This document shows, in pieces, positions 1 through 44,930 of a stretch of 44,930 nt of DNA. The stretch is from Natrialba chahannaoensis JCM 10990 (GTDB lineage Archaea > Halobacteriota > Halobacteria > Halobacteriales > Natrialbaceae), in NCBI RefSeq assembly GCF_000337135.1, contig NZ_AOIN01000099.1, positions 1,569-46,498 of the forward strand, in the 5' to 3' direction. The translations under genes and the position numbers were made by a program. Position 1 is the stretch's first letter; each line of letters starts with the position of its first letter. Below the pieces are notes generated by a model that did no database searches, was not told where the DNA came from, and saw only the letters and a list, made by a program, of their open reading frames with translations.

Positions 1-507
1 GTCACCGAAAGTGACGAAGCAATCTGTTTCAGTTTGTTCTACATCTTGGTTCGGCAACGACTGTGAACGGCGAGGCTTTGCGCCTGCTCAACCTGTAAAC
101 GATCCGGGGAGTTGGTCACCGAGACCGGCCACAACTTCGACTTCGAGGCCTGGGAGGGTGGCGGACATAGAGAGGACCAGACTCAGCGTTGTGCGTGTGT
201 TTTCGACGGCGTTACGGTGATCTTCGTTTCGAAGGGGTAACCGGTGAGGCTGGTCCAGGTCCCCCGGACAGATTCCAGTCGTGGATGGGTTGTGGCATTG
301 AATACCTCGCCACCAGTGGGTCCTCGCTGAACGGCGTCGGAAGTATATTCAACCCAGTGTTCACGTATCGCTCAGTAGAGAAATACACCACGCGAATGTT
401 GGAACTGACATAAACTCATAGTGTTGCCCAAACGGTTTATTATAATTCAGCAGATACGAGAGTCATATGCCTCAACGAGAGTTGGATCCAACGGGGACGA
501 AACGCCA
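1..507. other. gene-poor left end with a possible coding remnant
   Basis: No convincing intact gene is visible before the transducer at 508. In plus frame 1 an open stretch runs from about 103 to a stop at 238-240. It reads like haloarchaeal protein (GELVTETGHNFDFEAWEGGG, then a short hydrophobic end VTVIFVSKG) but lacks a start codon, and the same frame has a stop at 64-66. It could be the 3' remnant of a decayed gene. I could not assign it to a family. The rest (241-435) shows no coding signal I trust. Confidence 0.3.
435..445 (+). promoter_or_regulatory. TATA-like box of the transducer gene
   Basis: A TTTATTATAA-type sequence lies about 65 bp before the ATG at 508. It sits inside the region that a longer reading frame beginning GTG at 421 would translate, which argues for the downstream ATG and a short leader of roughly 40 nt. 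Confidence 0.45.
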
Positions 508-2886
508 ATGAAAGTGGAACAGAGGCTTCCAAACGTCATTAGGAAAAGTTATACCCGGAAGTTCTTCGTTGTGGTTGGAGTCATTATTCTGACTGTAATC
601 GCACTAGGTCTGCTGACACAGTCGGCAGTTACATCTCAGCTTACTGACCAACAGCGGGAAAACCTACTGACGAACGCCCATCAGGAAGCAGAATCGCTCG
701 ATCAGTGGGTCACAGCACAGCAGTCGACGGCTCGAACGCTGTCTGAACACCGGGACCTGCAGGCAGAACAACCGGGCCATGCGCGATCGATGTTGACAAA
801 CGAACTTGAGCATCTCCCGCCGGAAATAGCGCATTTGCATTATCTTGATCACGAGCAAGAAACGATCACTGCGAGTACAGACGCCCAGATCGAAGGAAAC
901 GACGTGGAAGCAACGAACATCGTCTGGCCACAGGAACAGGAGTTCGAGGCGGTTTCGTTCGATGATCCAGACACCGTCATTCAAACGTGGATGTACTCGG
1001 ACGATGGGGCCCCGTCAGTCGCGTTCGTTTCACCGGTTCCCGAGACCGATCACGCATTCGTGATGGTCATTCGAACGAGTGATCGGGCAGAACAGTTCGA
1101 AAGTCCAATCAATGGAACGGCGACGACCGTGATCGGCGATACAACGGGCGATATCCTTTTTGACGAAAACGAATCTGCGTTTCTGACCGAGTTTGACTCT
1201 GCTGGCGAGGAGATCAGCACCACCGTCGAAGCAGACAGTGAGAGAACGATACTGACAGACGATTCCGTTGTCGCGTTCACACCGGTCAATCAGGCCGAGT
1301 TGAACTGGGTCGTCGTGAAAGAGGCCCCACGATCCGAAGCGCTGTTGATCGCCCAGCAAGTCAGGTCGAACCTGTGGTTGCTTCTCGGGGCTAGCTTGCT
1401 CGGGCTAGTGTCACTTGGTGTGATGGTTGAGCGCGGACCGATGCGATCGCTCCGGTCCGTATCGACACAAGCGGCCGCACTCGCCGACGGCAATCTTGAC
1501 CAAGAGATTACGGACGAGAATCGGATCGATGAGGTCGGACAGGTACGAACCGCGTTTCGGGATATCGAAGACTATCTGAACGTCGTTGCTGCACAGGCTG
1601 ATGCACTTTCGCGACAGAACTTTGACGATGATATCCTCGAGGAACCAGTGCCTGGACGACTCGGACACAGGTTAACCGAAATGCAGAGTGACCTCCAACA
1701 ATTCATTACTGACCTCGAACAGGCTCGCGAGGAAGCAGAACGATCTCGAGTGGAGGCCGAACAGTCACAAGCGGACGCCGAACAACTTGCAACATCGCTG
1801 GAACGTCAGGCCAATGAATTTAGCACTCATCTAACAAAAGCGGCCGACGGCGACCTCACGCAGCGACTCGAGACGGACATCGACAACGACGCTCTCAGAC
1901 GCATCGCGACCGCGTTCAACGAGATGATCGACGATCTTGAAGGGTTAGTCATCGAAATCCAGGCTCTCGTCGAAGACGTCGACGGAATCAGTTCCGACAT
2001 GACGACCTCGACCAACGAGATCAAAACCTCAAGCGTTGCCGTTGCCGAAAGCATCGAAGAGATATCGGCCGGCGCAGAGCGGCAAAGTCAGAAGCTTACG
2101 ACTGCCGCGGGGGAAATGAGTGACCTCTCAGCAACCGTCGAGGAGATCGCATCGTCGTCGGATAACGTTGCCAGCCAGTCTCGAGAGGCTGCTGAGATGG
2201 GGAAACAGGGACAGCAGGCAGCGAAACGGACTACCGAACGGATGGATGAAGTCGAGACGAAAGCGGAAGAAGCCGTCGAAGAGATGCTCACGCTGCAAGA
2301 GGAGGTAGAACAGATCGGCGAGGTCGTCAAGTTGATCGACGACATTGCATCAGAGACCAATTTACTCGCGATGAACGCGTCGATTGAAGCGGCAAACGCA
2401 TCCGAGGAAGGAAGTGGGTTCGCCGTGGTTGCTGACGAGGTGAAAGCGCTTGCGGAAGAGACTGATGAAGCGACAAGCGAGGTAGAACAGTTGGTCGCTG
2501 GCGTCGAAGCGTCGACCGATGCGCTGGCAAGCGATATGTTCGAAATGCAATCGAACATCGAAACCGGTCAAAAGACGATCGACGAAACCGTATCGATCTT
2601 CGAAACGATCATTGATCGAGTCGAAGCTGCCAACGCCGGCATTCAATCGATCAACGATGCGACGGACGATCAAGCCGAATCGGCACAGGAGGTCGCACGG
2701 ATGGTTGACGACGTCGCGAAGGTTAGTGATCAGACAGCGGGCGAAGCGCAGAACGTCTCGGCTGCTGCTGAAGAACAGACCAGTACGATCCAACAAATCG
2801 CATCGACTGCGGACACCCTGTCGGAACGTGCAAACGAGTTACAGTCTCAGACCGAGCGGTTCGAAACAACTGCTGGCAGGGACTGA
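508..2886 (+). CDS. methyl-accepting chemotaxis transducer (Htr family)
   Basis: A membrane-bound chemoreceptor of 792 aa that should pass an extracellular signal to CheA/CheW. Visible order: a hydrophobic segment at about residues 18-40; an extracellular sensor region of about 245 residues (Cache-like by size); a second membrane segment at about 288-308; a HAMP domain just after it (ALADGNLDQEI); a second HAMP-like unit near 440-490 (KAADGDLTQRL); then a long methyl-accepting coiled coil. Its hairpin tip near residues 612-645 carries the conserved core MNASIEAANASEEGSGFAVV. The frame is open from GTG 421, but the TATA-like box at 435-445 and the positively charged N-terminus favour ATG 508. 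No che genes are nearby, so the ligand cannot be inferred. Family assignment is very secure. Confidence 0.93.
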   Translation: MKVEQRLPNVIRKSYTRKFFVVVGVIILTVIALGLLTQSAVTSQLTDQQRENLLTNAHQEAESLDQWVTAQQSTARTLSEHRDLQAEQPGHARSMLTNELEHLPPEIAHLHYLDHEQETITASTDAQIEGNDVEATNIVWPQEQEFEAVSFDDPDTVIQTWMYSDDGAPSVAFVSPVPETDHAFVMVIRTSDRAEQFESPINGTATTVIGDTTGDILFDENESAFLTEFDSAGEEISTTVEADSERTILTDDSVVAFTPVNQAELNWVVVKEAPRSEALLIAQQVRSNLWLLLGASLLGLVSLGVMVERGPMRSLRSVSTQAAALADGNLDQEITDENRIDEVGQVRTAFRDIEDYLNVVAAQADALSRQNFDDDILEEPVPGRLGHRLTEMQSDLQQFITDLEQAREEAERSRVEAEQSQADAEQLATSLERQANEFSTHLTKAADGDLTQRLETDIDNDALRRIATAFNEMIDDLEGLVIEIQALVEDVDGISSDMTTSTNEIKTSSVAVAESIEEISAGAERQSQKLTTAAGEMSDLSATVEEIASSSDNVASQSREAAEMGKQGQQAAKRTTERMDEVETKAEEAVEEMLTLQEEVEQIGEVVKLIDDIASETNLLAMNASIEAANASEEGSGFAVVADEVKALAEETDEATSEVEQLVAGVEASTDALASDMFEMQSNIETGQKTIDETVSIFETIIDRVEAANAGIQSINDATDDQAESAQEVARMVDDVAKVSDQTAGEAQNVSAAAEEQTSTIQQIASTADTLSERANELQSQTERFETTAGRD

Positions 2887-3161
2887 CCACACCTGTTGGT
2901 GTTGGGCGGACGTGACAAGATGTGGTGGCGAGTGGCGTTCAACCGTTACAGGAGACACGCCCCCTATCTGGCCTACCAGTTGAGACTCCACACGACAGAC
3001 GAAAAGGAGAGGACAGCAACTGAGAGCAGAGTTTTCAACCGCCGCTGTATCAAGCAAAACCAGGAGATCGAAAGTTGACCTGTCACGTATCGGAATGACA
3101 GCCATTACCGGTGACGAGACGCTCCCGAAATCGTTTTCAACCGCTCACGCGGACACTCGGT

Positions 3162-4862
3162 ATGCCGACGGAACCGGACACTCATTATGACCCCTCACTG
3201 GGGAACAAGTTCATCTTCGTCACCGGCGGCGTGATGTCAGGACTCGGAAAGGGGATTACGGCCGCGAGCACCGGCCGCCTCCTTAAAAACGCCGGGTTTG
3301 ATGTCACCGCCGTAAAGATCGACCCGTACCTGAACGTCGACGCGGGGACGATGAACCCCTACCAGCACGGGGAGGTGTACGTCTTGGAGGATGGTGGCGA
3401 GGTCGACCTCGACCTGGGGAACTACGAGCGATTCCTCGATATCGACATGACCTCGGACCACAACATCACCACCGGGAAGACCTACCAGCACGTCATCGAG
3501 AAGGAGCGTGCCGGAGACTACCTGGGGAAGACGGTCCAGATCATCCCGCACATCACCGACGATATCAAGCGACGCATCCGCGAGGCCGCCGAGGGAACCG
3601 ACGTCTGTATCATCGAGGTCGGCGGCACCGTTGGGGACATCGAGGGGATGCCCTACCTCGAGGCCCTGCGCCAGTTCGCCCACGAGGAAGACGAAGAGGA
3701 CATTCTGTTCACGCACGTCACGCTCGTCCCCTACTCGAAAAACGGCGAACAGAAAACCAAGCCGACCCAGCACAGCGTCAAGGAGGTCCGTTCGATCGGG
3801 CTTCAGCCCGACGTGATCGTCGGCCGCTGTGAGGACAAACTCGATCCCGAGACCAAGGAGAAGATCGCGCTGTTCTGTGACATTCCGACGGAGGCTGTCT
3901 TCTCGAACCCCGACGTCGAGGACGTTTACCACGTGCCGCTGATGGTCGAAGAGGAGGGACTCGACCAGTACGTCTTAGAGCACTTCGGCCTCGCTGAGGA
4001 GGCGCTGCCGGAGGGCGAGCGCGCGAACGACTGGCGCGAAATCGTCACAACCGAGAAAGACGGCGCGGTCGACATCGCGCTGGTCGGCAAGTACGACCTG
4101 ACAGACGCTTACATGTCGATTCACGAATCGCTTAAACACGCCGGTTTCGAGGTCGGTGTCGACGTGAACGTCCACTGGGTGCCGGCCGGTGAACTCGCCG
4201 ACGGCCACGACGACCAACTCGAGTCGGTCGACGGCGTCATCGTCCCCGGCGGCTTCGGCATGCGGGGGACGGAAGGCAAGATCGAGGCGGTTCGGTACGC
4301 TCGCGAGAACGACGTGCCGTTTCTCGGGCTCTGTCTTGGCTTCCAGATGGCCGTCATCGAGTACGCGCGAAACGTCCTCGGCTACGCGGACGCCCACTCC
4401 GCCGAGATGGACGAGGAGACGCCACATCCGGTCATCGACATCCTGCCCGAGCAGTACGAAGTCGAAGACATGGGCGGCACGATGCGCCTCGGCGGCCACA
4501 CGACCGTCATCGAACCGGAGACGCTCGCCTACGAGATTTACGGCGACACGTCCTGTTCCGAACGCCACCGTCACCGATACGAGGTCAACCCCGAGTACTT
4601 CGAGGACTTCGAGGAGGAGCCGCTGACGTTCTCCGGCACCGCGGGCAACCGGATGGAGATCCTCGAACTCGAGAACCATCCGTACTTCCTCGGGACGCAG
4701 TTCCACCCCGAGTACACGTCCCGGCCGGGGCAGCCGAGCCCACCGTTCCTCGGACTGGTCGAGGCAATCGCCGACGAGAGCAACGAAAGCACGTCGGCAG
4801 GCGCGGAGCACGATGCAGATAGCGACACTGACGCAGACACCGAAACGGAGGTTACACACTAA
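3162..4862 (+). CDS. pyrG: CTP synthase (glutamine hydrolysing)
   Basis: Converts UTP to CTP with ATP and glutamine-derived ammonia, in the cytoplasm. The 566-aa product has the N-terminal synthetase domain (P-loop region [15 protein letters not shown]) and a C-terminal class I glutamine amidotransferase domain, with nucleophile Cys near residue 391 (GLCLGFQ) and the His-Glu pair in [10 protein letters not shown]. The last ~25 residues are an acidic Ser/Asp/Thr-rich tail beyond the usual ~545 residues, typical of halophile proteins. ATG 3162 is preferred over an in-frame start at 3111: a TATA-like GTTTTCAA at about 3134-3141 lies 25 bp before it and conserved sequence starts just after. The stop overlaps the guaAb start by one base (TAATG), so the genes are probably co-transcribed. 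Confidence 0.96.
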
Positions 4863-5779
4863 TGGTAGACACAGAGACGTTCGTCCCGGAAGCAACCGCA
4901 GAGATTGAAGACGAAATCGGCGACGCAAACGCCGTCATCGCCCTCTCAGGCGGTGTCGACTCGTCGGTCGCCGCAGCACTCGCCTACGAGTCCATCGGCG
5001 ACCAGCTCACCCCGGTCTACGTCGACACCGGCCTGATGCGCAAGGGCGAAACCGACCAGATCCGCGAGACGTTCGACTACATGGACTCGCTGCGGATCGT
5101 CGACGCGAAGGATCGGTTCCTCGAGGCCCTGGAGGGCGTGGTCGATCCCGAAAAGAAGCGCGAGATCATCGGCGAGCAGTTCATCCGCGAGTTCGAACGC
5201 GAAGCCAAAGACGCCGACGCGGACTACCTCGTCCAGGGAACGATCTACCCCGACCGTATCGAGAGCGAGGGCGGGATCAAGTCCCACCACAATGTTGGCG
5301 GACTCCCAGATGTCGTCGACTTCGACGGCATCGTCGAACCCGTCCGCGACCTCTACAAGGACGAAGTGCGCGAGGTCGCACGCCATCTCGACCTCGACGA
5401 ACTCGTCGCGGAGCGAATGCCGTTCCCCGGTCCGGGTCTTGCGGTTCGCGTAATCGGCGAAGTTACCGAAGAAAAGCTCGAGGTCGCCCGCGATGCCTGC
5501 CACGTCGTCGAAGAGGAACTCGAGGAGTACGAGCCGTGGCAAGCCCTCGCCGCGGTGATCGGCAAGGCAACCGGCGTCAAAGGCGACAACCGCGTCCACG
5601 GCTGGGTCGTCTCCGTCCGCTCCGTCGAATCGCGTGACGGCATGACCGCACGCGCACAGGAGATTGACTGGGAGACCCTCCAGCGCATCCAGTCGCGCAT
5701 CACCGGCCAGAACGAGAACGTGGCCCGCGTCGTCTACGACGTGACCCACAAGCCACCAGCGACGATCGAGTACGAATGA
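4862..5779 (+). CDS. guaAb: GMP synthase, ATP pyrophosphatase subunit
   Basis: Synthetase subunit of the two-subunit archaeal GMP synthase. It activates XMP with ATP and uses ammonia from a separate glutaminase subunit (GuaAa), which is not in this window. The 305-aa protein has the N-type ATP pyrophosphatase loop [10 protein letters not shown] near residue 30 and the C-terminal GMP synthase dimerisation domain ([14 protein letters not shown], then a motif ending KPPATIEYE). It overlaps pyrG by one base and the next gene by four (ATGA), giving a tight nucleotide operon. Confidence 0.95.
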
Positions 5780-6117
5780 GCGAGGACACCCAGAACCGAC
5801 GGGCGATCGTCGCCGGTCCCGACGAGGACGAGATCGGCGCGGCACTCGAGAACGAAGGTCTCACGGTCACCAGACTCAACGGTGTCGTCACGCGGCCACA
5901 GCTAGAGGAAGCCGGCATCGTCGACGCTGATCTATACGTGCTGACCGATATTGATCAAGCGACGACGATTCCGATCGTCTGCGATCTCACCGACGACCTG
6001 CGGACGGTCACCTACGCGCGACGGACTGTTCCCGAGTTCGTCAAGGGACAGCTCGACCTGGCGATCGATCCGCGACTGATGTCAGCCACGGTCGTCGCGG
6101 AAGAACTCGTCGAGTAA
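5776..6117 (+). CDS. haloarchaeal small protein, DUF7126-like
   Basis: A 113-aa acidic protein whose ATG overlaps the guaAb stop (ATGA), so it is probably translationally coupled. It begins with a Rossmann-like beta-alpha start ([20 protein letters not shown]) and continues with short alternating strands and helices ([19 protein letters not shown]), resembling a stripped nucleotide-binding fold. Homologues in haloarchaea are sometimes labelled 'CTP synthetase', probably from their position; no synthetase or amidotransferase motif is present here. Function unknown. The context suggests a role tied to CTP/GMP synthesis. The DUF number is from memory. Confidence 0.7.
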
Positions 6118-6727
6118 GTGACCCCGGGGCCACCCGGATCATCTTCTAGCCGACTTGTACCCGCGAGATAGCGCATATGAATCGGCAAACATTGCCGCGC
6201 TCGCCATAGGGGATCGACAAACTGGGCGAAAATCGGTTTCACCGTCTGTGAACGGTCCTCTGGTCCGAATCCAGCGATTAAATCTGGCTTAAATCGGGCG
6301 TAACTCGGTGCAAGATGGTTCGACCATCACGACAGTTCAAGTAGGTACCGGCGATACCATCCGATGGAGGTCGACGGGCTACCCTCACCCAAGGCACCCA
6401 ACGCCAACTCCCGTGACTTCCAGCAATCCCACCACAGCACCCTTCCCCCCACCATTGCCACACCGTTGTGGCGCAGGCTCCGCTGCACCGGCCTGCGTCA
6501 CGTCCTGTGGTTTTGGCATCTGACTCGGGACGCGATTTGTGTCCCGAGTTCGCTTCGTTCCCGAGCGACGGTCATCTCTAAACGCTGGCTCTGTATCCAC
6601 AGCTCCTGCGTTGTCTCTACGCTCGTCCCTCGTCCAACGCCCTACAGTAACGATCGGGTCAGGTGGATCAACGGGGGTCAGGAGAGGAAGATGGGACAGG
6701 AGGATAGAAGGACCAGAAAGAGGCAGA
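6118..6727. other. 610-bp spacer between convergent genes
   Basis: The spacer lies between the end of the pyrG operon and the end of the minus-strand cyclo-ligase gene. Short open frames on both strands have poor protein character (Pro/Thr/His-rich) and no promoter. Two inverted repeats are present: GATGGT-TCG-ACCATC at 6314-6328 and a longer one at 6523-6549. No tRNA-like fold was found. Confidence 0.5.
6523..6549. repeat. perfect 9-bp inverted repeat (hairpin)
   Basis: ACTCGGGAC (6523-6531) and GTCCCGAGT (6541-6549) are exact reverse complements around a 9-nt loop. In a convergent spacer this could be a bidirectional transcript end, although no clear T-run follows, or part of a small RNA. 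Confidence 0.5.
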
Positions 6728-7531
6728 TTAGGACTGCGACCGGACACGCTCGAGTACCGGAATCTCCGCAAGCCGTTCCTCGGAGAGCTTGTCCCAGTCG
6801 AGTCCGTCCGGTTTCTCGCCGCCACCGGGCCGCAGCACTCGATCCGGTGTAACGACCAGATCCATCGGTACGTCGTGGTCGTCCAACTCGAGTGCCCCGG
6901 CCTCAGCAGCTGTCAGCAGTTGCCGCTCGTGAACGGTCGTCGTGACCGGCGTTTCTTCGTCGACGAGGCCGAGTTCGAAGAGGACGGCGAACTCGAGATC
7001 GCTGTAGCCCTCGCCCTTGCCGATTCGGCCGCCATTTGCGGGATCGACCTCGGGGTCGGCGCGAACGCCGACGCTTCCGGAGACGATCAGGTCGATTTCG
7101 TCGACCGCTTCGGGGCCGACCTGCTCGCCGTGTTTCGACGAGCCGGAAACTGTGGTGGCCGCGTCGTAGTCGTCCAGTTCGCTCGGATCGAGTTTCAGGA
7201 AGCACTCCTCGTCGCGCAGCCGCGGCACCGCCATGTACACGGTCTTGCCGTCCCGCAGCGCGCGCCGACGAACCGGAAGCTGTGGGGCGTCGGGATTCGC
7301 TTTGATCGTCGTCGCGTGTTCCCACTCCGGCTGGGCGGCCAGGCGCTCGGCTGCCGAGTTCGCGTCTTCGAAGTTGGGGATCCGCCCGTGCGGTGGAAAC
7401 GGGAACCGCGCGACGCCGCTGTCCTCGAGTTCGTCCCAGACGCGTTCGCGGATCGTGTCTTTTGACAGTTCGTCGTCGACCTGCGACGGCTGCTCTTGCA
7501 CACCGTTACCGGTGACCTGCTCGTCGCTCAC
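6728..7531 (-). CDS. 5-formyltetrahydrofolate cyclo-ligase family protein
   Basis: Predicted to convert 5-formyl-THF to 5,10-methenyl-THF with ATP in one-carbon metabolism. The 267-aa product has the family layout: an N-terminal helix (RERVWDELEDSGVARFPFPP), a central region (RRRALRDGKTVYMAVPRL), and the C-terminal signature NGGRIGKGEGYSDLEFAV with the glycine-rich GRIGKGEGY loop. The start is GTG at 7531, overlapping the stop of the upstream MoaB-like gene by four bases (GTGA), so the two form an operon. The acidic 20-residue N-terminal extension is typical of halophiles. The family is secure; the exact substrate is inferred. Confidence 0.88.
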   Translation of the reverse strand: MSDEQVTGNGVQEQPSQVDDELSKDTIRERVWDELEDSGVARFPFPPHGRIPNFEDANSAAERLAAQPEWEHATTIKANPDAPQLPVRRRALRDGKTVYMAVPRLRDEECFLKLDPSELDDYDAATTVSGSSKHGEQVGPEAVDEIDLIVSGSVGVRADPEVDPANGGRIGKGEGYSDLEFAVLFELGLVDEETPVTTTVHERQLLTAAEAGALELDDHDVPMDLVVTPDRVLRPGGGEKPDGLDWDKLSEERLAEIPVLERVRSQS

Positions 7532-8178
7532 ACGTCCTCACCACCGTTGGCCTCGGCCGTCCCATCCGGCCCAGTAGCTGGCGATTCAGCCGACTCAGGA
7601 TCAGTCTCTTCGATATCGTCCGAGCCAGCGCCATCTCGTGCGAGTTCGACGAGATGGGGGCACTCCGGAACAAGGATTTCTGTCGCCGCGAGTTCGGCCG
7701 CGTCGGCGTTCCCGGGAAGACCAAAGATGAGCGTCTCGTCGGTGACACCGCCGACCGTCCGCGCACCGACGACACGGCTGCCGTGTGCCTCATAAGAGAG
7801 GTGCGTAAACAGTTCGCTGAACGTGGTCAACGACTTTTCGATGAGTGGCTGGACCGCTTCGATCGTGATATCGTCCGGCTCGATACTCGTCGCCCCCGCC
7901 GTAATAACCACGTCCACGTCGCCGCGGTCGACCATCCGCGAGACGATCGACTGGACGGTATCGTGCTCGCGACCGACGTGCTCTCGCATCGCTACCTCGT
8001 GGCCCGCCTCGGTGAACGTCTCGGCGAGGACCTGGCCAGCGGCGTCGGACTCGAGTGTCCGGTCGTCGGCGACGGTGACGAGCCCAATGCCGAGCGTGTC
8101 GGGCGTCTCGGTGGTCGTCGATTCGGCGGCTGTGTCGGCTGGTACTGGTTCCGACGGTGAATCGCTCGACTCGTTCAT
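7528..8178 (-). CDS. MoaB/MogA-like molybdopterin-binding protein with altered motifs
   Basis: Related to molybdopterin adenylyltransferases (MoaB/Mog). The 216-aa protein has an acidic ~35-residue leader, then GIGLVTVADDRTLESD and, near residue 120, VVITAGATSIEPDDITIEAV. In canonical members the latter reads TGGTGxxxRDxT, so two glycines of the binding loop are changed. The later PGSP/PGNP motif appears as GLPGNADAAEL. The fold looks intact but catalytic competence is doubtful. ATG 8178 is chosen; a longer frame reaching 8382 passes through non-coding-like sequence. A 6-bp-arm palindrome lies 16 bp upstream. The downstream neighbour is the cyclo-ligase gene. Confidence 0.75.
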   Translation of the reverse strand: MNESSDSPSEPVPADTAAESTTTETPDTLGIGLVTVADDRTLESDAAGQVLAETFTEAGHEVAMREHVGREHDTVQSIVSRMVDRGDVDVVITAGATSIEPDDITIEAVQPLIEKSLTTFSELFTHLSYEAHGSRVVGARTVGGVTDETLIFGLPGNADAAELAATEILVPECPHLVELARDGAGSDDIEETDPESAESPATGPDGTAEANGGEDV

Positions 8179-8193
8179 GGGCCGTATTAACCG

Positions 8194-8212
8194 CCAGTGG
8201 GTAAAACACTGG
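8194..8212. promoter_or_regulatory. palindrome upstream of the MoaB-like gene
   Basis: CCAGTG (8194-8199) and CACTGG (8207-8212) are inverted around seven bases (GGTAAAA), 16-34 bp before the ATG at 8178. This position overlaps the expected TATA/transcription start region of a leaderless gene, as an operator would. No regulator can be named. Confidence 0.35.
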
Positions 8213-8245
8213 TTCTTGTAGGCTTGAGGAGCCGACGGCGGCGGG

Positions 8246-8274
8246 GGACGCGCTCGCTGACGAGCGTCGCGTCC
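8246..8274. repeat. GC-rich nested hairpin
   Basis: CGCTCG-CTGA-CGAGCG (8251-8266) is enclosed by GGACGC (8246-8251) and GCGTCC (8269-8274). It lies in the spacer between two divergently transcribed genes, about 70 bp upstream of the MoaB-like start and 145 bp upstream of the oxidoreductase. Confidence 0.4.
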
Positions 8275-8417
8275 GCGTTGGAAAGTCAGTGAGGTGGGAT
8301 AGCTTCTATCGAACAGATCGGCACTGTGAAGGGATCTTTCTCGATGGGTGTTGAGGAATCGGGGATGACTCACCAGGTTCACAACTGTTATGCCACTGTT
8401 TCGGATTATCTGTATCT

Positions 8418-9458
8418 ATGCAGGCAATCAAAATCACCGCACACGGTGGGACCGACGGCATCGAGTACGGCGAGTACCCCAACCCCGAGGTGGGTCGCAA
8501 CGACGTGCTCGTCGACGTCAAAGCCGGCGCACTCAACCACCTCGACGTGTGGGTTCGGCGCGGCCTGCCGACGCTCGACCTTGAGCTACCACACGTCCCC
8601 GGGAGCGACGCTGCGGGTGTCGTCGAGGCCGTCGGTGAAGATGTTTCCCGCTTCGAACCCGGCGACCGCGTCGCGGTGACAGCGGGCGTCAACTGTGGCC
8701 ACTGCGAGTTCTGTCGCAGCGGCGACCCCACGCTGTGCGTGAACTTCCACCTCCTCGGTGAGCACGTGACCGGTGTCCACTCCGAGTACGCCGCCGTTCC
8801 GGAGGACAACCTGATTCCAGTCCCCGAACACGTCGACTGGATCACCGCAGGGGCATCCTCGCTCGTCTTCCAGACCGCCTGGCGGATGCTGATCGACCGC
8901 GCGGACATCGAGGCCGGCGAGAAGGTGCTCGTCCTTGGCGCGAGCGGCGGCGTCGGTCACGCTGCGCTCCAGATTGCAGACTACGCCGGTGCGGAGGTGT
9001 ACGCGACAGGGAGCACCGAGGAGAAACTTCAGTACGCCCGCGAGCACGGCGCGGACCACGTGGTCAACTACGAGGAACAGAACTTCGCGGAGTGGGTCCG
9101 CAGCGAGACCGGCAACCGCGGCGTCGATGTCGTCGTCGACTACATCGGCGCTGGCACCTGGCGTGACTCGATCAAGAGCCTCGCGAAGAACGGCCGCCTC
9201 GTCACCTGCGGCGGTACGGCCGGCGGCAACCCGGAGACGGATATCCCGCGCATTTTCTGGAATCAGCTCCAGATTATCGGCTCGACGATGGGCTCGCCCG
9301 GCCAGGTCGACGACGTGATGGAACTCGTCTGGGACGGCACGTTCACGCCTGCGATCCGCGAGGTACTGCCGATGAGCCAGACCGCTCGCGCCCACGAGAT
9401 CATCGAGGGCCGGGAAGGGTTCGGCAAGGTGGTTGTGCGGCCGGATAGCGAGCTCTAA
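8418..9458 (+). CDS. medium-chain zinc-binding dehydrogenase/quinone oxidoreductase
   Basis: A 346-aa MDR-superfamily NAD(P)H-dependent oxidoreductase. The N-terminal GroES-like domain includes GALNHLDVWVRRG, where Asn stands at the position of the catalytic-zinc Cys of alcohol dehydrogenases. A structural zinc loop is present (CGHCEFC, with a fourth Cys eight residues later in DPTLC). The Rossmann domain follows with VLGASGGVGHAALQIA. Structural zinc without the usual catalytic Cys suggests a quinone-oxidoreductase-like enzyme rather than a classical alcohol dehydrogenase. Substrate unknown. ATG 8418 follows a TATA-like ACTGTTATGCC by about 27 bp, so the gene is leaderless. Confidence 0.87.
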   Translation: MQAIKITAHGGTDGIEYGEYPNPEVGRNDVLVDVKAGALNHLDVWVRRGLPTLDLELPHVPGSDAAGVVEAVGEDVSRFEPGDRVAVTAGVNCGHCEFCRSGDPTLCVNFHLLGEHVTGVHSEYAAVPEDNLIPVPEHVDWITAGASSLVFQTAWRMLIDRADIEAGEKVLVLGASGGVGHAALQIADYAGAEVYATGSTEEKLQYAREHGADHVVNYEEQNFAEWVRSETGNRGVDVVVDYIGAGTWRDSIKSLAKNGRLVTCGGTAGGNPETDIPRIFWNQLQIIGSTMGSPGQVDDVMELVWDGTFTPAIREVLPMSQTARAHEIIEGREGFGKVVVRPDSEL

Positions 9459-9506
9459 GTCGAACGACCGTCAGCCCGGCACGTCAGCCGCCCACACCGG
9501 TGAACC

Positions 9507-9875
9507 GTGAGTGCTTTCATCACCGAGGCGAAACCCTCCACTGTGACCTCGAGCGACGACGGCGGCTACGTCCACGATCCATCGGCGTTCGACGGCGACG
9601 GGACAGCCGACACCAACAACGAGGCGGGCGACAGCGCCGCCGAAAGCGGTGCAGACTGGACCAAGAACCCGCGCAACCCTACAACGGCTGATCGAGACTT
9701 TGACTGGCGCGGGTGGGTGCTCGTCGGCGTCATCATCATCGCGTTCCTCGTCGCTCCACTCTCGATCCTGCTCTGGCCGCCGACGCTCAACTATTTCGTT
9801 GCGCTCTTGATTTTGCCGCTGTTCCCGGCGGCACTGCTCGCGATTACGGCGGTGTGGGCAACCACGCGCCCGTAG
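9507..9875 (+). CDS. small two-helix membrane protein
   Basis: A 122-aa protein with an acidic, disordered N-terminal half (Asp/Gly/Ser/Ala-rich, about residues 1-65) followed by two hydrophobic segments at about 70-90 (WVLVGVIIIAFLVAPLSILL) and 96-118 (YFVALLILPLFPAALLAITA). The start is GTG 9507; GTG 9543 is possible. No enzymatic motif. It looks like a haloarchaeal conserved membrane protein of unknown role. It lies 48 bp after the oxidoreductase, same strand. Confidence 0.6.
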   Translation: MSAFITEAKPSTVTSSDDGGYVHDPSAFDGDGTADTNNEAGDSAAESGADWTKNPRNPTTADRDFDWRGWVLVGVIIIAFLVAPLSILLWPPTLNYFVALLILPLFPAALLAITAVWATTRP

Positions 9876-9928
9876 ATTACGAGTCAAATCGGTACTGTGG
9901 AGCGTTCGAAACGACAACAATACAATTT

Positions 9929-9958
9929 CGATTCCGATTCTGATTCCGATTGGGATTC
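9929..9958. repeat. hexanucleotide repeat, five units
   Basis: Units CGATTC, CGATTC, TGATTC, CGATTG and GGATTC run head to tail in the convergent spacer after the small membrane protein. This is one of several 6-bp-period arrays in the window. Confidence 0.6.
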
Positions 9959-10003
9959 AGCGGGACACAACCCGGCTCGTTCTACTCGAGTACGGCCGGT
10001 GAA

Positions 10004-10321
10004 TTATCCACGGGACTCGAGTACCCCGTCCAGCCGGTCGATGGCGGCCCGACCGTGCTCGACGTCTCGAGCCGGTGTCTCCTCGCGGTCGACATACTCG
10101 GTCAACAGTGTCGTGAGTCGTCGAATCTGTGCCGTGGTGAACTGTTCTGTGTCGTCGTGTGATTCGACTGTTTCGACCAAGGTGAGTGTCCACGATGGTG
10201 GCGACGAGTCCTCGTCGAGCGCATCATCGACTCGGTCGATGAGTGAGTGGTGAACGACCCATTCTTCTTCTCTGGAGAGCGTGACGTCGTGGTATTCGGT
10301 TTCCGATGGTGGGGTACTCAT
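10004..10321 (-). CDS. conserved haloarchaeal hypothetical protein
   Basis: A 105-aa acidic, helical protein beginning MSTPPSETEYHDVTLSREEE. It has a central histidine-containing stretch (WVVHHSLIDRVDDAL) and a C-terminal helical part that includes FTTAQIRRLTTLLTEYVD. The frame is open back to 10390, but a TATA-like AACTTTATG (minus strand, about 10375-10386) lies inside that extension and supports ATG 10321. It resembles a widespread haloarchaeal domain of unknown function (DUF7853-like, from memory). Function unknown. Confidence 0.6.
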   Translation of the reverse strand: MSTPPSETEYHDVTLSREEEWVVHHSLIDRVDDALDEDSSPPSWTLTLVETVESHDDTEQFTTAQIRRLTTLLTEYVDREETPARDVEHGRAAIDRLDGVLESRG

Positions 10322-10648
10322 TGCGATACTGGACCGATTTCGTCGGCCCTCGCCCGACACTACGGGGGATGTGCTCATAAAGTTTGTCACGTGCTGTCAT
10401 ACAACAACCAACGGCGAAGTGAACGACAGATGTCGGCTCGAATGCACGGGAGCCAAAATCTGGTCTGTCAGAAGATGCGGACCAGCGTCTCGCCGACTGG
10501 ACAGCGCGTCGGCGACCGCGCGGCGGAAACCGTCGTCGGTCGGTCGGGCGACGGACGTGGCCGAGTAGCCGGGCACCCACCTGGAGTGTAGCGAGACAGT
10601 TCATCGAGCAGTTCATTCAGCGCCAGGGGAGGAATACGCGAGAGAAAG
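10322..10648. other. 327-bp spacer with no clear gene
   Basis: The spacer lies between two minus-strand genes. It holds the TATA-like box of the downstream gene near 10375-10386. A minus-strand stretch (about 10470-10570) reads GYSATSVARPTDDGFRRAVA in one frame, which has protein character but no start codon, so it may be an old coding remnant. Confidence 0.35.
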
Positions 10649-11281
10649 CTACTCGAGTTCCGATGCAGTCTGTGCGGCAGCATCAGTCTGTACGTCCCGT
10701 CGCATCGCGATTTCGAACCACGGACAGAGACGGAGTTGTCGGTACCATTCGGGATGCTCGGCCAGACGTTCGTAGGGGACCCACAGCAGCCCTGCAACCT
10801 CTTCCTCGTTCGGGTCGAGGTCGCTATCAGTCAGCGTGAGCTTCAATACAGCACAGACTTCGTGTTCGACGCCTGCGTTTTCGAAGTAGCGCTTGTACTC
10901 GAAGCGGTCGGTGACCCGCAGGTCGTCGTACTGATCGGGCGTAATCCCAAGTTCCTCCTCGAGTCGCTGGCGGGTCGCCTCCTCCTGACTCTGGCCCTCA
11001 ACGGGGTGGGAGGCGACAGTCCCGTCCCAGTAGGTTCCCCAGAGGCGCTTTTCTGGTGCTCGTTGTGCCAGGAGTACGTTGTCGTCCTGGTCGAATACGA
11101 GTGAGGTGAACGCCCGGTGACGGATGCCGTCGCCGGTGTGGGCCTCGAGTCGGTTGACCAACTCGAGTGCGGTGTCGGTTTCGTCGACGGCGATCACGTC
11201 CTGACGAGCGTTCTTGTGCTCGTGTTCGTGTTCGGTGTCATCATGTTCGTGATTCTCGCCCGGCGCGCCAGGTGTGCTCAT
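10649..11281 (-). CDS. type I isopentenyl-diphosphate isomerase-like Nudix protein
   Basis: By homology a type I IPP isomerase (IPP to DMAPP, isoprenoid lipid synthesis), 210 aa from ATG 11281. Seen: a His-rich N-terminus (EHEHEHK), metal-ligand region GIRHRAFTSLVFD, active-site block WDGTVASHPVEGQSQEEA, Nudix-like RLEEELG, and VEHEVCAVL carrying the metal-binding/catalytic Glu pair. The catalytic Cys of type I enzymes (E. coli WTNSVCGHP) is Ala here (WDGTVASHP), while the adjacent His is kept. Either this haloarchaeal branch works differently or it is a Nudix hydrolase and DMAPP comes from a type II enzyme elsewhere. The frame stays open without a stop up to 11575 (see next entry), so a 308-aa product is possible. 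Confidence 0.75.
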   Translation of the reverse strand: MSTPGAPGENHEHDDTEHEHEHKNARQDVIAVDETDTALELVNRLEAHTGDGIRHRAFTSLVFDQDDNVLLAQRAPEKRLWGTYWDGTVASHPVEGQSQEEATRQRLEEELGITPDQYDDLRVTDRFEYKRYFENAGVEHEVCAVLKLTLTDSDLDPNEEEVAGLLWVPYERLAEHPEWYRQLRLCPWFEIAMRRDVQTDAAAQTASELE

Positions 11282-11575
11282 GGATACACAGTCATAGCGG
11301 TGCGTGAAACCAGTTCGCCTTCTGTGGTACCCGTGGGCTGTCCAGCCGATACGCCGCTCGGACAGCTCAGTGGTCGACGCTCGAAGAATCTCCAGCGTCG
11401 CCGTCTCGAGTAACTCCCCGTCGAGTACAGCCTCGACGGGACCATCGAGACACTCAATCGTCAACAACGCCATCATCCGCCGGACGGTGTGTTCGCCACC
11501 CCGGTCGAACAGACTGTCTAGCGCCGCATCCCCGAGCAGGGCCGCGTCGCCGTTGGGACCACCGGCCGATGGCAT
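11282..11575 (-). other. in-frame coding-like extension upstream of the IDI-like gene
   Basis: Ninety-eight codons continue the IDI frame upstream to an ATG at 11575. Most of it has haloarchaeal codon use and protein character (HTVRRMMALLTIECLDGPVE, then GELLETATLEILRASTTELS) before a basic, less convincing joint. A TATA-like region about 25 bp before 11575 is shared with the divergent PHP gene. Possibilities: a true N-terminal domain giving a 308-aa protein, or a short separate gene that lost its stop through a frameshift. I cannot assign the domain. Confidence 0.45.
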
Positions 11576-11629
11576 AGACTACGGTGTCCAAACAAAGCGC
11601 AAAAGGGCACCCCCAGCGTTGGTCTCCGC

Positions 11630-12430
11630 ATGTACACCGTCGATCTCCACACACACACCCGGTTTTTCCACGGCCGGCGGTCGTTCGGCGACCGGTACGA
11701 TCCATACGGTGCGAGCATGCTCGCGAAAATCGCCCACAGACGCGGTCTCGACGGCGTCGCAACGACCAACCACGACTACTACACGCCAGTCGAGCCCGCG
11801 GCCACCGTTACAATTCCCGGTATCGAAGTATCGACCACTCACGGTCACGTCCTCGTTATCGGTCCCGACCCGCCGCGCGAGACGGTGCCACTCGAGTACA
11901 CTCCGAGAGAGGTCGTCGAGAAAGCACACGAGCGCGGCTGTGCGGCGATCGTAGCCCATCCATACCGTGATAGTGATGTGCTGAGCGAGCGGTTTACCGA
12001 TGTACCGTTCGACGCGATCGAGATCAACGGGAAGCATCCGCGCACGCGAACGCTCGTCGAGTCACTGGCCGCAGAGTGGGAGCTACCGATCGTCGCGGGC
12101 AGTGACGCACACTTTCCGTTCGAGGTCGGACGGGCGTACACGAGAGTCGATGCGCCGGAGCTCACACCTGCAGCGGTTGTCGAGGCGATTCGTGACGGGC
12201 GGGTCCAGCCACGCGTCGTGAACGGCCCGCTCGATTCGGCGCTTCGGCAGGGTTACCGGTGGATCCACCAGCGGAAGTATCCAGACGACGTGCTGGCCGA
12301 GTCACGGGTGGCACTCGAGCAGCGCGCGATGCAACAGGAGGACGAGGCTGAAACGGAGATGGGCATGGGGGCGGAGAGGGAGACGGAGGCTGCGACGACA
12401 GACACAACGAAGTCCACTCCTTCACAGTAA
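11630..12430 (+). CDS. PHP-domain metal-dependent phosphoesterase
   Basis: A 266-aa member of the PHP family (YciV/TrpH-like). Its metal ligands are visible in order: DLHTHTRFFHGR at the N-terminus, TTNHDYY near 45-50, GIEVSTTHGHVLVI near 65-80, AAIVAHPYRD near 105-115 and GSDAHFPFEVGRAY near 160-170. Such proteins hydrolyse phosphoesters, for example 3',5'-bisphosphates or oligonucleotides; the substrate here is unknown. The last ~40 residues are an acidic, Glu/Thr-rich tail of low complexity. ATG 11630 lies about 30 bp after a TATA-like AAAGCGCAAAAG, consistent with a leaderless transcript divergent from 11575. Confidence 0.85.
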   Translation: MYTVDLHTHTRFFHGRRSFGDRYDPYGASMLAKIAHRRGLDGVATTNHDYYTPVEPAATVTIPGIEVSTTHGHVLVIGPDPPRETVPLEYTPREVVEKAHERGCAAIVAHPYRDSDVLSERFTDVPFDAIEINGKHPRTRTLVESLAAEWELPIVAGSDAHFPFEVGRAYTRVDAPELTPAAVVEAIRDGRVQPRVVNGPLDSALRQGYRWIHQRKYPDDVLAESRVALEQRAMQQEDEAETEMGMGAERETEAATTDTTKSTPSQ

Positions 12431-12586
12431 TCATCCCAAACGTCGACAACGAACCCGGGTTCTGAGCCGACACCAGAACGTCCCACTCCGGCCGGACAGG
12501 GACACCGTACAGCACCAAGGCCCAGCATACGTCGCTGTACGAGAACATAACTTAATCAAGCACACCTCCGAAACCGGAGACGACAG

Positions 12587-13669
12587 ATGTCCTCGCAAGC
12601 GACAGCCAGCACCCACTCGAGTCGATCCGAGACGACCGACTCGGAAACGGGGCTCACGGTTGCCGCCGTCGATACGATCCGGGAAATCGATCGCGATCGC
12701 TGGAACGAGGTGGTCGAACGCGCCGACCTCGGGACGGTATTTCACCGCTACGAGTGGCTTGCGGCGGTCGAACTGGGGATCGGACACCCAGCGAGACACC
12801 TGCTGGTCGAGAAGGACTCGAACCTCATCGGCGTCGTCCCGAACTTCGTCGTGCCGATCCCGAAGACGCCATTTTCCCGGCTAACCTCGATCTATCCCGG
12901 CTTCGGCGGCCCGTTACTGACGACCGACGTCGACGACTCACTCTCACTCGTACTCGAGACGATCCCAGACTGCTGTTCGCGGCGGACGATCGTCCACGGA
13001 ATCCGAGCCTGCAACACGAACTTTCTCCGGTACGACGGCGCGCTGTCTGGGGCTGGCTACGAATCGAATCGCGTCGGCGGGCGATTCGTATTGCCGCTTT
13101 CGAACGGCTACGATGCGGTGTTCGATGGGATGGATAGCTCGAAGCGCCGGGCGATCAGACGGGGGCGAGAGACCGACCACGATATCGTCGAGGCGGAGCT
13201 CACGCACCAGGAACTGACGCGCTTCTACGAGCGGTACCGCCAGCACATGGAGAGCGTCGGCGGGCACGTCTATCCCCGCGCGTTCTTCGAGCAGTTGCGG
13301 GAGATGGAAGACCGCATCCTGCTCGCACAGCTCTACGTCGAGGGTGAGTACGCCGGCGGCTTCCTCGAACTCCTCAACGACGAGCGAAACACCGTTCACG
13401 GCTTCTTCGCGGCGATTCCGCCGGCGTACTTCGAGTACTACGCCTCCGAACGGCTCTACGACTACGTGTTTCAGTGGGCGATCGAAAACGGCTACGAGGC
13501 GTACGATTTCGGCGGCGGTGGCGCGGACTTCCGGGACGGTGCGTTCACCTTCAAAGAGGAGTTCGGTGGCGAGCTCGTTCCGAACGTCTACTGGGAGCGT
13601 GGCACGAATCCGGTCTGGCCGCTCGTCCGTCGAGGGCGGTCGCTCTATCAGCGCTTCGACGGCGTCTGA
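12587..13669 (+). CDS. FemAB/GNAT-like aminoacyl- or acyltransferase
   Basis: A 360-aa protein of the Acetyltransf_6/FemAB-like group. After a Ser/Thr-rich leader of ~20 residues it has the recognisable DRWNEVVERADLGTVFHRYE start, then LLVEKDSNLIGVVPNFVVPI, a basic segment (SSKRRAIRRGRETDHDI) and the C-terminal GNAT half. That half contains AYDFGGGGADFRDGAFTFKE and FGGELVPNVYWERG, a signature of FemAB-like glycyltransferase relatives. Bacterial relatives modify peptidoglycan bridges, which archaea lack, so the acceptor is unknown; cell-surface glycan or exopolysaccharide modification is a guess. It ends 11 bp from the convergent lrp gene. Confidence 0.78.
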   Translation: MSSQATASTHSSRSETTDSETGLTVAAVDTIREIDRDRWNEVVERADLGTVFHRYEWLAAVELGIGHPARHLLVEKDSNLIGVVPNFVVPIPKTPFSRLTSIYPGFGGPLLTTDVDDSLSLVLETIPDCCSRRTIVHGIRACNTNFLRYDGALSGAGYESNRVGGRFVLPLSNGYDAVFDGMDSSKRRAIRRGRETDHDIVEAELTHQELTRFYERYRQHMESVGGHVYPRAFFEQLREMEDRILLAQLYVEGEYAGGFLELLNDERNTVHGFFAAIPPAYFEYYASERLYDYVFQWAIENGYEAYDFGGGGADFRDGAFTFKEEFGGELVPNVYWERGTNPVWPLVRRGRSLYQRFDGV

Positions 13670-13680
13670 GAAACCCGCGT

Positions 13681-14094
13681 TCAGCCGAGCTGTTCGTCGA
13701 GAATCAGCCGCGTTTTCGTGCTGACGACTTCCTCCTGGTCGCGCGCCTTCGTGATTAGATCGTTCACCCCGCGCGTGTCCGCGGCGTCGACCACGAGGAC
13801 GACGTCCTGTTCGCCCGAGACCATCCAGACGAAGTCGACTTCCTCCCACTCGGCCATCCGTTCGGAGATGCCCTTCGTGTCGACGTCGACCGCGACGCTG
13901 ATCTCGAGCATCGCCTTCACGTTGCCCGTGTGCGTCGAAATGGTAAAGCGTTCGATGACGTCGTTGTCCATCATCCGTTCGACGCGGTTGCGCACCGTCC
14001 CCTCGCTTGTCCCGACCTCGTCTGCGATTTCCGTGTACGGCGTTCGGGAATCTCGGCGCAGGATGTTGAGGATCGATCGGTCGAGTTCGTCCAT
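13681..14094 (-). CDS. lrp: Lrp/AsnC-family transcriptional regulator
   Basis: A 137-aa feast/famine regulator: an N-terminal winged helix-turn-helix (MDELDRSILNILRRDSRTPY, then EIADEVGTSEGTVRNRVERM) and a C-terminal RAM/ligand-binding domain of the AsnC type (VDFVWMVSGEQDVVLVVDA). It is transcribed divergently from carA across a 102-bp gap that holds two matched palindromes. Operator 1 (14131-14145) lies just upstream of its probable TATA region, so autoregulation plus control of carA is likely (inference). Family very secure; effector amino acid unknown. Confidence 0.92.
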   Translation of the reverse strand: MDELDRSILNILRRDSRTPYTEIADEVGTSEGTVRNRVERMMDNDVIERFTISTHTGNVKAMLEISVAVDVDTKGISERMAEWEEVDFVWMVSGEQDVVLVVDAADTRGVNDLITKARDQEEVVSTKTRLILDEQLG

Positions 14095-14130
14095 AGAGAT
14101 CTGACACTACGGGGGTGGCACACTTACCCA

Positions 14131-14145
14131 TTACGAAATTCGTAA
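14131..14145. promoter_or_regulatory. operator 1 (Lrp-type palindrome)
   Basis: TTACGAA-A-TTCGTAA is a perfect 15-bp palindrome containing TACG-N5-CGTA at 14132-14144. It lies just upstream of the likely lrp TATA region (minus strand, about 14120-14128) and 52 bp, five helical turns, centre to centre from operator 2. Confidence 0.65.
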
Positions 14146-14164
14146 CTGAGTTTCGAAGACAACA

Positions 14165-14170
14165 CTTATG
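14165..14170 (+). promoter_or_regulatory. carA TATA-like box
   Basis: CTTATG lies about 27-32 bp before the carA ATG at 14197, the expected distance for a leaderless haloarchaeal transcript. It is framed by the two operators. Confidence 0.45.
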
Positions 14171-14183
14171 CCGGTGTATCCAA

Positions 14184-14196
14184 TACGTAGTTCGTA
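14184..14196. promoter_or_regulatory. operator 2 overlapping the carA start site
   Basis: TACG-TAGTT-CGTA has the same TACG-N3-TTCGTA form and arm spacing as operator 1. It ends at the base immediately before the carA ATG, covering the expected transcription start, a position suited to repression. Confidence 0.6.
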
Positions 14197-15273
14197 ATGA
14201 CAGCAGCCTACGTGGCGCTGGAGGGCGGACACGTACTCGAGGGACGTGGTCGTGCTTCAGGAACGGCTCGCGGCGAGCTGGTTTTCACCACCGCATACAC
14301 CGGCTACGAGGAGAGCCTGACCGATCCATCCTACGAGGAACAGATCCTCACCTTTTCCTACCCACTGATCGGCAACTACGGCGTGCGAGAAGAACGATTC
14401 GAGGACGACCGCGTCCACCCACGCGCCGTGCTCGCAAAGGAACTCACCGAGGATGTCGCCAACTGGCTCGAAACGGAGGGCGTGCCGGCGGTCGACCACC
14501 TCGACACGCGAGATGTCGTCACTGACATCCGCGACGGCGGCGCGATGAAGTGCGGCATCGCCGTCGGCGAGGACGCGACTGAGGAGGACGCACTCGAGCA
14601 ACTCGAACAGTGCAAGGCGATGAGCGACCACACGGACATCGGCGCACAGGTCAGCGTCGACGAACCGACCGTCTACGGCGCTGACAACGACGGCGAAACC
14701 GTCGCACTCGTCGACTGCGGTGCGAAAGGATCGATCGTCGACTCCCTGCTCGCCCGCGACGCGACGGTTCACGTGCTGCCATACGACGCAGCCGTAAGCG
14801 ATGTCGAAGCCGCCGATCCGGACATTCTGTTCATCTCGAACGGCCCGGGTGACCCGGCAAACTACGAGCAGGCAATCGCGCTCGTCGAGGCATTCGTCGA
14901 GGACACGCCGGTCGCTGGCATCTGTCTCGGCCAGCAGATCGTCGCCGAAGCGCTCGGCGGCACGACCGCGAAGATGGACTTCGGCCACCGCGGCGTCAAC
15001 CAGCCGGTGCTCGATCTCGACTCCGGTCAGGTCGTCATGACGACCCAGAATCACGGCTACACCGTCGACGAACCCGGCGACTACCTCGAAGTCACCCAGA
15101 TCAACGTCAACGACGACACGCCGGAGGGGCTCGACGGCGTCGACCACGATATCATCACCCGCCAGTACCACCCCGAAGCGAACCCTGGCCCGGAAGATAC
15201 CCTCGACTTCTTCGACAGTGTTCTCGGTATGGCATCGAACACGTCACAGCGAGCGGTTCCGGCAGACGACTAA
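14197..15273 (+). CDS. carA: carbamoyl-phosphate synthase small subunit
   Basis: Glutaminase subunit that feeds ammonia to CarB for carbamoyl phosphate (arginine and pyrimidine synthesis). The 358-aa protein has the N-terminal CPSase-small domain (GELVFTTAYTGYEESLTDPS) and the class I amidotransferase domain: oxyanion-hole ISNGPGDP, nucleophile Cys in AGICLGQQIVAEALGG, TQNHGYTV, and the His/Glu pair in ITRQYHPEANPGP. carB is not adjacent, unusual relative to bacteria. The promoter region is shared with lrp and carries two operators. Confidence 0.95.
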   Translation: MTAAYVALEGGHVLEGRGRASGTARGELVFTTAYTGYEESLTDPSYEEQILTFSYPLIGNYGVREERFEDDRVHPRAVLAKELTEDVANWLETEGVPAVDHLDTRDVVTDIRDGGAMKCGIAVGEDATEEDALEQLEQCKAMSDHTDIGAQVSVDEPTVYGADNDGETVALVDCGAKGSIVDSLLARDATVHVLPYDAAVSDVEAADPDILFISNGPGDPANYEQAIALVEAFVEDTPVAGICLGQQIVAEALGGTTAKMDFGHRGVNQPVLDLDSGQVVMTTQNHGYTVDEPGDYLEVTQINVNDDTPEGLDGVDHDIITRQYHPEANPGPEDTLDFFDSVLGMASNTSQRAVPADD

Positions 15274-15387
15274 GCTGGGCTACCAGCGTTCACACTCAAG
15301 TCGCTTCGGTCGTATCTCAGTCCCATTTCTCTCACTACTGCACTTACTGGCGGCAATATCGATGAAAATGTGCTACCTCATTCGTCC

Positions 15388-16161
15388 TTATTCTCCGGTG
15401 CCTGAGAATCCGTATTCCACCGTTGCACTCGCCGTAATACTCACCGGATCCGCGTCAATCTCGGTCTCGGGTGCGGCGTCGGCAGCGTCATCCGTTTCGT
15501 AGGCCACGTCGTGGCGAACCGTACTCACCCGCACGTCGCTCGTCGTCACCGCCGTCGTGCCGGTAAGTTCGACGCCACGATTCGAGGCGATGTGTTCGGC
15601 CTCCTCGTCAGCCATCGCCAACGCGTCATCGATCGCATCCTTTCGAAGTTCGGCACGGGTCTCGTCTTGGACCGTGAAGTTCACCCGACCGACATCGTCA
15701 GCGCCGGCGTCGACTGCGGCGTCGATCACTTCACCGACACGTTCGACATCGTCAAGTGTCACCTGATAGGAGTGCGTTCCGACAAACTCCTCGACCCCTT
15801 CCTCACGCCTCGCCGCCCGCGAAGGTCGGACGCTGTACCGTCCTTCCTCAATGTTATCCTCGGGAATCCCCAGGTCGTCGAACGCTTCCCGTAGCTGTTC
15901 CGAGCGGGTCGCCAGGTCGTCGCTCACCGCGTCGGCCGACTCGTCGACGCTTTCGACGCCGAGACTCATTGTCGCCCGGTCGGGTTCCGTTTCGACCTCA
16001 CCGTCGGCGGCGACGGTAATCGTGTTGTCTACGCTGGCTGTGCTCGTCCCTTCCTCCGCTTGCTCGGGCTCGTCCGTACTCGAGAGCACGTTGCCGAGAC
16101 ATCCTGCCGTCGTCGCTGCGACACCGACGGTCGATGCCGCGAGGAACTGTCGTCGATCCAT
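15388..16161 (-). CDS. SIMPL-domain (DUF541) Tat lipoprotein
   Basis: A 257-aa extracytoplasmic protein. From ATG 16161 it begins MDRRQFLAAS, a twin-arginine signal, followed by a hydrophobic stretch and lipobox TAGCLG near residues 17-22, so it is probably Tat-exported and lipid-anchored. The mature part is a SIMPL/DUF541 domain (ITVAADGEVETEPDRATMSL to VSITASATVEYGF), a family that forms oligomeric rings in bacteria and has no settled function. The frame is open back to 16206, but the Tat motif fixes the start at 16161. The next gene, a stress protein, is divergent. Confidence 0.85.
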   Translation of the reverse strand: MDRRQFLAASTVGVAATTAGCLGNVLSSTDEPEQAEEGTSTASVDNTITVAADGEVETEPDRATMSLGVESVDESADAVSDDLATRSEQLREAFDDLGIPEDNIEEGRYSVRPSRAARREEGVEEFVGTHSYQVTLDDVERVGEVIDAAVDAGADDVGRVNFTVQDETRAELRKDAIDDALAMADEEAEHIASNRGVELTGTTAVTTSDVRVSTVRHDVAYETDDAADAAPETEIDADPVSITASATVEYGFSGTGE

Positions 16162-16326
16162 ACGCTCTCGAGACGTGCCAGTCAAATAATGATTCGTCAA
16201 GGTCAAATCACTCTTTCAGTGTGCTGTGGGTTTCGGGCGTCATACATGCCGATCTCTACCGTCTCGCACGAACTGGAACGCCGCCGAGCGTTCTTGGCGG
16301 TTGGCGGTGTGTGTCGACTCGACCGT

Positions 16327-17184
16327 ATGGCTGACAGGCTGCTCGTTCCCATCGCGAACCCCGAAACCGCCGACCGACTGCTCGATACTGCCGTCGACCT
16401 CGCACACGACCGCGACCTCGAACTCGTCGTCCTGTCGGTGGTTACCGTCCCGATGCAGTTGTCACTCGAGCACGCTCGGGACACGCTCGACATCGAGGAT
16501 GAGGAGACACTACTTGCGGACGTGGTCGAGCGGGCGCGCGGTTACGGCGTGAACGCAACCGGTCGGATTCGGTTCGGTCGCGATATCGCGGACGGAATCT
16601 GCCATGTCGCCGCGGAACTCGACGCCGCTGCAGTGCTGGTCGGCTGGCGCGGCCGGCCCCGGCGTCGCGACGTCGTACTCGGGAGCCACATCGACGCGGT
16701 GCTCGCCAACGCGCCGTGTGACGTGCTGGTGAAGCGGATCGATCGAACCGTGACCGACATCGAATCAATCCTCGTTCCCGTCGCTGGTGGCCCGAACACC
16801 GAACTCGCAGCCGAAACTGCCGGTTCACTTGCTCGCGCCTACGATGCACGAGTCGAACTGCTGACGGTGGTTCCAACTCGAGACGACGAGCAACTGACCG
16901 ATGCGCGCGGAATGCTCACGGAAACGAGTCCGTCGCTCGGCGTCGTCGACTCGGTGACGGAGACGGTACTCGAGGGCGACGTAACTGAGACGATTCTTGC
17001 GCAGGCGACAGCGCACGACGCGGTGGTTATCGGTGCCGCAGAGAACGGCCTTCTCAGGAGTGTGCTCGTCGGTGACGTACCCGAGACGATAGGTCGAGAG
17101 GCCGAGAGCACGGTTATCATGGCGAAACGCCACCAGGGCGTGCCGAAGACGGTGTGGCGGCGAGTTCGTGACCGGTTCCGATAG
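16327..17184 (+). CDS. tandem universal stress protein (UspA-like)
   Basis: A 285-aa protein made of two Usp repeats. The first begins RLLVPIANPETADRLLDTAV and runs to about residue 138 with VLGSHIDAVLANAPCDVLVK. The second starts near 146 (ESILVPVAGGPNTELAAETA) and ends with VIGAAENGLLRSVLVGDVPE and STVIMAKR. The ATP-binding G-x2-G-x9-G(S/T) motif is only partly recognisable, so nucleotide binding is uncertain. ATG 16327 is chosen because the Usp fold begins three residues later; the upstream open frame overlaps the divergent SIMPL gene. Confidence 0.82.
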   Translation: MADRLLVPIANPETADRLLDTAVDLAHDRDLELVVLSVVTVPMQLSLEHARDTLDIEDEETLLADVVERARGYGVNATGRIRFGRDIADGICHVAAELDAAAVLVGWRGRPRRRDVVLGSHIDAVLANAPCDVLVKRIDRTVTDIESILVPVAGGPNTELAAETAGSLARAYDARVELLTVVPTRDDEQLTDARGMLTETSPSLGVVDSVTETVLEGDVTETILAQATAHDAVVIGAAENGLLRSVLVGDVPETIGREAESTVIMAKRHQGVPKTVWRRVRDRFR

Positions 17185-17253
17185 CGGCTGGCGGAAAATA
17201 AAAGAACAGTCAATAGCCATCCAGAACGCGCTGCTCGCAGTTTCGACAGGGAG

Positions 17254-18945
17254 TCAGTCGTGTCGGAACGACCGCTGACCCGTAAACGCCATCGCGATTC
17301 CGTGCTCGTCCGCCGCCTCGATCACGTCGTCGTCGTTAACCGACCCGCCGGGCTGGACGACCGCCTCGATACCCGCCTCGGCCGCCTCTTCGATCCCATC
17401 CGGGAACGGGAAGAACGCGTCCGAAGCCATGACCGCGCCCTCAGCATCCTTCCCCTGGGCGTGCTCGTCCGCCTTCATCGCCGCCAGTCGAACGGCGTCG
17501 ACACGGGACACCTGCCCCATCCCGATACCGACTGTCTCCGTGCCGTCCGCGAAGAGAACCCCGTTCGACTTCACGTGCTTTAGCGTCTGCCACGCGAACA
17601 CCATGGACTCGAGTTCCTCCGCCGTCGGCTCGTGTTCGGTGACGATTTCGAGGTCGTCGACCGAGATGGTTTGCAGGTCGCGTTCCTGGACGAGTCGGCC
17701 GCCGACGAGCGGCTTCTCGGTGAATCTCCCGGTCGGTTCGTCGGACAGTTCACCAACGTCCAGAACGCGCAGGTTCTCCTTCTCGAAGAGCACGTCGAGC
17801 GCATCGTCGGTGTAACCCGGCGCGACGACGATCTCCTTGAACGAGTCGGTGATCTGCTCGGCGGTGGCTGCGTCACACTCCCGGTTCAGGGCGACGATCC
17901 CGCCGAATGCGCTCTGGGGGTCCGTTGCAAGAGCCTTCTCGTAGGCTGCAGCGAGGGAGTCGGCTGTGGCGCAGCCGGCCGGGTTCGTGTGCTTGATCAC
18001 TGCGGCGGCGGGTTCGTCGAACTCCTTGATCAGGTTCAACGCGCCGTCGGCGTCGTTGTAGTTGTTGTACGAGAGGGCCTTCGCACCCTCGTTCAACTGG
18101 TCGGCGTGGACGACGCTGGCCTCGTCGCAAGTGTAGTCCGCGTAGACGGCGGCGTCCTGGTGTGGGTTCTCTCCGTAGCGGAGGGTATCGAGTCGGTCGC
18201 TCGAGACGAGTCGGCGACCAGGCAGGCCGTCTCGCGGCTTCGCCGCTCGACTGTCCGAGGCGCGTGGCCCCTCGCTTCCATCGTGGTCCGCGTCGTTGAC
18301 GGTCGCCACGTCGGCGTCGACCGTCACTGTTCCGGCGGCTTCGTCGACAGTCGCAGCACCCTCGGCGAACCACTTCACTGCACGCGGGTACGCGCGAAAC
18401 TCGCCCTCATAGAGCACGCGCTCTTTCAAACTCTCTGGATCGTCGCCCTCATACACCGGAATCGGCTCCTGGGTGACGATCGGGCCAGCGTCGACCTCAC
18501 TCTCGACGACCTCGCCATCCCCATCGGTGGCGTCAGTAACCACGTGGACCGTACAGCCCGTCATCGAGACGCCCGCCTCAAGCGCGTCGCCCCAGGCGTC
18601 CATTCCCGGGAACGACGGCAGCAGCGACGGGTGGACGTTCAGCGTCGTCGGTGCTGCCTCGAGGAACGTACTCGAGAGGATGCGCATGTAGCCGTCGAGA
18701 CAAACCAGATCGAACTCGTAGTCCGACAGGGCCTCGAGGACTGCCTCCTCGTGTTCCGTTCGGCTCATGCCGTCTGCGAGCGGGACGACCTCGGTCGGAA
18801 TCCCGCGCTCTGCGGCGGACTCGAGTACCGGTGCGTCTGCACTAGTCGCAAGCACGACGGCCAGTTCCGCGCCGCCTGGTCGTCGGTCGGCGATGTTCAA
18901 CAGGTTGCGCCCTCGGTTGCCGGCCATCCCGGCGATTCGCGTCAT
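17254..18945 (-). CDS. purH/N: PurN-AICAR transformylase fusion (PurH/N)
   Basis: A purine biosynthesis fusion of 563 aa. Residues ~1-190 are a glycinamide ribonucleotide formyltransferase-like domain (start MTRIAGMAGNRGRNL; NVHPSLLPSFPGMDAWG with the catalytic Asn and His; DAGPIVTQ with the Asp). An acidic linker follows, then from about residue 250 the AICAR transformylase domain (LDTLRYGENPHQDAAVY; catalytic KHTNPAGCA; PGGSVNDDDVIEAAD). The MGS-like IMP cyclohydrolase domain of bacterial PurH is absent, so ring closure must come from another enzyme such as PurO. ATG 18945 matches the conserved start; an upstream ATG at 18990, about 27 bp after a TATA-like TTTTTGATA, could add 15 residues. 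Divergent from purB. Confidence 0.9.
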   Translation of the reverse strand: MTRIAGMAGNRGRNLLNIADRRPGGAELAVVLATSADAPVLESAAERGIPTEVVPLADGMSRTEHEEAVLEALSDYEFDLVCLDGYMRILSSTFLEAAPTTLNVHPSLLPSFPGMDAWGDALEAGVSMTGCTVHVVTDATDGDGEVVESEVDAGPIVTQEPIPVYEGDDPESLKERVLYEGEFRAYPRAVKWFAEGAATVDEAAGTVTVDADVATVNDADHDGSEGPRASDSRAAKPRDGLPGRRLVSSDRLDTLRYGENPHQDAAVYADYTCDEASVVHADQLNEGAKALSYNNYNDADGALNLIKEFDEPAAAVIKHTNPAGCATADSLAAAYEKALATDPQSAFGGIVALNRECDAATAEQITDSFKEIVVAPGYTDDALDVLFEKENLRVLDVGELSDEPTGRFTEKPLVGGRLVQERDLQTISVDDLEIVTEHEPTAEELESMVFAWQTLKHVKSNGVLFADGTETVGIGMGQVSRVDAVRLAAMKADEHAQGKDAEGAVMASDAFFPFPDGIEEAAEAGIEAVVQPGGSVNDDDVIEAADEHGIAMAFTGQRSFRHD

Positions 18946-19121
18946 GGGTGTACGGCCACCCGCGAGGGGCAAAGTGGTTGCGGTCTTCATCCGCAATGTA
19001 TGCATATGTGTGTATCAAAAACTACCTATATCGAGTTTTGTTCGAGGAGGTATACACAGTCGTGTCCGAACCGCACTCGCGTTTCGACACTCTTTTGCAC
19101 GGCGCTGGAAACTCTCGGACA

Positions 19122-20510
19122 ATGACCGACACCGACGCACTGTACGCGGTCTCGCCGCTCGATGGGCGCTACGGAAACCGAACGGAACGGCTCTCGCCGT
19201 ACGCCAGCGAGGCCGCGCTCATGCGCGCCCGCGTCCGCGTCGAAGTCGAGTACCTGATCGCCCTAGCTGACCTCGAGGCGACGCCACTCGAACTCGACCT
19301 CACCGAGCGCGAGGAACTACGCGGGCTGTACAAGCACTTCGCGGAAGAGGACGCCCGGCTGATCAAGAAACTTGAAACCACGGGCCACGAGGAGTTCGAG
19401 GCGACGAACCACGACGTGAAAGCCGTCGAGTACTTCGTCCGCCACCGGCTGCCCGAAGACAGTGACGCCTCCGCGTGGATCCACTTCGGACTGACCAGCG
19501 AGGACGTGAACAACCTCGCCCACCGGCTGCTCGTCCGCGACGCCGTCGATGAGGTGCTGCTGCCGGCACTGTACGACGTGCAGGATACGCTCGCCGAGAT
19601 GGCCAGAGAGTACCGCGACCTGCCGATGCTCGCTCGTACCCACGGCCAGCCCGCGACGCCGACGACCTTCGGCAAGGAACTTGCCGTCTATGCCGCCCGA
19701 CTCGGGAAAGCGACCGGCCAGATCCGCACGGCGACCGACGACCTCTCGGGCAAGCTCGGCGGTGCCTCGGGAACCTACGCGGCCCACGTCGCGGCCTACC
19801 CCGACGTCGACTGGCAGTCCTTTGCCGTCGACTTCGTCACCGGTCTCGGGCTCGAGTTCACCGAACTCACGACGCAGGTCAATCCTTGCGACGACCTCGC
19901 GGCGCTGTTCGACGCGTTCGGACGCGCAAACAGCGTGCTCCTCGACCTCGATCTGGACATGTGGTTGTACGTCTCCGACCGCTACCTCGGCCAGGAGGCC
20001 GTCGAAGGTGAGACGGGGTCGTCGACGATGCCCCACAAGGTCAACCCGATCGACTTCGAAAACAGCGAGGGCAACCTCTCGAAGGCCAACTCCGATCTCA
20101 CGTTCCTCGGCAACTACGTCACCACCTCGCGGCTCCAGCGTGACCTCTCCGATTCGACCGTCAAGCGCAATATCGGTGCTGCCTTCGCTCACTGTCTGAT
20201 CGGCTACTCGAAGACCGCCGCCGGCCTCGAGAAGGTCGTCCCCAACGAGCACGTCATGCGCGAGGCACTCGAGTCCACCCCGGAAATTATCGGCGAGGCC
20301 GTCCAGACGATTCTCCGCCGCGAGGGCCAGGAAGACGCCTACGAACAGGTGAAGGCGCTCACCCGCGGGAAGGACGTGACACTCGCAGACTTCCAGGAGT
20401 TGTTTACGGATCTCGACGTGGACGAGGACGTGCGCGAGGAACTCGCCGCGCTAACGCCGGCGGGATACACCGGTATTGCGGCTGGGCTGGTCGACGACAT
20501 CGAGAACTGA
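19122..20510 (+). CDS. purB: adenylosuccinate lyase
   Basis: Cleaves SAICAR to AICAR and adenylosuccinate to AMP, both releasing fumarate. The 462-aa protein starts ALYAVSPLDGRYGNRTERLS and has HDVKAVEYFVR, HFGLTSEDVNNLA, TRTHGQ-type LARTHGQPATPTTFGKELAV and the superfamily signature GSSTMPHKVNPIDFENSEGN. The start is ATG 19122, about 27 bp after a TATA-like CTCTTTTGC, so leaderless. It pairs with the divergent PurH/N gene, putting three purine steps around one intergenic region. Confidence 0.95.
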   Translation: MTDTDALYAVSPLDGRYGNRTERLSPYASEAALMRARVRVEVEYLIALADLEATPLELDLTEREELRGLYKHFAEEDARLIKKLETTGHEEFEATNHDVKAVEYFVRHRLPEDSDASAWIHFGLTSEDVNNLAHRLLVRDAVDEVLLPALYDVQDTLAEMAREYRDLPMLARTHGQPATPTTFGKELAVYAARLGKATGQIRTATDDLSGKLGGASGTYAAHVAAYPDVDWQSFAVDFVTGLGLEFTELTTQVNPCDDLAALFDAFGRANSVLLDLDLDMWLYVSDRYLGQEAVEGETGSSTMPHKVNPIDFENSEGNLSKANSDLTFLGNYVTTSRLQRDLSDSTVKRNIGAAFAHCLIGYSKTAAGLEKVVPNEHVMREALESTPEIIGEAVQTILRREGQEDAYEQVKALTRGKDVTLADFQELFTDLDVDEDVREELAALTPAGYTGIAAGLVDDIEN

Positions 20511-20659
20511 CGGTACGGTGTTGCCATCCCCGGCAGTAGTTATCTTCTCGTCGATTGGGGTTCATCCCCGACAATAGCTGTTCTCAGCGGCGGGAGCTAT
20601 CGCTACCAGACTTCAGCGCAACCAGTACCGATTTGAGCCTCGACTCCGAACGCTCGACT

Positions 20660-20758
20660 ATGGTCGAGCGTCTCTTCCCCGAAATCGCTACTGCGCTCCT
20701 CTTTCTGATCGCGATCCTGTGCATGATTGCGCTGTTGTACATCTCGACGAAGTGGTGA
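20660..20758 (+). CDS. possible 32-aa single-helix membrane micro-protein
   Basis: ATG 20660 opens a 32-codon frame: a short charged N-terminus (MVERLFPE) then one hydrophobic helix (LFLIAILCMIALLYISTKW). The composition is clearly that of a membrane peptide and the 3' end is only 20 bp from the convergent dapE. No clear promoter. It could be a genuine small protein or chance; conservation would decide. Confidence 0.4.
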   Translation: MVERLFPEIATALLFLIAILCMIALLYISTKW

Positions 20759-20778
20759 GCAGCGTTCTGCGGTACCAC

Positions 20779-21873
20779 TCAGCCGACGAGTACAGCCAGC
20801 GTCTCCTCGACTGCGTCAGCCGCAGCCTCAATCGCTGAGAGCCGCACGTACTCGCGCTCGGCGTGTGCGACAGCACCCGCTTCGTCTGCGAGGACGCCCG
20901 GACCAAAGACGACCGTCGGCGCGTCGGCCGCGAAGAAGCCAGCCTCGGTCGCCGCCCCGAACGGCCGCACCTCGCCGCCGCTTGCATCCTGCAGCGTTCG
21001 CACCAACTCTGCCTCCCCGTCGGTCACGAACGCCTGCGGAAACGGCGTATCGGGGCGGATGAGATCCACCGAGACATCGACTGCGTGATCGCTCGGTAGC
21101 CGATCCGCGAGAAACCTCTCCAGATCCGCACGGAATGACTCGCTCGTCTCCGGCGGGACGCTCCGGCGATCGAACGTGAGCCGACAACGATCAGGAACGC
21201 GATTCGACGCCTCGCCGCCCTCGAGTACGGTCGGCGTCAGCTTCGGCTCGCCGAGCACGTCGTCCGCGCCGGGACCCGCGGCGTCGTCGTACTCGCGGAG
21301 GGACTCGAGTACGTGCGAGAGCGCGGCGATCGAGTTGTGTTCTGTGGGGACGCTCGCGGCGTGGCCGCTCTCGCCCTCGATGGTGACGGTGCCCTCGCAC
21401 TGCCCGCGGGCGGCGATACAGACGTCGAGGTCGGTGGGTTCACCGACGATGTAGCCGTCCGCCGAGAGGAGCTCTTGGAGCGCCTCAGCGCCGGTCATCA
21501 GTGTTTCCTCGTCGGTGGTGATCGCCAGCGTGAGCGTCCCGGTTTCGGGTTCGGTTCGCAGGAAGGCGGCGAGTAGTGCGGCGAGTGGTCCCTTCGCGTC
21601 GCAGGTCCCGCGTCCACGGACGATGTCGCCGTCGCGCTCGTAGGGGACGTGTGGCGGAACGGTGTCGATGTGGGTGTTGAGGACGATGTGCGTATCACCG
21701 CCTGTGTCATCTCCGCGCGTCGCCAGCACGTTCCCGAGGTCGTCCACCTCCGGCTCGATCCCGGTATCCCGAAGCGTCTCGAGCAGGAACTCACGCATCT
21801 CGGCGACATCCTCGTGGGACGGAATCTGTACCGCGTCGGTGTGGAACGAAGCGATGTCGAACACGGTTACCAT
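20779..21873 (-). CDS. dapE: succinyl-diaminopimelate desuccinylase (M20 family)
   Basis: Last gene of the lysine operon; removes succinate from N-succinyl-LL-DAP. The 364-aa di-zinc M20 enzyme shows the metal ligands: NTHIDTVPPHVP (His and adjacent Asp), GRGTCDAKGPLAALLA (bridging Asp), TTDEETLMTGA (catalytic Glu pair) and GEPTDLDV, with the small-domain His in GESGHAASVP and a late VAHAEREYV. It starts one base after the lysA stop, so translation is probably coupled. Assignment rests on motifs plus operon context; M20 enzymes are broad. Confidence 0.88.
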   Translation of the reverse strand: MVTVFDIASFHTDAVQIPSHEDVAEMREFLLETLRDTGIEPEVDDLGNVLATRGDDTGGDTHIVLNTHIDTVPPHVPYERDGDIVRGRGTCDAKGPLAALLAAFLRTEPETGTLTLAITTDEETLMTGAEALQELLSADGYIVGEPTDLDVCIAARGQCEGTVTIEGESGHAASVPTEHNSIAALSHVLESLREYDDAAGPGADDVLGEPKLTPTVLEGGEASNRVPDRCRLTFDRRSVPPETSESFRADLERFLADRLPSDHAVDVSVDLIRPDTPFPQAFVTDGEAELVRTLQDASGGEVRPFGAATEAGFFAADAPTVVFGPGVLADEAGAVAHAEREYVRLSAIEAAADAVEETLAVLVG

Positions 21874-21874
21874 C

Positions 21875-23113
21875 TCAGTGCTGCTCGACGCGAGTCACGT
21901 CCTCGAGCGTCTCCCGCCGGCGCACGACGCGCGCCTCACCGTTCTCGAGTGCTACCTCTGCTGGCCGGGGCTGGGAGTGGAACTGGCTCGCGAGTTCGTA
22001 GCCGTAGGAGCCCGCGTTCCCGATGGCAATGATGTCCTCGCGCTCCGGGCGGGCGATCGGCCGGTCGTGTGCGAAGACGTCCGCGCTGGTACAGACCGGG
22101 CCGCCGACGGTGACTTCGTGTGGCTCGCGGTCGGGCGCACTGACGTTGTACATCGGGTGGTAGGAACCGAACATCGCAGGTCGGATCAGCGTCGCCAGGC
22201 TGGCATCAATACCGACGACCGTGGTGTCTGGTGCCTCTTTGATCGTGTTCACCTCGCTCAGGATGACCGAGGCGTCGGCGACGACGTAGCGGCCCGGCTC
22301 GAGTTTGAGTGTGGCCTCGAGGTCACCCACAGCGTCGCGGACCATATTCGAGGTTTTCTCGAGATCGAGTGGCTCGTCGTCCTCGCGGTAGGGAACACCG
22401 TACCCGCCGCCGACGTCGACGAACTCGAGTTCATCGTCGCCGACGCGACGAGCCATCTCGCCGACGCGTTCGATTGCGCGGCAGTGCTCCTCGAGTCCCT
22501 CCGTCAGAACGCCACTACCTGCGTGGGCGTGGAGGCCGACGAGGTCGAACTCCTCGCGGACGCGGTCTGCGACCTCGGGGACGCGCTCGTAGGGAATACC
22601 GAACTTCGCGTCCGCGCCGGTGGCAACCTTCTCGTGGTGGCCCGTCCCAATTCCGGGGTTGATTCGGATAGCGATCCGGCCGTCGTAGCCCCGATCTTGC
22701 AGGCGGTCGAGGGTGTCGGTCGCGCCGATGGTGATCGTCAGGCCCGGGTTCTCGGCGGCAAGATCGGTCGCGTAGTCCAGGTCGTGATCCGGCGGATTGA
22801 CGGCGGTGTACTGCAGCGTGTTCGGGTCAGCGCCGGCATCGATCGATCGCTGTAGTTCCCCCCAGGCTGCACACTCGATCTCGCCGCCGGCCTCGAGAAC
22901 AGCTTCGAGAACCGCCTTCCCCGTGTGCGCCTTCGCGGCGTACATGACCTCGGCGTCGGGGAACGCCGACGCGAAGCGGGTGTAGTTCGCTTTCACCCGG
23001 TCGAGGTCGGTCACGTACAGCGGCGTGTCGTACTCCTCGGCAAGGGATACGAGTCGCCCGTGATCCCAGTCAGCGAGCAGGCGAACAGCCGGTGAATCCA
23101 CGAAATCGGTCAT
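21875..23113 (-). CDS. lysA: diaminopimelate decarboxylase
   Basis: PLP enzyme converting meso-diaminopimelate to lysine. The 412-aa protein has the fold-III barrel start with the PLP lysine in VMYAAKAHTGKAV, the phosphate-binding GLHAHAGSGVLTEGL, EPGRYVVADASVIL, and C-terminal PVCTSADVFAHDRPI with the active-site Cys from the partner subunit. ATG 23113. The gene is separated from the upstream aldo/keto reductase by 61 bp and abuts dapE. No diaminopimelate epimerase gene (dapF) lies beside it, although LysA needs the meso isomer. Confidence 0.94.
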   Translation of the reverse strand: MTDFVDSPAVRLLADWDHGRLVSLAEEYDTPLYVTDLDRVKANYTRFASAFPDAEVMYAAKAHTGKAVLEAVLEAGGEIECAAWGELQRSIDAGADPNTLQYTAVNPPDHDLDYATDLAAENPGLTITIGATDTLDRLQDRGYDGRIAIRINPGIGTGHHEKVATGADAKFGIPYERVPEVADRVREEFDLVGLHAHAGSGVLTEGLEEHCRAIERVGEMARRVGDDELEFVDVGGGYGVPYREDDEPLDLEKTSNMVRDAVGDLEATLKLEPGRYVVADASVILSEVNTIKEAPDTTVVGIDASLATLIRPAMFGSYHPMYNVSAPDREPHEVTVGGPVCTSADVFAHDRPIARPEREDIIAIGNAGSYGYELASQFHSQPRPAEVALENGEARVVRRRETLEDVTRVEQH

Positions 23114-23174
23114 TGGTCACCACAAGTGACCGGGAGCAGTCAAGGGTTTGGGTTCGGGCAGTCGTGGACCACGC

Positions 23175-23954
23175 TCACTCCGGAAACAGTTCTTCAGTTC
23201 GGTCGATTGCGTCGATGCGCTCGCGCTCGTCAAGCGAGAGGTTGAGCTCCTGCGCCTCGAGATTCGCCCGGAGGTGGTCGACGCTGCTCGATTTCGGAAT
23301 CATCACGACGCCATCTTTCGCCAGCAGCCACGCGAGACAGACCGCTTCGGGCGTCGTATCGTGAGCCTCGGCGATGTCGACTACCGTGTCGATCTCTCGC
23401 GTGCGGCCGTTCGCCAGCGGCGAGTACGCCACGAGCGGATAGCCGTGCTCACGGGCGTGAGCGAGCAACTCGTCGGGCTGGAACAGTGGGTGGAACTCAA
23501 CCTGATGGGCCGCGATGGGCGCGTCGAGGGTGTCCCGTGCGGTTTCAAGTTCTGATACGGAAAAGTTGCTCAGCCCTACGCCACCGATCGTCCTCTCTTT
23601 GTAGAGTTCGTCGAACGCGGACAGCGTTCGATCGGGCTCATACGCTTCGATCGGGCGGTGGACGTACAGCAAATCGACCGCATCGAGTCCCAGTCTGTCG
23701 AGACTCTCCGCAGTCGTGCGGTGCACGTCGTCCGGCGCGAGGCTGTCGGCCCAGACCTTCGTCGCGACGGTTACGTCCTCGCGCGGGACAGCACTTTGGG
23801 CCAGTCCGTCGCCAACGACGGCCTCGTTGCCGTATATCTGTGCCGTGTCGAGATGTCTGTAGCCGTACTCGAGTGCCGTCTCGATTACGTCGGGGTCGTC
23901 GATCCCCATTGTGCCGAGGCCGACGGGCGGTAAGGAAAGATGCATCCGCGTCAT
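23175..23954 (-). CDS. aldo/keto reductase (2,5-diketogluconate reductase type)
   Basis: A 259-aa NADPH-dependent reductase with the complete AKR catalytic set: Asp and Tyr in HLDTAQIYGNEAVVGDGL, Lys in VATKVWADS and His in LLYVHRPIEAYEP. The cofactor-binding end carries MIPKSSSVDHLRANLEA. ATG 23954 is preferred; GTG 23960 and ATG 23945 are alternatives. It sits between dapD and lysA with gaps of ~75 and 61 bp, unlike the 4-bp overlaps of dapA-B-D, so it looks like an insertion with possibly separate expression. Substrate unknown; no lysine step calls for an AKR. Confidence 0.88.
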   Translation of the reverse strand: MTRMHLSLPPVGLGTMGIDDPDVIETALEYGYRHLDTAQIYGNEAVVGDGLAQSAVPREDVTVATKVWADSLAPDDVHRTTAESLDRLGLDAVDLLYVHRPIEAYEPDRTLSAFDELYKERTIGGVGLSNFSVSELETARDTLDAPIAAHQVEFHPLFQPDELLAHAREHGYPLVAYSPLANGRTREIDTVVDIAEAHDTTPEAVCLAWLLAKDGVVMIPKSSSVDHLRANLEAQELNLSLDERERIDAIDRTEELFPE

Positions 23955-24028
23955 ACACACCGTTCACGGCGCGAGGGGAAGTGAACTCCGACGAGAGAAT
24001 GTGTCGTTGAAACGGGTCGGCTCTCGGA

Positions 24029-24871
24029 TTATTCGCGCAGTGCGTCCTCGCGCTCGGTCGCCTCGATCGTCTCCGTCTCGAGGTCAGTGGCGACGACGGC
24101 GGGTTTGTACGCGCCGCCCTCGAAGAGGTCGTGGTCGCTGACCGAGGATTCGACGAAGCGGGTGAACGCACGGCGGTTCGCGGGCAGTTCGCCGTACAGC
24201 ACGTCTTCCTCGACGAGGTCGTAGACCGGGATCCGCGGCGTCAGGAGCGTGTTCTCGCCGACGACGCTGTTCTCGCCGACGACGAAGCCGCTGGTGACGC
24301 GACAGCCGGCACCGAGGGAGACGTTGTCCTCGACGATGACCGGCGCGCTCTCGACCGGCTCCAGCACGCCGCCGATGAGCGTGTTCGCGCCGAGTTTGAC
24401 GTCTTCGCCGATCTGGGCACACGAGCCGACGGTGTCACAGGAGTCGACGAGCGTGCCGTCGCCGATGTGTGCGCCGATGTTGACGAAGCTCGGGCTCATC
24501 ATGATGCAGTCCGAGCCGAGATAGGCCCCGCGGCGGATCGTGGTTCCGTCCGGCGTGTTGCGGGTGCCGCGCGCGCCGAGGTCATCGGTTTCGCGCAACG
24601 GCAGCACGTCGTAGTGGTCGACACCGCCGTACTCGTAGCTTCGGTTCTCCCGGAGGCCGAAGTTGAGCAGGATCCCCTGCTTGACCCACTGGTTGGCCTC
24701 CCACTCGCCGTCAGTCTTCTCTGCGGCGCGGATGTCGCCGTCCTCCAGCGCCGAGAGGAACGCCTCAAGCGTGTCGAGGGCATCCTCACCGGCTGAGTCG
24801 GCGTCGATCTCGCCGCGCTGTTTTTGATCCCACAGCTCGTTGATTTCGGTTTCGAGTGTATTCATGCTCAT
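24029..24871 (-). CDS. dapD: tetrahydrodipicolinate N-succinyltransferase
   Basis: Transfers succinyl from succinyl-CoA to tetrahydrodipicolinate. The 280-aa protein has an N-terminal helical part, then a left-handed beta-helix of hexapeptide repeats from about residue 110 to 210 (IRRGAYLGSDCIMMSPSFVN, GAHIGDGTLVDSCDTVGSCA, GENSVVGENTLLTPRIPVYD). ATG 24871 overlaps the dapB stop by four bases (ATGA); a second ATG at 24865 would drop two residues. Confidence 0.93.
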   Translation of the reverse strand: MSMNTLETEINELWDQKQRGEIDADSAGEDALDTLEAFLSALEDGDIRAAEKTDGEWEANQWVKQGILLNFGLRENRSYEYGGVDHYDVLPLRETDDLGARGTRNTPDGTTIRRGAYLGSDCIMMSPSFVNIGAHIGDGTLVDSCDTVGSCAQIGEDVKLGANTLIGGVLEPVESAPVIVEDNVSLGAGCRVTSGFVVGENSVVGENTLLTPRIPVYDLVEEDVLYGELPANRRAFTRFVESSVSDHDLFEGGAYKPAVVATDLETETIEATEREDALRE

Positions 24872-25662
24872 GCGTCGATCACGTCCACAAAGTCGTAGTT
24901 TCCTGCCTTTGCTCCTGCGATCCAAACTGCCGCGTCGACCGCGCCCACGGCGAAGACACCCCGATCTTCGGCGCGGTGGGTCAGGCGAACCTCCTCGTGG
25001 TTGCTCGCGAGAATGATCTCATGCTCACCGGTGATGTTGCCCGCGCGGATGGCGTGGACGCCGATCTCGTCCTCCTCGCGTGGGGCTTCGCCTTCGCGGC
25101 CATGGGTCCGGTCGCCGAACTCTCCGTTCGCCTCAATCTCATCCAACAGCCGGTTCGCCGTTCCGCTCGGTGCGTCTCGCTTCGCGTTGTGGTGGGCCTC
25201 GACAAGTTCGACGTCGTAGCCCGGCAGATTCTGGACGGCATCGCCAACGACGTTCACCAGTGCCTGCACGCCGCGCGCGAAGTTGGGCGCGTGGAGAACC
25301 GGAATCGACTCAGCGGCGGACTCGAGTACGGCGAGCTGATCGTCGTCGAAGCCGGTGGTCCCGGTGACGAAGGCAGTCGTAGTGGTGTCACCGCCAGCGT
25401 CGGCGTCAGCACAGGCCTGTACGTACTCGGTGGCCGACTCGGGACCGGTGAAGTCGATGACTGCGTCGGGCTCGCGCGAGGTGAGTAGCGAACCGAACTC
25501 GGCTGCGGGTTCGACCGCAACGCCGTCGACAGTCTCGCCGTCGGGCTCGCGGTTGACCGCGAACGCGACCGCACAGTCATCGCGGTCTGTGGCCGCGGCG
25601 ATAACCTCACGGCCCATGCGGCCGGTTGCACCGGTGACGCCGATGTGGATTGGCTCCGTCAT
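24868..25662 (-). CDS. dapB: 4-hydroxy-tetrahydrodipicolinate reductase
   Basis: NAD(P)H reduction step of lysine/DAP synthesis. The 264-aa protein begins with the dinucleotide-binding GVTGATGRMGREVIAAA and includes VIDFTGPES, VTGTTGFDDDQ and the family signature ELVEAHHNAKRDAPSGTANR with the catalytic His and Lys. It overlaps dapA upstream and dapD downstream by four bases each (ATGA). Confidence 0.95.
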   Translation of the reverse strand: MTEPIHIGVTGATGRMGREVIAAATDRDDCAVAFAVNREPDGETVDGVAVEPAAEFGSLLTSREPDAVIDFTGPESATEYVQACADADAGGDTTTTAFVTGTTGFDDDQLAVLESAAESIPVLHAPNFARGVQALVNVVGDAVQNLPGYDVELVEAHHNAKRDAPSGTANRLLDEIEANGEFGDRTHGREGEAPREEDEIGVHAIRAGNITGEHEIILASNHEEVRLTHRAEDRGVFAVGAVDAAVWIAGAKAGNYDFVDVIDA

Positions 25663-26588
25663 CGATCGCCCTCTGGTTCGGCGTTTGCTACATCAGTTGT
25701 CTCACGCTCGAGGTCGTCGAGAACGGTCTCGAGGTCGTCGTGGTACTCCTCGGCGAGACGGGTGAGCGGCGGCCGCATCCGGGCTGGACCGTAGCCGCGG
25801 ATCTGCATAGCTTCCTTGACCGGAATCGGGTTCGTCTCGACGAACAGTTCGCGGAAGAGCGGTCCGAGTTCGTGGTGGAGATTCTGTGCGCGTGCGTAGT
25901 CGCCGTCGAGCGCCGCGCCGACCATCGCGCAGGTCCGCTCGGGTTCGATGTTCGCGGCGACGCTGATCGTTCCCGTGCCGCCGACCGAGAGTATCGGCAG
26001 CGTCATCGCGTCGTCACCCGAGAGGACGGCGAACTCCTCGTCCATCGTGCGCTCTGCGATCTCGCCGATCACGCCGAGATCGCCGCTCGCGGCCTTGTAG
26101 CCCGCGATGTTCTCGTGGCTCGCGAGTTCGACGGCGGTGTCGGGTTCGATCGTCTGCCCCGTTCGCGAGGGAACGTTGTAGACGATCTGTGGCAGGTCGA
26201 CTGCGTCAGCGATCGTCCGATAGTGCTCGACCAGCCCGCGCTGTTCTGGCTTGTTGTAGTACGGCGAGATCAGCAGGAGGCCGTCAGCGCCGGCGTCGGC
26301 CGAGCGCTCCGAGAGTTCCAGGGCCTCACGCGTGTTGTTTGATCCGGAGCCAGCGATGACGGGCACGTCGTCGACGGCGTCGATGACCGCTTCGACGACG
26401 CGGACGTGTTCGTCGTGGGTCAGGGTCGCGGATTCGCCGGTGGAGCCGACGGGAACGAGGCCGTCGACGCCAGCGGCCTCGAGTCGCTGTGCGTCCTGCT
26501 GAAGTGTTTCGAAGTCGATGCGTTCGTCTTCGTCGAACGGCGTACACATTGCGGGAAAGACGCCGGTAAGGTCGAGTTCTTGTGTCAT
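25659..26588 (-). CDS. dapA: 4-hydroxy-tetrahydrodipicolinate synthase
   Basis: Condenses pyruvate with aspartate semialdehyde, the committed step to lysine; first gene of the operon. The 309-aa TIM-barrel enzyme has GVFPAMCTPFDEDERID, GSTGESATLTHDEHV, LLISPYYNKPEQRGL, IVYNVPSRTGQTIEPD (catalytic Tyr) and the Schiff-base lysine in NIAGYKAASGDLGVIG. ATG 26588. The gap to the divergent htpX is 423 bp; a weak TATA-like GTTTGAC lies about 30 bp upstream. A small acidic C-terminal tail is present. Confidence 0.95.
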   Translation of the reverse strand: MTQELDLTGVFPAMCTPFDEDERIDFETLQQDAQRLEAAGVDGLVPVGSTGESATLTHDEHVRVVEAVIDAVDDVPVIAGSGSNNTREALELSERSADAGADGLLLISPYYNKPEQRGLVEHYRTIADAVDLPQIVYNVPSRTGQTIEPDTAVELASHENIAGYKAASGDLGVIGEIAERTMDEEFAVLSGDDAMTLPILSVGGTGTISVAANIEPERTCAMVGAALDGDYARAQNLHHELGPLFRELFVETNPIPVKEAMQIRGYGPARMRPPLTRLAEEYHDDLETVLDDLERETTDVANAEPEGDR

Positions 26589-27011
26589 GGACCGATAGTG
26601 TCAGTTGGTCAGTCAAACGAGCCGAAGTCAACGCCGGAAGCGCGCCCGAGACGAGGTCGCCACGCTCGCCTCGAGCACTACTGGGCGCATTTTTTCGCAG
26701 ATTTAGCAAGAGAAACCGAACAACCCCCGCTCGCCGCAACGCGACCGCCGAACGGAGGGGAACGAAGCATACACGATAGCGCGTGTGGAACAAACTTATT
26801 CTTTGCGACCCCAACCAATTTGGCCTCGATTGGTCGGTCAGCGGTGGTCTCGGACACGACTCGAGTCGGTTCGTCGCGTGTCCTGACTCGCTAGAGACGG
26901 TTCGTATCGGAAACGGGACCAACATTCGAGGGCAATCACGCCGCGCCGTCGGGCGGTCCTCCGTCGTCCTATCCCACGAAATTTATACCTCCTGATTGCT
27001 TACGCATACCT
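26589..27011. other. 423-bp divergent spacer with an orphan promoter-like site
   Basis: The spacer separates dapA and htpX. Besides the htpX TATA box it holds an isolated TATA-like CTTATT at 26795-26800. An imperfect inverted repeat follows (CCAACCAAT at 26811-26819 with ATTGGTCGG at 26829-26837, one mismatch), near where a transcript from that box would start. A small RNA is possible. No open frame here looks like a protein. Confidence 0.35.
26982..26987 (+). promoter_or_regulatory. htpX TATA box
   Basis: TTTATA lies 25-30 bp before ATG 27012, preceded by a purine-rich element (CACGAAA), a good match to a haloarchaeal BRE-TATA pair. The transcript is probably leaderless. Confidence 0.65.
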
Positions 27012-27836
27012 ATGACAGACTTTGGATTGAAGCTGCGAATGTTCGTTGTCGGTTCGCTCCTGGCGGCGCTGTACCTGTTTGTTGGGGCCGTCGGGCTGGC
27101 GTTCCTGGGCACGGGTGCCTGGCCGATCGTCCTCCTGCTTTTGATTACGTTCCCCTTCGTCCAGTACAAGTTCGGCGTCTGGAGGGCGACCAGAAAGGCC
27201 AAAGAGATGCCAGAGAACGCCCAATATAAAGAGATTCATCGAATGACGGAGTCGCTCTCCCGCGATATGGCCATCGACAAGCCCAAACTGATGGTCCAGC
27301 AGATGGGCGTTCCCAACGCCTTCGCGACTGGCCGGAAGGGCAACGGCGTCGTCGTCGTCAGCGAGGAGCTCATCCGCCTGCTGGATCGTGACGAACTCGA
27401 GGGCGTCATCGCCCACGAACTCGCTCACATCAAGAACCGCGACGTGTTGATGATGACGGTCGGGAGTTCTATCGGGATGATGGTCGGCTACGCCGTCTAC
27501 TTCGTCTACGCGTTCGCGGGCGAGGACAACCCCGGGGGCTTCATTGTGGGGCTGATCCTCTCGATGTTCGCCCAGATGCTCGTCACGGTGCTGGTGATGG
27601 CAATCTCGCGCTACCGCGAATACATCGCCGATGACGACGCGCGCCAGTATATCGGCAATGGCGACCCGCTCGCTCGAGCACTCGAGAAGATATCGAAAGG
27701 CGCTGAGAACCGCGAATCAACCATTGACGACGGCCAGGCCGCACTTTGTATCTTCAACTCCGAGCGCGGGCTGCTTGAGTCGGTGTTTGCGAGCCACCCG
27801 CCGACGGAAAAGCGCATCGAGAAGCTCCGAAGCTGA
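27012..27836 (+). CDS. htpX: HtpX-like M48 membrane metalloprotease
   Basis: A 274-aa zinc protease of the M48B/HtpX type that in bacteria degrades damaged membrane proteins. Visible: two N-terminal membrane helices (residues ~8-30 and ~34-55), the zinc motif HELAH in GVIAHELAHIKNRD near residue 136, two further helices at ~150-200, and the third ligand Glu in YREYIADDDARQ. The C-terminal ASHPPTEKRIEKLRS is typical. A strong TATA box lies 25 bp upstream. It is the last housekeeping gene before the halocin-like locus. Confidence 0.93.
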   Translation: MTDFGLKLRMFVVGSLLAALYLFVGAVGLAFLGTGAWPIVLLLLITFPFVQYKFGVWRATRKAKEMPENAQYKEIHRMTESLSRDMAIDKPKLMVQQMGVPNAFATGRKGNGVVVVSEELIRLLDRDELEGVIAHELAHIKNRDVLMMTVGSSIGMMVGYAVYFVYAFAGEDNPGGFIVGLILSMFAQMLVTVLVMAISRYREYIADDDARQYIGNGDPLARALEKISKGAENRESTIDDGQAALCIFNSERGLLESVFASHPPTEKRIEKLRS

Positions 27837-27860
27837 TTCCTCATTTCTACGCTGTAACCG

Positions 27861-27942
27861 CGAGGATTCTCGGGTGATCGGAACCCAGTAATCCTCGAGC
27901 CGGTAACCTGAGAGGCAGCTCAACAGTGGAACACCCGATCAC
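27861..27942. repeat. interlocking inverted repeats (pseudoknot-capable)
   Basis: CGAGGATT (27861-27868) pairs with AATCCTCG (27890-27897). Inside that loop GTGATCGG (27874-27881) pairs with CCGATCAC (27935-27942). Both are perfect 8-bp matches and cross each other, a pseudoknot topology if transcribed. Confidence 0.5.
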
Positions 27943-27951
27943 TCTGAACAT

Positions 27952-27979
27952 GACCGCCCCCCTTTGAGGGGGGACGGTC
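27952..27979. terminator. strong GC hairpin after htpX
   Basis: GACCG-CCCCCC (27952-27962) pairs with GGGGGG-A-CGGTC (27968-27979) around the loop TTTGA, an 11-bp stem with one bulged A. A TTTT run occurs about 12 bp later. It could end the htpX transcript or be part of a decayed mobile element. Confidence 0.45.
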
Positions 27980-28350
27980 ACGCTACTGTCTTTTGGATAC
28001 TGTCGTTCGAGCGACGACACCTCCCGAAATTTGACCAAATCTCTGATTCGTGAGGTCTACAAGACCGTCAGTCTCTATCGGTCACGAAATATATTTATTT
28101 CCGACAAATCTTGTGCTATTGGCGGACCGCCGACCTTCACTGGACGGTCCAAAATCCGTTCTGTTCCGGTCTACACCTCCCATTAAATATTCTGTGTTCC
28201 ATAACCCTATCGACCTAAAAGAAAAGTATTTAATCAATTATCGAAGTAATTCGACCTATATATTCGTGTTATCAGATTTATGCACTAGTCGGACTACTGT
28301 TTCATGACACTTCGAAAGTAGGATCTCCAATAGATTAATAGAAACGAAAA

Positions 28351-28356
28351 GTATAT
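28351..28356 (+). promoter_or_regulatory. TATA box of the halocin-like gene
   Basis: GTATAT, preceded by a purine-rich GAAACGAAAA (BRE-like), lies 26-31 bp before ATG 28382, the spacing of a leaderless haloarchaeal promoter. Confidence 0.6.
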
Positions 28357-28381
28357 GAAAAAGAGGTAAGGATTTAGAAAT

Positions 28382-29353
28382 ATGAACAGAAACAGCAACA
28401 GATCAAAAGGGTTGAATCGACGAGATATTTTGAAAAAAGGAGGGTTTTCCGGGGTTGCAGGGATTACCATCCTGGGCCAAACTGTCTCGGCGAGACGGAA
28501 CGAATCCAACGATGTGCTTCACGATGTCGAAGCGATCTCGGAAGTCCAGTCAGTCCTTGATGAACTCGGTTACGAGAATATCCCGAGGAAGTACTCGGCG
28601 GCGAAAACAGACTTTGGACCCGAGCCTAACGACGCCACGGTCACCTCCGTTGATTTCGAGTACGGAGCATTACAGGTCATGGAAGCTGGTGGTTCGGTTC
28701 TCGTGAATTTCACGTTCGAGTCTGTGGAGGACGTCCCCAGCAGTGAATACCGAAGCATACCGATAGAGTCAATCCCGGCAGAGTCCGACGCGTGGCTGTA
28801 CGGGCACGAAAACGGTACGCTCCTTTACCGAACGGCTACTCCTGACGAGCGCGATAACGTTCAGTCACTGTTCCCGGATGGGGATTTAAGTGAGGCATCT
28901 ATCTATACACACGAAGACACAGATCGTTTCTTCGTTGAACGAACTGACGAAAAATCACTTGAGAGCGATGAAACCGATCCGACCAGTTATCATGTTTCGA
29001 TAGAAAACGAATTGGTTACACCTGCCCCTGAATCCTCAGACGGTATTGGCACCCGGGTTGTTTCTGGAAACCCGGTCAAGGAAGCTGCTGAGCGTATCGC
29101 GAGACAGTTTGCCAAATCACTCGGTTGGAACAGCCTTGATGGAGTGACCGACGAATGTGCCGCAGCAATCGGTGGTTGTCTTGATGGTCTGTGGTCTACC
29201 GTCGATTGTTATAAGTGCCGTCCCGTTTGCGCCCTGGGGTTGACCGGTAAAGCAGCAGTCGTCTGTTTCCTATGTGTCGGAGCAACCTGTGTAAATCTCA
29301 AGTCTGCAAGTGGCTGTGCGACCGCGGCGAGGTGTGTTGACCGTAACGAGTAA
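28382..29353 (+). CDS. halocin C8-like bacteriocin precursor (Tat-exported)
   Basis: A 323-aa precursor. N-terminus: twin-arginine signal (NRRDILKK at 12-19, hydrophobic 20-36, likely cleavage near Ala37). Residues ~38-256: a Cys-free acidic domain. Residues 257-323: a compact hydrophobic segment with ten cysteines (259, 266, 276, 279, 283, 295, 298, 303, 312, 318). Known family: halocin C8 is made from a Tat-exported precursor of ~283 aa whose N-terminal part is the immunity protein and whose last 76 residues, with ten Cys, are the toxin. Size, order and Cys count match; the residue sequence looks divergent. Inference: self-immune microhalocin released by a protease. Codon use is less GC-biased than neighbours and the upstream DNA is AT-rich, pointing to transfer. 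It could be a relative with another role. Confidence 0.82.
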   Translation: MNRNSNRSKGLNRRDILKKGGFSGVAGITILGQTVSARRNESNDVLHDVEAISEVQSVLDELGYENIPRKYSAAKTDFGPEPNDATVTSVDFEYGALQVMEAGGSVLVNFTFESVEDVPSSEYRSIPIESIPAESDAWLYGHENGTLLYRTATPDERDNVQSLFPDGDLSEASIYTHEDTDRFFVERTDEKSLESDETDPTSYHVSIENELVTPAPESSDGIGTRVVSGNPVKEAAERIARQFAKSLGWNSLDGVTDECAAAIGGCLDGLWSTVDCYKCRPVCALGLTGKAAVVCFLCVGATCVNLKSASGCATAARCVDRNE

Positions 29354-29355
29354 CT

Positions 29356-29433
29356 ATGGAATCGAGCGACCTGATCAGTTCGCTCAACAGGCTGAACGAA
29401 TCGTTTGATCCGAACGGACCACCAACATTGACA
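29356..29433 (+). pseudogene. truncated start of a gene coupled to the halocin-like gene
   Basis: Two bases after the TAA of the halocin-like gene an ATG (29356) opens a frame with good protein character (MESSDLISSLNRLNESFDPN). After ~25 codons it runs into the hairpin at 29437-29458 and then stops at 29491-29493. The tight spacing suggests a second gene of the halocin operon (accessory or transport), cut off by a mobile-element end. Its family cannot be told from the stub. Confidence 0.5.
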
Positions 29434-29468
29434 TCCTCCTCCGCGTTCACGCGGAGGAATCCCACGGC
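29434..29468. mobile_element. solo IS200/IS605-type end hairpin
   Basis: TCCTCCGCG (29437-29445) and CGCGGAGGA (29450-29458) form a perfect 9-bp stem with loop TTCA. It is set in TTGACATCC...GGAATCCCAC, the context I associate with right ends of haloarchaeal IS200/IS605 (tnpB-type) elements. No tnpA or tnpB gene is in the window, so this is a remnant. Without a database the exact element cannot be named. Confidence 0.5.
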
Positions 29469-29502
29469 ACCGCACCGCTGGATTGGGATATAAATGATTG
29501 AC

Positions 29503-29527
29503 CGGGTCGATTGTTCAATTCGACCCG
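29503..29527. repeat. 8-bp inverted repeat before the NYN gene
   Basis: CGGGTCGA (29503-29510) and TCGACCCG (29520-29527) are perfect complements around a 9-nt loop. It lies between the element remnant and the NYN-gene TATA box; a terminator or operator is possible. Confidence 0.4.
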
Positions 29528-29556
29528 TCTCATTCCCAGTCCGTCGAGCGACGCGA

Positions 29557-29563
29557 TTTTTAC
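29557..29563 (+). promoter_or_regulatory. TATA-like box of the NYN-domain gene
   Basis: TTTTTAC lies about 26 bp before GTG 29586 and supports that start over earlier in-frame codons. Confidence 0.5.
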
Positions 29564-29585
29564 ATTTGCTCGCGTACCTCCATTT

Positions 29586-30083
29586 GTGACCGAAATCCAT
29601 CCGGACCAACGCGTCGCGGTGCTCGTCGACGCGCAGAACCTGTATCACTCGGCGCAGAGTCTCCACAGCCGTAACATCGATTATTCGGCACTCCTCTCGA
29701 AGGCCGTGCAGGATCGCCAGCTTACGCGCGCTATCGCCTACGTGATTCGCGCGGAGGCACCCGAAGAAGAGAGCTTCTTCGATGCACTGGTAGATATCGG
29801 CTTCGAGACGAAGATCAAGGACATCAAGACGTTCTCCGATGGCACCAAGAAGGCCGACTGGGACGTCGGCATGAGCCTCGACGCGGTGACACTCGCAAAT
29901 CACGTCGATACGGTTGTCCTCTGTACGGGCGACGGCGACTTCTCGCGACTCTGTTCGCACCTGCGACACGAGGGCGTACGTGTTGAAGTGATGGCGTTCG
30001 AGTCCTCAACGGCCGACGAACTAATCGACGCAGCGGATGCGTTCCTCGACCTCGACGAACGCCACGACACGTTCTTGCTCTGA
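29586..30083 (+). CDS. NYN-domain (LabA/DUF88-like) protein
   Basis: A 165-aa PIN-like/NYN domain protein, a fold of metal-dependent ribonucleases. The acidic active-site residues are visible: RVAVLVDAQNLYHSAQSL (first Asp and Asn), KADWDVGMSLDAV (central Asp residues) and VVLCTGDGDFSRLCSHLR (the GDGDF motif). The C-terminus ADELIDAADAFLDL is typical of LabA/DUF88. GTG 29586 follows a TATA-like box by 26 bp. Probably RNA processing or decay; the target is unknown. Its normal GC-rich codon use marks the return to core genome after the halocin locus. Confidence 0.85.
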   Translation: MTEIHPDQRVAVLVDAQNLYHSAQSLHSRNIDYSALLSKAVQDRQLTRAIAYVIRAEAPEEESFFDALVDIGFETKIKDIKTFSDGTKKADWDVGMSLDAVTLANHVDTVVLCTGDGDFSRLCSHLRHEGVRVEVMAFESSTADELIDAADAFLDLDERHDTFLL

Positions 30084-30212
30084 CCGCTGACTCCGCAGTT
30101 CTTACTTTTCACTTCCGATTTTCAAGCGGAATAGAACAGAATCGAGTAGCCATGCACTCGGGTTCGAGTCCGCGCTGACAGACACCGCTTGCCACCGGCC
30201 GGACCTGTACGC

Positions 30213-30398
30213 TTACGACGGCGTCGATTGCGCGAGATCAAGTACGACAGCAATCGCGCCGACGGCGAGCGCCGCCCCTGCGACGACGCCAGCGACGGGG
30301 TAGCCGCCTGCGTTCGTCTGGAGAATCGATGGGCTGGCAAGAACGAGCCCACTCACCGCGAGCAGTATCGTCCCGAGCGCAATCTGAACAACGTCCAT
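30213..30398 (-). CDS. small two-helix membrane protein
   Basis: A 61-aa protein that is almost entirely hydrophobic: helix 1 at about residues 5-22 (IALGTILLAVSGLVLASP) and helix 2 at about 33-54 (PVAGVVAGAALAVGAIAVVL). ATG 30398 is supported by a strong TATATA box about 26 bp upstream on the minus strand. Likely a real haloarchaeal membrane micro-protein; function unknown. Confidence 0.62.
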   Translation of the reverse strand: MDVVQIALGTILLAVSGLVLASPSILQTNAGGYPVAGVVAGAALAVGAIAVVLDLAQSTPS

Positions 30399-30422
30399 TC
30401 ACGCGCCATTACCAAGTCGGAG

Positions 30423-30428
30423 TATATA
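30423..30428 (-). promoter_or_regulatory. TATA box of the 61-aa membrane protein gene
   Basis: TATATA lies within the symmetrical AGTATATAAT, 25-30 bp before ATG 30398 on the minus strand. Its symmetry could also serve plus-strand transcription towards the PUA gene. Confidence 0.5.
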
Positions 30429-30552
30429 ATAGTCGTGATCGATGGCTGTACCCGGTCATCTCGTTGCGTTCCCGTAGACGTGCTCGCCGGCTGTGATCGG
30501 TACCCAACGGGGCATCGAAGGGCTTTCGACCCAGCGGACGAAATCACGCCCA

Positions 30553-31062
30553 ATGAGCGAGTCAGTCGACGGTAACGCGGATCTCTCGACGCTGCGGACC
30601 ATCGCGGACTATCAGTTCGGTGCGGGTGCTGGCACGGCGCTCTTTCCCGATATGTCCAGCTCCGACGCCTCCGCAGACGAACTCACCATCAAACGAACCT
30701 CCTCCGGCCGCCCCCAGCAGGTCCACGCCGAGGCCGGCCGTATCGTCTCGTTCGGCATTGACGGCCAATTTACTCTCGGGCTCGAGGGCGGCCGCCGACT
30801 GGCAGCGGTACTCGAGTCCCCGGCCTATCGCGTGGTCGTCGACGACGAGAGCGAACCGTTCGTGCGCGACGAGAAAAACGTCTTTACGAAGTTCGTGGTC
30901 GATGTGGGCGAGGAGATTCGGCCGGGCGACGAGGTCCTGGTGGTCCACGAACGCGGCGAGTTGCTCGCGGTCGGTCGCGCGGAGTTAGACGCAGCGTCGA
31001 TCGCGGATTTCGAGACGGGGATGGCAGTCAACGTGCGCGAGGGTGCGCCCGCGCCAGAGTAG
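30553..31062 (+). CDS. PUA-domain RNA-binding protein (ArcTGT/ArcS C-terminal type)
   Basis: A 169-aa protein resembling the C-terminal part of archaeal tRNA-guanine transglycosylase: LRTIADYQFGAGAGTALFP, then EPFVRDEKNVFTKFVVDVGE and the PUA core EIRPGDEVLVVHERGELLAV, GRAELDAASIADFETGMAVN. The catalytic transglycosylase barrel is absent, so it is a stand-alone PUA module that may bind tRNA alone or with a modification enzyme (inference). ATG 30553; the frame is open further upstream without protein character. Confidence 0.82.
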   Translation: MSESVDGNADLSTLRTIADYQFGAGAGTALFPDMSSSDASADELTIKRTSSGRPQQVHAEAGRIVSFGIDGQFTLGLEGGRRLAAVLESPAYRVVVDDESEPFVRDEKNVFTKFVVDVGEEIRPGDEVLVVHERGELLAVGRAELDAASIADFETGMAVNVREGAPAPE

Positions 31063-31153
31063 GAACGTTACTACGCACTTACGCCAACTTCACTACCCAC
31101 TCACGCCAGCCAGCTTTCGTATTCTTTTTGACGGATCGCTCGAGTGCCCCGGT

Positions 31154-31447
31154 ATGGTGTCAACACTCTTTCTCACTGTCGTCTTACTGCCCATCGTGCT
31201 TCTGGGCGTCGTCTGGTCGTCGGCTCAGTACGTTCCAGACGGGGAGGGTCGACTGTTGGTCGTCAACGGCGAAATCCGTGGCGTACTCGAGCCAGGCATC
31301 TACTTCGCACCGCCGTTCGTCTCGGAGACGTATCCGATCGACTTCGAGACGATGCAGTACGAAACACCGGAGCCACATCCACTCCCGCCGGAACTCAGAG
31401 CCGACGCCGAGCAGATTGCGCCGTCGGAGACGGCCGCTGCGGACTGA
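31154..31447 (+). CDS. SPFH-N-terminus-like membrane mini-protein
   Basis: A 97-aa protein with one N-terminal membrane helix (TLFLTVVLLPIVLLGVVWSS) followed by a beta-rich segment (AQYVPDGEGRLLVVNGEIRG, then VLEPGIYFAPPFVSETYPID). This closely resembles the first strands of stomatin/prohibitin SPFH domains, where a 'G-x-VLEPG-hFhxPF' pattern is typical. The rest of the SPFH domain is missing; the protein ends in an acidic Pro-rich tail. It may be a naturally short form or a decayed SPFH protein. ATG 31154. Confidence 0.55.
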   Translation: MVSTLFLTVVLLPIVLLGVVWSSAQYVPDGEGRLLVVNGEIRGVLEPGIYFAPPFVSETYPIDFETMQYETPEPHPLPPELRADAEQIAPSETAAAD

Positions 31448-31587
31448 GACGGATCGTTGCCGCGTGGCAACGGTGATCACTCCGACGGGCCGGTGACCAC
31501 CGATACCGAACGACAATGGACCGATGAGCGCAGCGCCACAGCCGACGAACGACAAAGTAAAAGGTCGCGGGAGGCGACGTGTCGGGT

Positions 31588-31968
31588 ATGTTTGGAGGAG
31601 GCGGCGGACTCAATCCGCGAAAGATGGAACAGATGATGCAGCAGATGGGTATCGACGTCGAGGACGTCGACGCCGAAGAGGTCATCATCCGCACCGACGA
31701 GTACGACCTCGTCTTCAACGACGCCGAAGTCACGAAGATGGACGCTCGCGGCCAGGAAACCTACCAGATCATCGGCTCACCCGAACAGGTCGAGTCCGGT
31801 TCCGCTGGTGGCAGCGCTGACGCCGGTGCAGGCGGCTCGGAGCCCGAAATCCCTGCGGGTGACATCGAAATGGTTGCGACCCGAACCGGCGCTAGCGAAG
31901 AGGATGCCCGCGCCGCACTCGAAGCCAACGACGGCGACCTGGCCGCAGCGGTCGAGGAACTCGAGTGA
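31588..31968 (+). CDS. nac: nascent polypeptide-associated complex protein
   Basis: Archaeal NAC, which binds the ribosome and nascent chains as a homodimer. The 126-aa product starts [20 protein letters not shown], continues with the NAC beta-barrel ([29 protein letters not shown]) and ends with a UBA domain ([20 protein letters not shown]). A GTG at 31579 could add three residues; ATG 31588 matches the conserved start and lies ~28 bp after AAGTAAAA. It precedes trmI. Confidence 0.92.
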
Positions 31969-32008
31969 GTCGAGTCGTGCATCGATGCGGAGACAGAGAC
32001 GGGAACAG

Positions 32009-32032
32009 CAACACGAACGGCAACACGAACGG
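32009..32032. repeat. 12-bp direct repeat
   Basis: GCAACACGAACG occurs twice without a gap between nac and trmI, just before the GTG start of trmI. Confidence 0.6.
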
Positions 32033-32043
32033 AGTGAGCGCCC

Positions 32044-32889
32044 GTGAGTGACGGCGATAGCGACCAGAGCGTCGAAGCGGGAGCGGAAGCAGAAACAGAG
32101 ACAGAAGAGGAGACGGACGCGGAGACGCAACCGGACGAGGAAACACCAGACCAGCCACCCGTCCTGCTCGTTCGCGACGACCGCGAGTTCCTCGTCCAAC
32201 CCGGCGAGGAGATGGGAACCGACCTCGGCATCCTCGAGGTCCCCGCGGATGTCGAACCAGGTGACACCGTCGAAACGCACCTGGACGAAGCGTTCCACGT
32301 CCGTCGACTCCGTGGCCCGGACCTCTTTCATCACTTCGAGCGCACGGGCGCACCGATGGTCCCCCGCGATATCGGACTCATCATCGGCGAAACCGGCATC
32401 GCGCGCGGTGACCGCGTCCTCGACACCGGCACCGGAACCGGCGTCCTCTCGGCCACGATGGCCCGTGCCGGCGCGACAGTAGTAACGTACGAACGAGACC
32501 CCGACTTCGCCGATGTCGCCCGCGAGAACATGGTTCTCGGCGGCATCTCGGACGCCGTCGATGTTCGAACCGGCGACCTGACCGAAGAACTGGAGACGGG
32601 AGCACTCGAGTCCGCGCCGTTCGACGTACTCACCCTCGATACGGGTGACGCGGCCGAAATCGTCACGCATGCACCAGAGTTGCTTGTCGAGGGTGGCTTC
32701 GTCGCGGTCTACGGCCCGTTCATCGAGTCGACGCGCGACGTCGTCGAGGCGGCCCGCGAGGCCGGGTTGTCGAATATCCGGACGCGAGAGACGATTCAGC
32801 GCGAGATGCAGTTCGACGACCGCGGTTCGCGGCCGTCGACGGCACCCGTGGGGCACACGGGGTATCTGACGATCGCCCGGAACGAGTAG
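32044..32889 (+). CDS. trmI: tRNA (adenine-N1)-methyltransferase
   Basis: SAM-dependent methylation of tRNA A57/A58 in the T-loop. The 281-aa protein has a Glu/Thr-rich acidic leader (~40 residues, hexamer-periodic codons), the small N-terminal beta domain (LLVRDDREFLVQPGEEMGTD), the linker FHHFERTGAPMVPRDIGLII and the SAM-binding motif I VLDTGTGTGVLSATMARAG, then VTYERDPDFADVARENM. The catalytic-region Asp is in LTLDTGDAAEI. The start is GTG 32044. It follows nac on the same strand, an arrangement I recall from other haloarchaea. Confidence 0.92.
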   Translation: MSDGDSDQSVEAGAEAETETEEETDAETQPDEETPDQPPVLLVRDDREFLVQPGEEMGTDLGILEVPADVEPGDTVETHLDEAFHVRRLRGPDLFHHFERTGAPMVPRDIGLIIGETGIARGDRVLDTGTGTGVLSATMARAGATVVTYERDPDFADVARENMVLGGISDAVDVRTGDLTEELETGALESAPFDVLTLDTGDAAEIVTHAPELLVEGGFVAVYGPFIESTRDVVEAAREAGLSNIRTRETIQREMQFDDRGSRPSTAPVGHTGYLTIARNE

Positions 32890-33189
32890 TTCTCCCTCTC
32901 TCCGTTACGTCCCATGTGGATCCGTCCACAAGAGAGGTGTCATCGAGCGAGAGGTTCGAAGAACCCGAGAGATGCGCGGTTCGGAGCCTGGAGGGTGAGA
33001 ACCGCGGGTATGCGAACGGGCAAAGCCCGTGAGCACGACTGTTTACCGCGTGTGAACGGAGTGAGCGCGCGGGCCGACGACTGATGTGGAGACTCGCGAA
33101 GCGAGTCGGAACGGAAGGAGGAGTGTTTTTCATCGAAGTTTTTCCGAGTGTGGTCGCGAAGCGACCGCACGCAGAGAAAAAGTTCGGTT
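32890..33189. repeat. spacer with three short-loop hairpins
   Basis: The spacer lies between convergent trmI and the TFS gene. Perfect inverted repeats: ACGGGC-AAA-GCCCGT (33016-33030), GACTCGC-GAA-GCGAGTC (33091-33107) and GGTCGC-GAA-GCGACC (33152-33166, extendable to 10 bp with one wobble). Two share the CGC-GAA-GCG apex. A TTTTT run follows the second at about 33125. They probably act as terminators or belong to a dispersed haloarchaeal repeat. No protein-like frame. Confidence 0.55.
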
Positions 33190-33498
33190 CTAGTTATCGT
33201 CTTCGCGCCACTTGTGCTCACACTCAGAACAGATGAAAAAGCGCGTCTCGGACTCGTCGGCCGAACGAATCTGCTGCATATACCAGTACGCGCGGTCGTG
33301 GCCACACTCGGGACAGTGGGCATCGGTCTCGGGCAGCGAGGTCTCGTCGGAGGACTCGATAACCTCGGTCGCCTCTTGACTGTCCGTGACGACGTATTCG
33401 TCGGCGTCGCCCTTGGGTTTCGTATAGCCACAGCTTCCGCACTCCCACAGACCGTCATCGGCTTTCATCATCGAACCGCATTCGTCGCAGAATTCCAT
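33190..33498 (-). CDS. tfs: transcription factor S (TFIIS/RPA12-like)
   Basis: Archaeal RNA-polymerase cleavage factor that rescues backtracked complexes. 102 aa with two zinc ribbons: the N-terminal one uses CDECGS and WECGSCGY; the C-terminal one uses CPECGH and FICSECEHKW. The acidic hairpin with the essential Asp-Glu pair is seen in QIRSADESETRFF. Length and layout match the TFS family. Single gene, convergent with trmI. Confidence 0.93.
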   Translation of the reverse strand: MEFCDECGSMMKADDGLWECGSCGYTKPKGDADEYVVTDSQEATEVIESSDETSLPETDAHCPECGHDRAYWYMQQIRSADESETRFFICSECEHKWREDDN

Positions 33499-33583
33499 CG
33501 TTGTCCGGGCTACGTCGGTCGAGCGACTTAAGCGACCCGTTTGGATTCGGCGACGCTCTCACCGCTCGTGCTGACGCAGCGGC

Positions 33584-33841
33584 TCAACCCTCTCCTTCCG
33601 ACTGAAACGGCTCGCCCACAGCCTCCCGCGGCAACGCGTTGTGTAATGCCGCCTCGAGTTCACCCGCCGACTCGTATCGCTCCTCCTGTGTCTCACCGAG
33701 AAGCGACCCCAGATTCCGCTCGCCGTCTGCAAGCACCAGCGTCGTTGCCTCGAACGCGCCCGCTGCCTCGGCTTTCGTGACGGGGTACTCGAGTTCCTCG
33801 AAGGTGGACTCGAGTTCGTTCAGTTTCAGTGTGCGGTCCAT
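33584..33841 (-). CDS. DUF5789-like haloarchaeal small protein
   Basis: An 85-aa acidic protein beginning MDRTLKLNELESTFEELEYP and ending LPREAVGEPFQSEGEG, a haloarchaeal family (DUF5789, from memory) distantly like DUF2795. Conserved features seen: the EYPVTK motif near residue 20 and the C-terminal LPREAVGEP. ATG 33841 is chosen; the upstream open frame overlaps the divergent MFS gene. Function unknown. Confidence 0.72.
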   Translation of the reverse strand: MDRTLKLNELESTFEELEYPVTKAEAAGAFEATTLVLADGERNLGSLLGETQEERYESAGELEAALHNALPREAVGEPFQSEGEG

Positions 33842-33965
33842 ACAGGAGTAAACGCGGCGTGAGGGCTTGTAGGTGTATATCGTCGTATCGAGGCCCAAAA
33901 CAGTCAATTTAGACAATACTTCGTTTCGAAATGTTAATCGGGCGCGACGCCGCAGAGGTATATCG

Positions 33966-35258
33966 ATGCGGAATCTGGGACGACGTGTCGCGGCGCAGTT
34001 CGCCGTCGACCGGCGGGTACTGGCGCTCGCGTTCGCCCGGATGGCAGACGGGATTGGGAACTCGTTTCTGGTGATCGTGATCCCGCTGTACGTGGCCAGT
34101 GATGTCGTTGGGGGGCCGACGTTCGGACTGGCGGAGTCGATGATCATCGGGATCATCCTCTCGATTTTTGGCTTTCTCAACAGCAGCTTTCAGCCGCTGA
34201 CGGGGCGGTTCTCGGACCGTGCGGGGAAGCGGAAGCTGTTCGTTCTGATCGGACTCGCCGGACTCGCGACGATGAACGTCGCATATCTCTTCGCCGAGTC
34301 GTACCTCTCGCTGCTCGTCATCCGCGGCCTGCAGGGTATCAGTGTCGCGTTCATCATCCCCGCGTCGGTCGCGCTGGTCAACGAACTCGCGACGACGGAC
34401 GACCGCGGCGGAAACATGGGTGTCTACAACACGTTCCGGCTGATCGGCTTCGGTGCCGGCCCAGTTGTCGCGGGTGCAGTGGTCAACGCAGGCCCCTACA
34501 CGCTTCCGATTGGGGAGTTGTCCATCTCCGGCTTCGACGCCGCGTTCTATATCGCGGCGATCACGGCGATCATCAGCTTCCTGCTCGTGACCGTACTGAT
34601 CACCGATCCCGAGTCGACACGGGCGAACGCGAGCGCGGATCTCGCCATCCCAGTCTGGGACCGAACGGGGCCGAACCTGCTCGATCCGATCTTCACGCTC
34701 GGCGTCGCGTCGCTGTTCATGGCGACCGCAATCGCCCTCTTCGCGACGATCCAGCCGCAGGTCAACGCCCACCTCGAGCAGGGAGCAACCTGGTTCGGGC
34801 TCCAGTTCGCGGCGTTCATCGTTGCCCAGATTCTCCTCCAGACGCCGATCGGGCGCGCTTGCGACCGCTACGGCCGGCGGCCGTTCATCGTCGTCGGGAT
34901 GGTGCTGTTGATCCCAACGACGCTCGTGCAAGGGTACGTCCCATCCTCCGAGACGATGTTTGTCGCGCGACTCCTGCAAGGGATCGCCGGCGCAATGGTG
35001 TTCGCGCCGTCGCTCGCGCTCGCGGGAGACCTCGCGGGCGAGGGTGAGTCCGGTTCGAAGCTCTCGGTTCTCACGATGGCCTTCGGCTTCGGGATCGCCA
35101 TCGGACCTCTTTCTTCGGGTGCGCTGGTCGGCTACGGCTTCGAGGTGCCGTTCATCTTCGGTACCGCGCTCGCCGTGATCGGCACGATCCTCGTCTACAC
35201 GCAGATTGAGGAGACCGTAGAGCAGACACAGCCGGTGCCGCTTGTCGGGAGTGACTGA
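33966..35258 (+). CDS. MFS transporter
   Basis: A 430-aa major-facilitator permease with about twelve hydrophobic helices. Motif A-like loops are seen after TM2 (QPLTGRFSDRAGKRKLFVLI) and after TM8 (GRACDRYGRRPFIVVG). TM4-5 contain RGLQGISVAFIIPASVALVN, and the pseudo-repeat copy is LLQGIAGAMVFAPSLALAGD, a drug-efflux/sugar-permease-like pattern. Substrate unknown. ATG 33966 is about 30 bp after a TATA-like ATGTTAATC. Confidence 0.9.
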   Translation: MRNLGRRVAAQFAVDRRVLALAFARMADGIGNSFLVIVIPLYVASDVVGGPTFGLAESMIIGIILSIFGFLNSSFQPLTGRFSDRAGKRKLFVLIGLAGLATMNVAYLFAESYLSLLVIRGLQGISVAFIIPASVALVNELATTDDRGGNMGVYNTFRLIGFGAGPVVAGAVVNAGPYTLPIGELSISGFDAAFYIAAITAIISFLLVTVLITDPESTRANASADLAIPVWDRTGPNLLDPIFTLGVASLFMATAIALFATIQPQVNAHLEQGATWFGLQFAAFIVAQILLQTPIGRACDRYGRRPFIVVGMVLLIPTTLVQGYVPSSETMFVARLLQGIAGAMVFAPSLALAGDLAGEGESGSKLSVLTMAFGFGIAIGPLSSGALVGYGFEVPFIFGTALAVIGTILVYTQIEETVEQTQPVPLVGSD

Positions 35259-35373
35259 GCCGTCACTGGGCCGCAAGTGCCATGCCAGGATGAGGAGAGA
35301 GGCTAACGGGCGGGAGTACGGCAGACGAGACGTGACGCAACGCAAAAGTACCACATGCCCGTACGATGCGACG

Positions 35374-35877
35374 ATGACGCTCTCGGAGGAGGCCACGGAA
35401 CGGCTAGCCGACGTGGTGGAGCTACAGCCGACGAAAAATTCCGAGTTGCAAGACCGGTGGGAGATGGAAAGCGGCAGCGAGGTCCACCAGTACTTGGAAA
35501 ACGAACTCGGCGACTACTACTTTCGCGACGACAACAGCCTGATCCGGGCGACCGCCGAAGCCGCGGATCTTGTCGACGTCGAGCCGGGGATCGAGAGCGA
35601 CCCCGACGCGGAGGGGGCACCCTCCCGCGTCCGCGTGCCAGAACTGCAGGTACAGATCGTCGACGTGCTCGCCGGTCCCGACGAGAAATCAGAGAGCGTG
35701 GTCTCGGTGTTACACGCACTCCGAGACGAATTCGACGTGGACCCAGATGCGGAAGACGTTCGCTCTGGCCTCCAGAGTCTGCGCCGGAAGGGTGTTGTTG
35801 AGGTAGAGTACCGGACGGTTCCGACGTTCCGACTAGCAGCGCCGCGAGACGAAATCGAAGTCGAAGCGGCGAACTGA
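35374..35877 (+). CDS. DUF5797-like haloarchaeal protein (winged-helix features)
   Basis: A 167-aa acidic protein starting MTLSEEATERLADVVELQPT. The N-terminal part (NSELQDRWEMESGSEVHQYL, then ENELGDYYFRDDNSLIRAT) and the C-terminal half (IVDVLAGPDEKSESVVSVLH, then SGLQSLRRKGVVEVEYRTVP) both have the spacing of winged helix-turn-helix units, so a DNA-binding role is plausible but unproven. ATG 35374 lies about 28 bp after a TATA-like GCAAAAGTA. The DUF number is from memory. Confidence 0.72.
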   Translation: MTLSEEATERLADVVELQPTKNSELQDRWEMESGSEVHQYLENELGDYYFRDDNSLIRATAEAADLVDVEPGIESDPDAEGAPSRVRVPELQVQIVDVLAGPDEKSESVVSVLHALRDEFDVDPDAEDVRSGLQSLRRKGVVEVEYRTVPTFRLAAPRDEIEVEAAN

Positions 35878-35946
35878 TCTGTCTCGTTTTCTTCGATAGA
35901 GCGTTGGATAGAAAGACAGTTTTGGAGCCACCAACGAGTGGCCAGT

Positions 35947-36249
35947 ATGGCTACGCGCCCCACCCTCCGGGAGTACGCGCTCTCACTCGACAGGTTCGCC
36001 CTCTGCTTCGCCGCCGGACTGTTGCTGATGGGCCACGCCGCCCTCTCGTTCTGGGAGGTCACATACACCGCAGCAGACCCATCGATGCCGACGATCACGA
36101 TGGGAACCGGGAGCACGATCTATTACACAGCAGTGTTCGTCGTCGGTGCGGTACTCGCGTTCGTCGCAGTCATGACTGCTCTCTACAGAGTCATTCGAGA
36201 CGCGACCGGCGCAGCAGACCCAGCTGACGTACAACCGGAACGAAACTGA
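35947..36249 (+). CDS. small two-helix membrane protein
   Basis: A 100-aa protein with hydrophobic helices at about residues 17-37 (FALCFAAGLLLMGHAALSFW) and 60-82 (YYTAVFVVGAVLAFVAVMTA), separated by a Thr/Pro-rich loop. It ends in a charged tail. ATG 35947 (an in-frame codon at 35938 is possible). Function unknown. Confidence 0.6.
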   Translation: MATRPTLREYALSLDRFALCFAAGLLLMGHAALSFWEVTYTAADPSMPTITMGTGSTIYYTAVFVVGAVLAFVAVMTALYRVIRDATGAADPADVQPERN

Positions 36250-36304
36250 CCGTCGGCCGACCCGAGTACACCCGTTCACGTCACCCCACTACCGACACCA
36301 ACAC

Positions 36305-37351
36305 TCACTCCTGTCCTAGTCGTCGCCGTCGCCGGCGCGCTGCGAGCAGTTGCTGACAGCGCTTCCCTGGCCCACCCTCGATCGGCCACCCCTTCGTCCG
36401 CCAGACCGGCGGCTCGGGTTCGAACGCCGAACAGGAACCCGAACACTCGGCTGCCGTCGGCTGACACGACTTGGCGCTGCAGTACGGCACGAGCTGTGGT
36501 CCCTCCCGTGTGCGCAGTTCGAAGTGACGACAGTCCGGACGCATCGTCTCGACGAACGACCGCCAGCCGCGCTCGTAGGCGCGTTCCGCGAGTGCGAGTC
36601 GTTTCTCGGCTTTCGTCGCTGGCTCGATGTACTCGAATCGCGCCGCCGAGCCGTCGTGGTCGCCGCCATCAGGTCGCTCGAGTATCCGCGTTCCCGGCTC
36701 GTCGACTGTGAGTTGTCTGGGATGCCAGGCTACCTCGGCCGCGAGTACATCCGGATCGAGCGCGAGAATGCCCGCCGCCACCGGCAGCCCCTCGAACAGC
36801 GCCGGCGTGATCGTCTCGTCCGTCGCCTGGGTCGCCACCCAGACCTCGTCCGCCAGCGCCATCGCCACGTCGAACTCGAGTTGCGGCCCGAGCGCGCGGG
36901 CGGCGCTCGCGTCGAGGTCGGGCTTGTTCTCGATGGCGACGATGCGCTCGACCCAGTCGGGGTAGGGCCACTTGCGGCGGATCTGGATGCGGTTGCCTTG
37001 CTTGCGCGTTTCTATAATCCCGCGGTCGTCGGCCTGATGAATCGCCTCGCGGACGTAGCGCCACGGGTAGCCGGGATGGGGCAGCGCGTCGCGGTAGTAC
37101 TCCCACTCAGCGGGTGCGTTGCGGACGATGTGCAAGAGGTCGCTGTCGAGGCGCTTCGCCCCGAATCGTGCCCGGTCCCGGAGGCCGGCGGGGTTGCACT
37201 CGAGTACGATGGTGTCCCAGCGGCGGCGTTTGGTGCCGAGTTGGCGGGCGACGATGTGGTGGGTGTCGTCGTGACTGTGTTCGGGAGGCCACTCGCGTTC
37301 GGCCCAGCGACAGGTTCGGAGTTCGAAGGCGAACTCGGAGTCAGGAGTCAT
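36305..37351 (-). CDS. DUF5787-like haloarchaeal protein
   Basis: A 348-aa protein starting MTPDSEFAFELRTCRWAERE. It contains HHIVARQLGTKRRRWDTIVL (restriction-endonuclease-like strand order), GYPWRYVREAIHQADDRGII with winged-helix character, and IVAIENKPDLD near residue 145. That E-x-K sequence plus upstream acids would fit a PD-(D/E)XK nuclease core. Near the C-terminus four cysteines (CRHFELR..., YCSAKSCQPT, SGSCSAF) may bind a metal or Fe-S cluster. Nuclease function is my inference. It ends in an Arg-rich tail (LLAARRRRRRLGQE). Confidence 0.72.
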   Translation of the reverse strand: MTPDSEFAFELRTCRWAEREWPPEHSHDDTHHIVARQLGTKRRRWDTIVLECNPAGLRDRARFGAKRLDSDLLHIVRNAPAEWEYYRDALPHPGYPWRYVREAIHQADDRGIIETRKQGNRIQIRRKWPYPDWVERIVAIENKPDLDASAARALGPQLEFDVAMALADEVWVATQATDETITPALFEGLPVAAGILALDPDVLAAEVAWHPRQLTVDEPGTRILERPDGGDHDGSAARFEYIEPATKAEKRLALAERAYERGWRSFVETMRPDCRHFELRTREGPQLVPYCSAKSCQPTAAECSGSCSAFEPEPPVWRTKGWPIEGGPGKRCQQLLAARRRRRRLGQE

Positions 37352-37455
37352 GTGGCTGGTCCAGAGTAGAGTGTGTGAGTGGAGTAGATGCGTCTGGTGT
37401 GCCGGTGTCCCTACTGGTGGGCCGGCGGTACGGTGGCGTCGGGTTCGGAGCCCAC

Positions 37456-37884
37456 TCAGACCGACTCGAGTTCGTCGAGGAACTCGTTGGCGTCCTCGAG
37501 AATCTCTCGGGGGCCATCCTGCGTGACGGTGTTGACCGCCTGCTCGTAGTCACGCCACTGGAGGTCTCGATGCTCGTTCGAGAGCTCGGCGCTCGCCTCG
37601 AACGACTTCGCCACGAAGAGGTGAACGGTCTTGTGGATCGTCTTGCCGTTGGCCTCGAAGACGTAGTCGTAGTCCTTGCGAAAGCCATCGAGTAGTCTGA
37701 ACTGATCGATACCTGCCTCTTCCTTTATTTCGCGGATCGCCGTCTGTTGTAGCTCTTCATCTCCTTCGACACCGCCCTTCGGAAACTCCCAGTCGCCCGG
37801 GCGGCTCTTGAGTAGAAGATACTCGCGCCGGCCCCGCGTGTCGCGGAAGAGGATCGCGCCTGCGCTCGTAGCTTCGACTGCCAT
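37456..37884 (-). CDS. Nudix hydrolase (Ap4A hydrolase type)
   Basis: A 142-aa enzyme probably cleaving bis(5'-nucleosyl)-tetraphosphates. The Nudix box is intact: GGVEGDEELQQTAIREIKEEAGI. It is preceded by EYLLLKSRPGDWEFPKG, typical of Ap4A hydrolases, and followed by FVAKSFEASAELSNEHRDLQW. ATG 37884. It is divergent from the S10-like gene. Confidence 0.88.
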   Translation of the reverse strand: MAVEATSAGAILFRDTRGRREYLLLKSRPGDWEFPKGGVEGDEELQQTAIREIKEEAGIDQFRLLDGFRKDYDYVFEANGKTIHKTVHLFVAKSFEASAELSNEHRDLQWRDYEQAVNTVTQDGPREILEDANEFLDELESV

Positions 37885-37994
37885 TAACAGGGCTAATAGA
37901 TGAGACGTTAAGAGAATATCGGACTGTTCGTCGCGCGTAGACGTATCTCAGCAGGTTTTTACGCGACGACCGTGGAAGAATGAACAACACTGCT

Positions 37995-38330
37995 ATGACC
38001 TTCGTCACCCGTCTCACACTCCAGAGCGGCGATCGCGCCGCCCTCGACGGTATCGTTTCTGACATCAAATCCACTGCCGAGCGAAAGGGCGCTGCCCTCA
38101 AGGGCCCTCACTCTCATCCGCCACGGAAAATCTCGGTCCCCCAGCTGTGTCGACTACACGCCGACGACGACCGCCACTTCGACTCCTGGGAGTACACCGT
38201 TTTTACCCGAGAACTCGAGATCCACGGCCACGACAATCTCGCGCGCAACATCGCCTCGCAGAACTTCCCTGACTCGGTGCATATCGAGGCTGAAGTCGAA
38301 CAGATCCACGGCGCAGGTCGCGGGAACTGA
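37995..38330 (+). CDS. uS10-like protein (S10/mL48 family)
   Basis: A 111-aa protein with the ferredoxin-like fold of ribosomal protein S10: TFVTRLTLQSGDRAALDGIV, then SDIKSTAERKGAALKGPHSH, PPRKISVPQ and YTVFTRELEIHGHDNLARNI. True archaeal S10 usually sits near EF-1alpha, so this is likely a paralogue with an unknown, perhaps translation-linked role. ATG 37995 is preferred because a TATA-like GTTTTTA is centred ~37 bp upstream; ATG 37980 would be too close to it. Confidence 0.7.
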   Translation: MTFVTRLTLQSGDRAALDGIVSDIKSTAERKGAALKGPHSHPPRKISVPQLCRLHADDDRHFDSWEYTVFTRELEIHGHDNLARNIASQNFPDSVHIEAEVEQIHGAGRGN

Positions 38331-38440
38331 CGAAGGAGGGGCTGTCCGACCGTTTTACGTCGTCCTCGTCGCACAACAGACAACAGTGTGACAGCTCCCC
38401 AAGTCGGCACGTCTTTGGCACACCCCGACAATACCTACCT

Positions 38441-39712
38441 ATGGTCACGAGCGACCTCGTCACACTCCGGCGAGATCTGCACCGCAAGCCCGAACCAGCC
38501 TGGCGCGAGTTCTACACCACCGGACGCATCGTCGAGGAAATCCAGTCCCGTGTCGAGCTGGACGAACTCCACGTCGGCCCCGACGCCATCGTCGGTGAAC
38601 ACCGGCTGGCCGTCCCCGACGACACGGAGATCGCCGAGTGGTACGAGCAAGCCAGCGAGTACGATATCGACGACTCAATTCTGTCCCAACTCGAGGGCGG
38701 CTACACGGGAGCCGTTGCAGTCCTCGAACGTGGTGAGGGACCGACAGTCGGTCTGCGGGTCGATATCGACGGCCTGCCACAGCCCGAATCTGAGGCCGAC
38801 GAGCACGCACCCGTCACCGAGGGGTTCCGGTCGGAACACGACGGCGCGATGCACGCCTGCGGACACGACGCCCACGCGACGATCGGTGTCGGCGTGCTCG
38901 AAGCAATCGCCGAAAGCGACTTTTCGGGGACCTTCAAGGTATTCTTCCAGCCCGCAGAGGAAGTTATCGGCGGCGGGAAGTCAATGGCGACGAGCGAGCA
39001 CATCCAGGATGTCGACGCGCTGCTCGCTGCCCACATCGGCCTCGATCATCCGACTGGCGAGATTGTCGCCGGCATCGATGGCTTCCTCGCCGTTTCCCAC
39101 CTCGATGCGACGTTCACCGGTGCGCCCTCTCACGCGGGCGGCCACCCCGAGGAGGGACGAAACGCCGTCCAGGCGATGGCGACAGCGGTCCAGAACCTCT
39201 ACAGCATCCCGCGACACAGTGACGGTCCGACGCGGATCAACGCCGGCGTCGTCGAGGGCGGCACTGCGGCGAACGTCATCCCCGAGGTGGCCCACATCGA
39301 GGCCGAAGTTCGGGGCAAGACGACCGAACTGATGGAGTACATGCGCTCGAACGCGCGCCGAGTGATTCGGAACGCCGCCGAGATGCACGACTGCGAGGTC
39401 GAGATCGAACTCGGTGCAGAAGCGCCGAGTGCGACCAGTGATCAGGACCTCGTCTCGATCGTCAGCGAGGTCGCAGGCGAGACGGCAGGCGTCGAAAACG
39501 TCATGGAGCGCGACGAACTCGGCGGCAGCGAGGACGCAACCTTCCTGATGCAGACAGTCCAGGACAACGGCGGCTCTGCCTGCTACATCGGCGTCGGCAC
39601 GGACCATCCCGGCGGCCACCACACCGCGACGTTCGACGTGGACGAGGAGAGTCTCCAGCACGGCGTCGACGTACTCGCTGGCGCGGTCGAGCAGATTAGC
39701 CGGGACTGGTAG
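38441..39712 (+). CDS. M20D-family amidohydrolase (AbgA/N-acyl amino acid type)
   Basis: A 423-aa metalloenzyme removing acyl or aminobenzoyl groups from amino acids. Metal-binding HACGHDAHATIGVGV (Cys and His ligands) at about residue 138, catalytic Glu pair FFQPAEEVIGGGKSM, and the dimerisation domain HLDATFTGAPSHAGGHPEEG. The insertion after the N-terminal helix (VGPDAIVGEHRLAVPDDTEI) resembles AbgA. The ligand His near the C-terminus is in GTDHPGGHHTATFD. Substrate inferred from family only. Confidence 0.87.
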   Translation: MVTSDLVTLRRDLHRKPEPAWREFYTTGRIVEEIQSRVELDELHVGPDAIVGEHRLAVPDDTEIAEWYEQASEYDIDDSILSQLEGGYTGAVAVLERGEGPTVGLRVDIDGLPQPESEADEHAPVTEGFRSEHDGAMHACGHDAHATIGVGVLEAIAESDFSGTFKVFFQPAEEVIGGGKSMATSEHIQDVDALLAAHIGLDHPTGEIVAGIDGFLAVSHLDATFTGAPSHAGGHPEEGRNAVQAMATAVQNLYSIPRHSDGPTRINAGVVEGGTAANVIPEVAHIEAEVRGKTTELMEYMRSNARRVIRNAAEMHDCEVEIELGAEAPSATSDQDLVSIVSEVAGETAGVENVMERDELGGSEDATFLMQTVQDNGGSACYIGVGTDHPGGHHTATFDVDEESLQHGVDVLAGAVEQISRDW

Positions 39713-39877
39713 ACAAGCCGGTTGACTCCTGAAAACCGACAACTCGGGGCGTCGCCCCACCACTTCGGTATCTACTTGTCCTCGGGATCTGTACGGATGG
39801 CTGACAGTGTCTCGGAGTGAATCGTCATCCCGTATTGACACACGGTGTCGTCACACTCTCACGACGGTGAGTGAAGA

Positions 39878-41149
39878 GTGACGCTGCCGACGCGACTGCA
39901 ACTTGGGCTCTGGCTTCGGATGGCCGTCGCCGGTATCATCGCCAGCTGTGGCATGATCGCTTTGCTCTTCCTCGAAGTCGTCGGAGTCGCGCTGGTGATC
40001 GTAGTCCTACTCGAGTTGATCCTCTGGGTGATCGTCATCTGCCTTCCCGTGTTTATCGCCTGGCACGTCATCGCAGGGATGTATCGACGTGTGATGCCCG
40101 TGCCGCTCGTCGTCGGACGGATTTCTCACGACGGGATGGCCAGCGCCGTCGAGACAGTTGCACACGGCCTCCTACAGCCACAGACGCATCTTCCGAGACG
40201 AGTGCTCGGCGGTGCGGTCGTCGTTCTTCTCGGCTGGCTTCTCGGCTACGTGCTGGTCTGGACACAGTCGCCGTGGACACCGGTGCGGACTGCCGGTGCC
40301 ATCGGTCTCGTCGTTGGCGTCGTGGCGACCAGCTACTATACGGTACGAACCATCGTCGACGAACTGGGTGCTGGTGGCTCCGTCGAACGGTACCTCGAGG
40401 ACGACCTCAAGATCATCGACTCGACCGAGGACTTACTACCCGATAGTGCTGATAGCGACATCGACATCGACATCGACATCGACAACGATACCAGGGAACT
40501 GCAAGCGCGCGTCAATCGACTCGCGAGTCAGGCGAATCTGCCGGCACCGACCGTCAAAGTCGGCCGCAAGCGGGTCCCACTCGCGGCCACGATTGGACTC
40601 CGCCCCGAAACGTCGACGATCATCGTCTCGACTGGACTGGTTGATCTACTCACAGACCGCGAACTCGAGTCGGTCCTCGCACACGAACTCGCACACGTCA
40701 GCAACCGCGATGCAGCGATGCTAACCGTACTCTCGCTCCCCGTCGCGAAAGTCAGGCTCATAATGGCGGCAGTCGATGAAGAATCGTCTCGACAGGCACC
40801 CCTCCACGGGGGGTTCGCGGCGGTTGCACCGATTGTTGCCGGTGTCTGTCGCTGGGCGGTCATCGTCGTGGCTCGATACCGTGAGTACGTCGCAGACCGC
40901 GGTGCCGTCGCGATCACTGGCGATCCGGCTGCCCTCGTGAGCGCACTGGAGAAACTCGACGCCGAACTCGAGGACCAGCCCTTGAGTGACCTCCGGCAGC
41001 GTCGGTCGACAATAGCGTTCTCGATCGTTCCGCCGCCGTGGGAAGAACGACGGTTCTTCGACCGACCGCGGCGGTACATCGCCCGCACCATCTTTGGAAC
41101 ACATCCCCGAACAGAACGGCGGATCAAACGGCTTCGGTCCGACGCCTGA
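39878..41149 (+). CDS. second M48-family membrane metalloprotease
   Basis: A 423-aa HtpX-related protease, GTG start at 39878. Four hydrophobic segments precede the catalytic domain (about residues 10-65 as a hairpin, and 108-150). The zinc motif HELAH is in SVLAHELAHVSNRDAAML near residue 270 and the third-ligand Glu in YREYVADRGAVAIT. The C-terminus GTHPRTERRIKRLRSDA matches HtpX. A low-complexity linker (SDIDIDIDIDND) is encoded by a GACATC repeat. It is larger than the first HtpX at 27012. Function inferred: membrane protein quality control. Confidence 0.85.
   Translation: MTLPTRLQLGLWLRMAVAGIIASCGMIALLFLEVVGVALVIVVLLELILWVIVICLPVFIAWHVIAGMYRRVMPVPLVVGRISHDGMASAVETVAHGLLQPQTHLPRRVLGGAVVVLLGWLLGYVLVWTQSPWTPVRTAGAIGLVVGVVATSYYTVRTIVDELGAGGSVERYLEDDLKIIDSTEDLLPDSADSDIDIDIDIDNDTRELQARVNRLASQANLPAPTVKVGRKRVPLAATIGLRPETSTIIVSTGLVDLLTDRELESVLAHELAHVSNRDAAMLTVLSLPVAKVRLIMAAVDEESSRQAPLHGGFAAVAPIVAGVCRWAVIVVARYREYVADRGAVAITGDPAALVSALEKLDAELEDQPLSDLRQRRSTIAFSIVPPPWEERRFFDRPRRYIARTIFGTHPRTERRIKRLRSDA
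40457..40486 (+). repeat. in-frame GACATC hexanucleotide array
   Basis: Four perfect GACATC units plus GACAAC lie within the second M48 gene and encode alternating Asp-Ile. Copy-number change in six-base steps would keep the frame. Confidence 0.75.
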
Positions 41150-41409
41150 ACGGGCACTAGACTCAGACTACGGCGGACTGGCTCCAGCTGACAGCCGGTA
41201 GTGGTCGGCGTGGAAAGACAGTGTCTGGATCGTGTGAGAGACAGCGGTACTCGAGTCCACCTCGCGGCCATAGCGTCTCCATCTCGGTCGTACCCACAGG
41301 GCACTCGTTTCTTTACGTATCTCTGGTCACAAGATGTAGATACGACGGGTTACCGACGCGACGATCGATATTTTCCTCGCGTGGATCACTTGTTCGTGAG
41401 TGAGAGCGA

Positions 41410-42825
41410 CTAGTACTTCGGATCTGCGCCGGTCGCCTCGTATACGTCGTCCATCACGTCGTCGCGGCGCTGCTGCCAGTGTTCGAGTGCGGCGGGATGG
41501 TCTGGGTAGTGTTCGTAGAGGTCGAGCAGGTCGTCGGCACAGCGTTTCGTCTGGAAGAGTGTCCAGATAGTGCCCCAGTGACCGCGGCTGTTGAGTAGGC
41601 TCTCGAACGCGAGCTTCGGGCCGACGCTGGTGCTGCCCTCGTAGAGGGCCTCGGCGAGTTTCTCGCCGGGCATCGCGGCGAGCAGCCCCATCAGGTCGTC
41701 GACGTCGATGGCCGTCGAGAGGATGTTGTAGACGTCGAGTGCGGCGTAGCGAGCGCCGAAGTGGTCCATGACGCGCTGGTTGTACTCCCAGAGGGCCTTC
41801 TCGCTGACATCGCCCGTCTCGAGTCCCTCGATAGCCTGCTCGGCGGCGTACTTGCCCGCGTAGGCTGCGCCGGCGATACCGCCCCCGGTGGTGGGGTTGA
41901 CATGACCTGCAGCGTCGCCGACGGCCATGTAACCGGGGTGGACGGCCGAGTCGTAGGGCCGGCGAGTCGGCAGTGCAGCGCCAAGTTTGTCGTCGATCTC
42001 GGCACCGTCGAACTCGGGACGGTTCTCGAGGTCGTGTTTGAGGTCGTCGACGAGTTTCATCGGCTCCTCAGTCATCTGGAAGCCGAGGCCCGCGTTGATC
42101 TCAGTCTCCGTCCGCGGGAAGTACCAGAGGTAGCCTGCGGCGCGCTCGGTCGGCTTGAAGACGAGCGCGTCCGACCACTCGACCGGGTCCTCGACGTGGA
42201 CGACCTCGCGGTAGGCCGAACAGAAGTGCGAGTAGTTGACGTTGGTGTCGAACATTGAGGTCGAGAAGTCGACGTTGTCCTGCAACACCGAGAGCGCGCC
42301 CGCAGCGTCGATAACGAGGTCTGCCTCGTAGGTGAGCGGCTGGCCCTTCCTGATCGCCTCGACGCCGGTGACCTGTCCGCCGTCGTCTTTCTGGGTGACA
42401 TTCTGAACGACAGTGTCGTAATGGAAGTCCGCGCCTGCCTCGGCCGCTCCCTCGATAATGCGTCGGCCGTACTCCCAGCGGTCGATGACGGCGAGTTCGC
42501 CGGGAACCGGGATTTCGAGAACGGTATCCTCCTGTGGAATCTCGAAGCGGCCGTGATCAACGCCGGTGTTGGTGAACGCGGGTTCGAGTTTGGACTTCGG
42601 AATCGCATCGGGGAACGCGTCGGCTCCCTTGAGCGCGTCACCACAGGCGATGTGGCCCGCTTCCTCCTCGGTCTTTCGCTCGAGGACGACGACCTCATAG
42701 CCCGCTTGCGCGATTGTCGCTGCCGCGTAACAACCCGAGGTCCCCGCGCCGACGACGACCACGTCGGGTGATCGGGTTTCGGCCTCGGATGTCGACCCGG
42801 CAGCCGACTGTTCCTGTGTGCTCAT
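41410..42825 (-). CDS. geranylgeranyl reductase-family flavoprotein
   Basis: A 471-aa FAD-dependent reductase likely saturating isoprenoid chains of archaeal lipids or menaquinone. N-terminal FAD-binding GxGxxG in VVVVGAGTSGCYAAATIAQA near residue 28, CGDAL and DRWEYGRRI motifs, and the second FAD motif PGYMAVGDAAGHVNPTTGGG near 305. The C-terminus has helical GGR features. ATG 42825; the frame is open upstream to 42891, but the Ser/Glu leader after 42825 is typical. Divergent from the 2Fe-2S ferredoxin, which could supply electrons (inference). Confidence 0.88.
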   Translation of the reverse strand: MSTQEQSAAGSTSEAETRSPDVVVVGAGTSGCYAAATIAQAGYEVVVLERKTEEEAGHIACGDALKGADAFPDAIPKSKLEPAFTNTGVDHGRFEIPQEDTVLEIPVPGELAVIDRWEYGRRIIEGAAEAGADFHYDTVVQNVTQKDDGGQVTGVEAIRKGQPLTYEADLVIDAAGALSVLQDNVDFSTSMFDTNVNYSHFCSAYREVVHVEDPVEWSDALVFKPTERAAGYLWYFPRTETEINAGLGFQMTEEPMKLVDDLKHDLENRPEFDGAEIDDKLGAALPTRRPYDSAVHPGYMAVGDAAGHVNPTTGGGIAGAAYAGKYAAEQAIEGLETGDVSEKALWEYNQRVMDHFGARYAALDVYNILSTAIDVDDLMGLLAAMPGEKLAEALYEGSTSVGPKLAFESLLNSRGHWGTIWTLFQTKRCADDLLDLYEHYPDHPAALEHWQQRRDDVMDDVYEATGADPKY

Positions 42826-43000
42826 ATCAACAGTGTGGACACCGTGGTAAGAAAACGTTTTATGGTCACTCCGTCCTCGACCGACGGACAAAATGGGTGC
42901 CAGCGTCGGCTCCAGCCTCGGTCGACCGCACAGTAGAGTGGTTCGGACATGGATACGTTTCCCACCGTGAGTTTCGTCCTATCCTCGAGGACAGATCTGT

Positions 43001-43007
43001 AATAAAG
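43001..43007 (+). promoter_or_regulatory. TATA-like box of the ferredoxin gene
   Basis: AATAAAG lies about 32-38 bp before ATG 43039, in the divergent gap with the reductase gene. Confidence 0.4.
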
Positions 43008-43038
43008 AGTTTTAGTGTCGTTCTTCGTAGCACCCCGT

Positions 43039-43380
43039 ATGACCGAATATACGATCGAGTTCGTCGGCACGGGCGAGACGATCACCTGCTCAGACAAGGA
43101 AACCATTCTGAGCCGCTGTCTCGAGGAGGGCATCGCCCAGGAGTACTCCTGCCGTGTTGGCATGTGTTTGGCCTGCTCGGCCGAGATCATCGAGGGTGAG
43201 GTCACTCAGCCAGCGGCCCGCGGGTTCACCGAGGAGGAGGCAGAAGCCTACGCCCTGACCTGCATGGCGCGCCCGCAGTCAGACCTCAAACTCGAGCGCG
43301 GCAAGTACCCACCGAGCATCGAATCGGATCTCGAGGCCGGAAGTGCAGATGGCGGTGACACTGCTGCGGCTGACGACTGA
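43039..43380 (+). CDS. plant-type 2Fe-2S ferredoxin
   Basis: A 113-aa ferredoxin with the 2Fe-2S ligands CRVGMCLAC (C-x4-C-x2-C) near residues 38-46 and the fourth Cys in ALTCMARPQSDLKLE near 79. It lacks the ~30-residue N-terminal insertion typical of the major halobacterial ferredoxin, and ends with an acidic, disordered tail (ESDLEAGSADGGDTAAADD). Electron partner unknown; the divergent GGR-type reductase is a candidate. Confidence 0.9.
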   Translation: MTEYTIEFVGTGETITCSDKETILSRCLEEGIAQEYSCRVGMCLACSAEIIEGEVTQPAARGFTEEEAEAYALTCMARPQSDLKLERGKYPPSIESDLEAGSADGGDTAAADD

Positions 43381-43390
43381 GTCGGTCTTC

Positions 43391-43444
43391 TGTACCTGCA
43401 ACTGTACCTGTACCTGTACCTGTACCTGGACTTGGACTGCGACT
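43391..43444. repeat. degenerate TGTACC hexanucleotide array
   Basis: Nine 6-bp units: TGTACC, TGCAAC, four exact TGTACC (43403-43426), TGGACT twice, GCGACT. It lies in the convergent spacer after the ferredoxin gene. Confidence 0.7.
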
Positions 43445-43520
43445 GTTTGCCGGAGTACCAGCCGGGTGCACTTTCACCGAAACGACTGCTAGCAGTGGAC
43501 CAGCGTTCGTTCGAAAGCCG

Positions 43521-43999
43521 TTACTCGGCGAGCAACGCACGTGTCCGTCGATGTCGATACCACAACATCCCCGCAAGCAGCGGCGACGCGAGCGGTAAGT
43601 TGCCCGCCGACGGAACGCGGTACTCGATTCGATCACGAACGAGCGTCTCCTCGCCGAGGTCGACGAACTGGTGGATGTGACGCCATGTGTCGTACGGTCC
43701 CCGATCACCAATCTGCTCGTCCACGAAGCGTGCCCGGTCCGTCGCTACCTCTCGACGATTTCGACAACCCACTCGCTCTCGGGAACCCAGCCGATGCCGA
43801 GTGGCTGCAACTCGAGATGGACTTCAGTTCCGACACGGTAGCCGTCCGGATCGGGTTCACCGTCCGGCCCAACGGCGTGAGAGACTGACATCCCGGTCCA
43901 GTCGGGCGTCAGCACCGTTAGTTCCTCGACACCGTCGTAGAACTCCCAGACGGTCTCGAACGCGACCGGGAACACTAAACACCGTTCACAGGTTGGCAT
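43521..43999 (-). pseudogene. SRPBCC-fold (polyketide cyclase-like) gene with an apparent frameshift
   Basis: Two adjoining minus-strand frames read as one SRPBCC/START-like protein of about 160 aa. From ATG 43999: MPTCERCLVFPVAFETVWEF through ELTVLTPDWTGMSV to WVVEIVER, ending at a TAG near 43745-43747. In another frame immediately after: VATDRARFVDEQIGDRGPYD, DTWRHIHQFVDLGEETLVRD, RIEYRVP... to a TAA at 43521. The join near 43745-43765 lacks a base or two. This is either a real frameshift mutation or a sequencing/assembly error near the contig end. The family binds hydrophobic ligands; function unknown. Confidence 0.7.
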
Positions 44000-44020
44000 A
44001 CAAAAGCTGATGGCGTACTG

Positions 44021-44032
44021 ATGTAATTACAT
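44021..44032. promoter_or_regulatory. 12-bp palindrome upstream of the SRPBCC gene
   Basis: ATGTAATTACAT is self-complementary and lies 22-33 bp before ATG 43999, overlapping the expected TATA/BRE. It may be the core promoter, an operator, or both. Confidence 0.4.
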
Positions 44033-44174
44033 TACTCTGTCGCCGTCGTGCTGTACTCAGCGGACGCGGGACAAATAGGAGGTGTCTCAGGTCAAAAAGA
44101 GATTACCAGAACCGTGGCGGTGAAGTGGTAGTCTGCTTACTCAGCCGTCGACAGGAACTGTCGAACCCTGCCAA

Positions 44175-44912
44175 TCAGTCGACGAAGTCGATATCGTCGG
44201 CGTCCATCTCGGGCTGGACCGTCTCACCCTCCGGTCGCCCGTAGATCTGTGGCGACTGGACGCCGGTGACGACGATCATCGTCCGCATGCTGCCCTCAAG
44301 TGTCTCGTCGATCGAGGTCCCCCAGATGATGCGTGCGTCGGGGTCGATCCGGTCGTAGATCTCTTCGACGACGCCCTCGGCTTCCTCGATAGACATGTCG
44401 TTACCACCGGTGACGTTGACCAGCGCGGAGCTGGCACCGGAGATGTCGACGTCGAGCAGGGGCGATCGCAGGGCGGTTTTGACCGAGTCCTCGGCCTTCG
44501 CTTCGGAGTCGGACTCGCCGAGTCCGATCATCGCGACGCCGCCGCGTTCCATCACGGTACGAACGTCTGCGAAGTCCAGGTTGACGAGACCCGGCTTCGT
44601 GATCAGTTCGGTAATGCCCTTCACCGAGCGCATCAGCACCTCGTCGCTGACTTTGAACGCCTGGCGGACGGGCAGCTTGCCGACGGAGTCGAGCAGTCGG
44701 TCGTTCGGGACGACGATGACGGTGTCAGAAACGTCGCGCAGGCGCTCGAGTCCCGCCTCGGCGTTGGTTCGGCGGACCTCTCCCTCCGCGGTGAAGGGCG
44801 TCGTGACGATCGAAATCGTTAGCGCGCCCGACTCGCGGGCCGCCTTCGCGACGACGGGTGCCGAGCCGGTGCCGGTACCGCCACCGAGTCCGGCGGTGAC
44901 GAAGACCATGTC
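44175..44912 (-). CDS. ftsZ: cell-division protein FtsZ, C-terminal part
   Basis: A tubulin-like GTPase forming the division ring. Only 245 C-terminal residues are present; the N-terminus lies beyond the window. The tubulin signature [20 protein letters not shown] is at the cut end. [40 protein letters not shown] (synergy-loop region) and [20 protein letters not shown] follow. The acidic tail ends DADDIDFVD. Haloarchaea have two cell-division FtsZ paralogues; I could not decide which this is. Bases 44913-44930 that appear to extend the frame (codons reading MYKRQ) are adapter sequence, not gene. Confidence 0.93.
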
Positions 44913-44930
44913 CTGTCTCTTATACACATC
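44913..44930. other. Nextera transposase adapter (artefact)
   Basis: CTGTCTCTTATACACATC equals the first 18 of 19 bases of the Tn5/Nextera mosaic-end adapter, read from insert into adapter. It is library sequence left at the contig edge. Confidence 0.95.

Follow-up and report, generated by a model that had tools for sequence, protein, structure and literature searches.

Can a type I IPP isomerase (IDI-1) function without its catalytic cysteine? The question is raised by a gene at 10649..11281 on the minus strand of a 44,930-nucleotide stretch of Natrialba chahannaoensis JCM 10990 DNA (the window), the product of which carries an alanine in place of E. coli Cys67. In E. coli and yeast IDI, mutants with Ala in place of this cysteine are inactive. 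In the canonical enzyme, a glutamate is described as protonating the double bond of the substrate and a cysteine as abstracting the C2 proton (PMC3509576). The role of Cys67 as the C2-proton abstractor, together with the inactivity of the mutants, weighs against a functional Ala enzyme. Cys67 is the textbook C2 base, and archaea with isoprenoid membranes seem to depend on a form that lacks it; such a form would be a natural experiment in how another group can satisfy the carbocation mechanism.

The Gene and Its Product

A preliminary description of the locus placed the gene correctly at 10649-11281; it lies on the minus strand, and its 210 aa product, P0001, is not encoded on the plus strand of this interval. 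The open frame extends upstream as far as 11575, and a start at 11281 agrees with the same-genus relatives, which align from residue 1 (G338, G032). A Pfam search of P0001 (E up to 0.001) returned general NUDIX families and nothing else; in particular, the FMN_dh-type domain of type II IPP isomerases was not found at this threshold. The best NCBIfam matches are two IDI equivalogs, TIGR02150 and NF002995, with P0001 just under both cut-offs (99.3 vs. 105.8 bits and 124.1 vs. 127 bits, respectively). The TIGR02150 cut-off was passed by none of 60 haloarchaeal genomes, the best score being 105 bits. All 13 distinct PDB sequences that match P0001 at E up to 1e-5 are IPP isomerases, as are the top 13 Foldseek matches of its structure model (mean pLDDT 77.8, with residues 82-84 below 50; the structure-model alignment, A1, has 47 rows). 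The top structural match is E. coli IDI, 1hx3 (Z 18.4 over 167 residues, model residues 27-199, rmsd 2.9).

Residues 1-22 of P0001 (11216..11281, minus strand; HEHDDTEHEHEH) form an N-terminus rich in His, Glu, and Asp that is predicted to be disordered (pLDDT below 50 in the model) and that might bind metal. None of the eight scanned neighbors of the gene in the window is a mevalonate-pathway gene. Among 138 loci, the recurring flanking genes are those for an Lrp-type regulator (74), ADH (53), PHP (44), and DUF7853 (36), and these carry no information on the function of P0001.

The Active Site Across Halobacteria

The haloarchaeal sample consisted of 168 loci from the N. chahannaoensis genome itself, its relatives, and 80 genome records (the best 80 of 279 relatives). 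These loci overlap partly and give 149 different proteins, 148 of which were scorable (L152 was excluded, its Ala being read by tblastn). The 21 bacterial comparators were picked for variety among 60 of 115 plasmid-collection records; one (L222) is partial, and two (Nonomuraea and one E. coli) are of chromosome size. The comparison covers Halobacteria, bacteria, and Nudix relatives from Halobacteriota, and thaumarchaeal and Chloroflexota IDI-1 lie outside it; therefore, the Ala form is not claimed to be confined to Halobacteria.

In the alignment, the E. coli block WTNSVCGHP corresponds to WDGTVASHP in P0001 (residues 85-93; 11003..11029, minus strand), which makes Ala90 the equivalent of Cys67, His92 of His69, Asp86 of Thr63, Gly87 of Asn64, and Ser91 of Gly68. 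The preliminary description had read this Cys to Ala replacement from the one sequence, and it holds throughout the sample: Ala stands at the Cys67 position in 168/168 haloarchaeal loci with a tblastn match, and Cys67 is kept in 21/21 comparators. An Ala-type DNA pattern was found in the same 168 loci and in 30/30 loci of another set that shares many genomes with the first. The 168 loci rule out sequencing error, or mutation in a single strain, as the source of Ala90.

The same description held that the metal-binding His and the later Glu pair remain, and this too is borne out. His48, His55, and His92 (H25, H32, and H69 of E. coli) and Glu139 and Glu141 (E114 and E116; within Glu139-His-Glu141-Val, 10856..10867, minus strand) are invariant in all 168 loci, together with Tyr129 and Trp188 (the equivalents of Tyr104 and Trp161), Cys143, and Cys186. 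Glu110, equivalent to E. coli E87, is present in each of the 148 scorable proteins. The diphosphate-site residues of P0001 are R44, R74, K78, and R106; E. coli R51, K55, and R83 are retained in the haloarchaeal proteins, and K21 is kept in kind, as Arg. A diphosphate-binding role is presumed for E. coli R83, and we take K21, R51, and K55 to be Lys89, Arg123, and Lys127 of the yeast enzyme. In a yeast IDI model, these three yeast residues are given as phosphate contacts (PMC5925831).

Five companion changes are invariant in the 148 scorable proteins: T63D, N64G, C67A, G68S, and S159C (E. coli numbering). The haloarchaeal alignment has 26 clade-specific positions, as a long stem would lead one to expect, and these five are those close to the active site; each alone is therefore weak evidence. 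Position 159 is occupied in P0001 by Cys186, within Leu185-Cys186-Pro187-Trp188 (10718..10729, minus strand); among the 21 comparators, it is Ser in 13, Thr in seven, a gap in one, and Cys in none. Cys143 (E. coli Cys118) is common to 11 comparators and is therefore not the new feature. Taken together, S159C, which lies beside the active-site Trp, and T63D and N64G suggest a rebuilt active site. Thus, the haloarchaeal proteins resemble type I IDI (E. coli Idi, human IDI1) in fold and in metal-site, E87, diphosphate-site, Y104, and W161 residues, but differ at positions 63, 64, 67, and 159, in their long stem, and in scoring under the NCBIfam cut-offs. The E. coli IDI of 1hx3 and 1ow2/1q54 reads NSVAGHP, with Ala at 67 as in haloarchaea but without the haloarchaeal changes at 63, 64, and 159, and is presumably inactive. 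Human IDI2 has Ser at the Cys position.

Isomerase or Nudix Hydrolase

As one of two options, the preliminary description proposed that the protein is a Nudix hydrolase mislabeled as an isomerase. On this reading, haloarchaea without a type II IDI would use some other isomerase. The loss of the catalytic Cys would fit such a protein, as would the Pfam result, and the E. coli Nudix protein 2fkb, which we take to be YfcD, is a close structural match. By VIA-align, the Z score of 2fkb (17.3) falls between those of E. coli IDI (18.4) and human IDI1 (17.1), so the fold, which P0001 has in common with Nudix hydrolases, does not separate isomerase from hydrolase; the residues do. The Nudix hydrolase box is given as GX5EX7REUXEEXGU (PMC5389931). 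P0001 reads SX5QX7QRLEEELGI, which breaks the box at four positions: the Gly is Ser in 148/148 haloarchaeal proteins, the first Glu is Gln in 145/148 (three keep Glu), and the R-E pair is replaced, mostly by Gln or Glu followed by Arg. Unlike in Nudix hydrolases, the isomerase metal site is present, its residues and those of the diphosphate site are invariant, and IPP isomerases head the structural matches, all of which makes a mislabeled hydrolase improbable. By sequence and distribution, the P0001 family is very probably a branch of type I IDI that spans the clade and is predicted to isomerize IPP still.

Distribution of the Ala Protein and of Type II Isomerase

Of 391 Halobacteria genomes, 386 have a homolog of P0001 (best E-value per genome at most 4.6e-78), and 115 have a type II IDI over the cut-off; the other 276 have none over it. 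When the two tables are combined, 275 genomes carry the P0001 homolog alone, 111 carry both proteins, four carry type II only, and one (G381, 88% complete) carries neither. Genomes that lack the P0001 homolog tend to have type II (Fisher p 0.028; 0.007 when G381 is left out), by a test that ignores kinship, three of the four type-II-only genomes being from one family. These four genomes (G021, G218, G285, and G382) are haloarchaeal, measure 1.9-2.3 Mb, and belong to two families. Full-length type II matches score at least 383 bits, with one contig-end piece (G366) at 297 bits, and below the cut-off the highest score is 113 bits, for a piece in G231, a genome that has a full copy as well. Partial type II matches in G041 (contig C2, 5963-6226; 74.9 bits) and G009 (contig C1, 1792146-1792382; 73.6 bits) may be remnants of a lost gene.

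A search of the N. chahannaoensis genome itself for a type II enzyme found a full one on contig C34 (L174; 2099-3271, minus strand), with a gene for ribose 5-phosphate isomerase A nearby. The type II (FMN) isomerase catalyzes the same reaction but belongs to a different family with a different cofactor, and it is this protein, not P0001, that has the FMN_dh match. The question is therefore open from this organism alone, and the relatives without type II decide it. In 59 sampled genomes without type II, representing 58 genera, the Ala form is present in 59/59. With nine more (G255 by tblastn; G007, G008, G009, G011, G012, G023, G035, and G037 by DNA pattern), position 67 has been read in 59 + 9 of the 275 genomes without type II, about 207 being left out.

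Searches of the same 59 genomes and the N. chahannaoensis genome gave one full-length TIGR02150 match per genome in 60/60. Further weak, partial matches (20.6 to 30.9 bits) occur in G239, G142, and G371, and the G239 region (L173) gave no tblastn match at E 1e-3. A Cys-form DNA pattern, which recovers 19 of the 21 comparators and misses two and is thus of incomplete sensitivity, matched 3/391 genomes; the reversed pattern also matched three. The three Cys-pattern matches sit in frames of 19, 26, and 139 residues, none recognizable as IDI. On the pattern and TIGR02150 searches, the idea that haloarchaea have an additional type I enzyme with the Cys is rejected. IspH, the last enzyme of the MEP route, was found in 0/60 of these genomes (control, 9/14 known genomes). 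This result and the near universality of the P0001 homolog where type II is absent count further against a hydrolase.

The presence of a type II IDI in the N. chahannaoensis genome, and of both proteins in 111/391 genomes, could also mean that the Ala protein is a catalytically dead IDI relative kept for regulation or binding, while type II carries out the chemistry. However, all but one of the 276 genomes without type II carry the P0001 homolog, and the tested catalytic residues other than Cys67 are invariant in the 168 loci, drawn from genomes with and without type II; a dead relative is thus very unlikely indeed.

The mevalonate route is described as ending in IPP, and the membranes as isoprenoid (PMC8305020, PMC13358004). 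Given these two points, and since searches found no other known isomerase family, only the Ala protein is recognizable as a candidate, and the case for it as the isomerase of type-II-lacking genomes is strong, assuming that no further isomerase family exists. The narrowly missed TIGR02150 and NF002995 cut-offs and the type II IDI of the N. chahannaoensis genome count against this role. On the whole evidence, the haloarchaeal Ala90 protein is in all likelihood a functional IPP:DMAPP isomerase without Cys67, whichever group replaces the thiol. The other option of the preliminary description, a different mechanism in the haloarchaeal branch, is thereby favored, as the Ala form is present wherever position 67 was read and is the only recognizable isomerase in most of the haloarchaeal genomes searched; the new catalytic group is a candidate only.

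The family is already annotated as idi or IdiA in haloarchaea (PMC6282799, PMC13358004). HFX_2519 is listed by its 32% identity to E. coli idi (PMC6282799), and HVO_2506 is named IdiA (PMC13358004). When the pathway genes were overexpressed one at a time, crtB was the only one to give lycopene (PMC6282799). In the open-licence literature, neither an activity measurement of any haloarchaeal member nor a report of the missing Cys was found. Annotation of haloarchaeal idi by similarity overlooks the catalytic residue, which is a caution.

Proposed Mechanism

In the proposed mechanism, Glu141 and Tyr129 would protonate C4 of IPP, as in E. coli, and Trp188 would stabilize the tertiary carbocation. 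The C2 proton would then be taken by some group that is not a thiol at position 67. The leading single candidate for this missing role would be Cys186 (E. coli Ser159), because it offers a thiol, never varies among the haloarchaeal loci, stands where the comparators have Ser or Thr, and lies two residues before the active-site Trp. The preliminary description had considered a conserved alternative Cys in the active site; an invariant one does exist in Cys186, and its placement in the active site is a candidate assignment. We take W256 of yeast IDI to be E. coli W161. In a directed evolution study of the yeast enzyme, W256C is described as beneficial, and a homology model puts residue 256 close to both Cys139 and the hydrophobic portion of IPP (PMC5925831). 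At the least, then, that wall can accommodate a thiol. As the specific replacement acid/base, Cys186 is a tentative choice, possible and somewhat short of probable.

Within the reading that the protein is an isomerase without Cys67, a sub-case assigns the new acid/base to Asp86 (E. coli Thr63), the substrate diphosphate, or a metal-bound water instead of Cys186. Asp86 and Gly87 stand beside the lost Cys, invariant in 148/148 haloarchaeal proteins and absent from 21/21 comparators, and diphosphate acts as a base in prenyl transferases. On the other hand, Asp86 precedes position 67 by four residues, which may be too great a separation if the strand is extended, and diphosphate and water have no positive support. 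The chance that one of these three groups serves in this role may be put at just under even.

With Cys186 as the acid/base, the active site would have been rebuilt once, early in Halobacteria, by a move of the thiol from position 67 to position 159, beside the carbocation-stabilizing Trp, an account that is possible though less likely than not. Asp86 and Gly87 would in that case reshape the old site, and isomerization would run with a differently placed acid/base. If true, an essential lipid-precursor enzyme would perform the same isomerization with a relocated acid/base.

Evolution and Relatives Outside Halobacteria

A quick tree was built from 67 rows; its 39 haloarchaeal rows are set apart from the rest by a branch (SH-aLRT 100), and their stem measures 4.31 changes per column. 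A single origin of the haloarchaeal Ala form would be the simplest reading of this tree, which has a long stem and leaves the outgroups outside. Haloarchaeal IDI1 has been described as falling within the bacterial sequences and as a likely transfer (PMC3533463).

Outside Halobacteria but within the phylum, weak TIGR02150 matches (22.9 to 63 bits) occur in nine genomes (L205-L213). Seven of the nine were aligned and placed in the tree; L209 and L213 gave no row and were left out. All seven are treated, from their sequences, as putative Nudix proteins with no function assigned. In L207, L208, L210, L211, and L212, one or more of the three metal-binding histidines is missing. L205 and L206 (genomes G572 and G416; Halobacteriota outside haloarchaea) keep the three histidines and the first Glu; their second Glu is replaced by Asp, and position 67 holds Ser or Gly. 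The Ser or Gly of these two is a caution that loss of Cys67 also occurs in IDI-like Nudix proteins that are perhaps not isomerases.

Gene Context Among the Plasmid Records

Escherichia accounts for 53 of the 115 matching plasmid-collection records. On a conjugative E. coli plasmid (L231), idi adjoins a gene annotated as a "class 1 isoprenoid biosynthesis enzyme," and on a Rhizobium rhizogenes plasmid (L228), it adjoins an isopentenyl transferase gene. The Neorhizobium idi of L215 is annotated at 1226-1519, with a start that falls well within the IDI-like match at 1001-1411 and looks too late.

What the first reader, a model, noticed from the sequence alone, without database searches (positions are those of the whole stretch)
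29354..29493. Second gene of the halocin operon truncated by an element end
An ATG two bases after the halocin-like stop opens ~25 good codons that run into the IS200/IS605-like hairpin. Such tight spacing implies an operon partner (accessory, transport or processing) lost here. The host may keep an orphan toxin/immunity gene.
Basis: partly seen in the sequence, partly recalled or inferred. Interest (0 to 1): 0.66.

Follow-up and report, generated by a model that had tools for sequence, protein, structure and literature searches.

The report
Insertion-sequence stump behind a halocin-like gene
Just behind a halocin-like toxin gene in a salt-loving archaeon lies a 63-base leftover of a common insertion sequence; the 24 codons between the two look like chance, so a lost partner gene is possible but not shown.

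Summary
The coordinates are right. The halocin-like ORF (28382-29353) stops, CT follows, and an ATG at 29356 opens 24 codons that end exactly where an insertion-sequence end begins (29428). That end is real: 63 bp identical or nearly so to the right end of tnpB-bearing IS200/IS605 elements (Rfam sot0042 omega-RNA type), with a sharp outer border, and cut off at the tnpB stop codon. Residues 25-45 of the listed ORF are therefore element sequence.

The "second operon gene" is not supported. The 24 codons have no relative in 392 genomes of the order. Their codon score is uninformative and the arrangement is expected in about 5% of shuffles. The syntenic same-orientation relative (G039) has no gene there. 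Authentic halC8 loci have no small membrane-protein gene directly behind them. One fact keeps the idea alive: 18 of 33 halocin-like genes are followed by a small multi-TM ORF, against 4 of 33 preceded by one, and two such ORFs overlap or lie 3 nt behind the stop. A lost partner stays possible (about 0.25).

Side results: the halocin-like gene sits in a recombined foreign patch with a non-native htpX allele, and it matches HalC8 in architecture but not in sequence beyond the Tat signal region.

The parts
26590..29545 (.). Foreign patch (approximate borders): htpX allele, halocin-like gene, open stretch and IS stump, in an own-genus backbone
   Evidence: Backbone about 90% identical to G003/G004/G005 up to 26590 and again further right (84.9-86.8% just right of the patch from 29587), while htpX is 72-75% to own genus and 82-88% to 19 genomes of other genera; upstream 26589-27011 also matches g16 genomes
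27012..27836 (+). htpX-like M48 metallopeptidase, non-native allele
   Evidence: Pfam Peptidase_M48 2e-35; allele comparison
28382..29353 (+). Halocin-C8-like precursor, 323 aa, Tat signal, 10-Cys C-terminal domain (Cys 259-318)
   Evidence: ORF; family alignment A1; Cys positions; no Pfam or NCBIfam hit
29356..29427 (+). 24 open codons (MESSDLISSLNRLNESFDPNGPPT) between the halocin-like stop and the element; coding status unproven, compatible with chance
29428..29490 (-). 63-bp right end of a tnpB-bearing IS200/IS605 element (tnpB would run on the - strand from the right); tnpB, omega-RNA scaffold and left end missing
   Evidence: Sharp common border and 63-nt distance to the tnpB stop in full copies; TnpB Pfam OrfB_IS605 6e-27; full copies hit RF02656 sot0042, this stump does not
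29437..29458 (.). Terminal hairpin of the right end
   Evidence: RNA fold of 29428-29492, -29.6 kcal/mol, z -4.45
29491..29493 (+). Stop codon of the listed 45-aa ORF, formed at the inner break point of the stump
   Evidence: Alignment A3: full copies read TTA here (complement of the tnpB stop), window TAA
29493..29535 (+). Second inverted repeat right of the stump, origin unknown (terminator or other)
   Evidence: Fold -16.8 kcal/mol, z -3.46
29586..30083 (+). NYN-domain gene, native anchor of the site
   Evidence: Pfam NYN 1e-40; orthologues in 122 of 125 family genomes

Best explanation
An IS200/IS605 element inserted about 74 bp behind a horizontally acquired halocin-like gene and then decayed, leaving only the 63-bp non-coding right end. 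The ATG and 24 open codons in front of it are most likely ordinary spacer that is open by chance, and the listed 45-aa ORF is that spacer read into the element end. Shown: the element end, its exact outer border, its loss from the tnpB stop codon onward, the absence of detected relatives of the 24 residues, and the recombined patch. Inferred: that the spacer is non-coding and that no partner was lost.
For: Element end. The best matches elsewhere cover about residues 24-45; residues 1-24 alone find only themselves, with nothing else better than E 0.2 in 392 genomes. Codon score ambiguous and arrangement at 5% chance. The syntenic same-orientation halocin-like gene in G039 is followed by about 115 nt of non-coding DNA and then the NYN gene. 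Authentic halC8 loci (80-100% to the HalC8 query: L167-L172) have no small membrane-protein gene directly behind them. No similarity to the N termini of the small membrane partners.
Against: 18 of 33 halocin-like loci have a small multi-TM ORF just downstream, and two of these start within 4 nt of the stop on the same strand, so a tight partner is not unheard of. Absence of relatives of 24 residues is weak evidence, because the candidate partners are themselves very divergent.
Confidence: 0.62

Rival explanations
1. The 24 codons are the true start of a second operon gene, perhaps a small membrane protein giving immunity or aiding export. The IS200/IS605 element inserted after codon 24, and a later deletion removed the gene's remainder with most of the element.
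For: Exact abutment of open frame and element. Small TM ORFs follow many halocin-like genes, two of them overlapping or 3 nt behind the stop. The partners of L020 and L075 are related (E 5e-8) although they stand in opposite orientations, which argues that the association is real.
Against: No homologue; no membrane segment in 24 residues although most same-strand partners start one by residue 25; the syntenic relative lacks it; nothing recognisable of a 3' remainder between the stump and the NYN promoter region.
Confidence: 0.27
2. The fused 45-aa ORF (24 host codons plus 21 element codons) is now expressed as a new small protein.
For: The frame is continuous to TAA 29491.
Against: Residues 25-45 are a non-coding element end read in one of its frames; no relatives as a protein.
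Confidence: 0.04
3. The stump is kept because it acts as a transcription terminator or RNA end for the halocin-like transcript.
For: Strong hairpins on both strands (z about -4.4).
Against: Full copies match the sot0042 omega-RNA but the stump does not, so the scaffold is lost; no second copy of the full 65 nt in the genome.
Confidence: 0.07

Closest known systems
IS200/IS605 (IS1341-type) tnpB elements of haloarchaea with sot0042 (RF02656) omega-RNA
   Same: Right-end sequence, terminal hairpin, sharp TTGA border, 63 nt to the tnpB stop
   Different: Only the 63-bp right end remains; no tnpB, scaffold or left end
Halocin C8 precursor (ProC8, halC8)
   Same: Tat signal, long N-terminal part, C-terminal 10-Cys domain at the end of one precursor
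   Different: No detectable sequence match outside the Tat signal region; different Cys spacing
Halocin-C8-related loci L176-L178 with a 125-aa 4-TM gene 78-98 nt downstream
   Same: Secreted Cys-rich precursor with a candidate second gene
   Different: Their second gene is intact, conserved across two genera and a clear membrane protein; here nothing comparable is seen

Membership tests
IS200/IS605 right end | Conserved end with a sharp border shared by unrelated insertion sites | tested here: met
   Common border at TTGACATCC in full copies
IS200/IS605 right end | Adjacent tnpB ending at a fixed distance | tested here: not met
   Full relatives have the tnpB stop 63 nt inside with Pfam OrfB_IS605; the window copy has no tnpB, so it is a remnant
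IS200/IS605 right end | sot0042 omega-RNA match | tested here: not met
   L003, L032, L033, L035 hit RF02656 at E 1e-14 to 1e-19, below its gathering score; the window does not
Halocin C8 family | Tat signal plus C-terminal 10-Cys domain in one precursor | tested here: met
   RR motif and Cys 259-318
Halocin C8 family | Sequence homology of the mature Cys domain to HalC8 | tested here: not met
   HalC8 query finds authentic loci (100% in G050) but nothing in G000; profile comparison aligns only residues 1-65
Halocin C8 family | Antihaloarchaeal activity of the cleaved peptide and self-immunity of the N-terminal part | not testable with these tools
   Needs expression and plate assay
Operon gene behind a halocin-like gene | Conserved downstream coding sequence in relatives | tested here: not met
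   No relative of the 24 residues; G039 syntenic locus without it
Operon gene behind a halocin-like gene | Coding signature of the open stretch | tested here: inconclusive
   Codon score lies between genes and spurious ORFs

The most novel reading that the evidence does not exclude
Halocin-like precursors form a polymorphic toxin family usually followed by a variable small membrane protein that serves as immunity, and this locus is an orphan toxin whose partner was cut by an IS200/IS605 insertion.
Probability: 0.2. Interest if true: 0.5.

Novelty: new member of a known kind. Interest (0 to 1): 0.24.

Why it matters
By itself it is a decayed insertion sequence next to a halocin-like gene. The by-product matters more: many halocin-like genes, and a HalC8-related subfamily, are followed by a small multi-TM gene, whereas authentic halC8, known to carry its own immunity (title of Sun et al. 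2005, cited in PMC11509114), has none directly behind it. That makes separate immunity genes for archaeal peptides a testable idea.

Tried and rejected
The 24-residue query was too short for the search for related loci; a degenerate DNA pattern for part of the 24 residues found nothing in viral contigs; the exact stump-plus-junction found nothing in genome contigs. A weak DNA hit of the stretch in L042 is gapped and lies antisense to another reading frame; rejected as chance. The HgcC Rfam hit (20.6 bits, gathering 50) was rejected as far below threshold. Orthologous NYN loci were a poor control for the membrane-ORF statistic (12 of 23 positive downstream) because they are orthologous and share one conserved neighbour; the upstream flanks of the same halocin-like loci were used instead. 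The membrane-ORF count rests on simple hydropathy and raw ORFs, so single entries may be spurious. Whole-genome codon training was not possible, so the codon model rests on 38 genes of the window. No paper on genes flanking halocin C8 loci was found in the library; two sources I wanted (a 2019 mBio survey and PMC2566001) are not held, so novelty of the downstream membrane genes is not established.

Full report
What is there. The halocin-like ORF runs 28382-29353 and ends in TAA; CT follows and an ATG at 29356 opens a frame that stops at 29491-29493, 45 codons in all. The window lies in contig C99 of a 4.31 Mb draft genome, G000, in a genus of seven held genomes. The family is probably Natrialbaceae: the partner gene at L088 (G088) is 100% identical to that on the Natronococcus occultus plasmid record L090; this is an inference.

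The element end. Searching the 45 residues through 125 family genomes returns many matches, the best of which cover about residues 24-45. Lined up on DNA, full copies in other genomes share a block that starts at TTGACATCC with unrelated flanks before it. In the window this border is 29427/29428. In nine of the copies from other genomes that were inspected the tnpB stop codon lies exactly 63 nt inside the border, and the neighbouring protein of one tested copy is TnpB (OrfB_IS605 6e-27, Cas12f1-like_TNB 2e-20). Full copies match Rfam RF02656 sot0042, the omega-RNA family of haloarchaeal IS200/IS605 elements (E 1e-14 to 1e-19, below the gathering score), and the window does not (family background in PMC12558985). 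The window keeps the 63 nt and diverges at the tnpB stop codon. The stump folds strongly (z about -4.4 on both strands). No second copy of the whole 65 nt exists in the assembly; only 36-nt partial matches at 94% and 89% do. So the hairpin is a true, decayed IS200/IS605 right end, oriented with tnpB on the minus strand, and the last 21 codons of the listed ORF are element.

Is the rest a gene? 24 codons remain. They have no relative in 392 genomes of the order; the next best matches have E above 0.2, and no meaningful DNA match exists among the loci fetched. Codon log-odds do not separate them from spurious ORFs. An ATG within 10 nt of a stop with an open frame to the border occurs in 5.3% of shuffles. 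Nothing resembling a 3' remainder lies between the stump and the NYN-gene promoter region.

Related loci. Same-genus genomes have no halocin-like gene: htpX is followed after about 100-300 nt by the NYN gene. Two other genera carry a halocin-like gene at this same site. In G039 it has the same orientation, 37% identity, and no second gene. In G102 it is inverted and faces a 141-aa four-TM ORF. Other genomes carry different small inserts at the site. Across 33 halocin-like loci a small ORF with two or more hydrophobic segments lies within 350 nt downstream in 18 and upstream in 4 (Fisher p 0.0005; 17 loci down only against 3 up only, p 0.003). Ten such ORFs are on the same strand and nine convergent; two start within 10 nt of the stop, L029 (3 nt) and L073 (overlap of 4 nt). 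Most are unrelated to each other, but those of L020 and L075 are related in spite of opposite orientation. The 24 residues resemble none of their N termini (best shuffle z 1.7).

Halocin C8 itself. The mature HalC8 sequence used as query was recalled from memory; it matched a held genome, G050, at 100% over all 76 residues, so the recalled letters are those of a real gene, and its precursor in G030-G032 has the published length of 283 aa. Authentic halC8 loci show no small TM ORF within 500 nt downstream, whereas a HalC8-related subfamily in two genera (L176-L178) has a conserved 125-aa four-TM gene 78-98 nt behind the stop. The window precursor is not found by HalC8, and profile comparison aligns only the N-terminal 65 residues with the Tat signal. 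It shares the plan Tat signal, N-terminal part, 10-Cys end, but membership in the HalC8 family is not shown.

How it came about. The backbone is about 90% identical to same-genus genomes G003-G005 up to 26590 and again further right (84.9-86.8% in the stretch just right of the patch), but htpX is only 72-75% to own genus and 82-88% to 19 genomes of other genera. A patch of roughly 2.9 kb with htpX and the halocin-like gene was therefore probably brought in by recombination, and the stump lies at its right side. Whether the element decayed before or after the transfer is not known; the absence of a full sister copy in the draft assembly fits, but does not prove, decay in the donor.

Verdict. 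The element end is confirmed and exact. The truncated operon gene is not supported by homology, coding signal or synteny, but the frequency of small membrane ORFs behind halocin-like genes leaves it at about one in four.

Noticed in passing
window 26590-29545: A recombined patch carrying a non-native htpX allele in an own-genus backbone; the same htpX allele type is scattered through several genera (g9, g16, g19, g21, g23, g27, g28).
   Followed up: partly
L176-L178 (downstream of HalC8-related genes): HalC8-related precursors followed 78-98 nt downstream by a conserved 125-aa four-TM gene, unlike authentic halC8 loci; a candidate separate immunity gene.
   Followed up: partly
L013-L030, L066-L089: Small multi-TM ORFs directly behind halocin-like genes in 18 of 33 loci, same strand or convergent, mostly unrelated to each other.
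   Followed up: partly
Between htpX and the NYN gene in family genomes (L144-L151): The intergenic site is variable: a 147-aa four-TM ORF (L144, L145), a second peptidase-like membrane ORF (L146), secreted-protein-like ORFs (L148-L151) and halocin-like genes occur there.
   Followed up: partly
window 29493-29535: A second inverted repeat just right of the stump (z -3.46) without a match in the family loci; terminator or another small element.
   Followed up: no
L002 1501-1536 (G000:C38): Another right-end-like hairpin in the same genome without an adjacent intact tnpB.
   Followed up: no
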